From NCBI RefSeq assembly GCF_013408685.1, contig NZ_JACBZY010000001.1:496001-560000 (forward strand): DNA of 64,000 nucleotides. Direction: 5' to 3'. The position numbers were made by a program, and so were the translations under genes. Below, in pieces: positions 1-64,000 of this stretch (positions within the stretch are counted from its first letter, which is position 1; each line of letters opens with the position of its first letter). This DNA is from Schumannella luteola. GTDB taxonomy: Bacteria > Actinomycetota > Actinomycetes > Actinomycetales > Microbacteriaceae. The notes beneath the pieces were generated by a model. That model made no database searches, was not told the origin of the DNA, and was given only the letters and a program-made list of their open reading frames with translations.

Positions 1-227
1 GCGATCGGGGTGAGGATCTGCGCCATGCCGAGCAGCACCGGCAGGATCAGGCCGAGCGCGCCGAGCAGTTCGAGCGCGCCGATGATGCGGGTGCTGGCCA
101 TGCCGACCTGCTTCGCCCACGGGAAGGCGGCGTAGATGCGCGCGTCGGGTCCGAAGGTCTTGAAGCCGCCGGCGGCGAGGTAGGCCAGGCACAGGAGTCC
201 GGAGATCACCCAGACGAAGATCGACAT
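1..227 (-). CDS. DoxX-family membrane protein (3' end outside window)
   Basis: The gene runs off the left edge, so only its first 75 or so codons are visible. It starts with ATG at 225-227 and opens with a hydrophobic segment (MSIFVWVISGLLCLAYL), then a short loop containing GGFKTFGP and a second hydrophobic stretch rich in Gly, Leu and Ala (IIGALELLGALGLILP). This pattern is typical of DoxX/DoxX-like four-helix membrane proteins, whose biochemical role is poorly defined (linked to redox or thiol stress in some bacteria). It is oriented like the GH1 gene upstream, 150 bases away, but a hairpin separates them. Family call is good; function is not known. Confidence 0.75.
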   Translation of the reverse strand, partial: MSIFVWVISGLLCLAYLAAGGFKTFGPDARIYAAFPWAKQVGMASTRIIGALELLGALGLILPVLLGMAQILTPI

Positions 228-328
228 GTGTTGCGCATCCCTCTCGGATAGAAGCCCGAGCAACCCTATCGGGCGTGCGCGTCGCCGGAGTTCGGGGGTG
301 TCGCACGCGGTCGGATGTGCACGTCGAG

Positions 329-356
329 CGGGCCCGGCGCCGCAGCGCCGAGCCCG
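329..356 (-). terminator. Hairpin downstream of the GH1 gene
   Basis: A 12-bp stem (11 of 12 paired, 329-340 with 345-356) closes a CGCA loop. It lies just after the GH1 stop codon on the minus strand and lacks a T-run, which is common for actinobacterial terminators. Confidence 0.5.
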
Positions 357-377
357 TCGAGAGGATGCGGTCGAACG

Positions 378-1556
378 TCAGTCGACCGGCAGCGCCTGCG
401 CCTTCGCGACCTCGCCGAGCCAGGCGAGCGACGGCTTCGGCGTGCGCTCGAACGTCTCCCGGTCCCAGCCGATGAGGCCGAAGGTCGCCTTGTAGGTGCC
501 CCACTCGTAGTTGTCGAGCGCGCTCCAGTGCAGGTACCCGCGCACCTCGCTGCCGGCATCCATCTGCTCGCGCACGGCGGTCAGCGCACCGCGCGTGTAG
601 TCGATGCGGCGGCTGTCGTCGGCCGTGGCGATGCCGTTCTCGGTGATGTAGACGGGCACGCCGGGCGCCCAGCGGCGCGAGTTGGCGATGCCGTCGCCGA
701 TCGCCGGCGGGTAGTACTCCCAGCCGGTCAGCGTCTTCTCGACTTCGGCCGGCCACGGCACGGGTCCGTCGGCGGCGATGCGGGTGCGCGTGTAGGCCTG
801 GATGCCGATCCAGTCGTCGTTCTTGGCGGCGTCGATGAAGACGTCTTCGCGCGACCAGGCGTACTCGTCGCGCACGGCCTCGGCACCGGGATCGGGCTGG
901 TAGGCCTGGGTGGCGACGGTCCAGCCGGCCTTCGCGCCGTATCCGCGCACGATCTCGACGGCGCGGTGGTGGCCCTCGATGAGCTTCTCGGTCACGCCGG
1001 GCACGCCCGGCGGCAGGCCGGCCCCGGGGAAGGCGACGGTGGGATCGGCGAGCACCGACACCATGTTCGGCTCGTTGATCGTGCAGACCAGCGACACGTC
1101 GTCGAGCACCGGCAGCACGGCCTCGACGTAGCGGACGAAGCGGTCGACGGCGTCGTCGGCCGCCCATCCGCCGTTGCGTCCGTGCCAGATCGGGTTGGTG
1201 AAGTGGTGCAGCGTGACCATCGGCTCGAGTCCGAGCTCGCGGGCGGTGCCGACCATTCGGCGGTAGTGGTCGATCTCGGCGCGGCTGATGACGCCGGGCT
1301 CGGGCTCGATGCGCGCCCACTCGACGCTGAAGCGGTAGGAGGTGAGCCCGGCATCCGCCAGCAGGCGCATGTCCTCGGGGTAGCGGTGGTAGCTGTCGGC
1401 GGCGTCGAGGCTCGGCTCGGCGACGGGGGCGCCGAAGTGCCCGTGCTCGCGGTACCACCAGTCGGAGTTGAGGTTGTTGCCCTCGACCTGGTGGGCGGCG
1501 GTGGATGCTCCCCACAGGAAGCCGGGAGGGAAGGTGACGGCGCCGTCGGTGCTCAT
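378..1556 (-). CDS. GH1 beta-glucosidase
   Basis: A cytoplasmic family 1 glycoside hydrolase, expected to release glucose or another sugar from beta-glycosides by a retaining mechanism. The N-terminus has the GH1 signature FPPGFLWGASTAAHQVEG (residues 9-26). The acid/base motif TINEPN places Glu162 and the nucleophile motif YITENG places Glu306. At 392 aa it is shorter than the usual 440-480 aa, with a compact loop region before the nucleophile. I chose ATG at 1554-1556 because the FPPGFLWG motif normally begins close to the N-terminus; an upstream in-frame extension adds 18 unlikely residues. No signal peptide. It is divergent from a TetR gene, which may control it. Substrate not predictable; a fucosidase, galactosidase or 6-phospho-glucosidase activity cannot be excluded. 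Confidence 0.9.
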   Translation of the reverse strand: MSTDGAVTFPPGFLWGASTAAHQVEGNNLNSDWWYREHGHFGAPVAEPSLDAADSYHRYPEDMRLLADAGLTSYRFSVEWARIEPEPGVISRAEIDHYRRMVGTARELGLEPMVTLHHFTNPIWHGRNGGWAADDAVDRFVRYVEAVLPVLDDVSLVCTINEPNMVSVLADPTVAFPGAGLPPGVPGVTEKLIEGHHRAVEIVRGYGAKAGWTVATQAYQPDPGAEAVRDEYAWSREDVFIDAAKNDDWIGIQAYTRTRIAADGPVPWPAEVEKTLTGWEYYPPAIGDGIANSRRWAPGVPVYITENGIATADDSRRIDYTRGALTAVREQMDAGSEVRGYLHWSALDNYEWGTYKATFGLIGWDRETFERTPKPSLAWLGEVAKAQALPVD

Positions 1557-1585
1557 GCTCTCGACCCTAGCGCGAATACCTGACA

Positions 1586-1595
1586 CCCTGTAGGG
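1586..1595. promoter_or_regulatory. Dyad in GH1/TetR divergent promoter region
   Basis: CCCTGTAGGG is a dyad (CCCT/AGGG) flanked more loosely by GAAT and ATTC. It is the only clear symmetry in the 67 bases between the two divergent genes and is a candidate operator for the TetR protein. Inference only. Confidence 0.3.
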
Positions 1596-1623
1596 ATTCA
1601 GCCCGGGCACAGGATGCGCGGGG

Positions 1624-2337
1624 GTGAGCGACGGGCGAGGGATGCGTCATCATATGGGCGTGGACGACACGGGAGAGAGCGGAGCGGAGCGCGCGGGCAG
1701 CGCGGCCTCCGAGCCGACCGTCGAGCCGACCGCCGAGTCCGCTCCCGCGCACCCCCGCGGCCCGCGCGGCCCGTACCGCAAGACCGAGGAGCGCCGGCGG
1801 CAGATCCTCGACCAGGCCGTGCACGTGTTCGCCCGCCGCGGCTTCCACTCCGGCTCGCTGAGGGAGATCGCGCGCGGCGTGGGGATGACGGTGCCCGGCA
1901 TCCTGCACCACTTCGGCGACAAGGAGTCGCTGTTCCAGGCGGTGCTCGACGAGCGCGACGAGCGGGTGCGCACGGCCGCCGGCGACGTCAGCGAACGCAA
2001 TCTCATCGAGCAGTTCCGCGCCGTGATGGGCGCCGTGCGCGCCGAACCCGGACTCTCGTCGCTCTACACGATCGTGTCGGCCGAGGCGACCGACGACGAG
2101 CACCCCGCGCACGCCGCGTTCCGCATCCGCTACGCCGAGAACGCGCGCGGCGTCATCCCCGCGCTCGTCGCCGGTCAGGAAGACGGCACGATCCGCGGCG
2201 ATCTGGATGTCGTGCAGGCCTCGCGCGTCATCCCCGCCGTCATGGACGGCCTGCAGCAGCAGTGGCTGCTCGACCCGGACTTCGACCTCGAGACGGCCTT
2301 CGACGACTTCCTGCGCGGGTACCTCCTCCCCCGCTGA
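1624..2337 (+). CDS. TetR-family transcriptional regulator
   Basis: The N-terminal DNA-binding domain is clear: RRRQILDQAVHVFARRGF, then SLREIARGVGMTVPGILHHF as helix-turn-helix (about residues 78-97), followed by the usual FGDKESLFQAVL. The remainder is a ligand-binding domain of typical size. The start is uncertain: GTG at 1624, ATG at 1642 and ATG at 1654 are all in frame, and the first 45 residues are low-complexity. It sits between a divergent beta-glucosidase and a downstream alcohol dehydrogenase/GMC cassette, so it plausibly regulates one or both, sensing a glycoside or its product. Family certain, ligand unknown. Confidence 0.9.
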   Translation: MSDGRGMRHHMGVDDTGESGAERAGSAASEPTVEPTAESAPAHPRGPRGPYRKTEERRRQILDQAVHVFARRGFHSGSLREIARGVGMTVPGILHHFGDKESLFQAVLDERDERVRTAAGDVSERNLIEQFRAVMGAVRAEPGLSSLYTIVSAEATDDEHPAHAAFRIRYAENARGVIPALVAGQEDGTIRGDLDVVQASRVIPAVMDGLQQQWLLDPDFDLETAFDDFLRGYLLPR

Positions 2338-2460
2338 CGCCGCGTCCGCAGGGCGCCACCCCGGCCGTTTTCACCATGTGAGACGCCCCCTCGCCGCACC
2401 CGTGCGCCCCGACGCAAGCTCGTCGCAGTTCCCGACGACGCGAGCAGAAAGGCGCCGACC

Positions 2461-3498
2461 ATGAAGGCCGTCCGACTCCACAGCTACAACGAGCTCCCGA
2501 CGCTCGACAGCATCCCCGAACCGACGATCACCGGCCCCTGGGACGTGATCGTGGATGTCGGCGCCGCCGGCCTGTGCCGCACCGACCTGCACATCATCGA
2601 GGGCCAGTGGGAGCCGATCCAGCACCCCGACCTGCCCTACGTGCTCGGGCACGAGAACGCCGGCCGGGTGCGCGAGGTCGGCAGCGCCGTCACCAACGTC
2701 GCCCCCGGCGACACCGTGATCATGCACCCGCTGACGAGCTGCGGCCTCTGCGCCGCCTGCCGCGTCGGCCAGGACTCGCACTGCGAGAACGCGACCTTCC
2801 CCGGCATCAACGTCGACGGCGGATGGGCGCAGCTGCTCAAGACGAACGCCCGCGCGGTCGTGAAGCTCGACCCGAGCCTCGAGCCGAAGGACATCGCGGC
2901 GCTCGCGGATGCGGGCCTCACCGCCTACCACGCGGTGCGCAAGTCGGCCGATCGCCTCTTCCCGGGCACCCACGCCGTCGTGGTCGGCGCCGGCGGTCTC
3001 GGCCACATCGGCATCCAGGCGCTCGCCGCGATCACGTCCGCCGAGATCACGGTCGTCGACCGCTCGGAGGAGGCCCTCGAGCTGGCGACGAAGCTCGGCG
3101 CCCACCACACCGTGCTCGCGACCGAGCCGACCGCCGTCGCGGCGGAGGTGCAGGACGTGACCGGCGGCGGCGCGCACGTGCTCTTCGACTACGTGGGCGA
3201 GCACGGCACCGAGAACCAGGCGTCGGAGCTGATCCGCAACCAGGGCGACCAGTACGTGATCGGCTACGGCGGCCGCATCGAGCGCGACACGATCGAGATC
3301 ATCTCGCGCGAGATCAACATCATCGGCAACCTCGTCGGCACCTACAACGACCTGGTCGAGCTGATGACCCTCACGGCTCAGGGCAAGGTCACGCTGCACA
3401 CGCAGGTCTACGACCTCGCCGCCGCGCACGATGCGATCGCCGACCTGGATGCGGGCCGCCTCGTCGGCCGCGGCATCCTCGTGCCCGAGCGGCTCTGA
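2461..3498 (+). CDS. Zinc-dependent alcohol dehydrogenase (MDR family)
   Basis: A medium-chain dehydrogenase that oxidises an alcohol or polyol with NAD(P). Catalytic zinc ligands are visible as Cys39 and His64-Glu65 (GHENAGRV). The structural zinc lobe is present with Cys94, Cys97, Cys100 and Cys108. A Rossmann motif GAGGLG lies at 176-181. Length (345 aa) is normal. A GAAAGG ribosome site precedes the ATG. It is first in a co-directional run with the small-subunit-like gene, the GMC flavoprotein and PEBP, with gaps of 94, overlap and 76 bases, so likely co-transcribed. The natural substrate is unknown; the neighbouring sugar-type oxidoreductases suggest a sugar alcohol or a glycoside-derived alcohol. 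Confidence 0.9.
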   Translation: MKAVRLHSYNELPTLDSIPEPTITGPWDVIVDVGAAGLCRTDLHIIEGQWEPIQHPDLPYVLGHENAGRVREVGSAVTNVAPGDTVIMHPLTSCGLCAACRVGQDSHCENATFPGINVDGGWAQLLKTNARAVVKLDPSLEPKDIAALADAGLTAYHAVRKSADRLFPGTHAVVVGAGGLGHIGIQALAAITSAEITVVDRSEEALELATKLGAHHTVLATEPTAVAAEVQDVTGGGAHVLFDYVGEHGTENQASELIRNQGDQYVIGYGGRIERDTIEIISREINIIGNLVGTYNDLVELMTLTAQGKVTLHTQVYDLAAAHDAIADLDAGRLVGRGILVPERL

Positions 3499-3592
3499 GC
3501 GGTCTCGCGCCACCCTCGCGCCGCACGCTGCGCACCAGCCTGCGCGCCTCCCGCACCACCCCGCGAACGACCCCCGATCGAAGGAGATCGAC

Positions 3593-4111
3593 ATGTCCGA
3601 CCCGACCGCGCTCGACCCCGTCGCATTGCGGAAGCTGGCCCGCGTCATCCGGGCCGTGTTCCCGCACGACGGCATCCCCGACGCCCCCTATCTGCGCAGC
3701 GCCGAGGCCCTGCGCGACCAGGCCGCGGCCACCTCGCCGCGCCGCGCCGCCGTCGTCGCCGAGGGGCTGCGCAGCCTGCAGCAGCTCACCGGCGGCGACG
3801 TCGAGGCGATCGACGTGGATGCGCTGAGCGGCATCCTGCGTCACCTCGAGCAGACCGAGTTCTTCCAGGCGGTGCTGACCAGCGCCGTCGTCAGCTTCTA
3901 CAGCGACCCGGAGGTGTGGCAGCACCTCGGCTACGAGGGCCCCAGCTTCGACAAGGGCGGCTACGTGAACCGCGGCTTCGACGACCTCGACTGGCTGCCC
4001 GAGCCGCGCATCGAGGAGTACGCCGGCGACGACGAGCTCGTCGAGTACGTGCCGCCGGTGCCCGGACTGCAGGTGAGCTTCGACACGACCAAGAAGGTGG
4101 CCCAGATATGA
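3593..4111 (+). CDS. Gluconate 2-dehydrogenase subunit 3-like small subunit
   Basis: A 172-aa protein with the features of the gluconate 2-dehydrogenase subunit 3 family: a helical N-terminal half and the segment FFQAVLTSAVVSFYSDPEVW followed by GYEGPSFDKGGYVNRGF. These proteins form a complex with a GMC catalytic subunit and help its folding or export. I chose ATG at 3593 because AAGGAG lies 5-10 bases upstream; longer in-frame starts overlap the previous gene. Unlike many family members no Tat signal is visible, so the complex is probably cytoplasmic. Its stop overlaps the GMC start as ATGA, indicating translational coupling. Confidence 0.8.
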   Translation: MSDPTALDPVALRKLARVIRAVFPHDGIPDAPYLRSAEALRDQAAATSPRRAAVVAEGLRSLQQLTGGDVEAIDVDALSGILRHLEQTEFFQAVLTSAVVSFYSDPEVWQHLGYEGPSFDKGGYVNRGFDDLDWLPEPRIEEYAGDDELVEYVPPVPGLQVSFDTTKKVAQI

Positions 4112-5673
4112 GCGCGATCAGCCACGACGACGAGGCCGTCGTCATCGTCGGATCCGGTGCGGGCGGCGGAACGCTCGCCTACGAGCTCACGAAGCGGGGC
4201 ATCCCCGTGGTCGTGCTCGAGGCCGGCCCGCACCTGACGAACGACAACTACACGAACGACGAGTGGGAGGCCTTCGGCCAGATGGCCTGGCCGAGCGACC
4301 GCACCGACTCGGGCTCGTGGAAGGTCGCCCAGGACTTCCCGAACCTGCCCGCCTGGATCGTCAAGGCCGTCGGCGGCACGACCACGCACTGGTCGGGCGC
4401 GACGCCGCGCTTCAAGGCGCACGAGTTCAAGGCGCGCACCGCCTACGGCCACATCGACGGCGCCTCGCTGCTCGACTGGCCGATCGACCTGACCGACCTG
4501 GCGCCCTGGTACGACGAGGCCGAGAAGGCGATGGGATCCACCCACCGCCACGGCCGCAAGCCCCTGCCCGCGAACAACAACTACAAGGTGTTCGCGAACG
4601 GCGCCGAGCGCGTGGGCTACAAGCACTACGCGACGGGGCCCTATGCGACGAACGCCGAGGAGTACGACGGCCGGCCCGCCAGCATCCAGGACGGCTTCAA
4701 CTTCCAGGGCGACAAGAACAGATCCAAGTGGTCGACGCTGGTGCGCGAGATCCCGCGCGCCCAGGAGACGGGTCTGCTCGATCTGCGCCCCGACAGCCAC
4801 GTCGCGCAGATCACTCACGACAGCCACGGCCGAGTGGATGCGGTGCTCTACCTCGACAAGTCCGGCGCCCTGCACCGGCAGCGGGCCAAGCTCGTCGCCG
4901 TCGCCGGCAACTCGATCGAGACCGCGCGCCTGCTGCTGCTCAGCGCGAGCGCGCTGTTCCCCGACGGGCTCGCGAACTCGTCGGGCCAGGTCGGCCGCAA
5001 CTACACGCGCCACCTGACCGGCTCGGTGTACGCCCAGTTCGACGACGAGGTGCGCATGTACCGCGGCGAGACGATGGCCGGCATCATCGCCGACGAGTCG
5101 CGCCACGACACCGGCCGCGGCTTCTCGGGCGGGTACTACATGGAGACGATCTCGCTCGGGCCGGCGTTCCTGGCGAAGTTCCTCACGCCCGGATCATGGG
5201 GGCGCGACTTCACCTCGTTCCTCGACGGCTACGCCCGCACCGCCGGAATGTGGATCGTCGGCGAGGACCTGCCGCAGGAGACCAACCGCGTCACCCTCAA
5301 CCCGGCGGCCCTCGACGAGCACGGCCTGCCGGTCGCGCACGTGCACTACGACGACCACCCGAACGACAAGGCGATGCGCGAGTACGCCTACGCGCACGCC
5401 GAGAACCTCTACGACGCCGTCGGCGCGACGCGCACCTGGCGCACCCCGCCGTATCCCTCGACCCACAACATGGGCACCGCGCGCATGAGCGCCCGGCCCG
5501 AAGACGGGGTCGTGGATGCGTGGGGCCGCTCGCACGACGTGCCGAACCTGTTCATCAGCGACGGCTCGGTGTTCACCACCTCCGCCGCGGCGAACCCGAC
5601 CCTCACGATCGTCGCCCTCGCCATCCGGCAGGCCGACTACATCGCGAAGCAGCTGGAGTCGGGCGGCATCTGA
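4108..5673 (+). CDS. GMC-family FAD-dependent oxidoreductase
   Basis: Likely the catalytic subunit paired with the preceding small protein. The N-terminal FAD-binding motif [10 protein letters not shown] (residues 12-21) is followed by VVVLEAGPH with the ribose-binding Glu38. The C-terminus has the pyranose-oxidase-like [10 protein letters not shown] and ANPTLT segments, giving candidate catalytic residues His453 and Asn496. Length 521 aa fits gluconate/pyranose/glycoside dehydrogenases. No cytochrome c gene is nearby and no Tat signal is seen, so the electron acceptor is open: oxygen, a quinone or a soluble carrier. The context with GH1, alcohol dehydrogenase and TetR suggests oxidation of a sugar or glycoside, possibly at C2 or C3. 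Substrate inferred, not shown. Confidence 0.88.
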
Positions 5674-5749
5674 GCGACCTCGAACCCCTGACTCACCGAC
5701 CTCACGAACCGAACGACCGCAGAACCGAACGAAAGGACCGGAACCAGCC

Positions 5750-6292
5750 ATGGCATCCACCCTCACCTCCAGCCCCTACGACCAGATCGCCGAGGTGCCG
5801 AGCTTCGAGCTGACCAGCACCGACGTCGCCGACGGGCAGGAGCTGCCCGCCGCCCAGGTGTCGGGCATCTTCGGCGCCGGCGGCAGCGACACCTCGCCGC
5901 AGCTGAGCTGGTCGGGATTCCCGGCCGAGACGAAGAGCTTCGTCGTCACCGTCTACGACCCCACCGCCCCGACCGGCAGCGGCTTCTGGCACTGGGCCGT
6001 CGCCGACATCCCTGCCACGACGACCTCGCTCGCGGCCGGAGCCGGCGACGACACCGGAGCCCAGCTGCCCCCGGGCGCCTGGCAGCTGAACAACGACGCC
6101 TCGCTGCAGCGCTACCTCGGCGCGGCCCCGCCGGCCGGCAGCGGCAAGCACCAGTACTTCGTGGCCGTGCACGCGGTGGATGTCGAGAGCCTCGGCCTCG
6201 ACCACGGTGCGACCCCGGCGTTCCTGGGCTTCAACCTCTCGGGTCACACGCTGGCCCGCGCGGTCATCGCCCCGTGGTGGGAGGCGAAGTAA
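5750..6292 (+). CDS. YbhB/YbcL-type phosphatidylethanolamine-binding-like protein
   Basis: A 180-aa PEBP-fold protein. The characteristic ligand-site segment [19 protein letters not shown] is present at about residues 67-85, and the typical [13 protein letters not shown] strand follows at about 144-156. Bacterial YbhB/YbcL proteins have no firm catalytic role. A GAAAGGA sequence about 14 bases before the ATG is a weak ribosome site. It is last in the dehydrogenase cassette and followed by a strong hairpin, so it probably ends this operon. No signal peptide. Confidence 0.88.
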
Positions 6293-6332
6293 GCCGGACT
6301 CGCACGACCCTCGCGGGTCGTCGCAACCGGAT

Positions 6333-6376
6333 CAGGGGTGGGGCCCCGGAGCTGCGGCTCCGGGGCCCCACCCCTG
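6333..6376. terminator. Strong 20-bp hairpin terminator
   Basis: A perfect 20-bp inverted repeat (6333-6352 with 6357-6376) with a TGCG loop lies between the convergent PEBP and IclR genes. It lacks a T-tract and could stop transcription from both sides. Confidence 0.8.
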
Positions 6377-6410
6377 CTGTGCCCGGTTCGCCGCCGGGTC
6401 CCCCGCACGA

Positions 6411-6469
6411 TGTCGGCTCAGCGGCCCCGCGATGGCACAGTGCGCCACCGCATCGCGCCTCAGCCGACA
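6411..6469. repeat. Imperfect palindromic element F
   Basis: TGTCGGCTCAG (6411-6421) pairs 10 of 11 with CTCAGCCGACA (6459-6469), and inside it CGCGATG (6428-6434) pairs with CATCGCG (6451-6457). The loop holds GCACAGTG, which reappears inverted at 6468-6475. It lies between convergent genes just past a terminator. It resembles the other palindromic elements in this window in size but lacks their TGTCGC core. Confidence 0.5.
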
Positions 6470-6493
6470 CTGTGCAGTCGACCCGGCGACCCG

Positions 6494-7459
6494 TCAGTGC
6501 GCGAGGGCGGCCGAGCCGGTGCGGAACCAGCGCGAGAGCTGCGACGCGGTGCGGCGCAGCGCATCCTCGAGCTCCGCCTCGCGGCCCACGACGTCGGTCG
6601 ATGCCGCCGAGATCGCGGCCGAGCCGACGATCATGCCCGAGGCGTCGCGCACGGCGATCGCGGCGCACGTCATGCCGGGCACGAACTCCTCGTGCTCCCA
6701 GGCGATGCCGGCGAGCGCGACCTCGTCGAGGCGCGCATCCAGCTCGGCCCGGTCGACGATCGTCGTCGGCGTGAACGGGGTCAGCGGATGCACCTCGAGG
6801 TAGCTGTCGCGCTGGGCGTCGGTCATGCCGGCGAGCATGATCTTGCCGTAGGCGGTCGCGTGCGAGGCCTCGTGCATGCCGAAGTTGAGCGGCTGCAGAC
6901 GGCGGTGGTCGGGGCAGTCGTCGACGAAGGCGACGATCACGTCCGGGCCACGGTAGACGGCGAAGTAGGCGGCGGTCTGCGCGCGCTCGTGCAGACGCGC
7001 GATCTCGGTCTTCACCTGGGCCGGAACTCCGACCTGGCGGTGCAGCGAGACGCCGAGCCGGTGCAGCTTGTAGCCGAGCTCGAAGCGGCGGTCGCTCTTC
7101 AGGTGCACGAGGTAGTCGCTGTCGACCAGGCTGCCGAGGATGCGGTAGACGGTCGGCATCGGCATGCCGAGCGCCTGCGACACCTCGCGGGCGCTCGCGC
7201 CGCCGCGTTCGGCGATGAACTCGAGGGCGGCGAAGGTCTTGCGGATCGCGCTGACGCCGCCTGCGTCGCTCTCGGGTCGGATCGAGACGACCTCGGCGGG
7301 GGCATCGGCAGCGACGTCGTCGACCGGCGTCGCCGTCGGATCGGGCTCGGATGCGCGACGCTCGCGGGCGGGTTCTCGCACGGCGGCATCGCGGAGTCGG
7401 GCGGGCTTCGGGTTGACGGTCAGGCCGGTGGGGCCGGCGGCGTTGCTCGGCATGCGCAC
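6494..7459 (-). CDS. IclR-family transcriptional regulator
   Basis: A winged-helix N-terminal domain (AIRKTFAALEFIAERGG, then AREVSQALGMPMPTVYRILG, about residues 66-100) is followed by an IclR effector domain with the usual KLHRLGVSLHR and GKIMLAGM segments. The 321-aa length is above the usual 250-270 because of a 60-residue Ala/Pro/Arg-rich N-terminal extension. Start could be ATG 7457-7459 or ATG 7451-7453, two codons later. IclR proteins usually control aromatic, sugar or acid catabolism; the target here may be itself or a divergent gene. Effector unknown. Confidence 0.9.
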   Translation of the reverse strand: MRMPSNAAGPTGLTVNPKPARLRDAAVREPARERRASEPDPTATPVDDVAADAPAEVVSIRPESDAGGVSAIRKTFAALEFIAERGGASAREVSQALGMPMPTVYRILGSLVDSDYLVHLKSDRRFELGYKLHRLGVSLHRQVGVPAQVKTEIARLHERAQTAAYFAVYRGPDVIVAFVDDCPDHRRLQPLNFGMHEASHATAYGKIMLAGMTDAQRDSYLEVHPLTPFTPTTIVDRAELDARLDEVALAGIAWEHEEFVPGMTCAAIAVRDASGMIVGSAAISAASTDVVGREAELEDALRRTASQLSRWFRTGSAALAH

Positions 7460-7505
7460 ATCCTGGCGGGCGCGCCCGGGAGCCGCCAGGGAATCCGCGC
7501 CCGGT

Positions 7506-7520
7506 TCTCACGAGGTGAGA
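7506..7520. promoter_or_regulatory. Perfect dyad upstream of iclR-like gene
   Basis: TCTCAC-GAG-GTGAGA is a perfect 6+3+6 inverted repeat, 46 bases before the IclR start and 45 bases before the divergent ABC gene. It fits the position of an autoregulatory operator. Inference. Confidence 0.4.
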
Positions 7521-7542
7521 CAGCATCCGGTCGCCAGCCAGG

Positions 7543-7561
7543 TAAGGGTTGACTAACCTCG
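7543..7561. promoter_or_regulatory. Possible DtxR/IdeR iron box
   Basis: Compared with the 19-base actinobacterial iron-box consensus (TTAGGTTAGG-CTAACCTAA) this site matches 13 of 19 bases, including a perfect right half CTAACCT. It ends 4 bases before the GTG of an ABC ATPase of iron-siderophore type, which makes iron control plausible. Confidence 0.4.
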
Positions 7562-7565
7562 ACGG

Positions 7566-8474
7566 GTGGCCCTCTCGAACCCGGCCGCGACCACCGCATC
7601 CGTCGACCCGGTCGACCCGGTGCGATCGCCCGACGCACCCGGGCGGGCCGGCGCCGGGCTCGGCATCGACGCGACGGGCTTGCGCCTCGGCTACGGACGC
7701 ACCGAGATCGTGCACGACGTCGCCCTGCGCCTCGAGGCCGGGCAGGTCACCGCGCTCATCGGACCGAACGGCAGCGGCAAGTCGACCGTGCTGCGCGCGC
7801 TCGCCCGCCTGCACGCGCCGACGCACGGCGCGATGACGCTCGACGACGGCCGCGCCCTCGACACGCTCGCCCGCCGCGAGTTCGCGCGCACCCTCACGCT
7901 GCTCTCGCAGTCGCGACCGGCTCCGTCGGGGCTGAGCGTGCGCGAGGTCGTCGAGTTCGGGCGGCATCCGCACCGCGGGCGCATCCGCTCCGCCGACCCC
8001 GAGGGCGCCGCCGCCGTGCAGGAGGCGCTCGAACTCACCGGGCTGACCGGCATCGCCGATGCGGGCGTCGACGAGCTCTCCGGCGGCCAGCTGCAGCGCG
8101 TCTGGCTCGCGACGAGCCTCGCCCAGCGCACCGGCGTGCTGCTGCTCGACGAGCCCACCAATCACCTCGACCTGCGCTACCAGGTGGAGACGATCGACCT
8201 CGTGCGCGAGCTCGCCGACGAGCACGGCATCACGGTCGGCATCGTGCTGCACGACCTCGACCAGGCCGCTGTCGTGGCCGACCGGCTCGTGCTGCTCAGC
8301 GAGGGCCGGGTCGTCGCCGACGGCGCCGCCGCCGAGGTGCTGCGCGGCGAACTGCTCAGCGAGGTCTACGGCATCCGCATCGACGTGGATGCCGACCCCG
8401 CCACCGGCGCCCTGCGCACGAAGGCCTTCGGTCACCGGCGCCGCTCTGCTGCCGACGCCTCCGCCTCCGTCTGA
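7566..8474 (+). CDS. Iron-siderophore-type ABC transporter ATPase (orphan)
   Basis: An ATPase of the FecE/FepC class. Walker A is GPNGSGKST (about residues 67-75), the Q-loop lies in LLSQSRPAPSGLSVREVV, the signature is LSGGQLQRV, Walker B is LLLDEPTNHLDL and the switch histidine is in VLHDLDQA. The LSVREVVEFGRHPHRG motif after the Q-loop is characteristic of iron-chelate importers. The GTG start is probably read from a short or absent leader. No permease or binding protein lies beside it, so it would serve a transporter encoded elsewhere. The C-terminal 30 residues are unstructured. Confidence 0.9.
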   Translation: MALSNPAATTASVDPVDPVRSPDAPGRAGAGLGIDATGLRLGYGRTEIVHDVALRLEAGQVTALIGPNGSGKSTVLRALARLHAPTHGAMTLDDGRALDTLARREFARTLTLLSQSRPAPSGLSVREVVEFGRHPHRGRIRSADPEGAAAVQEALELTGLTGIADAGVDELSGGQLQRVWLATSLAQRTGVLLLDEPTNHLDLRYQVETIDLVRELADEHGITVGIVLHDLDQAAVVADRLVLLSEGRVVADGAAAEVLRGELLSEVYGIRIDVDADPATGALRTKAFGHRRRSAADASASV

Positions 8475-8493
8475 CCCGACAGTCCCGAAGCTT

Positions 8494-8563
8494 CTCCGCG
8501 AAAGTACGCACTTCGCCGTCGCGCGACGGCGTGTCGCCCCGCAATCCACGTACTCTCGCGGAG
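8494..8563. repeat. 70-bp palindromic element A
   Basis: Fifteen-base terminal inverted repeats (CTCCGCGAAAGTACG at 8494-8508; its partner at 8549-8563, 14 of 15 paired). Inside is a perfect 16-bp palindrome at 8515-8530 and the core GGCGTGTCGC at 8528-8537. Element B at 9103-9172 has the same length, near-identical arms and the same core at the same offset (34). Confidence 0.8.
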
Positions 8564-8645
8564 CCCTGCCGGGACGCGGCGCGCGGAACGGTCGTGCGCG
8601 CCGGGCCGGGCGGGCCCCGCGCGAGGCCCGACGTAGGGTGTCCCG

Positions 8646-9083
8646 GTGGACAACCTCGACTACGGGATCATCGATCTGCTGCGACAGAACGCCCGCGCCG
8701 GGTACGGCGACATCGGCCAGAAGGTGGGCCTCTCGGCGTCCGCGGTGAAGCGGCGCGTCGACCGGCTCGTGGTCGACGGCGTCATCCAGTCGTTCACGAT
8801 CCAGGTCGACCCGGCCGTCGACGGACTCGGAACCGAGGCCTACGTCGAGCTGTTCTGCCGCGGCACCGTGGCTCCGGCCGAGCTGCGGCGCATCCTCTCG
8901 GCCGTGCCCGAGGTCGTGGATGCGGCGACCGTCAGCGGCGATGCCGACGCGATCGTGCGCATCCGCTCGCGCGACATCGCCTCGCTCGAAGACGCGCTCG
9001 AGAAGGTGCGCATCGCCCCGACCGTCGACCACACCCGCTCGGCCATCGTCATGTCGAGGTTGGTCCACCGCGAGGTGGACTAG
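8646..9083 (+). CDS. Lrp/AsnC-family transcriptional regulator
   Basis: A 145-aa feast/famine regulator. The helix-turn-helix is in YGDIGQKVGLSASAVKRRVD (about residues 20-39), and the rest is an alpha/beta RAM ligand-binding domain ending with the usual TVDHTRSAIVMSRLV-type strand. Members sense amino acids and act on amino-acid or polyamine genes. It starts with GTG and has no clear ribosome site. The gene is bracketed by two 70-bp palindromic elements in the same orientation. Effector and targets cannot be read from the sequence. Confidence 0.9.
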   Translation: MDNLDYGIIDLLRQNARAGYGDIGQKVGLSASAVKRRVDRLVVDGVIQSFTIQVDPAVDGLGTEAYVELFCRGTVAPAELRRILSAVPEVVDAATVSGDADAIVRIRSRDIASLEDALEKVRIAPTVDHTRSAIVMSRLVHREVD

Positions 9084-9102
9084 AAAGCACCTCACCGCGA
9101 GG

Positions 9103-9172
9103 CTCCGCGAGAGTACGCAGTCTGCGGGCCGGACGCGGCGTGTCGCGGCGCAAAGTGCGTACTCTCACGGAG
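9103..9172. repeat. 70-bp palindromic element B
   Basis: Seventeen-base terminal inverted repeats (9103-9119 and 9156-9172, 16 of 17 paired) starting CTCCGCGAGAGTACGCA. The core GGCGTGTCGC is at 9137-9146. It is a sister copy of element A, differing mainly in the middle left part. Confidence 0.8.
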
Positions 9173-9206
9173 AACGGGATCGCGGGTGCGAATCCCGATG
9201 CGGGGC

Positions 9207-9866
9207 TCAGGCCGCGAGACGCTCCGCGGTGCGTGCCGCGAGGAACCGGCCGTGCTCGGCCGCCTTCGCCTCGGCGCGGTCGGCGAGGTCCTTGGCGAGG
9301 TCGGTGAACTGGTCGAGGGCGGGGTTGACGCCGACGAGGGTGAACTCGCGCTGCACGACCTGGAGGTCGAGACCCCAGACGTCGCCGAGCACGCGCTCGA
9401 TCCATCCGGTGGAGTGGTCCCAGCCGGCACGCGGGGTGCCCTCGCTGTAGTTGCCGCCGAGAACCGTGGCGACGACGGCGGGCTTGCCCTTGAGCAGCTC
9501 GCTGCCCGGCCCGAGGCGCGGGTCGGCGATGGCCAGGTCGACCCAGGTCTTGAAGTGCTGCGAAGGGCCGAAGTTGTACAGCGGAACGGCGAAGAGCAGC
9601 GCCTCGGCGTCGACGAGCTCGTCGACGATCTCGGCGGCAAGCGCGACGGCCTCGTTCTGCTCGGCGGTGCGCGCCTCCTCGGGGGTCCACGATGCGGTCA
9701 CCGCGTTCGACCAGGCGGTGGCGGGCACCGGATCGACGCCGATGTGGCGGGTGGTGACGGTCGCGTCGGGGTGCTCGCGGCGCCACTCGGCCTCGACGAT
9801 GTCGCCGAGCGCGCGGCTCGCGGAGCCCTCGGTGCGAATGCTGGCGTCCAGTCGGAACAGGGACAT
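9207..9866 (-). CDS. azoR: FMN-dependent NADH:quinone/azo oxidoreductase
   Basis: A flavodoxin-fold reductase of the AzoR type, expected to reduce quinones or azo compounds with NAD(P)H in the cytoplasm. It opens with LFRLDASIRTEGSASR, the FMN phosphate-binding segment, and has the hallmark VPLYNFGPSQHFKTWVDL (about residues 94-111) plus VLGGNYSEG near the middle. The 219-aa length is normal. I placed the start at ATG 9864-9866, preceded by GAGGAG; a longer frame runs into the promoter of the divergent HxlR gene. That arrangement is typical of a HxlR-type redox or electrophile sensor controlling its neighbour. Confidence 0.88.
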   Translation of the reverse strand: MSLFRLDASIRTEGSASRALGDIVEAEWRREHPDATVTTRHIGVDPVPATAWSNAVTASWTPEEARTAEQNEAVALAAEIVDELVDAEALLFAVPLYNFGPSQHFKTWVDLAIADPRLGPGSELLKGKPAVVATVLGGNYSEGTPRAGWDHSTGWIERVLGDVWGLDLQVVQREFTLVGVNPALDQFTDLAKDLADRAEAKAAEHGRFLAARTAERLAA

Positions 9867-9985
9867 GGGGGTGATCTCCTCGATCGGCTCGTGCGCCGGG
9901 CGGCCTGCCGCGTGCGCTTCGTTTCCCGGTGTCGCTTCTGAAAAACTAGCGACTCGCGGAACGGTAGCACAGGTACACTCGGCGC

Positions 9986-10420
9986 ATGGCCACCACGTCG
10001 ACGACCCGATCCGCGAGCGCGCACAGCGCCGCGGCCGCCGGGGTCGATGACGCAACCGCCCCCGCATCCGGCCTCGAGACGCTGCGCGAGACCGGCGATG
10101 TGCAGCGCTGCGACGCGGCGCTCGTGAGCGCCTTCGGCGTTCTCGGCAAGCGCTGGAACGGCATGATCCTCGCGGTGCTCGGCCACCAGACGCTCGGCTT
10201 CGCCGAGCTGCGCCGCGGCATCGGCGCGATCAGCGACTCGATGCTCAGCGACCGCCTCGGCGACCTGACCTCACTCGGCCTGATCGAGCGCCAGGTGGAT
10301 GCGGGCCCGCCCGTGTCGGTCACCTACCGCCTCACCGAGGCCGGCTGCCGTCTCGTGCCCGTGCTCGACCAGCTCGGTGACTGGGCCCGCGACAACCTCC
10401 CGCGCCCCGAGGGCCACTAG
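9986..10420 (+). CDS. HxlR-family transcriptional regulator
   Basis: A small winged-helix regulator. The conserved cysteine followed by the DNA-binding core is seen in RCDAALVSAFGVLGKRWNGMIL (first 18 shown here as landmarks from residue 40), then FAELRRGIGAISDSMLSDRL and a wing with SVTYRLTEAG. HxlR proteins often respond to aldehydes, quinones or disulfide stress through the N-terminal cysteine. TACACT at 9974-9979 could be its -10, giving a nearly leaderless transcript. The divergent azoreductase is the likely target. Confidence 0.9.
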   Translation: MATTSTTRSASAHSAAAAGVDDATAPASGLETLRETGDVQRCDAALVSAFGVLGKRWNGMILAVLGHQTLGFAELRRGIGAISDSMLSDRLGDLTSLGLIERQVDAGPPVSVTYRLTEAGCRLVPVLDQLGDWARDNLPRPEGH

Positions 10421-10453
10421 CCCAGATCCGGACGGCGCAGGCCGCGGGACGGG

Positions 10454-11791
10454 TCAGGCGCTGACGCGCGCCGCCCGACCCAGCGCCACGACCAGCGGGA
10501 TGCCTGTCGCGAGTGCGATCACGCTGATGACCGCCGCGAAGCCCGTGAGCGCCGCGACGAGCGAGACCGACAGCGTCGCAACGCCGATGCCGACGACCGG
10601 GATCGTCAGGCCGATGTAGCCGAGCAGGAAGATGCCGGCGAGCACCTCGCCGCGGTGCGCCGCATCCGCCAGCGATCCGGCCACGGCGAGCGCCGACTTG
10701 AACAGCACGCCCGAGCCGGCGCCGCCGATGACGCCGCCGACGAGGAACGCGACGAGCGAGCCGCCCGTCGCGACGACCGTCGTGAGCACCGCGAGCCCGA
10801 CGACGAACAGCGCGACGCCGAGGCCGACCTGGGCGCGCAGGCCGAGCGGACGCACCGCGACCTGCGCGAGCGCGGCCGCCGCGAAGGCCGCGAACACGAC
10901 GGCGCCGGATGCGGCCCGCGAGGCGATGTGCAGCTCACCGCCGACGAACGAGGGCACGAGCGAGGTGAACAGGCCGAGCACCGCGAAGCCGGCGAAGGCG
11001 ATGCCGCCGGCGAGCAGGAAGCGTCCGCGGCTTCCGGCGGGAACGCGCACGCGCTGCGGGCGGTAGGGCTCGCGGATGTGCGGGATGCGCGCCGTCTCGG
11101 GCACGACGGCCACGGCGACCAGGGCGAGCAGCAGCAGCACGACGAAGACGACGAACGGCGTGACGAGCGGACCCGGAGCCCACTGGGCCAGCATCCCGGC
11201 CACGACCGCGCCGACGCCGAAGCCGCCGAGGTTGGCGACGCCGGAGACGATCTGGCCGCGCACCGGGCTCGCGTCGGGGCGCGAGCCGAGGTGCAGGTCG
11301 AGCAGGTGCGCGGTCATGGTCGCGGTCGCCATGCCGATGCCCAGACCCGAGACGACGCGCGCCGTGATGAGCCCGGCGAGATCGGGCCAGACGAGGAAGA
11401 TGCCGGCCGAGACGAGCTCGAGCACGATCGCCGGGATGAGCAGCCGGCGCCGGCCGAGCGTGTCGCCCAGGTGCCCGGCGAGGAAGAGGCTGACGACGAC
11501 GCCGGCCGCGTAGGCGGCGAAGGCGATCGTGATCGAGAAGGTCGTGAAGCCGTCGCGCTGCTGGTACAGCGACCAGAGGGTCGTCGGCACGGTCGTGTAG
11601 GCCATGATCACGAGGAACGTGACCGCTCCGAGCCAGAAGCCGGTTCCGTGCGAGACCTTGCCGGGGCGGGGCGTGCGGAAGGCCGGAGCGGGTGCGGCAG
11701 GCGAAGCGGATGCGGGCGCGGCGAAGTCGTCCGGCGCGAGGGTCGCTCCGTCGGGAAGCGGGCGGGTGAGGTCGAGGGACTCGGTAGGCAC
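10454..11791 (-). CDS. MFS transporter
   Basis: A major facilitator with about twelve membrane segments. Motif A-like GHLGDTLGRRRLLI follows the second helix, and a Gly-rich GLGIGMATATMTAHLLD lies in helix five. It probably exports a drug or small metabolite. I placed the start at GTG 11789-11791, which has a GAGGAGAGG ribosome site; a TTG 36 bases upstream is also in frame. The N-terminal 45 residues are Ala/Pro-rich and cytoplasmic. It is divergent from a LysR gene, the likely regulator. Substrate unknown. Confidence 0.88.
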   Translation of the reverse strand: MPTESLDLTRPLPDGATLAPDDFAAPASASPAAPAPAFRTPRPGKVSHGTGFWLGAVTFLVIMAYTTVPTTLWSLYQQRDGFTTFSITIAFAAYAAGVVVSLFLAGHLGDTLGRRRLLIPAIVLELVSAGIFLVWPDLAGLITARVVSGLGIGMATATMTAHLLDLHLGSRPDASPVRGQIVSGVANLGGFGVGAVVAGMLAQWAPGPLVTPFVVFVVLLLLALVAVAVVPETARIPHIREPYRPQRVRVPAGSRGRFLLAGGIAFAGFAVLGLFTSLVPSFVGGELHIASRAASGAVVFAAFAAAALAQVAVRPLGLRAQVGLGVALFVVGLAVLTTVVATGGSLVAFLVGGVIGGAGSGVLFKSALAVAGSLADAAHRGEVLAGIFLLGYIGLTIPVVGIGVATLSVSLVAALTGFAAVISVIALATGIPLVVALGRAARVSA

Positions 11792-11845
11792 GAAGCCAAG
11801 ATCCTCTCCTCGATTGCGCAAGTCCAACGCTCAGTTTCGATCTGA

Positions 11846-11871
11846 TTCAGCAGCATCCACGATCAATTGCT
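11846..11871. promoter_or_regulatory. Candidate LysR operator in divergent region
   Basis: CAGCA and TGCTG half-sites separated by about 16 bases lie between the MFS and LysR genes, in a locally AT-richer stretch. The position suits a LysR-type binding site. Inference. Confidence 0.25.
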
Positions 11872-11886
11872 GTGAGACTCGCTCCC

Positions 11887-12777
11887 ATGGATCGCCGCCA
11901 GCTCGAGGTCTTCGCCGCCGTCGCCCGCACCGGCAGCTTCACCCGCGCCGCCGCCGAGCTGCACCTCGTGCAGTCGGCGGTCTCGGCCACCGTCGCCGCG
12001 CTCGAAGCCGACCTCGGCGAGCGCCTGTTCGAGCGCACCACCCGACGCGTGCAGCCGACGGCCGCGGGTCGGGCGCTGCTGCCCCACGCGACGGGCATCC
12101 TCGACTCCTTCCAGAGCGCGCGGGATGTGGTCGAGGCCGTCGGCGGCGGACTCTCGGGCACCGTGCGCATCGGCTACATGACCAACGTGACGCTCTTCGA
12201 CATCCCGGCGCTGCTCGGCCGCTTCACCGTCGACCACCCGGGCGTCGCGCTGCGGCTGACCCCCGCGCCGACCGGGACGGCCGGGCTCGCCGAAGGGCTG
12301 CTCGCGGGCGACTTCGACGTCGCCTTCCTCTCGGCGACCGCCGTCGACCAGCCGCGGCTCGACGTGCACGTGCTCGCCGAGTCGCCGCTCGGTCTCGCGG
12401 TGCCGCGCGGGCACGAGCTCGACGGCCGCAGGCGCATCCGCTTCGCCGACACGGTCGGGCTGCGGTCGGTCGACTTCATCCGCGGCTTCGGCTCGCGCGA
12501 GCTCGTCGAGGTCGAGCTGCGCCGCCGCGGGCTGCGGCGCGAGGTGCAGTTCGAGACGAGCGACATGAACGACGTGCTCGCGCTCATCCGCAACGGACTC
12601 GGCGTCGGCTTCGTGCCGCGCTATCTGGTCGAGGACGACGCGGCGGTGCACTGGATCGCGCTGCAGGATGCGGACTTCGCGCTGCGCGTGAGCGTCGCGA
12701 CCGCCCGGGAGCGGCCGCTCGGCGCGGCCGCCGCGCGCCTCGCCGATCTGGCCCGCGCATCCGCCTCGACCGCCTGA
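11887..12777 (+). CDS. LysR-family transcriptional regulator
   Basis: The N-terminus MDRRQLEVFAAVARTGSF begins a standard LysR helix-turn-helix continuing through TRAAAELHLVQSAVSATVAA and LFERTTRRVQPT. The C-terminal part is a periplasmic-binding-like effector domain with GTVRIGYMTN. ATG at 11887 gives 296 aa with the canonical start; GTG at 11872 is also possible. It is divergent from an MFS exporter and probably controls it. Effector unknown. Confidence 0.92.
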   Translation: MDRRQLEVFAAVARTGSFTRAAAELHLVQSAVSATVAALEADLGERLFERTTRRVQPTAAGRALLPHATGILDSFQSARDVVEAVGGGLSGTVRIGYMTNVTLFDIPALLGRFTVDHPGVALRLTPAPTGTAGLAEGLLAGDFDVAFLSATAVDQPRLDVHVLAESPLGLAVPRGHELDGRRRIRFADTVGLRSVDFIRGFGSRELVEVELRRRGLRREVQFETSDMNDVLALIRNGLGVGFVPRYLVEDDAAVHWIALQDADFALRVSVATARERPLGAAAARLADLARASASTA

Positions 12778-13075
12778 GTCCGAGCGGGCACGCGGGGGTG
12801 AGGTGCGGATCCGGTCGCGATCGCGAGCGATACCGGCCGAGAAGGCAGGTCGGCGCGCACGGACACCGCGATCCCCTCCGACCGCGCGGGCGATCTCGAC
12901 GCGACGACTCCACGACCACGCGGCCGTCGGATGCCCGCTTCGCGCCGGGTGCGCCCGGGTGCGAGGGGGACACGTGCCGACAGACCGTCGAGTCCGCCCC
13001 AGGGCTGGGGATTCAGCTGTACGTACATCCGGGTGAGGGTTATCCCGGAGGGGCCGAGAGATAGGGGACTCGACC
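12778..13075. other. Intergenic region without a recognisable gene
   Basis: 298 bases between the LysR gene and an unknown membrane protein. I see a perfect 12-bp palindrome TCGCGATCGCGA at 12815-12826 and a 10-bp palindrome TGTACGTACA at 13018-13027, the latter about 50 bases before the next gene and a possible regulator site. No convincing ORF or RNA. Confidence 0.5.
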
Positions 13076-13759
13076 ATGGACGTCACCAGCCCAGACGACC
13101 GCAGCAAGGCCAGCACGACCGGGGTTCGGGGGAACCACGTCGCGCACCGCACGACCAGCACCGCCAGCACGACCAGCACGACCAGCAGCACCGCCGAGAG
13201 CGATTCGGGCGCCCTCGTCGAGCACCACGCCGCCGTGAGGGACGGCAGCGCGCACGACACCGTCACGATCGACACCATGGCGTTCGACAGCGCGCTGACC
13301 GACGCCGACCTGGCCTTCCTCGCCGGCGCCGAGATCGGCGCCGCCGTCGCACACGGCGCACGCCGCGCATCCACCGCGACCGCCACGCTCGACAGCGCCC
13401 TCGACCACGCCGTCGACGTCGTGCCGCTGCCGCCCGCACCGCCGGTTCCGCCGCTGCGCTACGGCCACCTGGTGTGGTCGATCCTCGTCGCCGCGCTCGT
13501 ATGGTGCTTCGCCTACATCCACGCCTTCGAGCCGGGCTGCGTGCCCGACGCGCTCGGCTGCACGGCCGGCCCCGCACCCAGCCTGCTCGACGTGCCGGGC
13601 GTGGCGATGGTCGTCGCCGGCATCATCGGCGCCGGCACGATCGGCCTGGCCCCGTGGACCCGCAATCGCGGCCTCCGCGCCGTCGTCGCGGTCTCGCTCG
13701 GCGCGCTCATGATCGGCGGCGGTCTGCTCGCCCTGAGCCAGCTCGGCCTGCTCGGCTGA
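13076..13759 (+). CDS. Membrane protein of unknown function
   Basis: I do not recognise this family. The first 60 residues are Ser/Thr-rich (many TS and TT repeats), followed by a helical segment to about residue 110 and a Pro-rich spacer VPLPPAPPVPP. Three probable membrane helices follow: HLVWSILVAALVWCFAY, VAMVVAGIIGAGTIGLA and VVAVSLGALMIGGGLLAL. Two cysteines in the loop after helix one (GCVPDALGC) could form a disulfide outside the cell. ATG at 13076 is preceded by a weak AGATAGGGG. A later start is possible. Confidence 0.65.
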   Translation: MDVTSPDDRSKASTTGVRGNHVAHRTTSTASTTSTTSSTAESDSGALVEHHAAVRDGSAHDTVTIDTMAFDSALTDADLAFLAGAEIGAAVAHGARRASTATATLDSALDHAVDVVPLPPAPPVPPLRYGHLVWSILVAALVWCFAYIHAFEPGCVPDALGCTAGPAPSLLDVPGVAMVVAGIIGAGTIGLAPWTRNRGLRAVVAVSLGALMIGGGLLALSQLGLLG

Positions 13760-13788
13760 GGCACGACGCCGCGCCGCAGCATCCCCTG

Positions 13789-13856
13789 CACGCTGACCGC
13801 GGCCGCCGACCCTCCGGGGGCTCTCCGGATGCGGGTCGACGGCCGCGGTCAGCGTG
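13789..13856. repeat. Long hairpin I between convergent genes
   Basis: Arms of 24 bp with one mismatch (13789-13812 and 13833-13856) enclose a 20-base loop. It separates convergent genes and can act as a bidirectional terminator. Its 68-bp size matches the palindromic elements elsewhere in the window, but it has no TGTCGC core. Confidence 0.7.
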
Positions 13857-13893
13857 GCACGGCCGGCTGGACGGCTGACCGGCGCGGCTCCTC

Positions 13894-14451
13894 TCAGGCG
13901 GCGAGCGCCGCGTGCTCACGCAGAGCGTCAGCGGCCCGCTCGAAGACCTCGTCGGGATCGCCCGACGCATCCAGCTCGACGATCGCGCCGCGGTAGTGCT
14001 CCACCAGCTCCGCCTCGTGAGCGGACCAGACGGCGAGCCGGGCGCGCACCGTCTCGGGGGCGTCGTCGGCGCGGCCCCGGCTGAGCAGCCGCTCGACCAG
14101 CTGGGCCTCGGGGATGCGGAACCGCAGCACCGCATCCACTCCCGCCGCCCGGCGGACCAGGAACTCGTCGAGGATGCGCGCCTGCGCGATCGTGCGCGGG
14201 TAGCCGTCGAGCACGAAGCCGCCGAGCGAGGCACGGAGGGCTCCGGTGACGAGCGGGGTGATCAGCTCGTCGGGCACCAGCTCGCCGCGGCCCATGATCT
14301 GGGCGAGGTGCGCGCCCATCCCGGTTCCCGTGGAGGCCTCGACCCGCAGCAGGTCGCCGAGCGCGACGTGGGGCGCACCCAGGAGGCGCGCGAGGCGCGG
14401 CCCCTGGGTGCCCTTGCCCGAGCCGGGGGCTCCGAGCAGCAGCACGCGCAT
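13894..14451 (-). CDS. Adenylate kinase-like nucleoside monophosphate kinase
   Basis: A 185-aa kinase that transfers a phosphate from ATP to AMP or another NMP. The P-loop is GAPGSGKGTQ (residues 7-16), the NMP-binding segment contains LGDLLR and the motif GGFVLDGYPRTIAQA is intact. It is a short-type enzyme: the LID is reduced to RGRADDAPETV. Its ATG overlaps the aceB stop (TGATG), so it is translationally coupled to malate synthase. In actinobacteria the housekeeping adk usually sits in the ribosomal spc operon after secY, so this is probably a paralogue dedicated to acetate growth, where acetyl-CoA synthetase makes AMP. That role is inference. Confidence 0.85.
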   Translation of the reverse strand: MRVLLLGAPGSGKGTQGPRLARLLGAPHVALGDLLRVEASTGTGMGAHLAQIMGRGELVPDELITPLVTGALRASLGGFVLDGYPRTIAQARILDEFLVRRAAGVDAVLRFRIPEAQLVERLLSRGRADDAPETVRARLAVWSAHEAELVEHYRGAIVELDASGDPDEVFERAADALREHAALAA

Positions 14452-16172
14452 CACGCCGCCGCCTCGGATCCGACGAGCTCCTCGGCCTGCGCCGCGCGCC
14501 GCACCGCCGCCGAGTCGGACGAGCGCGGACCGCGCGCCTCCGGCTCGATGAGGAACTGCGTGTAGGCGGGGATCGTCAGGAAGGTCGGGAAGTCGTCGCT
14601 GAGCGTGACCTCGCGCACGACCTGCGCGGCCTCCTCCCAGCGCGACCCGTCCGATCCGCCGGCCGACGCCGACGCCGACGCCGAGTGCGACGCGAGCGCC
14701 GCATCCAGCAGCCCGCCCACGTGCTCGCGGGTCACCCGGGTGCCCTCCGCTGTCACGATGCCCTGACGGATCCACTGCCACAGCTGCGAGCGGCTGATCT
14801 CGGCCGTCGCCGCGTCTTCCATGAGGCCGTCGATCGCCGCGGCGCCGACGCCGCGAAGCCACGACTCGAGGTAGCGCAGGGCGATCGACACGTTCGCGGC
14901 GACGCCGGCGTCGGTCACGGCCGCGTCGAGCGAGCGCACGTCGGTCAGGTCGGCGGCGGTCACCCGCACGTCGGGGCGCTGGCGGTCGAGCTGGTTCGGG
15001 CGCTCGCCGAGCACCGCGTCGAACTCGGCCTGCGCCGTCGCCACGAGGTCGGGATGCGCGACCCAGGTGCCGTCGAAGCCGTCGCCGGCCTCGCGGCTCT
15101 TGTCGGCCGCGACCGCGTCGAGGGCACGCGCGGTCGCCTCGGCATCCCGTCGGTTGGGGATGAAGGCGCTCATGCCGCCGATCGCGTGCGCCCCGCGCCG
15201 GTGGCAGGTGGCGACGAGCAGCTCGGTGTAGGCCCGCATGAACGGCACCGTCATGGTGACCTTCGAGCGGTCGGGCAGGGTGAACGTCGCCCCGCGGCCG
15301 CGGAAGTTCTTGATGATCGAGAAGATGTAGTCCCAGCGACCGGCGTTGAGTCCGGCGCAGTGGTCGCGCAGCTCGTAGAGGATCTCCTCCATCTCGAACG
15401 CCGCCGTGATCGTCTCGATCAGCACGGTTGCGCGGATCGTGCCGTGCTCGATGCCGAGCTCGCCCTCCGCGAGGGTGAACACGTCATCCCACAGCCGCGC
15501 CTCGAGGTGGTTCTCGGTCTTCGCGAGGTAGAAGTACGGCCCGCGACCCCGGGCGATCAGCTCGGCGGCGTTGTGGAAGAAGTACAGCCCGAAGTCGACG
15601 AGCGAGCCGGATGCCGGCGAGGCCTGCCCGGTGCGGTCGATGTAGCGCAGGTGCTTCTCGGCCAGGTGCCAGCCGCGCGGACGCATCACGATCGTCGGCG
15701 TCTCGGCATCCGGGCGCAGCGCGTAGCTCTTGCCCTCGGCCGAGGTGAAGTCGATCTGGCGGCGGATCGCGTCGCGCAGGCTCAGCTGGCCGTTGATCAC
15801 GTTGAACCAGGTGGGGCTCGTGGCGTCCTCCTGGTCGGCGAGCCAGACCTTCGCGCCCGAGTTGAGCGCGTTGATCGTCATCTTGCGATCGGTGGGTCCG
15901 GTGATCTCGACGCGGCGGTCGTGCAGGCGCGGGCCGGCTCCGGCGACGCGCCAGGTCGGGTCCTCCCGGATCGCCCGGGTCGACTCGAGGAAGCGCAGGT
16001 CGCGGCCGTTGTCGATGTCGCTGCGGGTGCGCATCCGCTCGGCCAGGCGCTCGTGTCGGCGGCCGGCGAAGGCATCGTGCAGCAGGGTGAGGAAGCGCAG
16101 GGCCTCCGGGGTCAGGATCTCGTCGAAGCGCTCGTGCTGGGGCCCGAGCACCTCGATGCGCGAGGTGGTCAT
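14451..16172 (-). CDS. aceB: Malate synthase A
   Basis: Condenses glyoxylate with acetyl-CoA to malate, second step of the glyoxylate shunt. The 573-aa length and the sequence match the malate synthase A type: EITGPTDRKMTINALNSGA near residue 85, WLADQEDATSPTW, then IVMRPRGWHLAEKHL and WDYIFSIIKNF. The C-terminal GGMSAFIPNRRD is also typical. The extreme C-terminus has an added Ser/Ala-rich stretch before the last helix. ATG at 16170-16172 follows GAAGGAG. It is 29 bases after aceA and overlaps the adenylate kinase start. Confidence 0.95.
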   Translation of the reverse strand: MTTSRIEVLGPQHERFDEILTPEALRFLTLLHDAFAGRRHERLAERMRTRSDIDNGRDLRFLESTRAIREDPTWRVAGAGPRLHDRRVEITGPTDRKMTINALNSGAKVWLADQEDATSPTWFNVINGQLSLRDAIRRQIDFTSAEGKSYALRPDAETPTIVMRPRGWHLAEKHLRYIDRTGQASPASGSLVDFGLYFFHNAAELIARGRGPYFYLAKTENHLEARLWDDVFTLAEGELGIEHGTIRATVLIETITAAFEMEEILYELRDHCAGLNAGRWDYIFSIIKNFRGRGATFTLPDRSKVTMTVPFMRAYTELLVATCHRRGAHAIGGMSAFIPNRRDAEATARALDAVAADKSREAGDGFDGTWVAHPDLVATAQAEFDAVLGERPNQLDRQRPDVRVTAADLTDVRSLDAAVTDAGVAANVSIALRYLESWLRGVGAAAIDGLMEDAATAEISRSQLWQWIRQGIVTAEGTRVTREHVGGLLDAALASHSASASASAGGSDGSRWEEAAQVVREVTLSDDFPTFLTIPAYTQFLIEPEARGPRSSDSAAVRRAAQAEELVGSEAAA

Positions 16173-16201
16173 GATCGTCTCCTTCAGGGTGGATGCGCGG
16201 C

Positions 16202-17521
16202 TCAGTGGAACTGCGCGGTCTCGGTGGAGCCGACGAGGGCGAGGGTGGCCGAGTCGGGGTTGAGGGCGGTGGAGACGCGGTCGAAGTAGCCGGTGCCCAC
16301 CTCCCGCTGGTGTTTGGTCGCGGTGTAGCCGCGAGCCTCGGCCGCGAACTCGGCCTCCTGCAGCTCCACGTACGCGCTCATCTGGCGGTCGCGGTAGCCG
16401 GAGGCGAGCTCGAACATCCCGTGGTTGACGGAGTGGAAGCCGGCCAGGGTGATGAACTGGAAGGCGTAGCCCATCGCCGACAGCTCGCGCTGGAAACTCG
16501 CGATGGTGTCGTCGTCGAGGTGGCGCTTCCAGTTGAAGCTGGGCGAGCAGTTGTAGGCGAGCTTCTTGCCGGGGAACTCGGCGTGGATGCTCTCGGCGAA
16601 GGTGCGCGCGAGCTCGAGGTCGGGCTCCGCCGACTCGACCCAGAGCAGGTCGGCGTAGGGCGCGTAGGCGTGGCCGCGGGCGAGCACCGGTCCGATGCCG
16701 TTCTCGACCTCGTAGAAGCCCTCGGCGGTGCGGGTTCCGGTGAGGAACGGGCGGTCGCGCTCGTCGTGGTCGCTGGTCAGCAGCGTCGCGGCGAGCGAGT
16801 CGGTGCGGGCGATCACGATCGTCGGGGTGCCGGCGACGTCGGCCGCGAGGCGGGCCGCATTGAGGGTGCGGATGTGCTGGCTCGTCGGCACGAGCACCTT
16901 GCCGCCCATGTGCCCGCACTTCTTCTCACTGGCGAGCTGGTCCTCCCAGTGCACGCCGGCGGCGCCGGCCTCGATCATCTGGTGCATGAGCTCGTAGGCG
17001 TTGAGCGGGCCGCCGAAGCCGGCCTCGGCGTCGGCGACGATCGGCGCCATCCAGTCGCGCGCGGCATCCGGGCCGGTTCCGCCCTGCTCGACCTGCGCGG
17101 CGCGCAGCAGCGCGTTGTTGATGCGGCGCACGACGGCGGGAACCGAGTTCGCCGGGTAGAGGCTCTGGTCGGGGTAGGTCTGGCCGCTGAGGTTGGCGTC
17201 GGCGGCGACCTGCCAGCCGGAGAGGTAGATGGCCTTGAGCCCGGCGCGCACCTGCTGCACGGCCTGGTTGCCGGTGAGGGCGCCGAGGGCGTAGGTCCAC
17301 TCGTCAGGATTCTCGCCGTTGGCCTGGATCTGCTCCCACAGCTTCTCGGCGCCGCGCTGGGCGAGCGTGCGCTGCTCGCGCACCGGGCCGCGCAGCTCGA
17401 TGACGTCCTCGGCGGAGTAGTCGCGCTGGATGCCGCTCCAGCGCGCATCCGTCTTCCACTGGGTCTCGAGCTCGGCCGCGGTCTGGGTCTGGTCGCCGGG
17501 GCGGATGCTGTTCTCAGTCAT
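16202..17521 (-). CDS. aceA: Isocitrate lyase
   Basis: Splits isocitrate into glyoxylate and succinate, allowing growth on acetate or fatty acids. The catalytic signature KKCGHMGGK is at residues 200-208 with Cys202 as general acid. Other landmarks are [10 protein letters not shown] and YNCSPSFNW. At 439 aa it is the usual actinobacterial length. ATG at 17519-17521 has an AAGGAG ribosome site. It is first in the aceA-aceB-adenylate kinase operon, divergent from a RamB-like regulator. Confidence 0.97.
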
Positions 17522-17618
17522 CGTCGTCTCCTTGCTGCCCGGCGTCGGCGCCGGGTCGGTCTGGTGTGCTGCTGACCTCGACTCTGCGACCCGCGCAACC
17601 GGTCTTCGCCGCATCCAC

Positions 17619-17649
17619 CGCAAGAAAAAGAACGCGATTTCTGATTGCG
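17619..17649. promoter_or_regulatory. Candidate RamB operator between aceA and ramB
   Basis: CGCAAGAAA (17619-17627) and TTTC-TGA-TTGCG (17638-17649) form an interrupted inverted repeat in the only AT-rich stretch of the divergent promoter. RamB sites known from Corynebacterium contain a TTTGCAAA-like core, so this is related but not identical. Inference. Confidence 0.4.
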
Positions 17650-17679
17650 AGAAGAAGGCCGCAGTGGCAGGGTCGCGGC

Positions 17680-19140
17680 ATGACCTCGACGACGAGTTCA
17701 TCGACGCACGATGACGACATGCTCGATTCGCTGACGATCGGCCGCCGCATCCGCGACACCCGCCTCGCGCGCGGGATGACGCTGGAGCAGCTCGCGACCG
17801 CGATCGACCGCGCCCCCTCGCAGCTCTCGGTCATCGAGAACGGCAAGCGCGAACTGCGCCTCGCCGAGCTGCAGCGGCTGGCCCGCGCACTCGGCGCCTC
17901 GCTCGACGAGCTGCTCAGCCCCGAGCCGCCGACGCGCCGAGCGGCCCTCGAGATCGCGCTCGAGCGGGCGCAGCGCGGGCCGCTGTTCGGCTCGCTCGGG
18001 CTCGCCGCGCTGCCGATCCGCAAGTCGCTCAGCGACGCCGCGATCGAGACGATCCTCGGCCTGCACGACGAGCTGCAGCGCGTGCACGAGCAGCGCGCCG
18101 CCACCCCGGAGGAGGCGCGGCGGGCCAACGGCGAGCTGCGTGCCGAGCAGCGCAGGCTCGGCAACCACTTCCCCGAGCTCGAGGCGCGCGCCGCCGAGCT
18201 GCTGGAGGCGGTCGGCCACGCCGGCGGACCGCTGTCGCAGCGCACGGCCGGCGAGCTGGCCGCCCACCTCGGCTTCACGCTGCACCACGTCAGCGACCTG
18301 CCCGCATCCACCCGCAGCGTCACCGACCTCGAGAACCACCGCATCTATCTCGGCACCCGGCAGAGCGCCGACCCGCGCACGACCCTGCTGCAGGCGCTCG
18401 CCGCGCATGTGCTCGGCAAGCCCGAGCCTCGCGACTACGCCGAGCTGCTGCGGCAGCGGGTCGAGACGAACTACCTCGCCGGCGCGCTGCTCATCCCCGA
18501 GGCGAGCGCGGTGCCGCTGCTGACCACGGCGAAGGAGGAGCGCTCGCTCTCGGTCGAAGACCTGCGGGATGCCTTCGCCACCAGCTACGAGACGGCCGCG
18601 CACCGCTTCACGAACCTCGCGACGCGGCACCTGGGCATCCCCGTGCACTTCCTCAAGGTGCACAGCTCGGGCGCGATCTCGAAGGCCTATGAGAACGACG
18701 GCGCCGCCTTCCCGACGGATGCGCTCGGCGCGGTCGAGGGTCAGTACGTCTGCCGCTTCTGGAGCGCGCGGCAGGTCTTCGACGTCGAGGACCGCTTCAG
18801 CCCGTACCACCAGTACACCGACAAGCCCAACGGCACGTACTGGTGCACCTCGAGCATCCAGTCGGGCTCGGGCGGGTCGTTCTCGGTGAGCGTCGGCACG
18901 CCGTTCGCGCACGTGAAGTGGTTCCGCGGGCGCGACACCACGGTGCGCAAGACGAGTGGATGCCCCGACCCGTCGTGCTGCCGCCAGCCGCCGGCCGAGC
19001 TCACCTCGCGCTGGGAGACGAAGGCCTGGCCGAGCGCGCGGCTCAACAGCTCGCTGCTCGCGGCGATGCCGACCGGCACCTTCACGGGCGTCGACACGAC
19101 CGAGGTCTACCGCTTCCTGGAGTCGCACTCGCCCGCCTGA
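17680..19140 (+). CDS. ramB: RamB-like XRE/DUF2083 regulator of acetate metabolism
   Basis: A 486-aa regulator of the short-chain fatty-acid type. It has an N-terminal XRE helix-turn-helix ([19 protein letters not shown] then [14 protein letters not shown], about residues 21-58), a central IrrE/ImmA-like domain including [20 protein letters not shown], and a C-terminal DUF2083 region with a cysteine cluster GCPDPSCC. In Corynebacterium RamB represses aceA and aceB. Its position divergent from the glyoxylate operon supports the same role here. I chose ATG at 17680; an upstream in-frame stretch overlaps the aceA promoter. The ImmA-like part lacks an obvious HExxH protease motif, so a ligand-sensing role is more likely. 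Confidence 0.92.
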
Positions 19141-19401
19141 GCACCCGCCCGCGGGGGCCTCTGGGCGGGGATGCGCGGGCACGGGTGCGCGGGTGCGCAT
19201 CCGCCCGAGCGAGCTGCCGGGCCGGGGCGTCGGGGTCACCCTGGCTTCTCAGCGCAGCTCGTCGGGCCGGGCGCGCGCCAGGGCGCGGCCGGTCACGGAG
19301 CTCGCGGGGTGCTGGGACGTGCACTCCGCGAGTCGCTCGACGTGATCGGAAGGATCTCCGCGGTGCTCGGGCCACCTCGGCTTCCATGCACAAGTATGCA
19401 A

Positions 19402-19421
19402 TGTCCTCCTTATGGAGGACA
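19402..19421. promoter_or_regulatory. Perfect 8-bp inverted repeat, candidate GntR operator
   Basis: TGTCCTCC and GGAGGACA are separated by TTAT. The half-site recurs downstream before the operon start. The operon ends with its own YtrA-like GntR gene, which would be the natural ligand. Inference. Confidence 0.4.
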
Positions 19422-19423
19422 CG

Positions 19424-19439
19424 ACCCCCTTCGGGGGGT
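19424..19439. terminator. Short GC hairpin after ramB region
   Basis: ACCCCC-TTCG-GGGGGT forms a compact stable stem-loop. It may terminate ramB transcription, although it is about 280 bases after that stop codon; alternatively it lies in the leader of the next operon. Confidence 0.4.
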
Positions 19440-19595
19440 GAAGCTGCACGATTCTCGCCGAGTTACGCTCGCGAAGCGCTCGATCCGTGCGCCGAACTGG
19501 CACTCGACGACGAAATCAGTTGTATCGCCACAAAGCCTTGTGTCCTCATTTTTGTAGCAGTACGTTGATACAGAAGAAGGACAAAGGAGGACACG

Positions 19596-20492
19596 ATGGA
19601 TCAGCGCATCCTCGTCGGCATCGCCGCGACCGCGATCGCGATCGGCGGACTCGTCTTCGTCATCGGCTCGGCGACCCCCGCCTACCGCCGCTATCTCGTC
19701 AACCGCTTCGTGCGCGACGTCGGCCTCGGCTACCCGGCCGAGCTGCGCGGGACGGTCGAGAAGCAGGTCGTCGGCCGCCAGCGCCGGCTCGGCATCGCCA
19801 TGGTCGTCGGCGCGGTGCTCGCGGTCGCGATCGTGCTGCTGGCCACGCCGACCAGCGACAGCGACGGATTCCTCACGCTGCTTCTCGGAATCGGCGCCAT
19901 GATCGCCACGGTCACCGCCGTGCAGACCTTCGCCGGCCTGCTGAGCCCCCGCCCCCTCGACGCCGAGGAGGTGCGGTACGCGCGGGCCGCCGAGACCGAG
20001 CTGGGCGACTACGTCTCGCCGCTCGAGCGCGCCGCCGTACGGGTGCTCGTGCCGCTCGCGGTGATCGCCGTCGTGGCCGCGATCGCGGCCGTGCCCGAGC
20101 GGATGCCGGCCCTCGCCATCGTCGTCATCACCTCCGCGCTCTCGGTGCTCGGCCTCGTGCTGTTCGAGACCGTCGGCCGCCGCATCGTGCGCCGCCCGCA
20201 GCACGCCGGCTCGGCCGCCGAGCTCGCCTGGAGCGACGCCCAGCGCGCCGCCGACCTGCGCGACATCGCCGACTACACGGCGTTCTCGGCCGGCTACGTG
20301 GTCGTCGGCTGCGCCGTCGCGGTGTTCTCCGACGCCGCCGGCCACTGGGACTGGCGCATCTCGCTCATCAACACGGGCTGGATCGCGCTCGTCGTCATCG
20401 CCGGCAACGTCGCCCGCAGCCGCAGCCTCCAGCGCCACGTCATCCGCCGACTCTGGCCCGATGTCGCCGCCGCGAACGAGCTGCGCGGCTGA
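19596..20492 (+). CDS. Unknown membrane protein, paralogue 1 of 3
   Basis: I do not recognise a named family. The 298-aa protein has about seven hydrophobic segments: one at the N-terminus (ILVGIAATAIAIGGLVFVI), pairs near residues 68-85, 90-110, 147-165 and 168-190, and two near the end. A cytoplasmic basic loop follows helix one. Shared with the next two genes are the blocks SATPA, a GLGYPAEL-like segment, AGSAAELAWSDAQR and the C-terminal RRLWPDVAAAN. AAGGAGGACACG directly before the ATG is a strong ribosome site. It is first in a four-gene operon ending in a GntR regulator. Confidence 0.75.
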   Translation: MDQRILVGIAATAIAIGGLVFVIGSATPAYRRYLVNRFVRDVGLGYPAELRGTVEKQVVGRQRRLGIAMVVGAVLAVAIVLLATPTSDSDGFLTLLLGIGAMIATVTAVQTFAGLLSPRPLDAEEVRYARAAETELGDYVSPLERAAVRVLVPLAVIAVVAAIAAVPERMPALAIVVITSALSVLGLVLFETVGRRIVRRPQHAGSAAELAWSDAQRAADLRDIADYTAFSAGYVVVGCAVAVFSDAAGHWDWRISLINTGWIALVVIAGNVARSRSLQRHVIRRLWPDVAAANELRG

Positions 20493-20573
20493 GCTCTCTC
20501 CGCTGGACATCCCCTCCCCCGAATACCGACCCTCGACCGCACCGTCCCCTCGACCCCCGACAGGAGCATCACC

Positions 20574-21590
20574 ATGATCTGGTTCCTCGCCGCCCTGGCC
20601 GTGGCCGCCGGCCTCCTCCTCATCGTCTTCCCCGCGACCGCCGCCGGGCGCGCCCGCAACGCCGACGCCTACGCGCGCCGACTCGGGCTCGCCATCCCGC
20701 CGCAGATGCAGCAGCTCATCGAGCGCCGCCTCGCCCGCCGCGGACGCGCCGCCGGCGTCGGCGTGCTGCTCGGCGCCGTCGCCGCCGTGCCGGTCGCCCT
20801 GCTCACGCCGGAAGGCGAGTCCCGCTGGGCGCACCTGGTGCCCGCTGCCGGCGTCTTCGCGCTCGTCGCCAGCGTCGTGGCCGCGGTCGCCGCGCTCGTG
20901 CTGCGCGAGCGTCCGGGCGAGGGGATGCGCGTCGCCCGCTCGACCGAGGTGCGACTCGACGACTACGTGGCGCCGTTCGAGCTGAACTTCCAGCGCGCGG
21001 TCGTCGCGCTCGGCCTGCTCGGCGCGCTCGTCGGGATCTTCGCCGTCGCCCTGCAGCCCACGTTGCTGACGACTTCGGGGGCCTTCATCGCCACCGGACT
21101 CGTCGGGCTCGTCGCCGCGGTGGCCTTCGAGGTCATCGCCCGCCGCCTCGTCGACGCCCCGCAGCCGGCCGGCTCGCCCGCCGAGCTGGCCTGGAACGAC
21201 GCCCTGCGCACCCTCGGCATCCGCGACCTGATGCTCGTGCCGTCGATGATGGGCACGTTCTCGGCCTTCGGCGCGCTGCTCGTGCTCGTCGTACCGGGCA
21301 GCACATCGGCGCTTCCCGGGCAGCTCGGTGCCGGCATCGCGTTCGGGGTGTTCCTCATCGTGATCGTCGCGCTCATCGTGCTGGCAGCTGTGCAGTACCG
21401 CCACGGCAGCCCGCTCACGCACTTCCTGCGCCGACTCTGGCCCGAGGTCGCGGCGCAGAACGCGGCCGCGCGCACCCCGGGCGGGCGCGCGGCGGCAGCG
21501 GCGGCGAGCGCCGGGGCTCCGAGCGCCGCTCCGGTCGCAGCAGCCGCCGGCGAGAGCGCCGGCACGAACGATGAGGGCGGCACCCGATGA
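20574..21590 (+). CDS. Unknown membrane protein, paralogue 2 of 3
   Basis: A 338-aa relative of the flanking proteins with the same order of helices. Conserved blocks are RLGLAIPPQMQQLIERRLAR after helix one, the mid segment STEVRLDDYVAPFE, then AGSPAELAWNDALR and FLRRLWPEVAAQNAA. It differs by an Ala/Gly-rich cytoplasmic tail of about 40 residues after the last block. CAGGAG precedes the ATG. Its stop overlaps the start of paralogue 3 as ATGA, so the two are made together. Function unknown. Confidence 0.75.
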   Translation: MIWFLAALAVAAGLLLIVFPATAAGRARNADAYARRLGLAIPPQMQQLIERRLARRGRAAGVGVLLGAVAAVPVALLTPEGESRWAHLVPAAGVFALVASVVAAVAALVLRERPGEGMRVARSTEVRLDDYVAPFELNFQRAVVALGLLGALVGIFAVALQPTLLTTSGAFIATGLVGLVAAVAFEVIARRLVDAPQPAGSPAELAWNDALRTLGIRDLMLVPSMMGTFSAFGALLVLVVPGSTSALPGQLGAGIAFGVFLIVIVALIVLAAVQYRHGSPLTHFLRRLWPEVAAQNAAARTPGGRAAAAAASAGAPSAAPVAAAAGESAGTNDEGGTR

Positions 21591-22726
21591 TCTGGATCGT
21601 CGGCTTCTCGATCGCCGTCGCCATCGCCGGGGTCATGTTCCTCATCCGCTCGGCGACCCCGGCCGGTCGCGCCCGCCGCGCCGACACCCTCGCCCGCCAG
21701 ATCGGTCTCGCGATCCCGTCGCAGCTCAGCACCTTCATCGAGGCGCGCCTCGCCCGCTTCAGCCGCGCCGGCGCGATCGGACTGCTGCTGGCCGCCGTCG
21801 CCTCGGCCCCCGTGGGCTACGCCGTCAGCGTGGCGAGCGGCGGTGACCCGTGGGGCGGTCGCGGGTTCGGCACGGGCGACAACGCCGCGCTGGGCGTCTG
21901 GCCGGGAGTCGGCGTCGGCCTGGTCGCGGTCGGCATCGTCGTCGCCGGCGCGGCGATCACCGTGCGCGACGACCTCGGCGACGAGGTGCGCTTCGCCCGC
22001 TCGACGGCCGTCGGCCTCGACGACTACATCCCCCGCGCACAGCTCGCGCTGCTGCGCATCGGCACAATCGGCGGCGGCGTGCTCGCTGCGCTGCTCGCGG
22101 CCCTCACGGTCGCGCAGCCCGCCACGCTCCCGGCGGCCCTTCCGCTCATCGGCACCGGCGTGATCGGCGTCGTCGCCCTCATCGTCTTCGAGATCTTCGG
22201 ACGCCGCATCGTCGGCGCCCGGCAGCCCTCCGCCTCCCCCGCCGAGCTCGCCTGGAACGACGCCCTGCGCTCGGCGCAGCTGACCCAGCTCGCGACGGCG
22301 CCGGGGATGCTCGGCTACTACTCGCTGCTCGGCTGCACCTTCGTCCTACCGCGAGTGATCGAGCTGGGCGGCTGGCCGGGATGGATCGGCGGCGTCACCG
22401 CCCTCGTCGTGATCGCACTGCTCGCCGCGCTGGGTGTGATCGTGCTGATCTTCGTCTGGGGCAAGGGCAACCCGCAGACGCACTTCCTGCGTCGGCTCTG
22501 GCCGGAGGTCGTGGCGCAGAACGCGGCGCTCGCGACGGCGACCAGCCTCGCCTCGTCGCGAGCGGATGAGGGCCTCGCCCCGGTCGGCGCGGGGGCCGCG
22601 GCGACGGTATCGGGCGGCTCCGGCCACGCCGCCGGCACCACGACAGGTGTGGCCGTCGAGGGCGCCGCGGCGGCGCTAGGCTCAGGCGCCCCTGACCACG
22701 GCGAACGCAGCGAAGGAGGACGGTGA
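21587..22726 (+). CDS. Unknown membrane protein, paralogue 3 of 3
   Basis: The longest of the three at 379 aa. It repeats QIGLAIPSQLSTFIEARLAR, STAVGLDDYIPRAQ, SASPAELAWNDALR and FLRRLWPEVVAQNAA at equivalent positions, plus an extracytoplasmic Gly-rich insertion (GGDPWGGRGFGTGDNAALG) near residue 85 and a 50-residue Ala/Gly tail. Because the three carry the same blocks at diverged levels, they arose by old tandem duplication and may form a hetero-oligomeric membrane complex. Overlaps the regulator gene downstream. Confidence 0.75.
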   Translation: MIWIVGFSIAVAIAGVMFLIRSATPAGRARRADTLARQIGLAIPSQLSTFIEARLARFSRAGAIGLLLAAVASAPVGYAVSVASGGDPWGGRGFGTGDNAALGVWPGVGVGLVAVGIVVAGAAITVRDDLGDEVRFARSTAVGLDDYIPRAQLALLRIGTIGGGVLAALLAALTVAQPATLPAALPLIGTGVIGVVALIVFEIFGRRIVGARQPSASPAELAWNDALRSAQLTQLATAPGMLGYYSLLGCTFVLPRVIELGGWPGWIGGVTALVVIALLAALGVIVLIFVWGKGNPQTHFLRRLWPEVVAQNAALATATSLASSRADEGLAPVGAGAAATVSGGSGHAAGTTTGVAVEGAAAALGSGAPDHGERSEGGR

Positions 22727-23082
22727 TGTTGGGCATCGACCCGCGGTCGGCCGTGCCGCCTTTCGAGCAGCTGCGGCTGCAGCTCATGTCGCAGATCACC
22801 TCCGGGGAGCTGACCGCCGGGGCCCGGCTTCCTACCGTGCGGCGCCTCGCCGAAGACCTCGGCATCGCGCCGAACACGGTCGCCCGCTGCTACCGCGAGC
22901 TCGAGGCCTCGGGCGTGATCGAGACCCGCGGACGCAACGGCACGGTGGTCGCCTGGTCGCCCGACAGCGCCGACCGCGAGATCGAGCAGGCCGCCCGCGG
23001 CTTCGCCGACCGGGTGCGCGCCCTCGGCGGCGATCCGGTGCGCGCGCTCGAACTCGCCCGCGCCGCCCTCGGCGGAGCCTGA
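22726..23082 (+). CDS. YtrA-like GntR-family regulator
   Basis: A 118-aa GntR protein: N-terminal winged helix with PPFEQLRLQLMSQITSGEL, LPTVRRLAEDLGIAPNTVAR and a short C-terminal helix rather than a large effector domain. This is the YtrA subfamily, whose genes normally sit in the operon they repress, usually with membrane or ABC transporter genes responding to cell-envelope stress. AAGGAGG is spaced well from ATG 22726; GTG 22723 is an alternative. It overlaps the stop of paralogue 3, so regulator and membrane proteins are coupled. Confidence 0.88.
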   Translation: MLGIDPRSAVPPFEQLRLQLMSQITSGELTAGARLPTVRRLAEDLGIAPNTVARCYRELEASGVIETRGRNGTVVAWSPDSADREIEQAARGFADRVRALGGDPVRALELARAALGGA

Positions 23083-23171
23083 ACCGCCCGCGCGGCTCGA
23101 CCCGCGTGGCCGAGCCCCGCGCATCCACCAAGGACACCCGCGTTCGGCAACGGGCTCGCGCTGCCGACAGT

Positions 23172-23226
23172 TGATCGGTCGCTAACTGTCGCTATCCGGC
23201 CGGCGGTTTCAGTTGGCGACCGATCA
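23172..23226. repeat. Palindromic element H
   Basis: TGATCGGTCGCTAACTG (23172-23188) pairs 16 of 17 with 23210-23226. A second inverted repeat, CGACAGTT/AACTGTCG, spans 23165-23191 and shares bases with the left arm, so two alternative hairpins exist. It lies between the convergent GntR and putA genes and may terminate both. Confidence 0.65.
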
Positions 23227-23304
23227 CCGAGGATTGCGGGTCGCCGAAGACGGGTCGCGGACGTCGGCTCGTGGGTCGCCGGCTCGGCCGGACGGCGCCG
23301 CGGG

Positions 23305-26300
23305 TCAGAGCTGCAGTGCGGCCATGCCGGGGGCGGGGGTCCCGAAGCGGTGCGCCGTGATCGAGACCGCCTGTTCGAGCAGGAACGGCAGCAGCTCGAT
23401 GCGTCCCGCGGTCGTGACCGGCCCCGACCAGATCGCCACGTCGGGCGAGCCGCCGAGCGCCGTGCCGAGCGCGTTCGCGACGGCGGTGCGGGATGCCGAG
23501 CTCGAGGCGGCGGGACGGGCGGGGCTGCCGACACCAGCACCAGCACCAAGCTGCGCCGCCACGGCACCGCCTTGCGCTGACACAGCGCCGAGCGCGGCGG
23601 CGCCGTCGGCTCCGGCGATGAGGCGGATGCGCATCCCCCGCGCCTGGTCGACCTGCGTCGCGAGCCGGCCGGCGAAGGCGGCATCCGTCTCGGTGATCAC
23701 CTGGTCGACCCGCAGCAGCGGGGCGTCGCCGGTGATGAGCGGACGCAGCCCGCTCGGCAGCGGCACGGCCGAGCTGATCGTGAGGCGCGAGCGGGCGCGC
23801 ACGCCGGCGACGATCACGCGCACGGCCTCGGCGAGCGAACCGCCTTCGGCGAGGCGGATGACGACGGGCGTCGGGCGGTACCGCAGCACGTTGCGCTCGA
23901 CGCCGAGCCGGGCCGAGTCGCGGGCTCCGCCGAACTCGGCATCCCACGCGGCCTGGTCGCTCAGCGCCGCGCGGCGCACGAGTGCGAAGCCGTCGTAGTC
24001 GAGGCCCGACTGGGCGCCCTCGATCGCGGCGCGCACGCGCTCGTCGAGTCCGTCGAGCGAGAGCGAGTCGTCGACGCGGTTGCGGCGCACGGCGGTCGGT
24101 CCGCCGATCGGCGTCGCGAGGCTCTCGCCGCGCACGGGCGTGGGCACGTCGCCTTCGCCGGGCGCACCCGCACCAGCACCAGCACCAGCACCAGCACCAG
24201 CACCCTCGCCATCAGCCGCGCCGGCACCGACACCGGATCGAGCGCCTGAGGCAGAATCCGCGGAATCCGCGGCCGGCACGACGCCGCCGCCCGCGCTCCC
24301 CCGAGTCAGCCGGCTGTTGACGATCAGAGTCAGCGCTCCTGGCTCACGCGAGCCGGGCGTCGCACCCGACGCGCCATCCGCCCCGCCCGCGCCGCCGCTC
24401 GCCGCGCGACCCGTCGCATCCATTGCTCCGCTGTCGGCCCCGTCCGCGCGAGCCGCCGCGTCCGACCCTGCAGCACCACCCGTGCCCGCCGCGGCACCAT
24501 CACCGGAACCCGCCGGCACCCACGAACCCAGCCCCAGCAGCATGTTCGGCCCGCCCGCCTTCGCGCCGGTGCCGACGCGCGAGCGCTTCCAGCCGCCGAA
24601 GGGCTGCCGCCGCACGATCGCCCCGGTGATGCCGCGGTTCACGTAGAGGTTGCCGGCCTGCACGCCCTCGAGCCAGGCATCCACCTCGGCCGGCTCGAGC
24701 GAGTGGATGCCCGCCGTCAACCCGTAGTCGGTCGCGTTCTGCCAGCTGATCGCCTCGTCGAGCGACGATGCGGCCATGAGCCCGAGCACGGGCCCGAAGT
24801 ACTCGGTGAGGTGGAACTCGCTGCCGGGCTTGACGCCGGTGCGCACGCCGGGCGACCAGAGGCGCCCCTCGTCGTCCAGCTGCTTCGGCTCGACCAGCCA
24901 CGACTCCCCCGGCGCGAGCGTCGTGAGGGCGCGCTCGAGCTTGCCCGACACCGGCTCGATGACCGGGCCGACGCTCGTCGACGGGTCGGTGCCGGGGCCG
25001 ACGACGAGGCTGCGCACCGCATCCTCGAGCTGCCGCAGGAAGCGCGGCGACGTCGCGACCGAGCCGACGAGGATGCCGAGCGATGCCGCCGAGCACTTCT
25101 GCCCGGCATGGCCGAAGGCGCTCTTCACGAGGTCGCCGACGGCGAGGTCGAGGTCGGCCGACGGCGTGATGACGATCGCGTTCTTGCCGCTCGTCTCGGC
25201 GACGATCGGCAGGTTGGGCCGCCACGAGCGGAACAGCTCCGCCGTCTCGATCGAGCCGGTGAGGATGACGCGGTCGATCTCGGGAGCGGTCACGAGCGAG
25301 CGGCCGAAGCGCTCCTCATCCAGGTCGACGAGGCTGAGCAGGTCGCGCGGGATGCCGGCCTCCCAGATCGCCTCGGCGAGCACCGCACCGGTGCGGCGGG
25401 CCTGCGGTGCGGGCTTGAGCACGACCGCGCTGCCGGCGGCGAGCGGCGCGAGCACCGAGCCGGTCGGGATCGCGAGCGGGAAGTTCCACGGCGGCGCCGC
25501 GAGCGTCACCACGTCGGGAACGTGCCGAGCGCCGTCGACCGCGCCGAGCTCGCGGGCGCGCGCCGCGTACCAGCGGGCGAAGTCGATCGCCTCGCTGACC
25601 TCGACATCCGCCTCGGCGATCGTCTTGCCGGTCTCGCTCGCCATGACCTCGATCAGGCGGCCGCGCATCGCGACGAGCACCTCGCCGATGCGCTCGAGCG
25701 CGTCGGCGCGCGTGGATGCCGGGGTCGCGCCCCAGCGGTGGCCGGCCGAGCGGGCGGCGACGAGCAGCTCCTCGAGCTGCTGCGATCCGGTCAGGCGGGC
25801 GGCCTCGATCGTGTCGACGCCGAGCCGGGAGTCACGAGCGCGGGCGAGCACCGAGCGGCCCCAGTCGCGGTTGGCGGCGAGCGCCGGATCGGTGTCGGGC
25901 TCGTTGCGGAACGCCTCGGGCGTCGACGGGATCACGGGGTGCGAGCGATCCTGCGTGCGGCTCGGGCGCGGCACCGCATCCAGCGTCGGATGCAGCGCGG
26001 CGAGCGAGGTGCGGAAGCGCGTCTCCTCGCGCCCGAAGGCCTCGGCCGAGCTGTCGAGCTCGAACACCGACGCCATGAAGTTCTCGGGCGAGGCGTTCTC
26101 CTCGAGGCGGCGCACGAGGTAGCTGATGGCCGAGTCGAACTGGGCCGGGTCGACGACGGGCGTGTAGAGCAGCAGGTCGCCGACGTCCTGGCGCACGGCC
26201 TGCGCCTGCGCGGTCGCCATGCCGAGCAGCATCTCGAAGTCGACGCGGTCGCTCACTCCGCGCCGCTCGGCGAGCAGGTGCGCGAAGGCGACGTCGAAGA

Positions 26301-27372
26301 GGTTGTGCCCGGCGACGCCGATGCGCACCGCCGCGGAGCGCTCGGGCGTCAGCGCCCAGGTCAGCATCCGCTTGTAGTGGGTGTCGGTGTGCTGCTTGGA
26401 GCCCCAGGTCGCCTGCGGCCAGCCGTGGATGCGCGCATCCACCTGCTCCATCGCCAGGTTCGCGCCCTTGACGATGCGCACCTTGATCGGCGCCCCGCCG
26501 GCGGCGACCCGCGCCCGAGCCCAGGCGCTGAGCTGCTGCAGGGCGGCGAGCGAGTCGGGCAGGTAGGCCTGCAGCACGATGCCCGCCTCGAAGCGCTGCA
26601 TGCCGGGCTGCTCGAGCAGGCGCGTGAACACCGCGATCGTCAGGTCGAGATCGCGGTACTCCTCCATGTCGAGGTTGATGAACTTGGGGGATGCGCTGCG
26701 CACCGCCGCGCCGTAGAGCGGGTTCAGGCGCGCGACGACCCGGTCGACGGTCTCGTCGAAGCCCCACATCGACAGCTGGCTGGCGACGGCCGAGACCTTG
26801 ACCGAGACGTAGTCGACGTCGTCGCGGCCGAGCAGGTCGATCGTGCCGGTGAGGCGCGCATCCGCCTCCCTCTCGCCCAGCACGGCCTCGCCGAGCAGGT
26901 TGATGTTGAGGCGGGTGCCGTCCGCGCGCAGCTCGTGGATGACCTTGTCGAGCGACTTCGGCGTCGCATCGATCACGAGGTGCCCGACCATTCCGCGCAG
27001 CACCCGGCGGGCGATGGGGATGATCGGCCACGGCAGCAATGGGGCGAAGGCGCCGCCGACGCTGACGGCGGCGCGCTGATACCAGGGCAGGAACGCGGGG
27101 ATGTCGTGCGAGAGCGTCTCGAGCTCGCGGCCCGCGACGCGCAGGTCTTCGGGGCGCACGACCCGGTCGACGAAGCCGAGGGTGAAGCCGAGGCCGTCCG
27201 GATCCTTCAGCAACCCGGCGAGGCGGGCCGCGTGCTTGTCGTTCTTCGGATCGGCGGCGGCGTCGCGGCTCGCATCGAGCCAGCGCTGCACGAGGGCGAC
27301 GACCTCGTCGGCGGTCGGCAGAGCCTGGTTCGCCGGATCGGGGGCGACTCCCTGGGGGGCGGGACTCGACAT
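23305..27372 (-). CDS. putA: Bifunctional proline dehydrogenase / P5C dehydrogenase
   Basis: Converts proline to glutamate in two steps within one protein. The proline dehydrogenase barrel covers about residues 120-440, with KVRIVKGANLAMEQ and the later FEMLLGMA block. The aldehyde dehydrogenase covers about 500-950: Glu726 in VAETSGK is the general base and Cys760 in GHAGQKCSAA the nucleophile, with PFGGWKRSRVGTG following. A large low-complexity insert fills about 953-1080, including an alternating Gly-Ala run. A C-terminal region (1085-1355) resembles the inactive ALDH-like domain of type B/C PutA. There is no N-terminal DNA-binding domain, so it is enzyme only. Length 1355 aa. ATG start fits. 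Confidence 0.95.
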   Translation of the reverse strand: MSSPAPQGVAPDPANQALPTADEVVALVQRWLDASRDAAADPKNDKHAARLAGLLKDPDGLGFTLGFVDRVVRPEDLRVAGRELETLSHDIPAFLPWYQRAAVSVGGAFAPLLPWPIIPIARRVLRGMVGHLVIDATPKSLDKVIHELRADGTRLNINLLGEAVLGEREADARLTGTIDLLGRDDVDYVSVKVSAVASQLSMWGFDETVDRVVARLNPLYGAAVRSASPKFINLDMEEYRDLDLTIAVFTRLLEQPGMQRFEAGIVLQAYLPDSLAALQQLSAWARARVAAGGAPIKVRIVKGANLAMEQVDARIHGWPQATWGSKQHTDTHYKRMLTWALTPERSAAVRIGVAGHNLFDVAFAHLLAERRGVSDRVDFEMLLGMATAQAQAVRQDVGDLLLYTPVVDPAQFDSAISYLVRRLEENASPENFMASVFELDSSAEAFGREETRFRTSLAALHPTLDAVPRPSRTQDRSHPVIPSTPEAFRNEPDTDPALAANRDWGRSVLARARDSRLGVDTIEAARLTGSQQLEELLVAARSAGHRWGATPASTRADALERIGEVLVAMRGRLIEVMASETGKTIAEADVEVSEAIDFARWYAARARELGAVDGARHVPDVVTLAAPPWNFPLAIPTGSVLAPLAAGSAVVLKPAPQARRTGAVLAEAIWEAGIPRDLLSLVDLDEERFGRSLVTAPEIDRVILTGSIETAELFRSWRPNLPIVAETSGKNAIVITPSADLDLAVGDLVKSAFGHAGQKCSAASLGILVGSVATSPRFLRQLEDAVRSLVVGPGTDPSTSVGPVIEPVSGKLERALTTLAPGESWLVEPKQLDDEGRLWSPGVRTGVKPGSEFHLTEYFGPVLGLMAASSLDEAISWQNATDYGLTAGIHSLEPAEVDAWLEGVQAGNLYVNRGITGAIVRRQPFGGWKRSRVGTGAKAGGPNMLLGLGSWVPAGSGDGAAAGTGGAAGSDAAARADGADSGAMDATGRAASGGAGGADGASGATPGSREPGALTLIVNSRLTRGSAGGGVVPAADSADSASGARSGVGAGAADGEGAGAGAGAGAGAGAPGEGDVPTPVRGESLATPIGGPTAVRRNRVDDSLSLDGLDERVRAAIEGAQSGLDYDGFALVRRAALSDQAAWDAEFGGARDSARLGVERNVLRYRPTPVVIRLAEGGSLAEAVRVIVAGVRARSRLTISSAVPLPSGLRPLITGDAPLLRVDQVITETDAAFAGRLATQVDQARGMRIRLIAGADGAAALGAVSAQGGAVAAQLGAGAGVGSPARPAASSSASRTAVANALGTALGGSPDVAIWSGPVTTAGRIELLPFLLEQAVSITAHRFGTPAPGMAALQL
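24171..24204. repeat. Hexanucleotide microsatellite in putA
   Basis: CACCAG is repeated five times plus CACC, encoding alternating Gly-Ala on the minus strand within the putA linker. Each unit keeps frame, so copy-number change only alters linker length. A shorter related run lies at about 23530. Confidence 0.85.
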
Positions 27373-27474
27373 GGATTCGAGGGTATCCCGCGGGCCCGCG
27401 CATCCCCTGGCGCTCGCGTCGCGGAGCGGCGGATGCTCGGCGCGCGGCCAGGCAGGCGCGAATGCGGCGCCGGG

Positions 27475-28266
27475 TCAGTCGAGCGGGCGCAGCAGCCGGT
27501 CGAGAAAGGCGCGCGTGCGGGGCTGCTGCGGATCGCGCAGCAGCTGCTCGGGCGCGCCGCGCTCGACGATCACGCCGCCGTCGAGGAAGAGCACCTCATC
27601 CGCCACCTCGCGGGCGAAGCCGAGCTCGTGCGTGACGACGACCATCGTCCAGCCCTCCTCGGCGAGCTGCTTCATGATCACCAGCACGTCGCCGACGATC
27701 TCGGGGTCGAGCGCGCTGGTCGGCTCGTCGAAGAGCAGCAGCTTCGGCTTGAGCGCGAGCGCGCGCACGATGCCGACGCGCTGCTGCTGCCCGCCCGAGA
27801 GCTGGAAGGGGTAGGCGTCGCGCTTGTCGCCGAGCCCGACGCGCTCGAGCAGCTCGAGCGCCTCCGCCTCGACGTCCGCGCGCGGACGCCCCTGCACGAC
27901 GATCGGGCCCTCGGTCACGTTCTGCAGCACCGTGCGGTGCGGGAACAGGTTGTAGTGCTGGAACACCATGCCCGACGCATCGCGCAGGGTCTCCCGCTGC
28001 CGCCGGCGCTCCTTCTTGGAGGCCGGGGCCGCGAAATCGAGCGCCTGGCCTTCCAGCTCGAGCACGCCCGCATCCGGCACTTCGAGCGCGTTCAGCGAAC
28101 GCAGCACGGTCGTCTTGCCCGAGCCGGACGGCCCGATCAGCACGAGCACACGGCCGCGCGGCACGGCCAGGTCGATGCCCTTCAGCACCTCGAGCGACCC
28201 GAACGACTTGCGCAGGCCGGTCGTGCGCAGCAGCGGGGCGGCGCCGGAGTCAGGCGTGGGCGACAT
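27475..28266 (-). CDS. Polar amino-acid ABC transporter ATPase
   Basis: A GlnQ/HisP-type ATPase. Walker [10 protein letters not shown] (about residues 44-52), Q-loop in [17 protein letters not shown], signature LSGGQQQRV, Walker [15 protein letters not shown] and H-loop [10 protein letters not shown] are all intact. ATG 28264-28266 overlaps the permease stop by 17 bases, so it is translated with it. It completes an importer with the permease and the lipoprotein upstream. Substrate is likely a polar amino acid; cystine or glutamine cannot be separated by sequence alone. Confidence 0.93.
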
Positions 28267-28912
28267 AGCGATCCAGCCTCTTCTCGATGCGTCCCTGCGC
28301 GGTCGACAGCACGAGGCAGATGATCCAGTAGATCGCGGCCGCCTCGATGTAGATCAGCATGAACTCGTTGCTGAAGGCGGCGATGCGCTGCGCCTCGCGG
28401 AACAGCTCCGTCACCAGGATCGTCGCCGCGAGCGAGGTGTCCTTCACGAGGCTGATGAAGGTGTTCGACAGCGGCGGCACCGAGACGCGCGCCGCCTGCG
28501 GCAGGATCACCCGGCGCAGGGTCGTGACTCGCGACATCCCGACCGTGTACCCGGCCTCCCACTGCCCGGCCGGAACCGACAGGATCGCGGCTCGGATCAC
28601 CTCGGCCGCGTAGCCGCCCACGTTGATCGACAGGGCGATGATCGCGCTCGGCCACGGCGGCAGCACGACGCCGATCGAGGGCAGGCCGTAGAAGATCACG
28701 AACAGCTGCACGAGCATCGGGGTGCCGCGCACGATCGAGATGATCAGCCGGGCGAGTGCCGCGAGGGGCACGATGCTCGACATGCGCGCGAGGGCGAGCA
28801 GCAGCGCGAGCACGAGGCCCAGCGCGAACGACGCGAGCGAGAGCGGGATCGTGCCGAGCAGCGCCCCGCCCCAGAGCGGACCGAGAGAGCTGACGAGCAG
28901 GTTCCAGTCCAT
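28250..28912 (-). CDS. Polar amino-acid ABC transporter permease
   Basis: A 220-aa HisM-type permease with about five membrane helices. The N-terminal segment [20 protein letters not shown] and the motif [20 protein letters not shown] (the EAA loop that contacts the ATPase) are clear. Family members usually work as homo- or heterodimers; only one permease gene is present, so a homodimer is likely. It lies 168 bases after the binding-protein gene, separated by a hairpin. Confidence 0.93.
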
Positions 28913-29035
28913 GGATGCTCCCTTCGGTTCGCGGCGTCGGTTCGGCTGAGTCGTGCCAGGGCCGGTGCCGGGGCAGGCCGCGGCGGTCGAGGTCTCGGCG
29001 CCGGGCCGCCTCGGTCGGCGGTGTGGTCAGACTAA

Positions 29036-29073
29036 CGAGGCCCGGCTCATCCTCTCGGAGAAGCCGGGCCTCG
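29036..29073 (-). terminator. Attenuator-like hairpin between binding protein and permease
   Basis: A perfect 12-bp stem (29036-29047 with 29062-29073) and 14-base loop lies just after the binding-protein stop on the minus strand. It would let the binding protein be made in excess over the permease and ATPase, as is common for such importers. Confidence 0.6.
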
Positions 29074-29080
29074 CGGGGCC

Positions 29081-29917
29081 TTACTTGCTGATGTCCTGCC
29101 CGAAGTACTTCTCGCCGAGCTTCGCGAGCGTGCCGTCGGCGGCCAGCTCAGCCAGCGCCTTGTCGATCGCGGCGGTCAGGGTGTCGCTGCCCTTGCGCAG
29201 CGTGATCGCGCTCTTCGAGACGTCGTCGGTGTCGGCGGCGATCTTCAGCCCATCCGTCTCGCCGTTCTTCTTCGCGTCGAGGAAGGTCAGCTTGTCATTG
29301 ACGGTCGCGTCGACGCGGCTCTGCTTGAGCAGCTCGAGCGCCTGCGCCCAGCCCTCGACCTGCTCGACGTTCGCGCCGGCATCCTGCGCGACCTGGTACC
29401 AGTTGCTGGTCAGCGACTGGGCGGTCGTCTTGCCCTTGAGGTCGGCGAGACCGGTGATGTCGCTGTCGCTGCGCACGATGACCGCGCCGGGCGACACCGA
29501 GTAGGGGGTGCTGAAGTCGTACTTCTTCTCGCGCTCGGCGTTGACCGAGATCTGGTTCGCGATCACGTCGAAGCGGCCCGCATCCAGACCGGCGAAGATC
29601 GCGTCGAACTGCGTCTCCTGGAACTTTGCCTTCACGCCGAGCTTCTCGGCGACGGCGGTCGCGACCTCGACGTCGTAGCCGGTCAGCGGGCCCGAGCCGC
29701 TCTCGTGGTAGCTGAAGGGGCGGTAGGTGCCCTCGGTGGCGATGACCAGCTCGCCGGCCTTCTGCACCTGCTCGAGCGAGCGGCCGGCCTTCGGCGAGGC
29801 GGAGGCGCCGGCGCTGTCGCCCGAGCCGGATCCGGCGGTCGAGCAGCCCGCGAGCAGCAGGGCGGCGGTCGCCGTGGCGGCGACGAGCAGGTGGCGGACG
29901 CGGATGCGGGTGCGCAT
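29081..29917 (-). CDS. Amino-acid ABC transporter substrate-binding lipoprotein
   Basis: A 278-aa secreted lipoprotein. ATG at 29915-29917 gives a classic signal peptide ending in the lipobox LLLAGC with Cys25 as lipid anchor; a longer upstream frame would bury it. The mature part is a family 3 binding protein: ELVIATEGTYRPFSYHE, TGYDVEVATAVAEKLG, FDAIFAGLDAGRFDVIANQI and KKYDFSTPYSVSPG. It should capture a polar amino acid outside the membrane and hand it to the downstream permease. A Ser/Gly-rich linker follows the anchor. Confidence 0.93.
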   Translation of the reverse strand: MRTRIRVRHLLVAATATAALLLAGCSTAGSGSGDSAGASASPKAGRSLEQVQKAGELVIATEGTYRPFSYHESGSGPLTGYDVEVATAVAEKLGVKAKFQETQFDAIFAGLDAGRFDVIANQISVNAEREKKYDFSTPYSVSPGAVIVRSDSDITGLADLKGKTTAQSLTSNWYQVAQDAGANVEQVEGWAQALELLKQSRVDATVNDKLTFLDAKKNGETDGLKIAADTDDVSKSAITLRKGSDTLTAAIDKALAELAADGTLAKLGEKYFGQDISK

Positions 29918-30141
29918 GGGGAACTCCGGATGTCGTGGGTGTGCTCGGGTCCTGGACCGAGTGGGTCCGAGGCGAGCGCGCTGTGGTGTGACGGCCGGCT
30001 TCGTGCGGAGCGCCGACCTCCGGAGGGTAACCACCGGCGGGTGATCAGGCATTCCCTGTGACGCCCGGTTACTCGCGGGCCGGGTGGAAGCGCGGGGCGG
30101 ATCGGGCCCGGCGCAGTCCCGCCGCGGTCAAGCCCCGACTC

Positions 30142-30690
30142 TCAGGCCCAGACGCTCGGCGCAGGCCGACGGTTCGACGGCAGCGCCGTGTCGGCGGCCC
30201 AGCGGATCGCCCACTCGGGCGCCGGCAGGCTGTGCACGTCCTCGCCGAGGGCCGCGCCCAGCTCATCCATGCTGACCGTGCCGCCGGTGCGCTGGAGGAA
30301 GCGCGCCCGCACGACCGCCTGCGCGCAGATCTCGCCATCTACGACGAATCGCTGCTCGCAGTAGACGCTGCGGTCGTCGAAGCCGATGAGCCGCGTCTCG
30401 AGGTCGAAGAGCTGCCAGGGCTTGAGCGAACGGCGGTAGGTGATGGTCTGCGCGCCGACGACCGGGTAGATGCCGGCCTTCATGAGCGCCGGCCAGAGCC
30501 CGGAGCGCAGGTTCAGGTCGTAGCGGCCGAGATCCATGATCGTCAGGTACACGCCGTTGTTCATGTGCCCGAGCTGGTCGAGGTCGCGAGGCCAGACGCG
30601 CATCCGGATGCGACCCACATCGAAGGCCGTCAGTCGGGAGCGACGCTTCATCGTGAGCCGCAGACGCAGCAGCCGGAACCAGAGATTCAC
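30142..30690 (-). CDS. Hot-dog-fold acyl-CoA thioesterase-like protein
   Basis: A 182-aa protein of the 4-hydroxybenzoyl-CoA thioesterase type (THEM6-like group). The conserved site RDLDQLGHMNNGVYLTIMD contains the Asp and His-Met-Asn-Asn signature, followed by TITYRRSLKPWQLFDLETR and VYCEQRFV, the hot-dog helix and strands. I chose GTG at 30688-30690, giving VNLWFRLLRL, a hydrophobic-basic start common in actinobacterial members; GTG or ATG further upstream would add 19 residues. Substrate unknown. It is divergent from a small hydrolase across a palindromic element. Confidence 0.8.
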   Translation of the reverse strand: MNLWFRLLRLRLTMKRRSRLTAFDVGRIRMRVWPRDLDQLGHMNNGVYLTIMDLGRYDLNLRSGLWPALMKAGIYPVVGAQTITYRRSLKPWQLFDLETRLIGFDDRSVYCEQRFVVDGEICAQAVVRARFLQRTGGTVSMDELGAALGEDVHSLPAPEWAIRWAADTALPSNRRPAPSVWA

Positions 30691-30806
30691 CCGCCGACGG
30701 TATCCCTTCCACGACGGATCGGCGATCCCGTTGTCGATCCGCGACAAGCACGGGGTGGATGCGCGCGGCCCGGTGCGCGGGACCGGCCAGCCGGGGCGCG
30801 GTCGAC

Positions 30807-30871
30807 TCGCCGAGATGTCTCGAACGTCTCGCGCTCGCGGCGTGTCGCGGGCATTCGCGACATCTCGGCGA
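30807..30871. repeat. 65-bp palindromic element C
   Basis: Arms 30807-30828 and 30850-30871 pair at 19 of 22 positions, starting TCGCCGAGATGTCT. The centre contains GCGGCGTGTCGCGG; its GGCGTGTCGC core at 30839-30848 matches that of elements A and B although the arms differ completely. Located in the divergent promoter region of the thioesterase and hydrolase genes. Confidence 0.75.
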
Positions 30872-30967
30872 CGCCAGGCGGGGAGCGCGCGGGGATACCG
30901 GGTCGGGAGATGACGCGCGGCGACGCGGTTCGGGCGCGCGGGCAGGGCGCGTCGCTAGCGTCGAGGC

Positions 30968-31570
30968 GTGACCTTCCCGAAGCGCATCGTCGTCGTCCAC
31001 GGCTACCAGGCGAACACCCGCGCCCACTGGTTCCCCTGGCTCGCGGAGCGCGCGGCCGAGCTCGGCGGGCGCGTCGACGTCGTCGAGCTGCCGGATCCGC
31101 AGAACCCGGTGCGCGCCGACTGGGATGCGGCGGTCGCCGACACGATCCGCGGCGGCGCGAGCGCGGACGCCGGCGCGGCGGTCACCGGCGCGGAGCCGGG
31201 CCTCTGGGTCATCGGCCACAGCCTCGGCTCCATCACCGCGTTGCGCTGGGCCGCGAGCCTGCCCGCCGACGCGCGCCTCGGCGGCATCCTGCTCGTCGCG
31301 GGCTTCGGCGAGCAGCTCGACACGATCCCCGAGCTCGACGGCTACCTCGCCGAGGTGCCGAAGGATGCCGACATCGCGCGCATCCGCGAGGTCGCCGGGG
31401 CGATCCGCAGCATCCACTCCGACGACGACGCGATCGTGCCGCCGCCCTACAGCGAGCGCATCGCGGCGCGCCTCGGCGTCCAGCCGATCGTCGTGCCCGG
31501 CGGCGGGCACTTCCTCGACCGCGAGGGCTGGCTCGAGGCGCCCGAGGTGTTGGCGGCCCTGCATACCTGA
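30968..31570 (+). CDS. RBBP9/YdeN-type alpha/beta hydrolase
   Basis: A 200-aa small serine hydrolase. VVVHGYQANTRAHWFPWL is the start typical of the family, the nucleophile elbow is IGHSLGS, the acid lies in HSDDDAIVP and the catalytic histidine in GGGHFLDREG. These residues complete the triad. The GTG start is close to the family start. Physiological substrate of RBBP9-like enzymes is poorly known; some have esterase or peptidase activity. Confidence 0.85.
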   Translation: MTFPKRIVVVHGYQANTRAHWFPWLAERAAELGGRVDVVELPDPQNPVRADWDAAVADTIRGGASADAGAAVTGAEPGLWVIGHSLGSITALRWAASLPADARLGGILLVAGFGEQLDTIPELDGYLAEVPKDADIARIREVAGAIRSIHSDDDAIVPPPYSERIAARLGVQPIVVPGGGHFLDREGWLEAPEVLAALHT

Positions 31571-31657
31571 CCGCGGGCGCGCGTCCGGCCGCCCGGGGCC
31601 CCGCTCCAGCCACGATCGCCGGGTCCCTCCGTCACGATCCCCCGAAGCGACCTCCCC

Positions 31658-31773
31658 TCGCAATTCAGGATCCGAACCGACGCAATTCAGGATCGGAGCC
31701 CGGATCCGGCGCCGTTTCACCCGGTCCGCGCGGTCGGATCCTGAATTGCGAGCCCGTCGATCCTGAATTGCGA
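31658..31773. repeat. Nested double palindrome G
   Basis: Four copies of a 15-base unit CGCAATTCAGGATCC/G: two forward at 31659 and 31681, and two inverted ending at 31750 and 31772. Spacing is 22 bases on both sides, so the element is symmetric over 116 bp. The first and third units pair over 18 bases and the second and fourth over 15. It lies between convergent genes. Confidence 0.8.
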
Positions 31774-31862
31774 ACCGCCACGGCGGTTGCGGATGAGAAC
31801 GGTCGCCCGCGTGGACGTCGGGGCCGGATGCTCGACGCCCGAGCAGCTCGGCCCGCAGCGAG

Positions 31863-32858
31863 TCAGCGGGCGCGGTGGTCGGGGATCGTGAGGCGCGGCC
31901 CGCGGCGCTCGTAGCCGATGCCGGATCCCTCGATCAGGCGCACCACCCGCTGCCGGTGACCGCGCCACGGCTCCAGCAGCTCGCGCATCCCGTCGTCGTC
32001 GACGCGTGCGCCGGTGAGCGCCCAGCCGACGTTCTTGCAGGTGTGGAAGTCGCCGAAGCTCACCGCGTCGGGGGCGCCGTGGCTGCGCTGCACGGTCTCA
32101 GCAGTAGTCCACACGCCGATGCCCGGAACGGTGCGCAGGCGGCGCTGCGCCTCGGCGACCGGCTGATCGCCGCCGCGCTCGAGTCCGGTCGCGACGGCGA
32201 GCGCGCGCTGGATCGTGTCGCGGCGCTGCGGGGTGACGCCGGCGCGGTGCCACTCCCACGACGGGATGCGACGCCACGCCGCGACCGTTGGCAGCACGTG
32301 CATGCCGCGCGGCGCCGGCCCCGGAGCCGGCTCGCCATGGCGGGCCACCAGGGTGCGCCACGACCGCGAGGCCTCCTGCCCGGTCACCTTCTGGAAGAAG
32401 ATCGCCGGCAGCAGCGCCGCCAGGACCTGCCCGGTGCGCGCGAGGCGCAGGCCCGGTGCACGTCGGTGCAGCTCGGCGATGAGCGGATGCCGCTCGGCAT
32501 CGAATCCGTCGAGGTCGTCGTCGGCGCCGAGCAGCGCCGGAACCCGCTCGATCGCCCACGCGGCGCCCGGCCCCCAGGCGTCGGCGTGCACGCTCGCGGC
32601 GGCGGCGTCCACGCGCAGGCGGAGGGTGACGGGAGCGCCGTCGTCGGCCGTCGGAGCCGTGGCTCGCTCCGCGGGCGCGCGGAACACGAGCCAGTGCGCC
32701 TCGCCCTCCCGCCGCGACGCAGGGTCGCTGCCGAACTGGGCGATCGTGCCGAGCGTGCGCCGCAGATCGATCGGATGCGGCGGGGCGTACCGCGTCGAGA
32801 GCGGAACCGCGGATGCGGGCGTGGGCGTGGGCGCACCGGGCACCTCGACGGCGCTCAC
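31863..32858 (-). CDS. AlkA-like DNA-3-methyladenine glycosylase
   Basis: A 331-aa HhH-GPD base-excision enzyme. The helix-hairpin-helix is LRTVPGIGVWTTAET, followed by VSFGDFHTCKNVGW where the Asp is the likely catalytic residue. The N-terminal third is an AlkA-type beta domain. It should remove alkylated bases from DNA. GTG at 32856-32858 gives a start close to the conserved region; longer frames overlap pfkA antisense. Convergent with the hydrolase, divergent from pfkA. No iron-sulfur cysteine cluster, so not endonuclease III. Confidence 0.85.
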   Translation of the reverse strand: MSAVEVPGAPTPTPASAVPLSTRYAPPHPIDLRRTLGTIAQFGSDPASRREGEAHWLVFRAPAERATAPTADDGAPVTLRLRVDAAAASVHADAWGPGAAWAIERVPALLGADDDLDGFDAERHPLIAELHRRAPGLRLARTGQVLAALLPAIFFQKVTGQEASRSWRTLVARHGEPAPGPAPRGMHVLPTVAAWRRIPSWEWHRAGVTPQRRDTIQRALAVATGLERGGDQPVAEAQRRLRTVPGIGVWTTAETVQRSHGAPDAVSFGDFHTCKNVGWALTGARVDDDGMRELLEPWRGHRQRVVRLIEGSGIGYERRGPRLTIPDHRAR

Positions 32859-32997
32859 GCGACCCGCCCCATCCACTCGCTCACGCGGCGACCCTAACCC
32901 CGCCCGCCGACGCCGGCCGCGACCCGCCCGGCCCGCGCCGCCCGCAACCACCCGCCCCGGAATCGCACGAACGTGCACGAGGCGGCAGGATGTACCC

Positions 32998-34023
32998 GTG
33001 AGCATCGGCATCCTGACCAGCGGCGGCGACTGCCCCGGCCTCAACGCGGTCATCCGCGGGGCTGTCCTCAAGGGGATCACCCAGCACGACCTCGAGTTCG
33101 TCGGCTTCAAGAACGGCTGGAAGGGCGTCGTCGACGGCGACACCGTCCCCCTCGGCCGCCCCCAGGTGATGGGCATCTCGAAGCAGGGCGGCACCATCAT
33201 CGGCACCTCGCGCACGAACCCCTTCGAGGGCGACGGCGGGCCCGAGAACATCGCCGCGATGATGGAGGAGCAGGGCATCGACTCGCTCATCGCCATTGGC
33301 GGCGAGGGCACCCTGGCCGCGGCGAAGCGGCTGACGGATGCCGGCATCAACATCGTCGGCGTGCCCAAGACGGTCGACAACGACCTCAGCGCCACCGACT
33401 ACACCTTCGGCTTCGACACCGCCGTGCAGATCGCGACCGAGGCGATGGACCGCCTGCGCACGACCGGCGACTCGCACGGGCGCTGCATGGTCGCCGAGGT
33501 CATGGGCCGCCACGTCGGCTGGATCGCGCTGCACTCGGGCATGGCCGCGGGCGCGCACGCGATCCTCATCCCCGAGCGCAAGACGAGCATGGACGAGATC
33601 ACCGAGTGGGTGCGCGCCGCCGCCGACCGCGGCCGTGCGCCGCTGATCGTCGTCGCCGAGGGCTTCAAGCTCGACAGCATGGATGATGCCCACTCCGAGC
33701 GCGGACTCGACGCCTTCGGCCGCCCGCGCCTGGGTGGCATCGGCGACATCCTCGCCCCCGAGATCGAGGCCCGCACCGGCATCGAGACCCGCTCGACGAC
33801 GCTGGGTCACATCCAGCGCGGCGGAACGCCCTCGGCCTACGACCGCGTGCTCGCCACCCGCTACGGCATGGCGGCGGTGGATGCGGTGCTCGAGCAGCGC
33901 TGGGGCCGCATGGTCGCGCTGCGCGGCACCCAGATCGTGCACGTGCCCTTCGAAGACGCGCTCGGCCGCCTCAAGACGGTGCCGCAGTCGCGCTACGACG
34001 AGGCCGCCGTCCTCTTCGGCTGA
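32998..34023 (+). CDS. pfkA: 6-phosphofructokinase
   Basis: Phosphorylates fructose 6-phosphate in glycolysis. The start is GILTSGGDCPGLNAVIRG, the phosphate-donor loop is GGEGT at 101-105 and the substrate loop PKTVDND at 123-129. Gly104 indicates ATP as donor, since pyrophosphate enzymes have Asp at this place, while Lys124 is the residue typical of the pyrophosphate/actinobacterial group. GTG at 32998 starts right at the fold. Length 341 aa fits the actinobacterial type. Confidence 0.95.
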   Translation: MSIGILTSGGDCPGLNAVIRGAVLKGITQHDLEFVGFKNGWKGVVDGDTVPLGRPQVMGISKQGGTIIGTSRTNPFEGDGGPENIAAMMEEQGIDSLIAIGGEGTLAAAKRLTDAGINIVGVPKTVDNDLSATDYTFGFDTAVQIATEAMDRLRTTGDSHGRCMVAEVMGRHVGWIALHSGMAAGAHAILIPERKTSMDEITEWVRAAADRGRAPLIVVAEGFKLDSMDDAHSERGLDAFGRPRLGGIGDILAPEIEARTGIETRSTTLGHIQRGGTPSAYDRVLATRYGMAAVDAVLEQRWGRMVALRGTQIVHVPFEDALGRLKTVPQSRYDEAAVLFG

Positions 34024-34074
34024 GCGAGCTTCCGCTGCGGCGCGCGACTCGGCCCGCCGCGTAGGGTCGGGCGC

Positions 34075-35136
34075 ATGGTGCGCGCGATCCAGGTGACCAA
34101 GGGCGGCGACAACGGCGACGGCACGACCGGTCCGCGGTTCGTCGACGTGAGCGACGACGAGCTCGGCGAGGGCGACACCCTCGTCGAGGTGCTCTTCTCG
34201 AGCCTCAACTTCAAAGACGGTCTCGCGCTCGCGGGCAATCCCGGCGTCGTGCGCGTCTCGCCGCTCATCCCGGGCATCGACGTCGTCGGCCGGGTGATCG
34301 AGTCGGCGGATGCGCGCTTCCGGCCCGGCACGGAGGTCGTGCTGACCGGGGCGGGCCTGGGCGAGACCCGCAACGGCGGCTACGCCGACCGCGCTCGCCT
34401 CGACGGTGCGCTCGCGGTCGTGGTGCCGCCCCAGCTCGGCGCGCGTCGTGCGGCCGCGATCGGCACCGCCGGATTCACCGCGGCGCAGGCCGTGCTCGCC
34501 CTGGAGGACCGCGGCATCCCCGACGGCCCGGTCGCCGTGACCGGCGCGAGCGGCGGGGCCGGCTCGATCGCCGTGGCCCTGCTCGCCGCCGCCGGCCGCG
34601 AGGTCGTCGCCGTCACCGGCAGCCCCGACGCGCACGATTGGCTCCGCGAGCTCGGCGCGAGCGACTTCGTCGACCGGACCGAGCTCGCCGAGGCGGGCAA
34701 GCCGCTGCAGAAGGAGCGCTGGGCCGGAGCGGTCGACGGCATCGGCGGCGCGACCCTGCACAACCTGCTCGCGCAGACCCGGCACGGCGGGGCGGTCGCC
34801 GCGTTCGGGCTGGTGCAGAGCGCCGAGCTGCACACGAGCGTGCACCCCTTCATCCTGCGCGGGGTCGGCCTGCTCGGCATCAACTCGGTCGAGGCCGGCG
34901 CGGATGAGCGCGCCCGGGTCTGGGAGCGCCTCGCCCGCGACCTCGACCCGGCGCTGATCGACCGGCTGACGAGCGAGATCACGCTCGACGAGGTGGTGGA
35001 TGCGGGCGCGCGCATCCTCGCCGGGGGCACTCGCGGGCGTACGGTGGTCGCCGTGAACGCCACCACCGCATCCCCCGTCGACGACGTCGTCGACGCCGAG
35101 CCGACGTCCGCCCCCGAGAGCGGAGCCGACGCGTGA
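34075..35136 (+). CDS. acuI: Acryloyl-CoA reductase-like (AcuI/YhdH) oxidoreductase
   Basis: An NADPH-dependent medium-chain reductase without zinc. The AcuI signature VEVLFSSLNFKDGLAL is at about residues 37-52, followed by VVLTGAGLGETRNGGYA and the nucleotide site VTGASGGAGSIAVAL. AcuI reduces acryloyl-CoA to propionyl-CoA and detoxifies it. The 353-aa length includes a non-conserved 25-residue acidic tail. Its stop overlaps the start of the DUF1304 gene (GTGA). Confidence 0.85.
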   Translation: MVRAIQVTKGGDNGDGTTGPRFVDVSDDELGEGDTLVEVLFSSLNFKDGLALAGNPGVVRVSPLIPGIDVVGRVIESADARFRPGTEVVLTGAGLGETRNGGYADRARLDGALAVVVPPQLGARRAAAIGTAGFTAAQAVLALEDRGIPDGPVAVTGASGGAGSIAVALLAAAGREVVAVTGSPDAHDWLRELGASDFVDRTELAEAGKPLQKERWAGAVDGIGGATLHNLLAQTRHGGAVAAFGLVQSAELHTSVHPFILRGVGLLGINSVEAGADERARVWERLARDLDPALIDRLTSEITLDEVVDAGARILAGGTRGRTVVAVNATTASPVDDVVDAEPTSAPESGADA

Positions 35137-35534
35137 GCGGCCTGCTCATCGCGGGGTCGGTGTTCGCCGGCATCGCGGCGCTCATCCACGTCTACATCTT
35201 CTTCCTCGAGAGCGTCGCCTGGTCGCGCGAGAAGACCTGGCGGCTGTTCGGCCTCGGCAGCCAGGCGGAGGCCGACACGGTCAAGCCGATGGCGTTCAAC
35301 CAGGGCTTCTACAACCTGTTCCTCGCGATCGGAATCGGGGTCGGCATCGTGCTGATCGCGTCGAGCTCGGCCGAGCAGGCGGGGCTGGCGGTGCTCATCG
35401 CGTCACTCGCGAGCATGGTGCTCGCGGCGGTCGTGCTGATCACCTCGAACCCGAAGCTGGCCCGCTCCGCGGCGATCCAGGGCGTCGCGCCGCTGATCGC
35501 ACTCGTGCTGACGCTGGTCTCGCTCGCCGCCTGA
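35133..35534 (+). CDS. DUF1304 membrane protein
   Basis: A 133-aa protein with four membrane helices, in the DUF1304 family: AGIAALIHVYIFFLESVAW at the start, then PMAFNQGFYNLFLAIG and a helix ending VVLITSNPKLARSAAIQG. Function not known; family members often sit beside oxidoreductases. Translation is coupled to the AcuI-like gene by a 4-base overlap. Confidence 0.88.
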   Translation: MSGLLIAGSVFAGIAALIHVYIFFLESVAWSREKTWRLFGLGSQAEADTVKPMAFNQGFYNLFLAIGIGVGIVLIASSSAEQAGLAVLIASLASMVLAAVVLITSNPKLARSAAIQGVAPLIALVLTLVSLAA

Positions 35535-35763
35535 CGCGGCCGGCTGACGAGCCGCTCGCCGCCTGACGCACAGATCCGTCGCGAACCGCCGCTTATACGC
35601 CCGGATCCGCAGGTCTCGAACTCCGACACGCGCACAACCTCCGAATACCCCGAACGGGGGGACGCCCCCGCAGAGGCCCGGTCGATACTGTCGACAACGG
35701 CGCGACGCGAGCCGGGGGGATTCGCGAAGTCGGGACGGACACCGCGCCTTCCGGGGGGAACGC

Positions 35764-37587
35764 GTGAGCGCAGTCATCGAAGCACGACCGATCCATCCGA
35801 CCCGCGAGGGTCGACGCCGCTGGACCACGACGGCCGCCGCCGCGCTGATCGGCCTGGCCGCTCTCGTCGCGGGTCTGCTCGTCGCGGCTCCCGCGAACGC
35901 CGCCCTGCCCGTTCCCAAGGAGCAGATCATCCAGCGCATCCTGGATGAGACGAACGCGATCCGCGCGAGCGTCGGCGCCGCTCCCCTGGTGCTCAACTCG
36001 TCGATCAACGTCGTCGCCGAGAACTGGTCGCGCCAGCAGGCCGCCGCCGGCGTCATGAGCCACAACCCCAACTACGCCTCGCAGATCCCCGGTGGATGGC
36101 GCGCCGCCGGCGAGAACGTCGCCTACGGCTACCGCTACACCGAGGTCACGACGGCCTGGAGGAACTCGCCCGGCCACTACAAGAACATGGTCGGCGACTA
36201 CACCGACATCGGCATCGGCGTCGCCGAGGCCGCCGACGGCTCGCTCTACTACACGCAGAACTTCGCCAAGTACCCGGGCACCGTCGTCTACCCGGTCGAC
36301 GACCGGCTGAAGAGCTACTGGGATGCGAAGGGCGGCGCGAGCGGCGTCGTCGGCCGCGCGACCGGCAGCCCGGTCACCGTCGCGAACGGCTGGTACCAGG
36401 CGTTCGCCGGCGGCCACATCTTCGTCGGCCCTCCCGGCACCTTCTTCGTCGCCAACAACGGCTACCTCGCCGCCTACGTCAACGCGGGAGGCCCGGGCGG
36501 CTCGCTCGGCTGGCCCTCGGGCGAGCAGACCTGCACGACCGAGTACCGCTGCGCCCAGTCGTTCACCGGCGCGACGATCTCGACATCCCCCTCGTTCGGC
36601 ACCCGCTACATCTGGAGCGGTCTGCGCGACTACTGGCTCGCCTCGGGCGGCATCGGCGGCTCGCTCGGCCCGGCCGCCGGCGACCAGGGCTACGCGCAGG
36701 GTCCGGCGGGGGCCGGCTGGTATCAGGCGTTCCAGGGCGGCTATGTCGTGCTGAGCGCCGCCGGCGGAACCCAGTTCTTGCCGTACTCGACGGTGCTCAG
36801 CTTCTGGCTCGCCAGCGGCGGCGGCGCGAGCGGCCTGGGCTGGCCGACCGGCGGCTACTCCTGCGGCGGCTCGGGATGCGCGCAGCAGTTCTCGGGCGGC
36901 GTGATCGCCAGCTCGGTCTACGGCGCCCAGCTGATCAGCGGCGGCTTCGTCTCCGAGTGGGCGAACCGGGGTGGGATCAACGGCGCGCTCGGCGCACCGG
37001 TCAGCGGCCTCCGCGGCTCGGCCGCTCCGAACCTGGGCTGGGCTCAGGGCTTCGCCGGCGGCACGCTGACGGTGAGCTCGGCGTCGGGTGCACGGATCGT
37101 GCCGTGGGGTCCGGGTCAGCAGATCTGGTCGGCCGCGGGCGAGCAGAACGGCTTCGGCTGGCCCAGCACCGACCGCACCTGCGCCTCGGGCGTCTGCCAG
37201 CAGGGCTTCGGCAGCGCGATCATCTTCGAGAGCAAGAACGGCGCCTTCGCAACCTACGGCGGCATCGCCGCCATCTGGCGCCAGCAGGGCGGCATGACCA
37301 CCCTCGGCGCCCCCGTCGGCGGCACCCGCTACTCCACCGACAACGGCGGCGGCTTCGCCCAGCACTTCGACGGCGGCATCATCACCCACTCCAACGCCGG
37401 CGGCCCCCAGTACACCCCCTACGGCGCCATCGTCGGCGCCTGGTACAAGTACGGCGCCGAAGCGACCTGGATGGGCTGGCCCGCCGGCCCGCAGACCTGC
37501 GACACCAACCGCAACTGCACCCAGAAGTTCCAGAACGCCACCGCCCGCTCCGACGCCAACGGCGGAGTCGCCTTCACCCGCAGCTGA
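35764..37587 (+). CDS. Secreted CAP-domain protein with LGFP repeats (1)
   Basis: A 607-aa exported protein. A long signal peptide ends near ANA (residue 46). A CAP/SCP domain covers about 52-168 with intact landmarks: HNPNYA, GENVAYGY, SPGHYKNMVGDY and IGVAEAADG. The rest, about 180-600, is a chain of LGFP-type repeats, each with GWP or LGAP turns (GGSLGWPSGEQ, LGWPTGGY, LGAPVSGL, FGWPSTDR, LGAPVGGT, MGWPAGPQ) and several paired cysteines. LGFP repeats bind or span the actinobacterial cell wall. GTG start follows CGGGGGGAACGC. Followed by a strong terminator. Confidence 0.88.
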   Translation: MSAVIEARPIHPTREGRRRWTTTAAAALIGLAALVAGLLVAAPANAALPVPKEQIIQRILDETNAIRASVGAAPLVLNSSINVVAENWSRQQAAAGVMSHNPNYASQIPGGWRAAGENVAYGYRYTEVTTAWRNSPGHYKNMVGDYTDIGIGVAEAADGSLYYTQNFAKYPGTVVYPVDDRLKSYWDAKGGASGVVGRATGSPVTVANGWYQAFAGGHIFVGPPGTFFVANNGYLAAYVNAGGPGGSLGWPSGEQTCTTEYRCAQSFTGATISTSPSFGTRYIWSGLRDYWLASGGIGGSLGPAAGDQGYAQGPAGAGWYQAFQGGYVVLSAAGGTQFLPYSTVLSFWLASGGGASGLGWPTGGYSCGGSGCAQQFSGGVIASSVYGAQLISGGFVSEWANRGGINGALGAPVSGLRGSAAPNLGWAQGFAGGTLTVSSASGARIVPWGPGQQIWSAAGEQNGFGWPSTDRTCASGVCQQGFGSAIIFESKNGAFATYGGIAAIWRQQGGMTTLGAPVGGTRYSTDNGGGFAQHFDGGIITHSNAGGPQYTPYGAIVGAWYKYGAEATWMGWPAGPQTCDTNRNCTQKFQNATARSDANGGVAFTRS

Positions 37588-37600
37588 CCACCGTCGACGC

Positions 37601-37646
37601 CGCGAATGGGCGGCCTCCCCGAACGGGGGGAGGCCGCCCATTCGCG
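37601..37646 (+). terminator. Strong 20-bp hairpin terminator
   Basis: A perfect 20-bp stem (37601-37620 with 37627-37646) with a GAACGG loop follows the first LGFP gene by 14 bases, and a TTCT-rich stretch comes after it. Confidence 0.85.
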
Positions 37647-37719
37647 TTCTCGGTTACTTTCGCTCGACGCGCAGAAACGGAACCCCGCACAGCTGACCAC
37701 GCGTCAGAAGGAACACGCC

Positions 37720-39534
37720 GTGAGCACCATCTTCGTCCGCACGCCTGTCGCACTATCGCGACGCGGGCGTCTCACCTCCGCCGTGGCGATGCTGGCGACC
37801 GCGGCAGCCGTGATCGCCGGCGTTCTCACGGCACAACCGGCCGCGGCGGCGACGCCGGAGTCGACGTCAGCGCCGGTTCTCCGGGTGCTCGCCGACGTCA
37901 ACACCCTGCGTCGCGGACTCGGCCTCACCGAGCTGAAGTCGAACGACACGATGATGGCGATCGCCACCAACCGGAACCTGGAGCGGGCGAAGACCGGAAC
38001 ATCGATTCGGCCCTTCACATCGAACATCTCGCCGTACTGGATCAGCGGGGAGGCGAGCAGCGCCGGCCCCAACGACTCCGAGGTCGTGCACGCGTGGTCG
38101 GTCGACGGCCAGGACGACAGCGCGTACGCGGCGATGACGCAGCGGGCGATCACCCATGCCGGGATCGGCGTCACCACCGCGACCGACGGCACCACCTACA
38201 TCACGCTGCTCGTCGGCTACTTCCGCCCCACCTACGGCGACTCGACGTCGCCGGGTCAGTACGCGGTCGATCGCGACTTCATCCCGACAGGACGGATGAC
38301 CGGTTACGAGACTTCGGTCACTACCGACTGGGGCTTGGTGAGGTATCAGGAGTTCCAGAACGGGACCGTCTACGGACATCGCTCCGGCGTCTTCGCCTTC
38401 GTCGGAAAGAACACCATCGGCACCGCGTACCAGCGTGCCGGGGGCGTCCGCGGCCCGCTGGGTCCGCCGACACAGGAGCAGATCTGCGGACCGGGTTGGC
38501 GTTGCGCTCAAGACTTCGAAGCCGGGGCGGTCTCGAGCTCACCCCAGTTCGGCGAGCACATCGTCTGGGATCAGATCCGCGGATGGTGGGCCTACTACGG
38601 CGGCGTGACCGGCGCCCTCGGCCCCGCTGTCGGCGATCTCAATTACTCGTCGGGCGTCGGTGGCGTCGGCTGGTGGCAGCGATTCGAAGGCGGGGCCGTC
38701 GTCATCAGCGCGGCCGGACTCAACCAGGTGATCCCCGCCGGGCCGTCGCTCGACTTCTGGCTGTCGCGCGGCCCCGCAGCGCTCGGCTGGCCGACCGGTC
38801 CGCGCGACTGCGTCGCATCCAGCTGCGCACAGAGTTTCACGTCGGGGGTCGTCGGCAGCACCGTCTACGGCGCTCAGCTCATCAGCGGCGGCTTCGTCAC
38901 CGAGTGGAACGACCGCGGCGGCCTCAACGGATCCCTCGGAGCCCCCGTGAGCGCGTTGCGGGGTTCCGGCGCGCCAGACGTCGGCTACGCTCAGAGCTTC
39001 GTCGGAGGCATCCTCACGGTGAGCGCGGCCTACGGCGCCGTCGTGGTGCCGTGGGGAGCCGGCCAGCAGGTCTGGTCGGCCGCGGGAGAGCAGAAGGGTT
39101 TCGGCTGGCCGAGCACTGAGCGCTCCTGCGCCTCGGGCGTCTGCCAGCAGGGCTTCGGCAGCGCGATCGTGTTCGAGAGCAAGAGCGGCGCCTTCGCGAC
39201 TTACGGCGGAATCGCGGCCGTCTGGCGCCAGCAAGGCGGACTGAACGTGCTGGGTGCCCCGCTCGCGGGAACGCGGTATTCGACCGTCAACGGCGGCGGT
39301 TTCGCCCAGCACTTCGACGGCGGCGTCATCACGCACTCGAACGGCGGCGGCGCCCAGTTCACCCCCTACGGCGCGATCATCGGCGCCTGGTACAGGTACG
39401 GCGCCGAAGCGACGTGGATGGGCTGGCCCGCCGGCGCGCAGTCCTGCGATCCTTCGGGGACCTGCACCCAGAGGTTCCAGTTCGCGACGGCCCGCTCTGA
39501 CGCGAACGGCGGCGTCGCCTTCACGCGCAGCTGA
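37720..39534 (+). CDS. Secreted CAP-like protein with LGFP repeats (2)
   Basis: A 604-aa tandem paralogue. Signal peptide ends near AAAA (residue 44). The C-terminal 300 residues are highly similar to the first protein (for example CASGVCQQGFGSAI, GGGFAQHFDGG and ARSDANGGVAFTRS are shared), but the N-terminal CAP region has diverged: GENVA became GEASSAG and the GHYKNM histidine is lost (DDSAYAAM). So the wall-binding part is conserved while the CAP part is degenerate or retargeted. GTG 37720 follows AGAAGGAA. It has its own promoter because a terminator precedes it. Confidence 0.86.
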   Translation: MSTIFVRTPVALSRRGRLTSAVAMLATAAAVIAGVLTAQPAAAATPESTSAPVLRVLADVNTLRRGLGLTELKSNDTMMAIATNRNLERAKTGTSIRPFTSNISPYWISGEASSAGPNDSEVVHAWSVDGQDDSAYAAMTQRAITHAGIGVTTATDGTTYITLLVGYFRPTYGDSTSPGQYAVDRDFIPTGRMTGYETSVTTDWGLVRYQEFQNGTVYGHRSGVFAFVGKNTIGTAYQRAGGVRGPLGPPTQEQICGPGWRCAQDFEAGAVSSSPQFGEHIVWDQIRGWWAYYGGVTGALGPAVGDLNYSSGVGGVGWWQRFEGGAVVISAAGLNQVIPAGPSLDFWLSRGPAALGWPTGPRDCVASSCAQSFTSGVVGSTVYGAQLISGGFVTEWNDRGGLNGSLGAPVSALRGSGAPDVGYAQSFVGGILTVSAAYGAVVVPWGAGQQVWSAAGEQKGFGWPSTERSCASGVCQQGFGSAIVFESKSGAFATYGGIAAVWRQQGGLNVLGAPLAGTRYSTVNGGGFAQHFDGGVITHSNGGGAQFTPYGAIIGAWYRYGAEATWMGWPAGAQSCDPSGTCTQRFQFATARSDANGGVAFTRS

Positions 39535-39546
39535 TCGACCTCGCAG

Positions 39547-39586
39547 CGAGAGCGGCCGCGTCCCTTCGGGGTCGTGACCGCTCTCG
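39547..39586. terminator. Hairpin between convergent LGFP and hemL genes
   Basis: CGAGAGCGG (39547-39555) pairs with CCGCTCTCG (39578-39586). It lies between convergent stop codons and can serve both genes. Confidence 0.6.
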
Positions 39587-39607
39587 CCCCGGGCGATGCG
39601 TGCCGCG

Positions 39608-40948
39608 TCAGCCCTGCGGGGCCTCCGCCTCCGCGGCGGCGCGCGCGGCGACCGGCAGGGCGGCGAGGATGCGGTCGAGCGCTGCGTCGTCGTGCGCGGC
39701 CGAGAGGAACCAGGCCTCGAAGACGCTCGGCGGCAGGTTGACGCCCTGCTCGAGCATCGACGAGAAGAAGGGGCCGTAGCGCCAGCCCTCCTGCGCGCGA
39801 GCGTCGTCGTAGTCGCGCACGGCATCCGCGCGGAACGCGACCGAGAACAGGCTGCCGGCCCGCGAGAGCACGTGCTCGACGCCGGCCGCCGACAGCGCGG
39901 CGGTGAGAGCCGAGGCGACGGTGTCGGCGGCCGCATCCACCCGCTCGTAGACGGCGGCGTCGGCCGCGCGCAGGGTCGCGATGCCCGCGGCGACCGCGAC
40001 CGGGTTCCCGCTCAGCGTGCCGGCCTGGTAGACGGGGCCGAGCGGCGCGAGCAGGTCCATGACCTCGGCGCGGCCGGCGACCGCGGCGAGCGGCATGCCG
40101 CCGCCGATGACCTTGCCGAAGGTGACCAGGTCGGGCGTCCAGCCGGCGCCGTCCGGCACGACGCGCGCGGCCTCGAGGCCCCACCAGCCGGCCGGGCCGA
40201 CGCGGAATCCGGTGAGCACCTCATCCACGATGATGAGCGCACCGTTCTCGTGCGCGAGGGCGGCGAGGGCGCGGTTGAAGCCGCGCTCGGGGGCGAGCAC
40301 GCCCGCGTTCGCGCCGGCGGCCTCGGTGATGACACCGGCGATGCGGCCGGGATGCGCGAGGAACGCCGCGCGCACCGCGTCGAGGTCGTTGTAGGGCAGC
40401 ACGAGCGTGAGCCCGGCGACCTCGGCGGGTACGCCGGCCGAGCCGGGCAGGCCGAGCGTCGCGACGCCCGAGCCGGCATCCGCCAGCAGGCCGTCGGAGT
40501 GGCCGTGGTAGTGCCCGGCGAACTTGATGATGACGTCGCGGCCGGTCGCGCCGCGCGCGAGGCGGATCGCGGTCATGGTCGCCTCGGTGCCGGTCGACAC
40601 CATGCGGATGCGGTCGAACAGGCGCGTGCCGTCGATCGTCGTGCGCTCGCGCACGAGTTCGGCCAGCTCGGTCTCGGCGGGCGTGGAGGCGCCGAACGAC
40701 AGGCCGCGCGCGGCGGCATCCTGCACCGCCTTCACGACGCTCGGGTGCGCGTGCCCGAGCAGCGCCGGGCCCCAGGAGCAGACCAGGTCGACGTACTCGC
40801 GACCCTCGACGTCGGTCACGAACGGCCCACGCGCGCCGACGAGGAAGCGCGGGGTGCCGCCGACCGAGCGGAACGCGCGCACCGGCGAGTTCACACCGCC
40901 CGGGATGACGCCCTTCGCGCGGGAGAACTGCTGGCTGTTGTCGCCCAT
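39608..40948 (-). CDS. hemL: Glutamate-1-semialdehyde 2,1-aminomutase
   Basis: Forms 5-aminolevulinate in the C5 haem pathway, a PLP enzyme in the cytoplasm. Starts [18 protein letters not shown], with the PLP lysine Lys279 in [10 protein letters not shown] and Asp242 in [11 protein letters not shown] binding the pyridine nitrogen. GGAAGGAG precedes ATG 40946-40948. Length 446 aa is normal. It is last in the haem operon, 71 bases after hemB. Confidence 0.97.
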
Positions 40949-41019
40949 CTCGGGCTCCTTCCGATCCGTGCCACGGCATCGCCGGGCAGCGCGCGAGGCA
41001 TCGCCCGCGGCGGGGAGTT

Positions 41020-42045
41020 CTAGTACGCGCCGACCGGGAGCACCCCGGATGCGCTGGGGCGCCCGCGCAGCCAGTCGGCCACCTCGATCGCCCAGTAGGT
41101 GAGCAGCCCCTCGGCGCCCGCACGACGCAGGCCGACGAGGCTCTCGAGGATCGCGCGCTCGCGGTCGATCCAGCCGTTCGCGGCGGCGGCCTCGATCATC
41201 GCGTACTCGCCGCTGACCTGGTACGCCCAGACCGGAACCGGGGATGCCGCGGCCGTGTCGGCCAGCACATCCAGGTACGACATCGCGGGCTTGACCATGA
41301 CGATGTCGGCGCCCTCCTCCACGTCGAGCAGCGTCTCGCGCAGGCCCTCGCGGCGGTTGGCGGGATCGAGCTGATACGTGCGGCGGTCGCCCTGCAGCGA
41401 CGACTGCACCGCCTCGCGGAACGGGCCGTAGAACGCCGAGGCGTACTTGGCCGTGTAGGCGAGCAGGGCGACGTCATCGCGGCCGGCGGCGTCGAGGGCG
41501 CCGCGCGCGGCGGCGACCTGGCCGTCCATCATCGCGCTGAGGCCCAGCATCTGCGACCCGGACTCGGCCTGGGCGATCGCCATGTCGCGGTAGCGCTCGA
41601 GGCTGGCGTCGTTGTCGACGCGACCCTCGGCATCCAGCACGCCGCAGTGGCCGTGATCGGTGAACTCGTCGAGGCAGAGGTCGGTCTGCACGACGAGCGC
41701 GTCGCCGGCCTCGGCGACCGCGAGTCGGGTCGCGACGTTGAGGATGCCGTCGGGGTCGGTCGCGCCGGAGCCCTCGGCATCCTTGTGCTCGGGGATGCCG
41801 AAGAGCATGACGCCGCCGATGCCGGCCTCGGCCGCGCGGCCGATCTCGGCGCGCAGCGAGTCGAGGCTGTGCTGCACGACGCCGGGCATCGAGCTGATCG
41901 GCTTCGGCTCGGTCAGCCCCTCGCCGACGAACAGCGGCAGGGTCAGCTGCGCCGGGTGCAGGCGGGCCTCGGCCGTCGCGCGGCGCAGGGCGGGGGTGGC
42001 GCGCAGGCGCCGAGGGCGCACGCGCGGGAAGGCGGGCTCGGTCAT
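41020..42045 (-). CDS. hemB: Porphobilinogen synthase
   Basis: Joins two 5-aminolevulinates into porphobilinogen. Schiff-base lysines are Lys200 ([14 protein letters not shown]) and Lys252 ([12 protein letters not shown]). The metal-site segment [14 protein letters not shown] has Cys124, Asp126 and Cys134: two of the three zinc cysteines of the classical zinc enzyme, with Asp at the middle position. Its ATG overlaps the hemD stop (ATGA), so both are coupled. Confidence 0.97.
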
Positions 42046-42797
42046 CCGTTCTCCGCGTAGTCGAGAAGGGCGTCGATGAGCGAGCGGGCGCTGCGCTCCT
42101 CGGCGATGATATGCACCGGCAGGCCGGCGGCGCGGGCGTCGAACGCCGTGCGCGGGCCGATGCAGGCGACGATGACGCTGTCAGGCAGCGGGGTCAGCTG
42201 CTCGGCCACCTGGCGGGCGACCGAGCCGGAGCTCACGAGCACGGCCTGGATGCCGCCCGCGGCGACCTCCTGCTTGACCGCATCCGCGACCGGGATGCCG
42301 ACCGTGCGGTAGGCGCTGACGAATTCGACCGCGAAGCCCAGCTTCGACAGCCCGGCGACCAGGGTCGGCTCGGCGATGTCGGACTGCGGGATGAGAACGC
42401 GGCCGTGGATGTCGCTCTGCGGCCACTCCTTCACGAGCCCGCGCGCGGAGTTGTCGCTGTCGGGCACGAAGTCGACCGTGTAGCCGGCGAGCGCGAGCGC
42501 GGCGGCGGTCGTCTCGCCGACCGCCGCGACCCGGGTGATCTCGGGCACCCGGATGCGCTGGCTCACCAGCACGTCCACGGTCGTCGCGCTCGTGACGACG
42601 AGCCAGTCGAAGCGGCCGAGCTCGAGCTCGCCGAGGGCGGCCGAGAGGCGGTCGGGGTCGTCGGTGCTGGCGAAGTTGATGAGCGGGGCGATCACCGGGA
42701 TCGCGCCGTGGGTGCGCAGCTCGGCCGAGACGCCGTCGCCCCACTTGCCGCCGCGCGGCACGAGCACGCGCCAGCCGCTGAGCACCTTGTCGGTCAC
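42042..42797 (-). CDS. hemD: Uroporphyrinogen-III synthase
   Basis: Cyclises and inverts ring D of hydroxymethylbilane. This family is poorly conserved; here the fold is recognisable from [60 protein letters not shown] and [16 protein letters not shown]. Length 251 aa is normal. GTG start overlaps the hemC stop (GTGA). Position between hemC and hemB supports the call. Confidence 0.93.
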
Positions 42798-43762
42798 GAC
42801 GCGGAACCTCCGTCGGCGATGTCGCCGTCGCCGTGCAGCGCGCCCGAGGCGCCCAACGGCGCGAGGTCGGCGGCGCCCTGCTCCAGCAGATCCTCGGCGA
42901 CGAGTCGGCCGAGCACGGCGGCCGGATCCTTCTCGTCTTCGGGGTAGGCGGCGTGCGAGGCGGTGAGGTGCTGCGTGCCGTCGAGCGAGTAGACCCGCGC
43001 CGAGAGGAAGAGCAGGCCGTCTTCGAGGATGGCGTGCGCGCCGACCGGCGCCGCGCATCCGGCCTCGAGCGCGGCGAGCACGGTGCGCTCGGCCTCGACG
43101 GCCAGGCGCGACGGGCGGTGGTCGAGCTTCGCGACCTTGTGGCCCTCGCCCGCACGCACCTCGACGGCGAGCGCGCCCTGCCCGGGAGCGGTCGGCCAGT
43201 CGCTGATGCTGAGCAGCTCGCTCACCGGGTGCAGACGGTCGAGGCGCTCGAGCCCGGCGACGGCGAGCACGATCGCGTCGAGGTTCCGCTCCGGATCGTC
43301 GGCGCCGACGCGCGCGAGGCGCGTGTCGATGTTCCCGCGGATGTCGACGACCTCGATGTCGGGTCGCACGGAGGCGAGCTGGGCGCGGCGGCGCGGCGAG
43401 CCGGTGCCGACGCGCGCTCCGGCCGGCAGGTCGGCGAGCTTCACGCCGTCGCGGCCGATGAAGGCGTCGCGGGCGTCGGCGCGCTTCGGGATCGCCGCGA
43501 TCTCGAGGCCCTCGGCCGGCGCGGTCGGCAGATCTTTCAGGGAGTGGACGATGACATCCACCTCGCCCGCCAGCAGCGCCTGGCGCAGGTTGGTCACGAA
43601 GACGCCGGTGCCGCCGAGCTGCGCCAGCGGGGTGCCTGCGGCCTGCGTGCGGTCGCCCTCCGACGAGATGGGCACGAGCTGCGCGTCGCCGAGACGCGTC
43701 GCCACCTGCCCCGACTGGGCCAGGGCGAGGGCGCTGCCGCGGGTTCCGATGCGGAGGGTCAC
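42794..43762 (-). CDS. hemC: Hydroxymethylbilane synthase (porphobilinogen deaminase)
   Basis: Polymerises four porphobilinogens. Cys236 in ALEAGCAAPVGAHA anchors the dipyrromethane cofactor, Asp77 lies in HSLKDLP, and TRGSALALAQSGQVA is the typical start. RGNIDTRL and APGQGALAVEVR are intact. GTG at 43760-43762 overlaps the ferrochelatase stop. 322 aa. Confidence 0.97.
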   Translation of the reverse strand: MTLRIGTRGSALALAQSGQVATRLGDAQLVPISSEGDRTQAAGTPLAQLGGTGVFVTNLRQALLAGEVDVIVHSLKDLPTAPAEGLEIAAIPKRADARDAFIGRDGVKLADLPAGARVGTGSPRRRAQLASVRPDIEVVDIRGNIDTRLARVGADDPERNLDAIVLAVAGLERLDRLHPVSELLSISDWPTAPGQGALAVEVRAGEGHKVAKLDHRPSRLAVEAERTVLAALEAGCAAPVGAHAILEDGLLFLSARVYSLDGTQHLTASHAAYPEDEKDPAAVLGRLVAEDLLEQGAADLAPLGASGALHGDGDIADGGSAS

Positions 43763-44970
43763 GGCGCGATCCCTGCGGCGGCCGGCTTGAAGCCCGCGCG
43801 CACGTTCTCGCAGCAGCCGGGCCGGCACACGTCGAACCACGGCCCGAGCTCGGTGACCGAGGGGCGCTCGGCGACCGGGGTGCCGTTCACGCGCTCCATG
43901 ACCAGGTCGATCAGGCCCGACACGTACGCCGGGTCGACGCCCGGCGTCGGGGTGCGCAAGGCGACCATGCCGTGCTCCTCGGCGGTCTCCATCGCCTCGG
44001 TGTCGAGATCCCAGAGCACCTCCATGTGGTCGCTGACGAAGCCGAGCGGCACGATCACGACGGCCTTCGCATCCTCGCCCGCCGCCTGCTCGATCGCGTC
44101 GTTGATGTCGGGCTCGAGCCAGGGCTGCGTGGGCGGCCCCGAGCGCGACTGGTAGACGAGCGACCACGGCACGTCGGGCTCGCCGACCTGCTGCATCACG
44201 TACTCGGCGACCGCGAGGTGCTGCGCCGCGTAGGCGCCGCCGTCGCCGAAGTCGCGATCGCGCGGGCCCGAGCGCACGGCGTCGTCGGTGGGGATGCTGT
44301 GGGTCGAGAACATGACCCGGATCTGCTCGCGGGCGATGCCGCGGCCGAGCAGATCGGTCAGCGCGTCGCGCACGCCCTCCTCGAAGGGGGCGACGAAGCC
44401 GGGGTGGTCGAAGAACTGACGCACCTTGTCGATCTGGATGCGGTCGCCCAGCCCGGTCTCGTCGAGCGTGCGGGCGAAGTCCTCGCGGTACTGGCGGCAG
44501 CTCGAGAACGAGCTGTAGGCGCTCGTCGCGACGGCGATCAGCTTGCTGAAGCCGCGGTCGGCGGCCTCGGTCACCGCATCCGCCATGTACGGGTCCCAGT
44601 TGCGGTTGCCCCAGATGACAGGCAGCTGGATGCCGCGGCGGGCGAGCTCGTCTTCGAGCGCGGCCTTGAGCGCGCGGTTCTGGTCGTTGATCGGGCTCAC
44701 GCCGCCGAAGTGGCGATAGTGGTGCGCGACCTCCTCGAGACGCTCGTCGGGGATGCCGCGGCCGCGGGTGACGTTGCGCAGGAAGGGGATGACGTCGTCC
44801 TGCCCCTCCGGTCCGCCGAAGCCGGCGAGCAGGATCGCGTCGTAGGCGACCGGCTCGACCACGTGCTCGGGGCCGCAGGCGGCGGCCTCGGTGGCGTAGG
44901 GGACGGGGAGCCCGTCGACCGCCGCTGCGCCGTCGCCGGGAGCCGCGACGCCGTTGTTCGTGATGCTCAC
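43759..44970 (-). CDS. cpfC: Coproporphyrin III ferrochelatase
   Basis: Inserts iron into coproporphyrin III. Catalytic His224 (FSTHSIP) and Glu316 (SDHMEVLWDLD) are present. Cysteines 158 (SSCRQY), 382, 386 and 387 (DVCRPGCC) are placed like the four [2Fe-2S] ligands of actinobacterial enzymes. With chdC and cgoX in the same cluster this is the coproporphyrin route, hence cpfC rather than protoporphyrin ferrochelatase. A 40-residue N-terminal extension precedes AYDAILLAGFGG. GTG at 44968-44970 overlaps the chdC stop. Confidence 0.95.
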   Translation of the reverse strand: MSITNNGVAAPGDGAAAVDGLPVPYATEAAACGPEHVVEPVAYDAILLAGFGGPEGQDDVIPFLRNVTRGRGIPDERLEEVAHHYRHFGGVSPINDQNRALKAALEDELARRGIQLPVIWGNRNWDPYMADAVTEAADRGFSKLIAVATSAYSSFSSCRQYREDFARTLDETGLGDRIQIDKVRQFFDHPGFVAPFEEGVRDALTDLLGRGIAREQIRVMFSTHSIPTDDAVRSGPRDRDFGDGGAYAAQHLAVAEYVMQQVGEPDVPWSLVYQSRSGPPTQPWLEPDINDAIEQAAGEDAKAVVIVPLGFVSDHMEVLWDLDTEAMETAEEHGMVALRTPTPGVDPAYVSGLIDLVMERVNGTPVAERPSVTELGPWFDVCRPGCCENVRAGFKPAAAGIAP

Positions 44971-45632
44971 GCGAACACCGCCAGGATCTCGTTCGGCGCG
45001 ATGAGGCGGCCCGTGTAGAACGGCACCTCTTCCCGCACGTGGCGGCGCGCCTCGGTCTGGCGCAGGTGGCGCATCAGGTCGACCAGCGAGACCAGCTCGT
45101 CGGCCTCGAGGCCCAGGATCCACTCGTAGTCGCCGAGCGCGAAGCTCGCGACCGTGTTCGGCTGCACCTCGGCGTACTCGGCGCCCTTGCGGCCGTGGTC
45201 GCTGAGCATCTGGCGGCGCTCGTCGTCGGGCAGCAGGTACCAGTCGTAGCTGCGCACGAAGGGGTAGACGGTGAGCCACTGCTTGGGCGGCAAGCCCTTC
45301 ATGAAGGCGGGCGAGTGATTGCGCGTGAACTCGGCCTCGCGATGCACGCCGAGGGCGTTCCAGGTCGGCACGAGCGACGAGATCGGGTCGGTGCGGCGCA
45401 GCGCGCGCAGCGCCTCCTGCACGTTCTCGGGCTTCTCGCCGGTCAGCCAGATGATCAGGTCGGCGTCGGCGCGGATGCCGGAGGCGTCGTAGAGGCCGCG
45501 GAGTTCGACCCCGAGGCGGTCGAGGTGAGGCAGGGCCTCCTCGACGGTGGAGCGGGTGGGGAGCGGTGCGTCTCCCCGGCGGAACACGGCCCAGAGGGCG
45601 TAGCCGAGCCGTTCGGGAGCGTCAGTCGACAT
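44967..45632 (-). CDS. chdC: Coproheme decarboxylase (HemQ)
   Basis: Decarboxylates coproheme to haem b with peroxide, the last step of the Gram-positive pathway. The chlorite-dismutase fold is shown by YALWAVFRRGD, DADLIIWLTGEKP and FVRSYDWYLLPDDERR. Tyr123 is the candidate catalytic tyrosine and His146 (SDHGRKG) the proximal ligand; their spacing of 23 matches characterised actinobacterial HemQ. ATG at 45630-45632 is used; two Mets upstream give four extra residues. 221 aa. Confidence 0.95.
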   Translation of the reverse strand: MSTDAPERLGYALWAVFRRGDAPLPTRSTVEEALPHLDRLGVELRGLYDASGIRADADLIIWLTGEKPENVQEALRALRRTDPISSLVPTWNALGVHREAEFTRNHSPAFMKGLPPKQWLTVYPFVRSYDWYLLPDDERRQMLSDHGRKGAEYAEVQPNTVASFALGDYEWILGLEADELVSLVDLMRHLRQTEARRHVREEVPFYTGRLIAPNEILAVFA

Positions 45633-45694
45633 GGCCCCCATCATCCCACGCTGAACAGGGTGGAACCTGCGTCGGGGCTCGACCGCCCGACGAC

Positions 45695-45931
45695 TCAGTC
45701 GCGCTTGCTGCCGAAGATGCCCCAGGCGATCAGGCCGACCGTGGTGATCGCCGCGACGGCGCCGCCGATGACGAAGGGCAGCGGGTTGTCGCGGTAGGCG
45801 ACCTCGGCCTTCTTGGTGACCTCGCCGATGCGCTTGGGCACGTTGAGCTTGTCTTCGATCGCGTCGAGGGTCTGCTCGAGGTCGGCGCGGGCCTTGGCGG
45901 CGGCGGCGCGGGCGTCGTCGGTGCTGCTCAT
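45695..45931 (-). CDS. DUF3618 membrane-anchored protein
   Basis: A 78-aa protein with an amphipathic helix (ARAAAAKARADLEQTLDAIEDKL without its first residue pairs), the NVPKRIGEV turn and one membrane helix near the end (PFVIGGAVAAITTVGLIAWG). This is the DUF3618 pattern found widely in actinobacteria. Function unknown. With the two following upstream genes it forms a small-membrane-protein group placed inside the haem cluster. Confidence 0.85.
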   Translation of the reverse strand: MSSTDDARAAAAKARADLEQTLDAIEDKLNVPKRIGEVTKKAEVAYRDNPLPFVIGGAVAAITTVGLIAWGIFGSKRD

Positions 45932-45983
45932 GGGGTTCTCCTGATGTCGTGGATGTCGTGGCGGCGCTGTCAGACCGGGCAGG

Positions 45984-46526
45984 TCAGGCGCGCTGGTCCG
46001 GCCGGCCGATGCCCTTCACGACGCGCAGGTCGCGCTGCAGGCTGTCGATGGCCTCGGTGGGAACGGGCGGCAGCCCGCCCTTGAGCTTGCGCCAGCCGAT
46101 CAGCGCGACGATCGCCGCGGCGATCAGCAGCACGCCGGCGACGATGAGCGCCGACGCCCATCCCGGCAGCCCGGTCTCGCTGAGCCCGAGCACGGCGGCC
46201 GTCAGCAGCACACCGAGCATGAAGAGCAGGATGCCGACGGCGCCGAGGATGAGGCCGCCGCCGATGCCGAGCGCCTTGAGCTTGCCGATCATCTCGGCCT
46301 TGACGAGCTCGATCTCGTGGTGGACCAGGTCGGTCACCTGACCGGGAAGGCCGCTGACGAGTTCGACGAGCGAGGGCTTGCGCGGCGGCTTCGGCAGCTT
46401 GCCGGCGCGCACATCCGCGTCGCCGCGGGGGATGCCGGCGCCCGGCCCGGTCGAGGAGCCGGCGGTGCGCTCGGTGCCGGGCAGGCCGGAGGCGCGGTCG
46501 CCCGGGGTGCGGCCCGGGTCAGTCAT
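45984..46526 (-). CDS. Holin-X family (DUF1469) membrane protein
   Basis: 180 aa. After a Gly/Pro-rich N-terminal 50 residues comes the family core: SLVELVSGLPGQVTDLVHHE, an amphipathic helix, IELVKAEMIGKLK, and two membrane helices (LILGAVGILLFMLGVLL and WASALIVAGVLLIAAAIV). Despite the family name, no phage genes are near; such proteins are chromosomal in actinobacteria with unknown role. Its start overlaps the end of the YtxH-like gene by 8 bases. Confidence 0.85.
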   Translation of the reverse strand: MTDPGRTPGDRASGLPGTERTAGSSTGPGAGIPRGDADVRAGKLPKPPRKPSLVELVSGLPGQVTDLVHHEIELVKAEMIGKLKALGIGGGLILGAVGILLFMLGVLLTAAVLGLSETGLPGWASALIVAGVLLIAAAIVALIGWRKLKGGLPPVPTEAIDSLQRDLRVVKGIGRPDQRA

Positions 46527-46842
46527 CGCTCTGGCTGCGCGCGGCGTTGGCCCGGCGGGTCGCCGCGGCCTTCTTCGCGGCGGCCGAGCGCTTGGCGGCG
46601 GTCGAGCCGCGACCGGTGGCGGCGCCGACGACCTTCTTCACGGTCTCGCCGGCGAACTCCGCGACGTCGGGCGCCTTGTCGCGCACGAAGCCCTCGACGG
46701 TGTCGACCTGCTTCTGCACGAGGGGGCTGCCCCAGAAGCGGCCCGCGACGGCGGCGATCTGCTCGTAGCGCTCGCGCCCGGCCTTCGTGCCGAGCACGTA
46801 GCCCACGCCGAGACCGGCGATGAACAGGATCTTGCCCTTCAT
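46519..46842 (-). CDS. YtxH-like small membrane protein
   Basis: A 107-aa protein with an N-terminal membrane helix (ILFIAGLGVGYVLGTKAG), a GRERYEQI turn, an amphipathic middle helix and a basic Ala/Lys/Arg-rich tail that could touch DNA or anionic lipids. YtxH-type proteins are linked to stress in Bacillus, but function is not known. It begins the three-gene group whose orientation matches the haem genes, 73 bases after cgoX. Confidence 0.75.
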   Translation of the reverse strand: MKGKILFIAGLGVGYVLGTKAGRERYEQIAAVAGRFWGSPLVQKQVDTVEGFVRDKAPDVAEFAGETVKKVVGAATGRGSTAAKRSAAAKKAAATRRANAARSQSDD

Positions 46843-46915
46843 GCGGTGCTCCGTTTCCCTCCGGTGCGATCCGGATATCGGTGGTTCGGGTTCGGCTCGT
46901 GGCCGGTTTCCCAGC

Positions 46916-48313
46916 CTAGGCAGGGGCGCTGTCGTCCCCGGACGATCCCAGGAGGCGTCCAGCCTGCTCCCGGGCTCCGGCCACGACCGCGGCCAGCCCG
47001 GTGCCGGATCCAGCCTCTCCCACCAGGTGCATTCCGTCAACGGCATGAACCGCACGTGACGCCCGGCTCCAGGTCGCGATGGCCGTGCCGACGGGGTCGG
47101 CGAGGGGCACGCCGGTGAGCGCGCTCGCGTCGGCCAGCGCCTGCGCGGCGGGGTCGGCGGGGCGCTCGTCGTAGCTGAGACGCAGCACGTGACGGCTGCG
47201 ACCGGGTGCGGATGCGGCGCCCGCCTCGGCGAGCCAGGCCCACTTCGCGGTCGCGTGCGTGAGCGCGCGGGCGACGACGCCGGGGGCGTCGGCGGCGACC
47301 AGCACGCCGGTCCCCCGCGGGGCCGAGTCGAGCCCGGGCGCATCGACCACGAGGGTGACGAGCGTGATCTCGCGACTCTCGGGGCGCGCTTCGGCGGGCA
47401 GCAGTGCGGGCGTCGCGAGCACGACCTGCCCCTCGAAGCGCTCCCCTGCCTCGGTGGTGATCACCGAGTTGCCCGCTTCTGCCGGGTTCCGAGCGTCCAA
47501 CCCGGCAGAAGCGGGCAACTCGACATGGGCATCGGCCTGCGCCGGTTCGATGCTCGCCACGCGCACGCCGGTGCGCACCTCGCCGCCGAAGCGCTCGATC
47601 TCGGCGACCAGCGCATCCACGATGCGGTGCACGCCGCCGCGGAGCCCGGCGACCTGGGAGCCGGCGGGGGCCCGCTCACGCAGGCTCTGCACCGCCCGGG
47701 CCAGCGAGCCCTCCCGACGCATGGCCCCGATCAGGCCCGGTGCGGCACGGTCGATCGGCAGCTCGTCGGGGTGCATCGAGTGCACGCCGCGCACGACCGG
47801 CGCGACCAGTCCCTCGAGCACGCCGACGCCCATCCGCCGTCGCACCAGCTCGCCGAGCGTCGTCGACTTCGCGGCGACGAGACCCGGGATGAGCGAGTCG
47901 AGCTGCGCACGCCACGCGCCGCCGCCGCCGACCGCGGCGATCACGTCGGCCGCCATCGGCACGCCGGGGATGCCGAGGATGCTCGTCGCGGGCAGCGGCG
48001 TCGACGAGCCGTCAGCACGGTGCAGCCAGGCCGGGGTCTCGGCGGGGGTGACCACGTCATCCGCCAGCCCGAGCTCGCCGACCAGGGTCGCGACGGTGCC
48101 GCCGCGGGTCGCGAACGACTCGGCGGCCGCATCGAGGTCGAGCCCCGCCACGGTCTGCCGGGCGAGCTGACCGCCAGCGCGATCCGACGCCTCGAGCACG
48201 ACCACGGGACGCCCGCGGCGGGCGAGCTCCCACGCGAGCACGAGCCCGCCGACGCCCGCGCCGATCACGTAGGTCGTGGCGTAGTCCTCGGGGCGCTGCG
48301 CGCGGTCGGTCAC
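46916..48313 (-). CDS. cgoX: Coproporphyrinogen III oxidase (HemY-type, cgoX)
   Basis: FAD enzyme that oxidises coproporphyrinogen III to coproporphyrin III. The FAD site YVIGAGVGGLVLAWEL (residues 15-30) is followed by VVVLEASDRAGGQL. Family features EGLVAPVVRGVHSM and VAGLRGGVHRIVDAL are present. Residues 265-283 (ELPASAGLDA plus RNPAEAGNS) are encoded by an inserted palindromic DNA element and have no counterpart I expect in the family; they fall between two strands of the substrate/FAD region. GTG start lies 7 bases after hemE. Confidence 0.93.
   Translation of the reverse strand: MTDRAQRPEDYATTYVIGAGVGGLVLAWELARRGRPVVVLEASDRAGGQLARQTVAGLDLDAAAESFATRGGTVATLVGELGLADDVVTPAETPAWLHRADGSSTPLPATSILGIPGVPMAADVIAAVGGGGAWRAQLDSLIPGLVAAKSTTLGELVRRRMGVGVLEGLVAPVVRGVHSMHPDELPIDRAAPGLIGAMRREGSLARAVQSLRERAPAGSQVAGLRGGVHRIVDALVAEIERFGGEVRTGVRVASIEPAQADAHVELPASAGLDARNPAEAGNSVITTEAGERFEGQVVLATPALLPAEARPESREITLVTLVVDAPGLDSAPRGTGVLVAADAPGVVARALTHATAKWAWLAEAGAASAPGRSRHVLRLSYDERPADPAAQALADASALTGVPLADPVGTAIATWSRASRAVHAVDGMHLVGEAGSGTGLAAVVAGAREQAGRLLGSSGDDSAPA
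47465..47522. repeat. Palindromic element E inserted in frame in cgoX
   Basis: Perfect 24-bp arms (47465-47488 and 47499-47522) flank a 10-base loop. On the coding strand 57 of the bases form 19 in-frame codons. Arms begin GAGTTGCCCGCTTCTGC, nearly the same as element D at 63061-63116. The whole palindrome is translated without stop. Confidence 0.85.
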
Positions 48314-48320
48314 GGGCGGG

Positions 48321-49397
48321 TCACTCCTCGCCGTGCACGACGCGCACGATGCGGGTCAGCACGTCGGGGTCGGTCTCCGGCGGCACGCCGTGGCCCAGGT
48401 TGACGACGTGCGCGGGTGCGGCGAGTCCGCGGTCGACGACCTCGTCGACGTGCGAGCGCAGCGTCGACCAGGGCGCCCCGAGCAGGGCCGAGTCGATGTT
48501 GCCCTGCAGCGGCGTCGTACCGCCGAGTCGACGGTTCGCCTCGTCGAGCGGGATGCGCCAGTCGACGCCGATCGCATCCGCGCCGATGTCGCGCATCACG
48601 TCGAGGAACTCGCCGCCGCCGAGGCCGAAGTGGATCTTCGGCACCGTGCGGTCGTCGGCGTCGGCGATGCCGCGCAGGTGCGAGAAGGCGCGCTCGGAGT
48701 GCGGCGCGACACGGCGCTGGTAGTCGCGGCGCGACAGCGAGCCCACCCAGGAGTCGAACAGCTGCACGGCGCTCGCGCCCGACTCGACCTGGGCGCGCAG
48801 GAACTCGCCCGACACGTCGGCGCACCAGTTGAGCAGCGTCGCCCAGGCGTGCGGGTCGGAGTACATGAGAGCGCGGGCGCGGCCCTGATCCTTCGACGGC
48901 CCGCCCTCGACGAGGTAGCTCGCGAGGGTGAACGGAGCGCCGGCGAAGCCGATCAGCGGGGTCTCGCCGAGCTCGGCGACCGTGAGCTTCACGGCCTCGC
49001 GGATCGGGTCGAGCGCGGACGGCTCGATCGGGCGCAGCTTGAGCACGTCGGAGGCGGTGCGGATGGGCTCGTCGATCACCGGGCCGCGACCGGGCACGAT
49101 CTCGACGCCGACGCCGGCCAGCAGCACCGGCACGACGATGTCGCTGAAGAAGACCGCCGCATCCACCCCGTGCCGTCGCACCGGCTGCAGCGTGATCTCG
49201 CTCGCCAGCGCGGGGTCGAGGCAGGCGTCGAGCATCTTCGTGCTCACCCGCAGCTCGCGGTACTCGGGCAGGCTTCGGCCGGCCTGGCGCATGAACCACA
49301 CGGGGGTGCGCTCGGGTCGGTCGCCGCGCAGGGCGCGCACCAGCGGAGAGCGCGTGGTGCGGCCGTCGACGAGGGGATGCTCGGCGCTCAGACTCAC
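48321..49397 (-). CDS. hemE: Uroporphyrinogen decarboxylase
   Basis: Removes four carboxyls to give coproporphyrinogen III. Signature PVWFMRQAGRSLPEYR is present at about residue 32, then VDAAVFFSDIVVP and IGFAGAPFTLASYLVEGG. The last motif LQGNIDSALL fits. GTG at 49395-49397 gives 358 aa; the longer frame to 49514 would overlap the hemA promoter. It starts the minus-strand haem operon and is divergent from hemA. Confidence 0.96.
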   Translation of the reverse strand: MSLSAEHPLVDGRTTRSPLVRALRGDRPERTPVWFMRQAGRSLPEYRELRVSTKMLDACLDPALASEITLQPVRRHGVDAAVFFSDIVVPVLLAGVGVEIVPGRGPVIDEPIRTASDVLKLRPIEPSALDPIREAVKLTVAELGETPLIGFAGAPFTLASYLVEGGPSKDQGRARALMYSDPHAWATLLNWCADVSGEFLRAQVESGASAVQLFDSWVGSLSRRDYQRRVAPHSERAFSHLRGIADADDRTVPKIHFGLGGGEFLDVMRDIGADAIGVDWRIPLDEANRRLGGTTPLQGNIDSALLGAPWSTLRSHVDEVVDRGLAAPAHVVNLGHGVPPETDPDVLTRIVRVVHGEE

Positions 49398-49476
49398 GCG
49401 CCCATCCTCCCACCGCGCGCCTGCGGGCCCGCTCGGGCGGATCGGGGCCATGCGCTCGCCCGAGAACTGAGCATCC

Positions 49477-49504
49477 TTGCCGGTAAGGGTGCCCTTTCTA
49501 TACG
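49477..49504 (+). promoter_or_regulatory. Probable hemA promoter
   Basis: TTGCCG at 49477-49482 and TATACG at 49499-49504 with a 16-base spacer are close to the main sigma consensus. The spacer holds the imperfect dyad AAGGG-TG-CCCTT (49484-49495), and GGTAAGGGT also occurs in the possible iron box at 7541. Start codon is 22 bases downstream. Confidence 0.55.
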
Positions 49505-49525
49505 GTGCGCGCACGCGGTTTTACC

Positions 49526-50881
49526 ATGAGACACGTGCTCGTCTGCCTCACGGCGAACCACCGCAATGCGGGGTTCGACCTCCTCGACCGACTGTCTGTC
49601 GGTGCGCCGGGGGCGGTGACCGAGCTCATCTCGGCCGAGGCCGGCATCCAGGGCGCTGTCGTGGTCGCGACCTGCAACCGCTTCGAGGCCTACCTCGATG
49701 TCGACGGCGTGGATGCGGATGCCGCGGTCGAGCGCACCGTCGCCGTCATGAGCCGCGCGGGCGGGGTGAGCGGCGCCGAGCTGCTCGAGGCCGCCGACGT
49801 CAAGACCGCCGACGACGTGACCCGTCACCTCTTCGCGGTCGCCTCGGGCCTCGAGTCGGTCGTCGTCGGCGAGGACGAGATCGCCGGCCAGGTGCGCCGC
49901 AGCTACGACCAGGCCCGCACCGAGCACACCTCGACCAGCACCCTCGACCGTCTCTTCCAGCGCGCCGCCGCCACCTCGCGCGCCGTGCGCGGCGCCACCG
50001 ACCTCGGCGGGGCCGGCCGCTCGATCGCCCGCCTCGCGCTCGAGCTCGCGACGAGCCGCGTGACCGACTGGACGCGGGCCCGCGTGCTCGTCGTCGGCAC
50101 CGGCAGCTACGCCGCCACCACGATCGCCGCGCTGCACGACCGCGGCGCCGTCGACATCAGCGTCTACTCGGCCACCGGCCGCGCCCAGATGTTCGCCACG
50201 AAGTACGGCGTGCGCGCCGTCAGCGAGCTGCGCGACGGCATCGCCGCGGCGGATGTGGTCATCACCTGCACCGCCCGCTACGCCGTCGCCCCCGCCGACA
50301 TCACCGACGACAGCCGCCGCCTCGTGATCGACCTGGGCCTGCCGCGCAACGTCGACCCGGCTGTCGGACGCCTGCCCGGCGTCGAGCTGCTCGACCTCGA
50401 GATCATCGCCCTGCACGCGCCGCTGCCCGAGATGGGACTCAGCGAGACCGCGCGCGACCTGGTCGGCTCGGCCGCATCCGCCTTCGCCGCCGAGCAGACC
50501 GCCGCCCCGGCGATCGTGGCGCTGCGCAAGCACGTCTTCGACGCCCTCGACGAGGAGATCGCCCGCGCCGAGTCGCGCGGCAACGGCGACCCGGCCGGAA
50601 CCGCGAAGACCGTCGAGGCCCTGCGCCACCTGGCCGGCGTGCTGCTGCACACCCCCTCGGTGCGCGCCCGCGAGCTGACGGCCGAGGGCCGCGGCGCCGA
50701 GTTCGCCGCCGGACTCGAGGCCCTCTTCGGCGTCACGATCGAGGATGCGGCGAGCACCGCCCCGGTCAGCCCGCTGCGTCGCGCCGCGGGCGCCGAGGTC
50801 GTAGACGCTGCGGCCGCATCCGGACACGCCGCCGGCATGCCGGACGACGAGTTCCACCGGAACCTGCGCCGCAACGCCTAA
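49526..50881 (+). CDS. hemA: Glutamyl-tRNA reductase
   Basis: Reduces glutamyl-tRNA to glutamate-1-semialdehyde, committing step of the C5 pathway. The active-site Cys50 is in VVATCNRFEAY. SGLESVVVGEDEIAGQVR and the NADPH site RVLVVGTGSYA follow. Length 451 aa. ATG 49526 gives the usual N-terminus MRHVLVCLTANHRNA; GTG at 49505 is inside the promoter. Some conserved residues around the N-terminus differ from E. coli but fit actinobacteria. Confidence 0.95.
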   Translation: MRHVLVCLTANHRNAGFDLLDRLSVGAPGAVTELISAEAGIQGAVVVATCNRFEAYLDVDGVDADAAVERTVAVMSRAGGVSGAELLEAADVKTADDVTRHLFAVASGLESVVVGEDEIAGQVRRSYDQARTEHTSTSTLDRLFQRAAATSRAVRGATDLGGAGRSIARLALELATSRVTDWTRARVLVVGTGSYAATTIAALHDRGAVDISVYSATGRAQMFATKYGVRAVSELRDGIAAADVVITCTARYAVAPADITDDSRRLVIDLGLPRNVDPAVGRLPGVELLDLEIIALHAPLPEMGLSETARDLVGSAASAFAAEQTAAPAIVALRKHVFDALDEEIARAESRGNGDPAGTAKTVEALRHLAGVLLHTPSVRARELTAEGRGAEFAAGLEALFGVTIEDAASTAPVSPLRRAAGAEVVDAAAASGHAAGMPDDEFHRNLRRNA

Positions 50882-50907
50882 GCCTGCGCGGGGCGCGCCC
50901 GTCGACG

Positions 50908-51297
50908 TCAACGCTCCGCGACGACCTCGACCTTGAAGCCGTCAGCGTTCTCGAGCCAGCCCGCGTAGTGATCGGGTCCGCCGGCGTGCGGGTAGCGCTC
51001 GGCATACAGCGGCGTCCATCCGCGGGCAGGTGCCTCAGACATGAGCGCGTCGACGGCATCCGCAGCGCCGCCGTGGAATGCGAGGTGGTTGACGCCCGGC
51101 GCACGGCGGTCGTGGCCGGATGCCGACAGGTTCGGCGACGTCGTCAGCGTGAGGTAGGCGCCGCAGGCGGCCCACGACATCCCGCCCGGCCATTCGGCTT
51201 CGAGCGCGAATCCGAGTCGCCCGAGCAGCCAAGACCAGGCCGGCCCCACTGCCTCGACGTCGACGACCCAGACCTCGACGTGATGGAACCCCGGCAT
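50908..51297 (-). CDS. VOC (glyoxalase-like) domain protein
   Basis: 129 aa, one vicinal-oxygen-chelate module repeat pair: GFHHVEVWVVDVEAVGPAWSW at the start, VNHLAFHGGAADAVDAL in the middle and AGWLENADGFKVEVVAE at the end. His5/6, His near 74 and the terminal Glu are placed as metal ligands. It may be a lyase, dioxygenase or resistance protein; no substrate can be named. Convergent with hemA. Confidence 0.85.
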   Translation of the reverse strand: MPGFHHVEVWVVDVEAVGPAWSWLLGRLGFALEAEWPGGMSWAACGAYLTLTTSPNLSASGHDRRAPGVNHLAFHGGAADAVDALMSEAPARGWTPLYAERYPHAGGPDHYAGWLENADGFKVEVVAER

Positions 51298-51351
51298 GCC
51301 GTCGATGCTGTCAGATCCGCCCGCAGGGCGGCGCGGGGTAGCGTCAGCGAC

Positions 51352-51948
51352 GTGAGCCTGCGCATCCGTGTTCCCGAGCTGGTGACCGCGCGCACGCGGC
51401 TGCGTCCGCTGCGGGTCGACGACGGGGATGCGCTAGTCGCCTGGCAGGGCGACGCCGAGACGTGCCGCTACCTGCCCTATGCGCCGCGCACGCCGGAGCA
51501 GGTGGAGCAGTTCGTCGCCCGCTTCGTCGACGTCGACACCGTCGCCGCCGACGAGGACCGCGTCGTGCTCGGCATCGAGCTGCTCGCCGCGCTGCACGGC
51601 GACGACGGGCGCACGATCGCCGACGCCGGCGCCGTGGTCGGCGAGCAGCACCTCGTGCTGAAGTCGACCGAGCTCGCCGAGGTCGAGCTGGGCTGGGTGC
51701 TGCATCCGGCCGTCGCCGGGCTCGGCCTCGCGGGCGAGACGGCGCGGGCTGTGCGGGATGCCGCCCTCGAGGCCGGGGCGCACCGCATCGTCGCCGAGCT
51801 CGATCCGCTCAACACCGCATCCACCCGGCTCTGCGCACGGCTCGGGATGCGGGAGGAGGCGCGCTTCCGTCAGAACTTCCGCGACTCCGACGGGAACTGG
51901 GCCGACACCGGCATCTGGGCGCTGCTCGCCGGCGACCCGCTGCCCTGA
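51352..51948 (+). CDS. GNAT N-acetyltransferase
   Basis: 198 aa, RimJ/RimL-like. Typical features are LVTARTRLRPLRVDDGDAL at the start, VELGWVLHPAVAGLGLAGE containing the acetyl-CoA pyrophosphate loop and ELDPLNTASTRLCARLGM near the end. Acetylates an amine, antibiotic or ribosomal-protein N-terminus. GTG start fits the family. A short CGAGCC-type repeat follows the stop. Confidence 0.88.
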   Translation: MSLRIRVPELVTARTRLRPLRVDDGDALVAWQGDAETCRYLPYAPRTPEQVEQFVARFVDVDTVAADEDRVVLGIELLAALHGDDGRTIADAGAVVGEQHLVLKSTELAEVELGWVLHPAVAGLGLAGETARAVRDAALEAGAHRIVAELDPLNTASTRLCARLGMREEARFRQNFRDSDGNWADTGIWALLAGDPLP

Positions 51949-52067
51949 ACCCGAGCCCGAGCCCGAGCCGAGGCCAGCCGCGCGAGCCCGAGCCGCGACC
52001 GCGGCGCACGTGACCCCGCGAGCCACCCGACTGGGCGGCCCACGGGGCTTCGCGATCGCTCAGCGGA

Positions 52068-55000
52068 TCACGCCGTGACGCGCGCGCGGCGGCGCACCCG
52101 CGACCGCAGCACGGCCATCAGGCCGAGCGCGAGCAGGCCGAGCCCGAGGCCGAGCGGCGGGCTGTCGACGCCGGATGCCGCGAGTCCCCCGATGCGACCG
52201 GAGCCGGCAGCCGATCCCGAGCCGACGCCGCCCGCTTCCGACCCGACGCCGCCGGGCGCGGTGCCCGGGTCGCCGGGACCACCGGGCTGACCCGGCAGAC
52301 CGGGGCCGCCCGGGTCGGTCGGCACGACGACCCGCACGGTGACCGAGCCGGCCGTCTCGACGTTGCCCGCCGCATCCACCGACCGGAACTCGACCAGGCT
52401 GTCGCCCGACGTCGTCACGACCGCGCGCACGCCCGGCGTCCAGGTGCCGCCCGCGATGCGGTACCAGGTGGAGGCGACGCCCGAGGTGGCGTCGGCCGCG
52501 GCCAGGTCGACGACCGCGGAGGCGGCGTCGGCGGCCGGCGCGACGGCGGCCATCGCCGAGACGCCCGCATCTCCGGCAGCGCCCGCAGCCCCCGACGCAC
52601 CCGCCGCCCGCGCGGTCCGCGCCGCGACGGGCGACCCCGTCGACACGGTCGCCGTGGTGACCGGCGCGGTGCCGTCGATCGGCACCTCGAGGCGCTGCTC
52701 GGCCGTGTTGCCCGCGGCGTCCGTCGCCGTGATGTCGAGCGTGTGCCGACCGTCGGCGTCGAACACGATGGGGTCGCTGTAGTCCGACGCCCCAGCGCCG
52801 TCGACGCCGACCCGCAGCGCCACGTCGCCCGGGCGGTCGTCATCGCCCGCGATCGCCACCGTGACCGGCGTCGTGCGGAACCAGCCGGCCTCGCCGTCGG
52901 GCGCCGCGGGCGTGGTCGACGAGCTCACGACGGGCGCGGACGCATCCACCGGCGCCGGCAGCGACCACACGTCGGCGATCGACGGGTCGTAGTAGCTGTG
53001 GTCGTCGAGGTTCTGGAAGGTCACCCGCACCGTGTCGCCCTTCACGCGATCCGCCGGCACCAGCACCTGGAAGGTCTCGGTCCCGGCGCCCGTCGCGCGG
53101 GCGTTCTGCCGCGTGTGCACCGCTTCGCCGTCGACGAGGATGCGGTACCGCTTCGTCTGCGAGCGGTCGTAGGTCTCGATCGAGCGCAGCAGCAGCGGCT
53201 GCCCGGCCTTCGCCGCCAGGTCGAACGCGAACTGCGAGAAGTCGGCCAGGTGCCCGGCGTAGCGGCGGGTCAGCCCGGCTTCGGTGTTCGTGCCCGAGCT
53301 CGCGGATGCGGTGAGCGCGTGCGCCTGCTCGGAGGCGTCATCGCCGAGGTCGACGTGGTCGAGCGCCCCGTCGGCGCCGGCCGCGATCGCGACCGTCACC
53401 GCGACGTCCCTCTGCGGCGGCAGCCCGTCGGCGGTGGCGAAGCGCGTCGTCAGCGCGACCTGGCGGCTGGCGACCGGCGCATCCACCGGCGACAGCACCG
53501 GCAGACGCAGCTCGCGCGACTCCCCCGGCGCGAGCGTCACGGTCGCGCCCGTGCCGACGGTCCAGCCCTCGGGCGCGTCGATCTCGAGCCGGCCCGTGGC
53601 GCTGGCGACGCCGTCGTTGCGCACGACCGCGGTGACGCTCGTGGGCGATCCGGGCTCGATCGACGACGGGGTCGCGGTCGCCGAGGCGATCGCCAGACCG
53701 CGGTTCTCGGCGACGTGGAAGGAGTACGAGCCCGAGCCGACCTGCAGCACGAGGTCGCCGCCGTCCATGGCCGCGGCGCGCACGCCCGCCGCATCCGCCA
53801 CCGGAGTGCCGCTCTCGGTCACCGCGGCGAGGCCGGAGGCCGGGATGCGCACCGTCGCGGTCGACCCGACCGGCACCCGGGCGTCGAGCGTGAGCCCGTC
53901 GGCGCCGACCTTCCACGACGACGCGACCGTGCCGAACGGGGTCTGCAGCGATGCGCTCGCGTGGTCGAGGCCCGTGCGGGTGACCTTCGGCGCGATGGAG
54001 AGGTCGCGCCATCCCGTCTCGTCGCCGGGCGTGATGCCGGCCACGTCGTGGAAGAACCAGTCGTCGGCGGTGCCGAGGAAGTAGTGCCCCAGCGAGCGGG
54101 CGTCGGTCGACCAGTGCTCCCACATCGTCGTCGCGCCGTTCGCGAGCATGTAGCCCCAGCTCGGGTACGACGTCTGCTCGGCGAGGGCGTAGGCGACATC
54201 CGCGTGGCCGTAGTCGGTCAACACAGGCAGCAGGTTCTTCGTGCCGAGCACGCCGGTGTTGAGGTGCATGCCGCGAGCGCGCACGTCGACGGCGATGCTG
54301 TCGGCCGCCTTCTGCGCCTGCTCGGCGCTGAGCGGCAGGCCGTAGGCGACCGCGAGCACGTTGTGCGTCTGGCGGTAGCCGTTGTCGCCGACGCCGCGGT
54401 AGTACCCGGCCGCGGCATCCCAGAACTCGTGGTCGAAGGCCTTCTGCACGACCCCGGCCCGCTCCTGGAAGGTCGCCGCGTCGGCGGCGTGCCCGGTCAG
54501 GTCGGCCATGCGGCCCATGAGCGTCAGCATGCGGTAGAGCGTCGCGGTCGCCGACACGCGCTTGTCCTCCTGCGGGTCGCCGCCGGCCGGACTCGCCTCG
54601 GGCGCGACCCAGTCGCCGAGCCGCGAGTTCGCGAGACCACCGGGCGAGCGCGAGTACTCCAGGTCGACGTACTTCTTCATGTCGTCGTAGAGCCCGGTGA
54701 GCACCTGACGGTCGCCGCCGTAGCGGTTCAGCTGCCACGGCACCTCGAGGAAGGCCATGTGCCACGGCGGCACCACCCCCCAGTCGCCCCAGTTCTTCGA
54801 CGACGGCGCGATGACCATCGGCGAGCCGTCGGGCAGGCGCGACTCGTCGACGTCGCGCATCCACTTGGCGAAGAGCTCCTGCGAGTCGAGGTTCATGAGG
54901 AACATCTCGGCTCCCACCGCCGCGTCGCCGGTCCAGCCGTTCTTCTCGAACATGGGGGTGTCGGTCGGGATGCCGTGCAGGTTGTTGAGCAGCGTGTTCA

Positions 55001-56987
55001 CGACGGCCTGGTGGGTGCCGTTCATGGTCGCGCTGCCCGAGTCGAAGGTGCTCGTGACGGCCGTGTCACTGTGCAGCAGCTGCGCCGTGAAGGCGCTCAG
55101 CGGCGGCTGCTCGGAGCCGGGCCATCCGGTGACCTGCACGTACTGGAATCCCTTGTACGAGAAGCGCGCCGCCCAGGTCTCGGGGCGGGCGCCGGCGAAG
55201 ACGTAGCGGTCGGTCTGGAACCCGGCCGCGAAGCCGCCGTTGTTGTCCTGATTGACGGTGCCGTCGGCGCGCAGCTTCTCGGCGTAGCGCAGCTCGAGCT
55301 GCGTTCCGGCGGGCGCCTCGGCGGCGATCTTCACGTTGCCGGCGAGCACGCGCGGGAACTTCACGACCCAGATGCCGGGCTTCGGCTGCGTCATCGACGC
55401 GGCAGGCAGCTCCTCGGTGACGCGGATGGGCTGCTGGCGCTGGTGAACGAGCTCGCCCTTCGGCCCGGCGACCTTCGCGGCCTTCTTCCACGCGCCGTCG
55501 TCGTAGCCGGCGGTGTCGGCGCCGGGCAGCTCGGTGCGCGCGTCGTAGAGCTCGCCGCCGTAGAGGTCGTCGAAGCGGGTGGGGCCGTCGTGGCGGCGCC
55601 AGCTGTCGTCCGTCACGACATCCTGGGTCGAGCCGTCGGCGTTCTGGATGCGCAGCACCGCCCGCACGGTCGGCTCGTCGTGCCAGGTGGGCGAGTCCCA
55701 GTTCCAGACGTTGCCGCCGGTCATGCCGTAGAAGCCGCGACCGAGCTCGACGGACAGGGCGTTGCGCCCGGCGACGAGCTGCTCGGTCACGTCGATCGCG
55801 TCGTACTGCACGGTGTCGTCGTAGTCGGTGAAGCCGGGGGCGAGCAGGTGGTCGCTCGCCGGGGCGCCGTTGAGCCGGAAGTCGGCGTAGCCGCCCGCCG
55901 CGAAGAACAGCGTCGCGTTCGCGGGGGTGCCGTCGAGGACGAACTCGGTGCGCAGCAGCGGAGCCGGCGCGGCCGGGTCGGCGGGGGCTCGCACGCCCGA
56001 GCCCCAGGCGCCCTGCCCGTAGGGGGCGATCACGTTCACGGCGGCCCAGTCGGCATCGTCGAAGCCCGGCTTCTCGAAGCCGGCGGGGATCTGCTTGCTT
56101 CCGCGCCAGCTCGCATCCGTCATGATGTCGGCGGTCGAGCCGTCGTCGTAGGTGACGCGGATGGCGGCGATGAGCCCGGCGGGCGAGTTCGGGCCGTTGG
56201 TGGTGCGCACCGCGACGACGCTGCCGGTCTTCTTCAGGTCGACCGGGTACGAGCGCGACTGCTGCCAGCCGTTCTCGACCGGCTCGGTGGCGCCGACCTG
56301 CGTTCCGTCGACCCAGAGCGTGTACGAGTCGTCGGCGGTGATCACGATCTCGGCCGAGACGGCGTCGCGGCCGTTCGGCGAGGTCAGGGTGCGGCGGAAG
56401 GCTCGGTCTTCCGCCGGCGGGTTGCCGGCCGCCTCGGGCGTCCAGATCCAGTTCGCGCCGTCGACCGTGACCCGATCGGACTTCGGGGTGCGCGGGTTGC
56501 CGATCCAGTCGGCGCCGCCCCAGTCGGCGTCATCGTGCAGGCCGGTGCGGAAGGTCGACTCGCCCCGGGCGGAGCCGGCCGAGGTGACGACCTCGACGCT
56601 CCAGTCGTAGCGGGTGGCGGCGTCGAGCGCGGCGCCGGCGTAGGCGATCTCGGTGCTGGCCGAGCTGGCGACGACGCCGGAATCCCAGGCGACGCCCGAG
56701 GGCCCGTCGACCACGACGCGGTACGACTGCTGCACGACGTCGCGCGCGCTCGGCGCGGCGATGACCCACGACAGGCGGGGATGCGCGAGGTCGACCCCGA
56801 TCGGCTCGGTGCTGTGCTCGACCTGCAGCCGCTCGAGCGCGACGGCGGGCGCGGCCGGTTCGGCGGAGGCCGCGGCGGCTCCGCCGAGCGAGGTGAGAGC
56901 GAGGGATGCGGTCACGAGCAGTGCGGTGATCGTGCGGGTCGGCGCGACCGGGACACGGCGGCGCGGCGGACTCTGGCGATGGGTCAC
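52068..56987 (-). CDS. Secreted, cell-wall-anchored alpha-L-rhamnosidase (GH78)
   Basis: A 1639-aa exported enzyme. The signal peptide ends near ASA (residue 42). Beta-rich accessory domains precede the (alpha/alpha)6 barrel; the catalytic segment DTPMFEKNGWTGD gives Asp676, Glu681 and Asp688, the same spacing as the well-known GH78 acid triplet. The C-terminal third holds a COG1470-like beta domain, an NPCBM-like module and a Pro/Gly linker. The end LAASG (1602-1606), a hydrophobic helix and Arg-rich tail is a sortase-type anchor of the LAxTG class. It releases rhamnose from plant glycosides or polysaccharides at the surface. GTG start follows GGAACTCCTTC. Confidence 0.9.
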   Translation of the reverse strand: MTHRQSPPRRRVPVAPTRTITALLVTASLALTSLGGAAAASAEPAAPAVALERLQVEHSTEPIGVDLAHPRLSWVIAAPSARDVVQQSYRVVVDGPSGVAWDSGVVASSASTEIAYAGAALDAATRYDWSVEVVTSAGSARGESTFRTGLHDDADWGGADWIGNPRTPKSDRVTVDGANWIWTPEAAGNPPAEDRAFRRTLTSPNGRDAVSAEIVITADDSYTLWVDGTQVGATEPVENGWQQSRSYPVDLKKTGSVVAVRTTNGPNSPAGLIAAIRVTYDDGSTADIMTDASWRGSKQIPAGFEKPGFDDADWAAVNVIAPYGQGAWGSGVRAPADPAAPAPLLRTEFVLDGTPANATLFFAAGGYADFRLNGAPASDHLLAPGFTDYDDTVQYDAIDVTEQLVAGRNALSVELGRGFYGMTGGNVWNWDSPTWHDEPTVRAVLRIQNADGSTQDVVTDDSWRRHDGPTRFDDLYGGELYDARTELPGADTAGYDDGAWKKAAKVAGPKGELVHQRQQPIRVTEELPAASMTQPKPGIWVVKFPRVLAGNVKIAAEAPAGTQLELRYAEKLRADGTVNQDNNGGFAAGFQTDRYVFAGARPETWAARFSYKGFQYVQVTGWPGSEQPPLSAFTAQLLHSDTAVTSTFDSGSATMNGTHQAVVNTLLNNLHGIPTDTPMFEKNGWTGDAAVGAEMFLMNLDSQELFAKWMRDVDESRLPDGSPMVIAPSSKNWGDWGVVPPWHMAFLEVPWQLNRYGGDRQVLTGLYDDMKKYVDLEYSRSPGGLANSRLGDWVAPEASPAGGDPQEDKRVSATATLYRMLTLMGRMADLTGHAADAATFQERAGVVQKAFDHEFWDAAAGYYRGVGDNGYRQTHNVLAVAYGLPLSAEQAQKAADSIAVDVRARGMHLNTGVLGTKNLLPVLTDYGHADVAYALAEQTSYPSWGYMLANGATTMWEHWSTDARSLGHYFLGTADDWFFHDVAGITPGDETGWRDLSIAPKVTRTGLDHASASLQTPFGTVASSWKVGADGLTLDARVPVGSTATVRIPASGLAAVTESGTPVADAAGVRAAAMDGGDLVLQVGSGSYSFHVAENRGLAIASATATPSSIEPGSPTSVTAVVRNDGVASATGRLEIDAPEGWTVGTGATVTLAPGESRELRLPVLSPVDAPVASRQVALTTRFATADGLPPQRDVAVTVAIAAGADGALDHVDLGDDASEQAHALTASASSGTNTEAGLTRRYAGHLADFSQFAFDLAAKAGQPLLLRSIETYDRSQTKRYRILVDGEAVHTRQNARATGAGTETFQVLVPADRVKGDTVRVTFQNLDDHSYYDPSIADVWSLPAPVDASAPVVSSSTTPAAPDGEAGWFRTTPVTVAIAGDDDRPGDVALRVGVDGAGASDYSDPIVFDADGRHTLDITATDAAGNTAEQRLEVPIDGTAPVTTATVSTGSPVAARTARAAGASGAAGAAGDAGVSAMAAVAPAADAASAVVDLAAADATSGVASTWYRIAGGTWTPGVRAVVTTSGDSLVEFRSVDAAGNVETAGSVTVRVVVPTDPGGPGLPGQPGGPGDPGTAPGGVGSEAGGVGSGSAAGSGRIGGLAASGVDSPPLGLGLGLLALGLMAVLRSRVRRRARVTA

Positions 56988-57086
56988 GAAGGAGTTCCAA
57001 TCATCGTCGATCGGGTCGCGGGCGCATCGTCGCGCACGCCGAGGAAGCGGCTCGGTCGTCGCGGTCGGGGGTGGTGGTCGACCTTT

Positions 57087-57098
57087 TGAAACGATTCA
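57087..57098. promoter_or_regulatory. LacI-type operator candidate before the rhamnosidase
   Basis: TGAAACGATTCA is a near-perfect 12-base dyad (TGAA/TTCA around CG) like the operators of LacI-family sugar regulators. It lies about 100 bases upstream of the rhamnosidase start. No LacI gene is in the window. Confidence 0.5.
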
Positions 57099-57195
57099 TC
57101 CGCTCGTGCGGACGACGCTAGCAGGAGGGCGCGTCAGCCGACAAGAGTCGGACAGCCGACGGTCCGATCCCTCGCGGGGTACGTCGCGGACCGCG

Positions 57196-58791
57196 CTACT
57201 CGGGCGCCGTGACCGGCAGGGTCACGACGACCGTCAGCCCTTCGCCGCGCCGACTGTCGAGCCGCAGCTCTCCCGAGGCCGCCGACACGAGCGCGGCGAC
57301 GATCGGCAGGCCGAGGCCGGCGCCGGTTCCCGAGCGCGCCTTCGGGCCGCGGGTGAAGCGCTGCAGGGCGCTGCGCTCGAGCTCGGGCGGAAGCCCGCCC
57401 GCCTGATCGACGACCCGCAGCTCGGCGCGTTCGGGGCCGACGGCGAGGGCGACGAGGATGCGCTGGGGCTCGCCCGGCGAGCTCGGATCGCCCGCGGGCG
57501 CGCCGCCGGGCGCACCGCCCGACACCCCCGCCCGCTCCTCGAGCGCCCGCACCGCGTTGCCGACGAGGTTGTCGACGATGCGCCCCGCGTCCTCCGCGGC
57601 GAGGGCGACGGTCGCCCGCGGCGAGACGGCGGGTTCGACGGCGGAGTCGAGCGCCACATCCACCTCGACCGTGCTCGCCCGGAACGCGGCCCGGTCGACG
57701 GCGGCCGCCACCTCGTCGTGCAGGTCGCCGATCGTCGCGTGCACGGCGCCACGCGGCTGGTCGCCGCGCGCCTCGATCGTCGACAGCTCGAGCAGCGAGG
57801 TCACGAGCGTGCTCAGCCGCTCGGCGTCGCGCTGAGCCGCCTCGAGGTCGCGGCGCAGCGTCGCAGCGTCGACATCAGCCGTCGCCGCCAGCTCGAGCCG
57901 GGTGCGCAGTACCGCGACGGGGGTGCGCAGCTCGTGGCTCGCGTCGGAGACGAGCTGACGTTCACGATTGGTGGCGGCGCGCATCCGCTCGATCAGCCGG
58001 TTGAGGGTGCGAGCGAGCCGCGAGATCTCATCGTCGACGGCGCCGACCGGCAGCAGCTCGCCGCTGCGGCCGACGCTGAGCCGTTCGGCGGTCTGCTGCA
58101 GATCCTGCACCGGGCGCAGCGAGAACCGCGTGAGCAGCCAGCCTGTCGCGCCGACACCCGCGACGAGCACGATCACGATCGCCAGCAGCAGCAGGCGCAT
58201 CGGGCCGAGCTCGGCATCCTCGCTCGAGGTGTCGTCGGCGGCGACGATCGTCCAGGTGCCGCCCGTGCCGTCGGCGGTCAGGGCGAGCGTCACATAGGAG
58301 GTGTCGTCCACCCGGGTCTCGCGCACGCCGCCGTCGCGGGTCACGTCATCCGCGTCGTCGTGCACGAGGTCGGGCAGCAGGGGGCGCAGCGGCTTCGGCA
58401 GGCTCGAGATCGCGGTGCTGCCGTCGGGCCGCACCACGGCCACCCACTGCCAGACGGGCGGCTTCTCGAGCGCGGTGTCACCCGACTCGATGTCGTCGAC
58501 GTACTCGCCCGCATCCCCCGCCAGCCCATCGGCGGTGCCGAGCCGCACGATGTGCTGCAGCTGCGCGTCGATCAGCAGCGCCGCGGGAACCGCGATGAGC
58601 ACGGCGATGAGCAGCGAGCCGAGGGCGATGCGGGCGCGGATCGTCACCCGGCGGCGACGCCGGCGCGGCTTCAGCCGGGGAGGAGCGAGCGGGGCGGATG
58701 CGGGGCCGGGGGCGCCCGGCGCGGCGAGCGCGGCGTCGACACCGCCGGCGCCCGACCCGCCCGATCCGTTCCCGTCGCGCGACTCGCTCAC
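57196..58791 (-). CDS. Two-component sensor histidine kinase
   Basis: A 531-aa HAMP-type kinase. Cytoplasmic basic start, membrane helix one at about 55-75, an extracytoplasmic sensor of 120 residues, helix two at about 199-219, HAMP to about 272 and the phospho-acceptor His286 in SDASHELRTPVAVL. The ATPase has DNLVGNAVRAL and GTGAGLGLPIV motifs, with a Gly/Pro insert in between. GTG start overlaps the regulator stop (GTGA). The signal is unknown; the divergent glycosyltransferase cluster suggests envelope-related control. Confidence 0.92.
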   Translation of the reverse strand: MSESRDGNGSGGSGAGGVDAALAAPGAPGPASAPLAPPRLKPRRRRRRVTIRARIALGSLLIAVLIAVPAALLIDAQLQHIVRLGTADGLAGDAGEYVDDIESGDTALEKPPVWQWVAVVRPDGSTAISSLPKPLRPLLPDLVHDDADDVTRDGGVRETRVDDTSYVTLALTADGTGGTWTIVAADDTSSEDAELGPMRLLLLAIVIVLVAGVGATGWLLTRFSLRPVQDLQQTAERLSVGRSGELLPVGAVDDEISRLARTLNRLIERMRAATNRERQLVSDASHELRTPVAVLRTRLELAATADVDAATLRRDLEAAQRDAERLSTLVTSLLELSTIEARGDQPRGAVHATIGDLHDEVAAAVDRAAFRASTVEVDVALDSAVEPAVSPRATVALAAEDAGRIVDNLVGNAVRALEERAGVSGGAPGGAPAGDPSSPGEPQRILVALAVGPERAELRVVDQAGGLPPELERSALQRFTRGPKARSGTGAGLGLPIVAALVSAASGELRLDSRRGEGLTVVVTLPVTAPE

Positions 58792-59474
58792 ACCGGCTCC
58801 GGCGACTCCGCCGACACCGTGAACCCGACCCCGCGCACGGTCTGGATGCGGATGCCCGCCCCGGCCGCCGACAGCTTGCGCCGCAGGTAGGAGACGTACT
58901 GGTCGACGACGTTCGGATCGATGTGCCCGTCGGCGTCCCAGACCTCGGCGAGCAGCTCGGCACGGGTCACGGTCTCGCCGGCGCGGCCGGCGAGGGTGCG
59001 CAGCACGTCGAACTCGGTGCGGCTCAGCCGCAGCTCGGTTCCGGAGACCTGCACGCGCAGCCGAGGCAGGTCGAGCACGACGTCGCCGACCTCGAGCCGC
59101 ACCGGCGTCGCGAGCGCGTCGCGGCGGCGCACGGCGCGGATGCGGGCCGCCAGCTCGGCGAAGGCGAAGGGCTTGGTGAGGTAGTCGTCGGCGCCCGAGT
59201 CGAGGCCGCGCACCCGGTCGTCGACCGCATCCCGCGCCGTCAGCAGCACGACCGCGATCGACGGGTCGACCTCCTTGACCCGGCGGCACAGCTCGAAGCC
59301 CGACATGCCGGGCAGGTTGACGTCGAGCACGGCGAACTCGACGCCGCCCTCGGCGAGCGCCGCGAGTGCGCCGATGCCGTCGTGCGCGACGACGACGTCG
59401 TGCCCCTCGGCCCCGAGCCCGCGCGCGAGCAGCTCGGCCATCTCGGCCTCGTCGTCGACCACGAGCATCCTCAT
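58788..59474 (-). CDS. OmpR-family response regulator
   Basis: 228 aa. The receiver has the acidic pocket VVDDEAE, phospho-acceptor Asp51 (AVLDVNLPG), LLTARD and YLTKPFAF. The C-terminal winged helix shows LSRTEFDVLRTLAGRAGETVTR and VVDQYVSYLRRKL. It is translated together with the kinase downstream. The intergenic region to the plus-strand gene contains repeated CTCAG words and is a likely binding region. Confidence 0.95.
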   Translation of the reverse strand: MRMLVVDDEAEMAELLARGLGAEGHDVVVAHDGIGALAALAEGGVEFAVLDVNLPGMSGFELCRRVKEVDPSIAVVLLTARDAVDDRVRGLDSGADDYLTKPFAFAELAARIRAVRRRDALATPVRLEVGDVVLDLPRLRVQVSGTELRLSRTEFDVLRTLAGRAGETVTRAELLAEVWDADGHIDPNVVDQYVSYLRRKLSAAGAGIRIQTVRGVGFTVSAESPEPV

Positions 59475-59544
59475 GCCCTCATCTTCGCCGACCGGAGGCG
59501 CGATGCGAGGGTCGGATGCGCCCCGCGAGCCGGTTCGTGAACGA

Positions 59545-59605
59545 GCTCTCAGAGAGCCCTGCCCCGGGATTGCAGGGGCCCGGGATTTCCTGTCAGCCCT
59601 CTCAG
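59545..59605. promoter_or_regulatory. Repeat-rich divergent control region
   Basis: Holds the perfect dyad GCTCTC-A-GAGAGC (59545-59557), a direct repeat CCCGGGATT (59563-59571 and 59579-59587) and TGTCAG/TCTCAG spaced 9 bases apart (59591-59605). Direct repeats at about one helical turn are usual for OmpR-type regulators. Inference. Confidence 0.4.
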
Positions 59606-59661
59606 GCGCGAGGGCCGCTCACCGAAGGCGAGACCCAGACGACGGTCACAGCATCGCCGTC

Positions 59662-61389
59662 GTGACCAGCACCGTGAACACCCCGATCGTGGGCTCCGAC
59701 CCGAGCGGAACGGCATCCCCTGCCGACGCCGCCCGCGCCGCCGCCCGCGTGCTCCCGGGCACGGCGCCGGTCGCCGTCCCCGCGGGCGGCGAGACCGACG
59801 CGAATCGCTCACGCGTGCGTCTCGCCGCCCGCATCCTCACCGCCCGCATCCTCGCCGCCCGCATCCTCACCTCGCGCGCCGCCGCGCCGCTCGCCGTCGC
59901 GGCCGGCGCCCTCGCCGTCGGGCTGTGGCACTCGGGCACCCCGTCGTTCTGGGGCGACGAGGCGGCGAGCGTCATGTCGGCGCAGCGCAGCATCCCGAGC
60001 CTCCTGAGCGAGCTCACGGCCATCGACGCCGTGCACGGGCTCTACTACCTGCTGGTGCACTTCTGGATCGGCCTCGTCGGCGACAGCGAGTTCGCCGTGC
60101 GCCTCCCCAGCGTCGTCGTCTCGGCCGTCGCGGTCGCCGGCGTCGTGGTGCTCGGCCGCAAGCTGTTCGGCTCCGCCGTCGGCGTCACGGCCGGGGCGAT
60201 GCTCGCGATCATCCCCGAGTTCAGCCGCCTGGCGATCGAGGGCCGCTCCTACGCCTTCGGCGTCGCCGCCGCGGTCTGGCTGACGGTGCTGCTGGTCGCG
60301 ATCCTCGGCCGACGCGACAGCCGGATGCGCGCAGCCGGGGCTCCCGACCGCGCCCGCCGTCGCACCCGCGCGCTGTGGGTGCTCTACATCGTCGGCTGGG
60401 TGCTCGCCATCCACCTCTTCGTCTTCCTCGCGATGGTCGCCGTCGGCCACGCCGCCCTGCTGCTCGCGCTGCGCGTGCCGCGCCCGGCGTGGCGCCGCTG
60501 GCTCACCGCCGGCGCCGTCGTTCTCGCCGCGATCACTCCCATCGCGATCGTCACCTTCACCCAGCGCCACCAGGTCGGCTTCCTCGCCGCCCGCGGCTAC
60601 GCGACGCCCGACAACGTGCTCGTCTCGCAGTGGTTCATCACGATCCCCGTGGCCGTCATCGGCTGGGGCCTCGTCGCGCTGGCCGTGATCGGCGCCGCCC
60701 GCGTCCACCGCGAGCAGCGCTACCGTCTCGCCGCGATCGGCGTGTGGATGGCCGGACCGACCCTCATCGTGCTCGCCGTCTCCGCCGTCGCGCAGCCCAT
60801 CTACAACCAGCGCTACCTGGCGATGTCGATGCCCGCGCTCGCCCTCGTGATGGCCTTCGGCGCCGTCGCCGGAGTGCGGATGCTCAGCGCCCTCGCCGCC
60901 CGACGCGCACCCCGCCGGGTCGTCGCCGTGGTCGCGGCCGCCGCCGTCGGCGTCGCCCTGCTCGGCGCCGCCGCCCCCGCCTACCTCGCCCAGCGCTCCC
61001 CCTACGGCAAGGGCGGCGCCGACTTCCGGCAGACGGCCGAGGCGCTCGCGACCCACGCCGCCGCCGGCGACGCCGTGATCTTCGACCAGACCGTCAAGCC
61101 CTCGCAGCGCCCGCGCGTGATCCTGCACCTCTACCCGCAGCTCACGAAGCAGCTCGACGATGTCGCCCTGCGCACCCCCTTCGACCAGAAGGCCGGCATC
61201 TGGGACTCCGTCTGGCCGGTCGACGACGTCGCCGACCGCCTCGCCGCCCACCGCGTCGTCTGGGCCGTCGAGGTCAAGGGCAGCGGCTCGCCCGACCTGA
61301 CCGAGCTCCACCGTCTCGGCTACATCGAGACCCAGACCATCCCCGTGCACCGCACCGTGCTCATCCGCCTCGAGAAGGACCCGTCATGA
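59662..61389 (+). CDS. Polytopic GT39/GT83-like glycosyltransferase
   Basis: A 575-aa membrane protein with about eleven helices. The first extracytoplasmic loop has the catalytic acid pair SFWGDEAAS (Asp99-Glu100) typical of GT-C enzymes that use polyprenyl-phosphate sugars. The C-terminal 120 residues form a soluble outer domain. The N-terminus has a 15-base tandem repeat coding AARILT-type units. It overlaps the DPM synthase gene, which would supply polyprenol-phosphate-mannose as donor. Acceptor (protein or glycan) unknown. GTG start. Confidence 0.85.
   Translation: MTSTVNTPIVGSDPSGTASPADAARAAARVLPGTAPVAVPAGGETDANRSRVRLAARILTARILAARILTSRAAAPLAVAAGALAVGLWHSGTPSFWGDEAASVMSAQRSIPSLLSELTAIDAVHGLYYLLVHFWIGLVGDSEFAVRLPSVVVSAVAVAGVVVLGRKLFGSAVGVTAGAMLAIIPEFSRLAIEGRSYAFGVAAAVWLTVLLVAILGRRDSRMRAAGAPDRARRRTRALWVLYIVGWVLAIHLFVFLAMVAVGHAALLLALRVPRPAWRRWLTAGAVVLAAITPIAIVTFTQRHQVGFLAARGYATPDNVLVSQWFITIPVAVIGWGLVALAVIGAARVHREQRYRLAAIGVWMAGPTLIVLAVSAVAQPIYNQRYLAMSMPALALVMAFGAVAGVRMLSALAARRAPRRVVAVVAAAAVGVALLGAAAPAYLAQRSPYGKGGADFRQTAEALATHAAAGDAVIFDQTVKPSQRPRVILHLYPQLTKQLDDVALRTPFDQKAGIWDSVWPVDDVADRLAAHRVVWAVEVKGSGSPDLTELHRLGYIETQTIPVHRTVLIRLEKDPS
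59820..59870 (+). repeat. 15-base tandem repeat
   Basis: Three imperfect copies of a 15-base unit containing CGCCCGCATCCTC encode LAARIL-TARIL-AARIL. It lies just before the first membrane helix; copy changes would keep the frame. Confidence 0.7.
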
Positions 61390-62330
61390 CGACCCTCATC
61401 TGCATCCCGACCTACGACGAGGCCGAGAACATCGCCGACATCGTGCGCCGCACCCTCACCGCGGTGCCTGCCGCGCACATCCTCATCGCCGACGACGACT
61501 CGCCCGACGGCACCGGCATGATCGCCGACCGCCTCGCGCTCGCCGACACGCGCGTGCACGTGCTGCACCGCACCGCGAAGCAGGGTCTCGGCGCCGCCTA
61601 CACGGCCGCGTTCTCGTGGGGTCAGCGCAACGGCTTCGACGTGCTGGTCGAGATGGATGCCGACGGCTCGCACCGTCCGGAACAGCTGCCCCGCCTGCTC
61701 GACGCCCTCGAGCGCGGCGCCGACGTCGCGCTCGGCTCGCGCTGGGTCACCGGCGGCGCCGTCGAGGGCTGGCCGCTCTCGCGCCGGTTCATCTCGAAGG
61801 GCGGATCGGCGTACGCCCGGCTCGCCCTCGGCATCCGCCAGCGCGACGTCACCGGCGGCTACCGCGCCTACCGCGCCGCCGCCCTGCGCGAGATCGGGCC
61901 GGAGGGCACGCAGAGCGCCGGCTACAGCTTCCAGATCGAGCTGCTGTTCAACGCCGTCAAGGCCGGGCTGCGCATCGTCGAGGTGCCGATCACCTTCGCC
62001 GATCGCACCCTCGGCACCTCGAAGATGAGCACCCGCATCGTGCTCGAGGCCATGTGGCGCGTGACCGTGTGGGGGCTCGAAGCTCTGCCGGGGCGCTGGG
62101 CGCGGTACCGCGCCGGGGTGGATGCGCGACGCACGGTCGTGGTCGGCGGTTCGGCCGATTCCGCGGCCGCTCACGTCGCGATCGCGCAGCTCGCGCAGGC
62201 CGAGAGCGCGGAGGCGGGTTCGGATGCGGGTGCCGCCGCGGGCGCGGGTGCCGCCGCGAGCGCGGGTGCCGTCGCGAGTGCGACGCCGGCGGGGGCCTCC
62301 GCCCTGACCGGGCGGACCGCGCATGTCTGA
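61386..62330 (+). CDS. Polyprenol monophosphomannose synthase
   Basis: 314 aa. Transfers mannose from GDP-mannose to polyprenyl phosphate on the cytoplasmic side. GT2 features are CIPTYDEAENI at the start, ADDDSPDGTG, the metal site EMDADGSHRPEQ and GYSFQIELLFNAVKAG. The catalytic part ends near 245, after which an Ala/Gly-rich 60-residue tail replaces the membrane domain found in some fusions. It overlaps the GT-C gene (ATGA) and the GtrA gene by 8 bases, a coupled trio. Confidence 0.92.
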   Translation: MTTLICIPTYDEAENIADIVRRTLTAVPAAHILIADDDSPDGTGMIADRLALADTRVHVLHRTAKQGLGAAYTAAFSWGQRNGFDVLVEMDADGSHRPEQLPRLLDALERGADVALGSRWVTGGAVEGWPLSRRFISKGGSAYARLALGIRQRDVTGGYRAYRAAALREIGPEGTQSAGYSFQIELLFNAVKAGLRIVEVPITFADRTLGTSKMSTRIVLEAMWRVTVWGLEALPGRWARYRAGVDARRTVVVGGSADSAAAHVAIAQLAQAESAEAGSDAGAAAGAGAAASAGAVASATPAGASALTGRTAHV

Positions 62331-63000
62331 GACGCTCTCCCGCGGCGCCGGGCCGGTCACGGCATCCCTGCCGGTCGTCGACCCGACCGAGCACGCCGCC
62401 CGCGCCGGCCGCGCCCTGGGCGCGCTCTCCGCCTGGTTCGACGGCTCTCCGCTGCGCCGGCTCGTGAAGCAGGGGCTGTCGTTCCTCGCGGTCGGCGGCG
62501 TCGGCTTCGTGATCGACATCGGCGTGTTCAACCTGCTGCGGGCGACCGTGCTCGACCCGGCGCACGTCGCCGGCGGCGCTCTCTGGGCCAAGGCGATCTC
62601 GGTCAGCCTCGCCATCGCGGTCAACTGGATCGGCAACCGCTTCTGGACCTTCGGCGCCGAACGCCGGGCCCGTGCCGCCGAGCGCAGCGCCGCCCACGAG
62701 CGGGCAGGGGCCGTCGGCAGCGGTGCGAGCGGCGGCGCCGGCACCGCGGTCGCCGGCGAGGCCGCGCGCTTCGTCGTCGCGAGCCTGCTGGGCAGCGGCA
62801 TCTCGCTGCTGTGCCTGTTCGTCAGCCACGACCTGATGCACTTCACGTCCGCCCTCGCCGACAACCTGTCGGCGAACTTCATCGGACTCGGGCTCGGAAC
62901 GCTGCTGCGCTTCGCGCTCTACCGGCTCTGGGTGTTCGCGCCGGCGCGCGGCACCATCGCCGACGCATCCGCATCCGCATCCGCATCCGCCCCCCTCTGA
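62323..63000 (+). CDS. GtrA-family membrane protein
   Basis: 225 aa with four helices. Conserved GtrA features are FLAVGGVGFVIDIGVFNLL, AVNWIGNRFWTF and FVVASLLGSGISLL. A 40-residue Ala/Glu/Arg-rich cytoplasmic insert separates helices two and three, and the tail has Ala-Ser repeats. GtrA proteins help polyprenyl-linked sugars cross the membrane, which fits the DPM synthase upstream. Confidence 0.9.
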   Translation: MSETLSRGAGPVTASLPVVDPTEHAARAGRALGALSAWFDGSPLRRLVKQGLSFLAVGGVGFVIDIGVFNLLRATVLDPAHVAGGALWAKAISVSLAIAVNWIGNRFWTFGAERRARAAERSAAHERAGAVGSGASGGAGTAVAGEAARFVVASLLGSGISLLCLFVSHDLMHFTSALADNLSANFIGLGLGTLLRFALYRLWVFAPARGTIADASASASASAPL

Positions 63001-63060
63001 CTCACTCGCCGCATCCCCGTCGCCCCGACCCGCCCGTCCCCGCCCCACCTCCCCGTTCCC

Positions 63061-63116
63061 GAGTTGCCCACTTCCGCGGCCTGTCGCGCGACGGATACCG
63101 CGGAAGCGGGCAACTC
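63061..63116. repeat. 56-bp palindromic element D
   Basis: Arms 63061-63079 and 63098-63116 pair at 18 of 19 bases (GAGTTGCCC...). The centre is CCTGTCGCGCGACGG, close to the GGCGTGTCGCG core of elements A-C. The arms are nearly those of element E inside cgoX. It lies between gtrA and the esterase. Confidence 0.8.
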
Positions 63117-63182
63117 ACGACACACCCCGGGGACTCGGGAACCACCCGCTGACCCCTCCGCCTCGAGAACCGGACCCTGCTC

Positions 63183-64000
63183 ATGCGCGCCTGGCTGCGA
63201 TCCCACCTGCCCGACTGGCTGCAATCGGTCGTCATCATCGACGGCCCGCTGCCCTGGATCGTCGGCGGCCTCGCGGTGCTCGCTCTCATCGTCGCGGTCG
63301 CGCTGACGCTGCGCGGGCGCCGCATCCACTCGGCCCGTTCCGACGGCTCCGACCACGCTGACGGCACGCCCCGCTCCGCGCGCGGCATCCGCAGCCGCCG
63401 CACCTCGCGCCCGCTGCGCGCCGTCATCGTGCTCGCCGCGGCCGCGCTCGGAGCCGGGATCGGCGTCACCCTCTGCTGGCTGCTCTCCGACCAGCTGCAG
63501 CTGCTCGAGGTGTCACTCAGCCCGGTCTCGCGCGCCTGGGTCGCGGCCGCCTTCGCCGGCGTCGCCGCCTTCACCGCCACGATCGTGCTCTCCCCCGCCG
63601 CCGGGCGGGTCGTGGCCTCGCTCGGCGTCATCCTCGCCGTCACGGTCGGAGCGCTCGGCGTCAACGCCGACTTCGGCCAGTACCCGTCGATCGGCTCGAT
63701 CCTCGGCAAGGCCGCCGACGCGCCCCTGCCGGCCTCGCTGCTCGCCGCGCAGCAGCAGCACGCCCCCGGCGGAACCGAGCCCCTCGACGGCGACGCCGAC
63801 GACCTCACGAGCGTCGCCGCACCCGACGATCAGCCGCGCAACGGCGTGATCGGAACCGTCACCATCCCGGCCACGACCTCGCACTTCGCCGCCCGGCACG
63901 CCTACGTCTACCTGCCGCCGCGCGCGATCGCCTCACCCGAGACCGCGCTGCCGGTGCTCATCATGCTCGCCGGCCAGCCCGGCGGGCCCGACAACATGGT
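63183..64000 (+). CDS. Membrane-anchored esterase-like protein (3' end outside window)
   Basis: About 272 codons are visible before the window ends. Three or four membrane helices are present (IVGGLAVLALIVAVALTL, AVIVLAAAALGAGIGVTL, AAAFAGVAAFTATIVL and one more), then an extracytoplasmic region. The visible end, ARHAYVYLPPRAIASPETALPVLIMLAGQPG (read in parts), is the opening strand of an esterase D/mycolyltransferase-type alpha/beta hydrolase. The catalytic serine lies outside. Similar actinobacterial proteins carry this layout. A more upstream start cannot be excluded. Confidence 0.75.
   Translation, partial: MRAWLRSHLPDWLQSVVIIDGPLPWIVGGLAVLALIVAVALTLRGRRIHSARSDGSDHADGTPRSARGIRSRRTSRPLRAVIVLAAAALGAGIGVTLCWLLSDQLQLLEVSLSPVSRAWVAAAFAGVAAFTATIVLSPAAGRVVASLGVILAVTVGALGVNADFGQYPSIGSILGKAADAPLPASLLAAQQQHAPGGTEPLDGDADDLTSVAAPDDQPRNGVIGTVTIPATTSHFAARHAYVYLPPRAIASPETALPVLIMLAGQPGGPDNM

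Follow-up and report, generated by a model that had tools for sequence, protein, structure and literature searches.

The window analysed here is the whole 64,000-nucleotide stretch of Schumannella luteola DNA. It holds a palindromic element that is translated within a porphyrin-pathway flavoprotein gene, and a second copy of this element in an intergenic spacer. The features concerned are the following.

46916–48313, minus strand: host gene (cgoX), encoding a protoporphyrinogen/coproporphyrinogen oxidase-like flavoprotein (CgoX/HemG type) of 465 residues, identified by Pfam, NCBIfam and PDB matches
47465–47522, no strand: perfect 24-bp inverted repeat including the flanking C/G pair, from an inverted-repeat search
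47466–47521, minus strand: type B 56-bp palindromic element, in frame in the CgoX/HemG-type gene, where it encodes residues 265–283, ELPASAGLDARNPAEAGNS
63061–63116, no strand: second window copy, type A, intergenic, 60 bp past one plus-strand gene and 66 bp ahead of the next

The host protein matches Pfam Amino_oxidase (66.5 bits) and, below the cut-off of 517, the NCBIfam protoporphyrinogen oxidase model PRK11883 (102 bits); its best PDB match is the protoporphyrinogen oxidase (PPO) 3I6D, and the gene next to it (48321–49514) is presumably hemE-like. The first-pass annotation had described a perfect 24-bp inverted repeat with a 10-base loop, in frame within an FAD oxidase gene, and this is borne out by both the inverted-repeat search and the open reading frame: the arms (47465–47488 and 47499–47522) are 100% complementary over 24 bp and enclose a 10-nt loop. 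This is the longest perfect arm in the window for loops of 3–60 nt, against 11–15 in 40 dinucleotide shuffles. RNA folding gave −51.3 kcal/mol (z = −10) for the coding strand of the cgoX element and −43.5 kcal/mol for the second window copy. The same annotation had counted 19 added codons, a number that arises because the repeated unit itself measures 56 bp (GAG...CTC), to which one base is added; residues 265–283 are encoded by the element, but the number of residues gained may differ from 19, as the length of the surrounding loop varies between species. It had also matched the arms to an intergenic element D; an arm does match 63060–63117, with 3 mismatches in 19 and as the sole other place in the window, which is presumed to be that element. 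Alignment to PPO 3I6D, together with the loop-length variation, suggests that the inserted peptide lies in a loop (a single-sequence AlphaFold model of the host protein had a mean pLDDT of 38.2 and was not used).

CgoX was compared among relatives. Matches were obtained in 46 genomes of the family, from which 28 loci of other genera and 3 of the genus were used; 27 of these 31 loci were extracted, and after five wrong-frame picks (L089, L093, L098, L100 and L110) had been ignored 22 were left, 19 of them from other genera. In G001 (84% protein identity) and G002 (81%) the gene carries the element at the position it has in S. luteola; G004 does not have it, and G003 is uninformative because only a C-terminal fragment was recovered. 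The insert is thus present in three of the five genus genomes, that of S. luteola (G000) included, and the ELPxS...GNS peptide is missing from all 19 of the usable other-genus relatives, so that the widespread conservation which the first-pass annotation had named as contrary evidence was looked for and not found in these relatives. Its suggestion of a recent insertion has to be given up, since three Schumannella species share the insert. Among relatives, the stretch of CgoX loop between the anchors used ranges in length from about 11 to 63 residues.

The three copies differ in the fate of the hairpin, which is perfect in S. luteola, good in G002 (−39.1 kcal/mol) and lost in G001 (−21.3 kcal/mol, z = −0.37); in the last case it has decayed with the frame kept, and therefore hairpin function is not needed there. 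Non-synonymous and synonymous codon changes number 6 and 2 within the element between S. luteola and G001, and 8 and 0 between S. luteola and G002, against 64 and 92, and 80 and 114, respectively, in the rest of the gene. Because the changes in the element are mostly non-synonymous, the peptide looks tolerated rather than needed. Between S. luteola and G002, pairs 10/47 and 17/40 differ on both sides with pairing kept and with amino acids changed in both arms; of two further pairs, one is broken and the other survives as G-U. Pairing that is kept through amino-acid changes argues that an arm-matching process, either hairpin selection or arm-to-arm copying, acts or has acted on the DNA.

The cgoX copy belongs to a family that is abundant in the S. 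luteola genome, where we count 27 elements by arm pairing, of which 26 measure exactly 56 bp and the other 54 bp. Allowing up to 2 mismatches, the arm pattern matches this genome 29 times forward and 26 times in reverse, compared with 2 and 5 for the reversed pattern, and 50 of these 55 matches fall in the 27 elements. A covariance model built from 45 elements of several genera (R1) has the cgoX copy as its top match in the genome (73.9 bits), this copy being also among the training sequences, and gave 54 strand-matches in S. luteola, 52 in G001, 46 in G002, none in G003 and 3 weak ones in G004. Across the Microbacteriaceae, 35 of 199 genomes and 25 of 85 genera match at 1e-4, some with a single weak match; the filters of this family-wide scan were stricter, and some matches may be missed. 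The distribution is patchy even within one genus (g3), with 0 matches in G006 and 42 in G089. The exact pattern occurs in 47 stretches of the species-genome collection, 45 of them named as Microbacteriaceae (Schumannella, Glaciihabitans, Cryobacterium, Amnibacterium, Leifsonia, Salinibacterium, Naasia and a Microbacteriaceae MAG) and 2 from one ‘uncultured actinobacterium’ MAG. It had no match in viral contigs, and a blastn search with the cgoX copy had none in plasmids and phages. Nothing in Rfam reached the gathering score for nine S. luteola loci; the cgoX copy had weak matches only, mostly to microRNA-precursor families and all below gathering scores. Among the matches listed in a search of the open-access literature, no description of this palindrome in Microbacteriaceae was found.

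The unit is 56 bp long (55 bp in G188 and G100) and is flanked by a pyrimidine and a purine (Y-GAG...CTC-R), the base preceding GAG being C or T in 301 of 302 cases when both strands are read. Its outer arms, GAGTTGCCC-(A/G)-(C/G)-TTC, are common to the genera and its inner stem is lineage-specific. In the stem 88.1% of cells are paired, and covariation reaches 0.260, whereas shuffling gave 0.114 (0 of 500 reached the observed value) and sliding no more than 0.102. The nearest neighbour falls in the own lineage group for 175.9 of 196, where shuffling gives a mean of 41.0 and a maximum of 64.3. In the majority of the groups, such as G043, G089, G134, both Leifsonia and Cryobacterium, the consensus has inner arms that match each other; pairing of the inner stem is poor in the consensus of G145, Amnibacterium and the KTt MAG. 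In the three element-rich Schumannella genomes (G000–G002), types A and B alternate in 17 of 17 classified neighbours within 200 bp, a count in which orthologous arrays are not independent, and one more neighbour pair held an unclassified copy. Two types are also seen in G134, where by manual reading they alternate in 14 of 19 neighbours and fail to do so in 5.

Among 18 orthologous pairs, differing positions amount to 8.7% in the outer arms, 30% in the inner stem and 42% in the loop, and 16 compensatory changes were counted where 5.4 are expected; these are not taken as pure pairing selection because A/B type switches at a shared site account for part of them. The intergenic window copy at 63061–63116 has its orthologue in G001 at L167:2013. 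That the outer arms diverge least and that many sites are conserved between species would both be expected of a binding site for a dimeric DNA-binding or nucleoid protein, selected at fixed loci. A double-strand site, however, has no need of an inner stem that differs between genera by matched substitutions, and neither the in-frame copies nor the arrays that change in copy number between species fit such an origin, which we consider distinctly unlikely. Our preferred reading is that of a palindrome that has been dispersed and amplified within lineages.

The positions of the copies bear on a second alternative. According to our own codon-usage gene calls, 13 S. luteola elements are convergent, 11 tandem, 2 divergent and 1 coding (four of these contexts rest on a weak neighbouring call), and 151 strict elements from seven other genomes divide into 71 convergent, 62 tandem, 11 divergent and 7 coding, of which 4 are internal (cgoX being counted double, for G001 and G002), the others lying internally or at the C-terminus. 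By comparison, when every spacer of 60 bp or more in the same loci is counted, those that hold an element among them, 71 are convergent, 131 tandem and 67 divergent. In tandem spacers the median distance is 32 bp to the upstream 3′ end and 121 bp to the next start, and 49 of 62 copies lie closer to the former. This 3′ location and convergent bias, as well as the strength of the hairpins in the two window copies (−51.3 and −43.5 kcal/mol), is consistent with bidirectional transcription terminators that share their sequence by chance, the cgoX copy being an accident. Yet no T-run follows the hairpin: the mean T fraction in the 10 nt 3′ of the elements is 0.15 and the highest single value 0.6. 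Some actinobacterial terminators are reported to lack U-tracts, and therefore the intergenic copies may act in termination. Termination would nevertheless not require the near-fixed length, the outer arms shared across genera or the pyrimidine ahead of GAG, and it leaves aside the in-frame copies inside at least six well-identified genes. As an account of the family as a whole we regard it as unlikely, and continue to favour a dispersed element, some copies of which could be of use at gene ends.

Sites were also compared between species. Element regions of S. luteola align with 11 of the 15 G001 regions and 7 of the 14 G002 regions compared; one further G002 region (L185) aligns to a stretch of the S. 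luteola window without an element, and for the remaining 4 and 6 regions the S. luteola counterpart lies outside the compared set. Many sites are old, being shared between species, and present-day mobility may therefore be low or nil. Array sizes differ between species (1 versus 3, and 3 versus 2). No transposition event was detected: a clean empty site was found in none of four aligned spacers. The element at 592018 of S. luteola, shared with G002, is missing from G001 as part of a larger difference. At L184 (G002:C2:230775) an element sits at the junction of stretches that lie about 5 kb apart in S. luteola (468976, inverted, and 474047), a possible breakpoint. Elsewhere (G000:C1:2024582-2025146, L034) a 417-bp gene, which we take to be RidA-like, lies between two elements; the aligned G002 spacer contains one element, with the gene absent.

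The inverted-repeat structure, dispersion and patchy presence within genera would also suit a MITE, that is, a short non-autonomous derivative of a DDE transposon. Against this, a target-site duplication of 4–9 bp accompanies 0 of 177 elements (shorter duplications were 7 of 3 bp versus 3.0 expected and 21 of 2 bp versus 18.4 expected), no element of greater length with such ends was seen in S. luteola, where 50 of the 55 arm matches are accounted for by the 27 elements, and nearly the whole element is stem. We judge a MITE origin improbable, and prefer to see in the family a REP-like palindrome. The Y1 transposase domain (Y1_Tnp, PF01797) is absent from 27 of 28 genomes, including G000–G002 and seven element-rich genomes; the sole match is a fragment with an internal stop in G003, an element-free genome. 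A REP-associated Y1 transposase (RAYT) was accordingly rejected as partner, PF01797 not having been found in element-rich genomes. A common flanking mobile gene was sought by clustering 415 flanking proteins. Clusters spanning at least two genera numbered 25, and one member of each of the first ten was matched against Pfam: nine belong to common families, namely an ABC transporter, aldehyde dehydrogenase, LacI, MFS, aminotransferase, DEAD helicase, DNA glycosylase, Clp protease and short-chain dehydrogenase, and the tenth has no Pfam match.

The search for coding copies covered the 27 S. luteola elements, 175 detections in seven genomes, the exact-pattern loci and 22 further sites. Internal copies were found in eight genes including cgoX, and the reading frame of the left arm is identical in all eight (frame 0), giving ELPxS or the variants ESP, EVP, DSP and ALP. 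Besides cgoX, the host genes are:

PxpBC-like protein, G002: internal, frame 0, ELPSSAGFDGANPTEMGNS
Amidohydrolase, uncultured MAG: internal, frame 0, ELPTSAGVTPREPAEVGNS
Urocanase (hutU), Leifsonia flava (G105), L256: internal, frame 0, ELPTSASASRAPRAEVGDS
Imidazolonepropionase (hutI), Leifsonia flava (G105), L256: internal, frame 0, ESPTSAGPGHAALMEVGNS
PriA, G188: two copies of the 55-bp version, EVPTSVP...
TatB-like protein tail, G142: identification less sure (NCBIfam 62.6 bits, cut-off 96)
MFS transporter, G245 (genome of another family): identification less sure, diverged element, ALPRSVA...

Six of the eight host genes are well identified, the TatB-like and MFS proteins being less sure. 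The hutU and hutI genes of L. flava are neighbours, each with an insert, and both inserts recur in G200 and are absent in G029. Where L. flava urocanase has 32 residues, the B. subtilis-type urocanase 2FKN has 2, and therefore this insert lies in a linker whose length exceeds that of the element by itself. The loops of the proteins without the insert (CgoX of G004, HutI and HutU of G029) differ by lengths other than that of the element. Were all frames equal, agreement on a single frame would have a chance of 3 × (1/3)^8, or about 5e-4, which is modest. In 169 elements the three frames are open on 309, 273 and 292 of 338 strands. The permissive frame is the poorest in Cys, Trp and Phe (2.9%, against 11.5% and 11.0% in the other two), which fits selection against the other frames. 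Five genes terminate within an element in the same frame (L120, L150, L245, L204 and L298). Frame 2 is used in two doubtful places, L204:1643 (a C-terminal tail) and L212:1633 (a predicted start), which the frame count omits together with L301, a doubtful start in a diverged 54-bp element; the detections L178:2879 and L188:1853 were dropped as weak and probably due to chance.

This recurrence weighs on the possibility that the 19 residues are a functional CgoX peptide and the DNA palindrome incidental. The frame is kept in three species, and in G001 it is intact where the hairpin has decayed, as such a function would predict. Related peptides from the same element, however, occur in seven unrelated proteins, non-synonymous changes dominate the insert, and S. 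luteola and G002 retain pairing at columns 10/47 and 17/40 through amino-acid changes in both arms. We consider a functional peptide highly improbable. The first-pass annotation had likened the cgoX insertion to Rickettsia palindromic elements (RPEs). In support of this likeness, a dispersed palindrome is translated in frame within cgoX, and seven other genes show the same frame, which is what an RPE-like reading would lead one to expect.

Taken together, it is likely that the cgoX feature is a copy of a dispersed, lineage-amplified, RAYT-less REP/BIME-like palindrome of the Microbacteriaceae, with RPE-like coding copies. Copies would be placed by a non-RAYT process that recognises the hairpin, and insertions landing in a flexible loop or linker in a tolerable frame would survive, after which the peptide would be free to drift. 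At gene 3′ ends the hairpin may be tolerated, or may be useful as a structure for 3′-end stability or processing.

Two studies allow this family to be set beside known systems. RPEs are described there as about 150 bp long and nearly half intragenic (PMC10969869, PMC3733652). Like them, the present elements are dispersed palindromes with copies translated in frame in unrelated genes; unlike them, they are 56 bp long, occur in free-living Actinobacteria and are mostly intergenic (26 of 27 in S. luteola), a comparison by description. In-frame palindromes had earlier been tied to Rickettsia, which is too narrow: PMC3733652 reports intragenic REPs in several bacteria. GTAG/CGTC-tagged REPs are described in the same source as 3′-biased, forming dimers and lying within ORFs of several bacteria, many of them replication/repair genes. 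The Microbacteriaceae element resembles these in being palindromic and present in many copies, in its 3′-end and convergent bias, in its dimers or groups and in some intra-ORF copies (PMC3733652), and the general description of a REP (an imperfect palindrome in many copies, mostly extragenic and 3′-biased) applies to it. The words ‘actinobacteria’ and ‘microbacter’ are absent from the main text of PMC3733652. The present family differs from tagged REPs in having no GTAG/CGTC tag, its ends being Y-GAG...CTC-R, in its length of 56 bp rather than 20–40 bp, and in that a Y1 transposase was not found in element-rich genomes. In view of the missing tag, and of a Y1 transposase not found in the element-rich genomes searched, we do not file it as a tagged REP, nor as an RPE family.

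In enterobacteria, BIMEs form short arrays downstream of genes, with two alternating palindrome types, and gyrase, IHF and Pol I are their protein partners. The alternating types in arrays of Schumannella (17 of 17) and G134 (14 of 19) are similar to this arrangement, whereas sequence and length are different and a RAYT was not found. Intragenic REPs have already been published for other bacteria, and the Microbacteriaceae family is a variation on them. What it offers are protein-coding palindromes in free-living Actinobacteria, in a family whose orthologous copies can be compared across many species, which makes two questions open to direct test: the way in which REP-like elements spread in the absence of a RAYT, and the reading frames and protein loops in which they are tolerated. 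Annotators of Microbacteriaceae genomes should expect inserts of about 19 residues, ELPxSxG...ExGNS, in unrelated enzymes.

A more tentative extension, which we put forward as conceivable but somewhat doubtful, is that the Microbacteriaceae, and perhaps other families of the order, harbour an undescribed superfamily of self-dispersing RAYT-less hairpins with lineage-specific self-complementary inner stems, moved by a novel enzyme, in which the single ELPxS frame would be a recurrent source of in-frame insertions and thus an actinobacterial counterpart of RPEs. An order-wide scan matched 11 of 297 genomes at 1e-6, 8 of them outside the family. Nine order-level sites that were inspected are palindromes of 54–57 bp, most of which differ in their outer arms; several have a TTC-N-G-like core. 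They may be relatives of the Microbacteriaceae family. Near-perfect 56-bp palindromes with other arms were seen in other families of the order at G438 L295:1505, G315 L294:1542 and G380 L306:1539.

The window itself contains further long intergenic inverted repeats with arms of 18–24 bp, at 6333–6376, 13789–13856, 30807–30871, 31681–31750 and 37601–37646. Copies of these five are absent from the loci compared, and they are therefore perhaps ordinary terminators or single hairpins. Two other inverted repeats, at 9103–9172 and 23172–23226, lie between convergent genes and are each matched in two of the compared loci; these could represent other small palindrome families.
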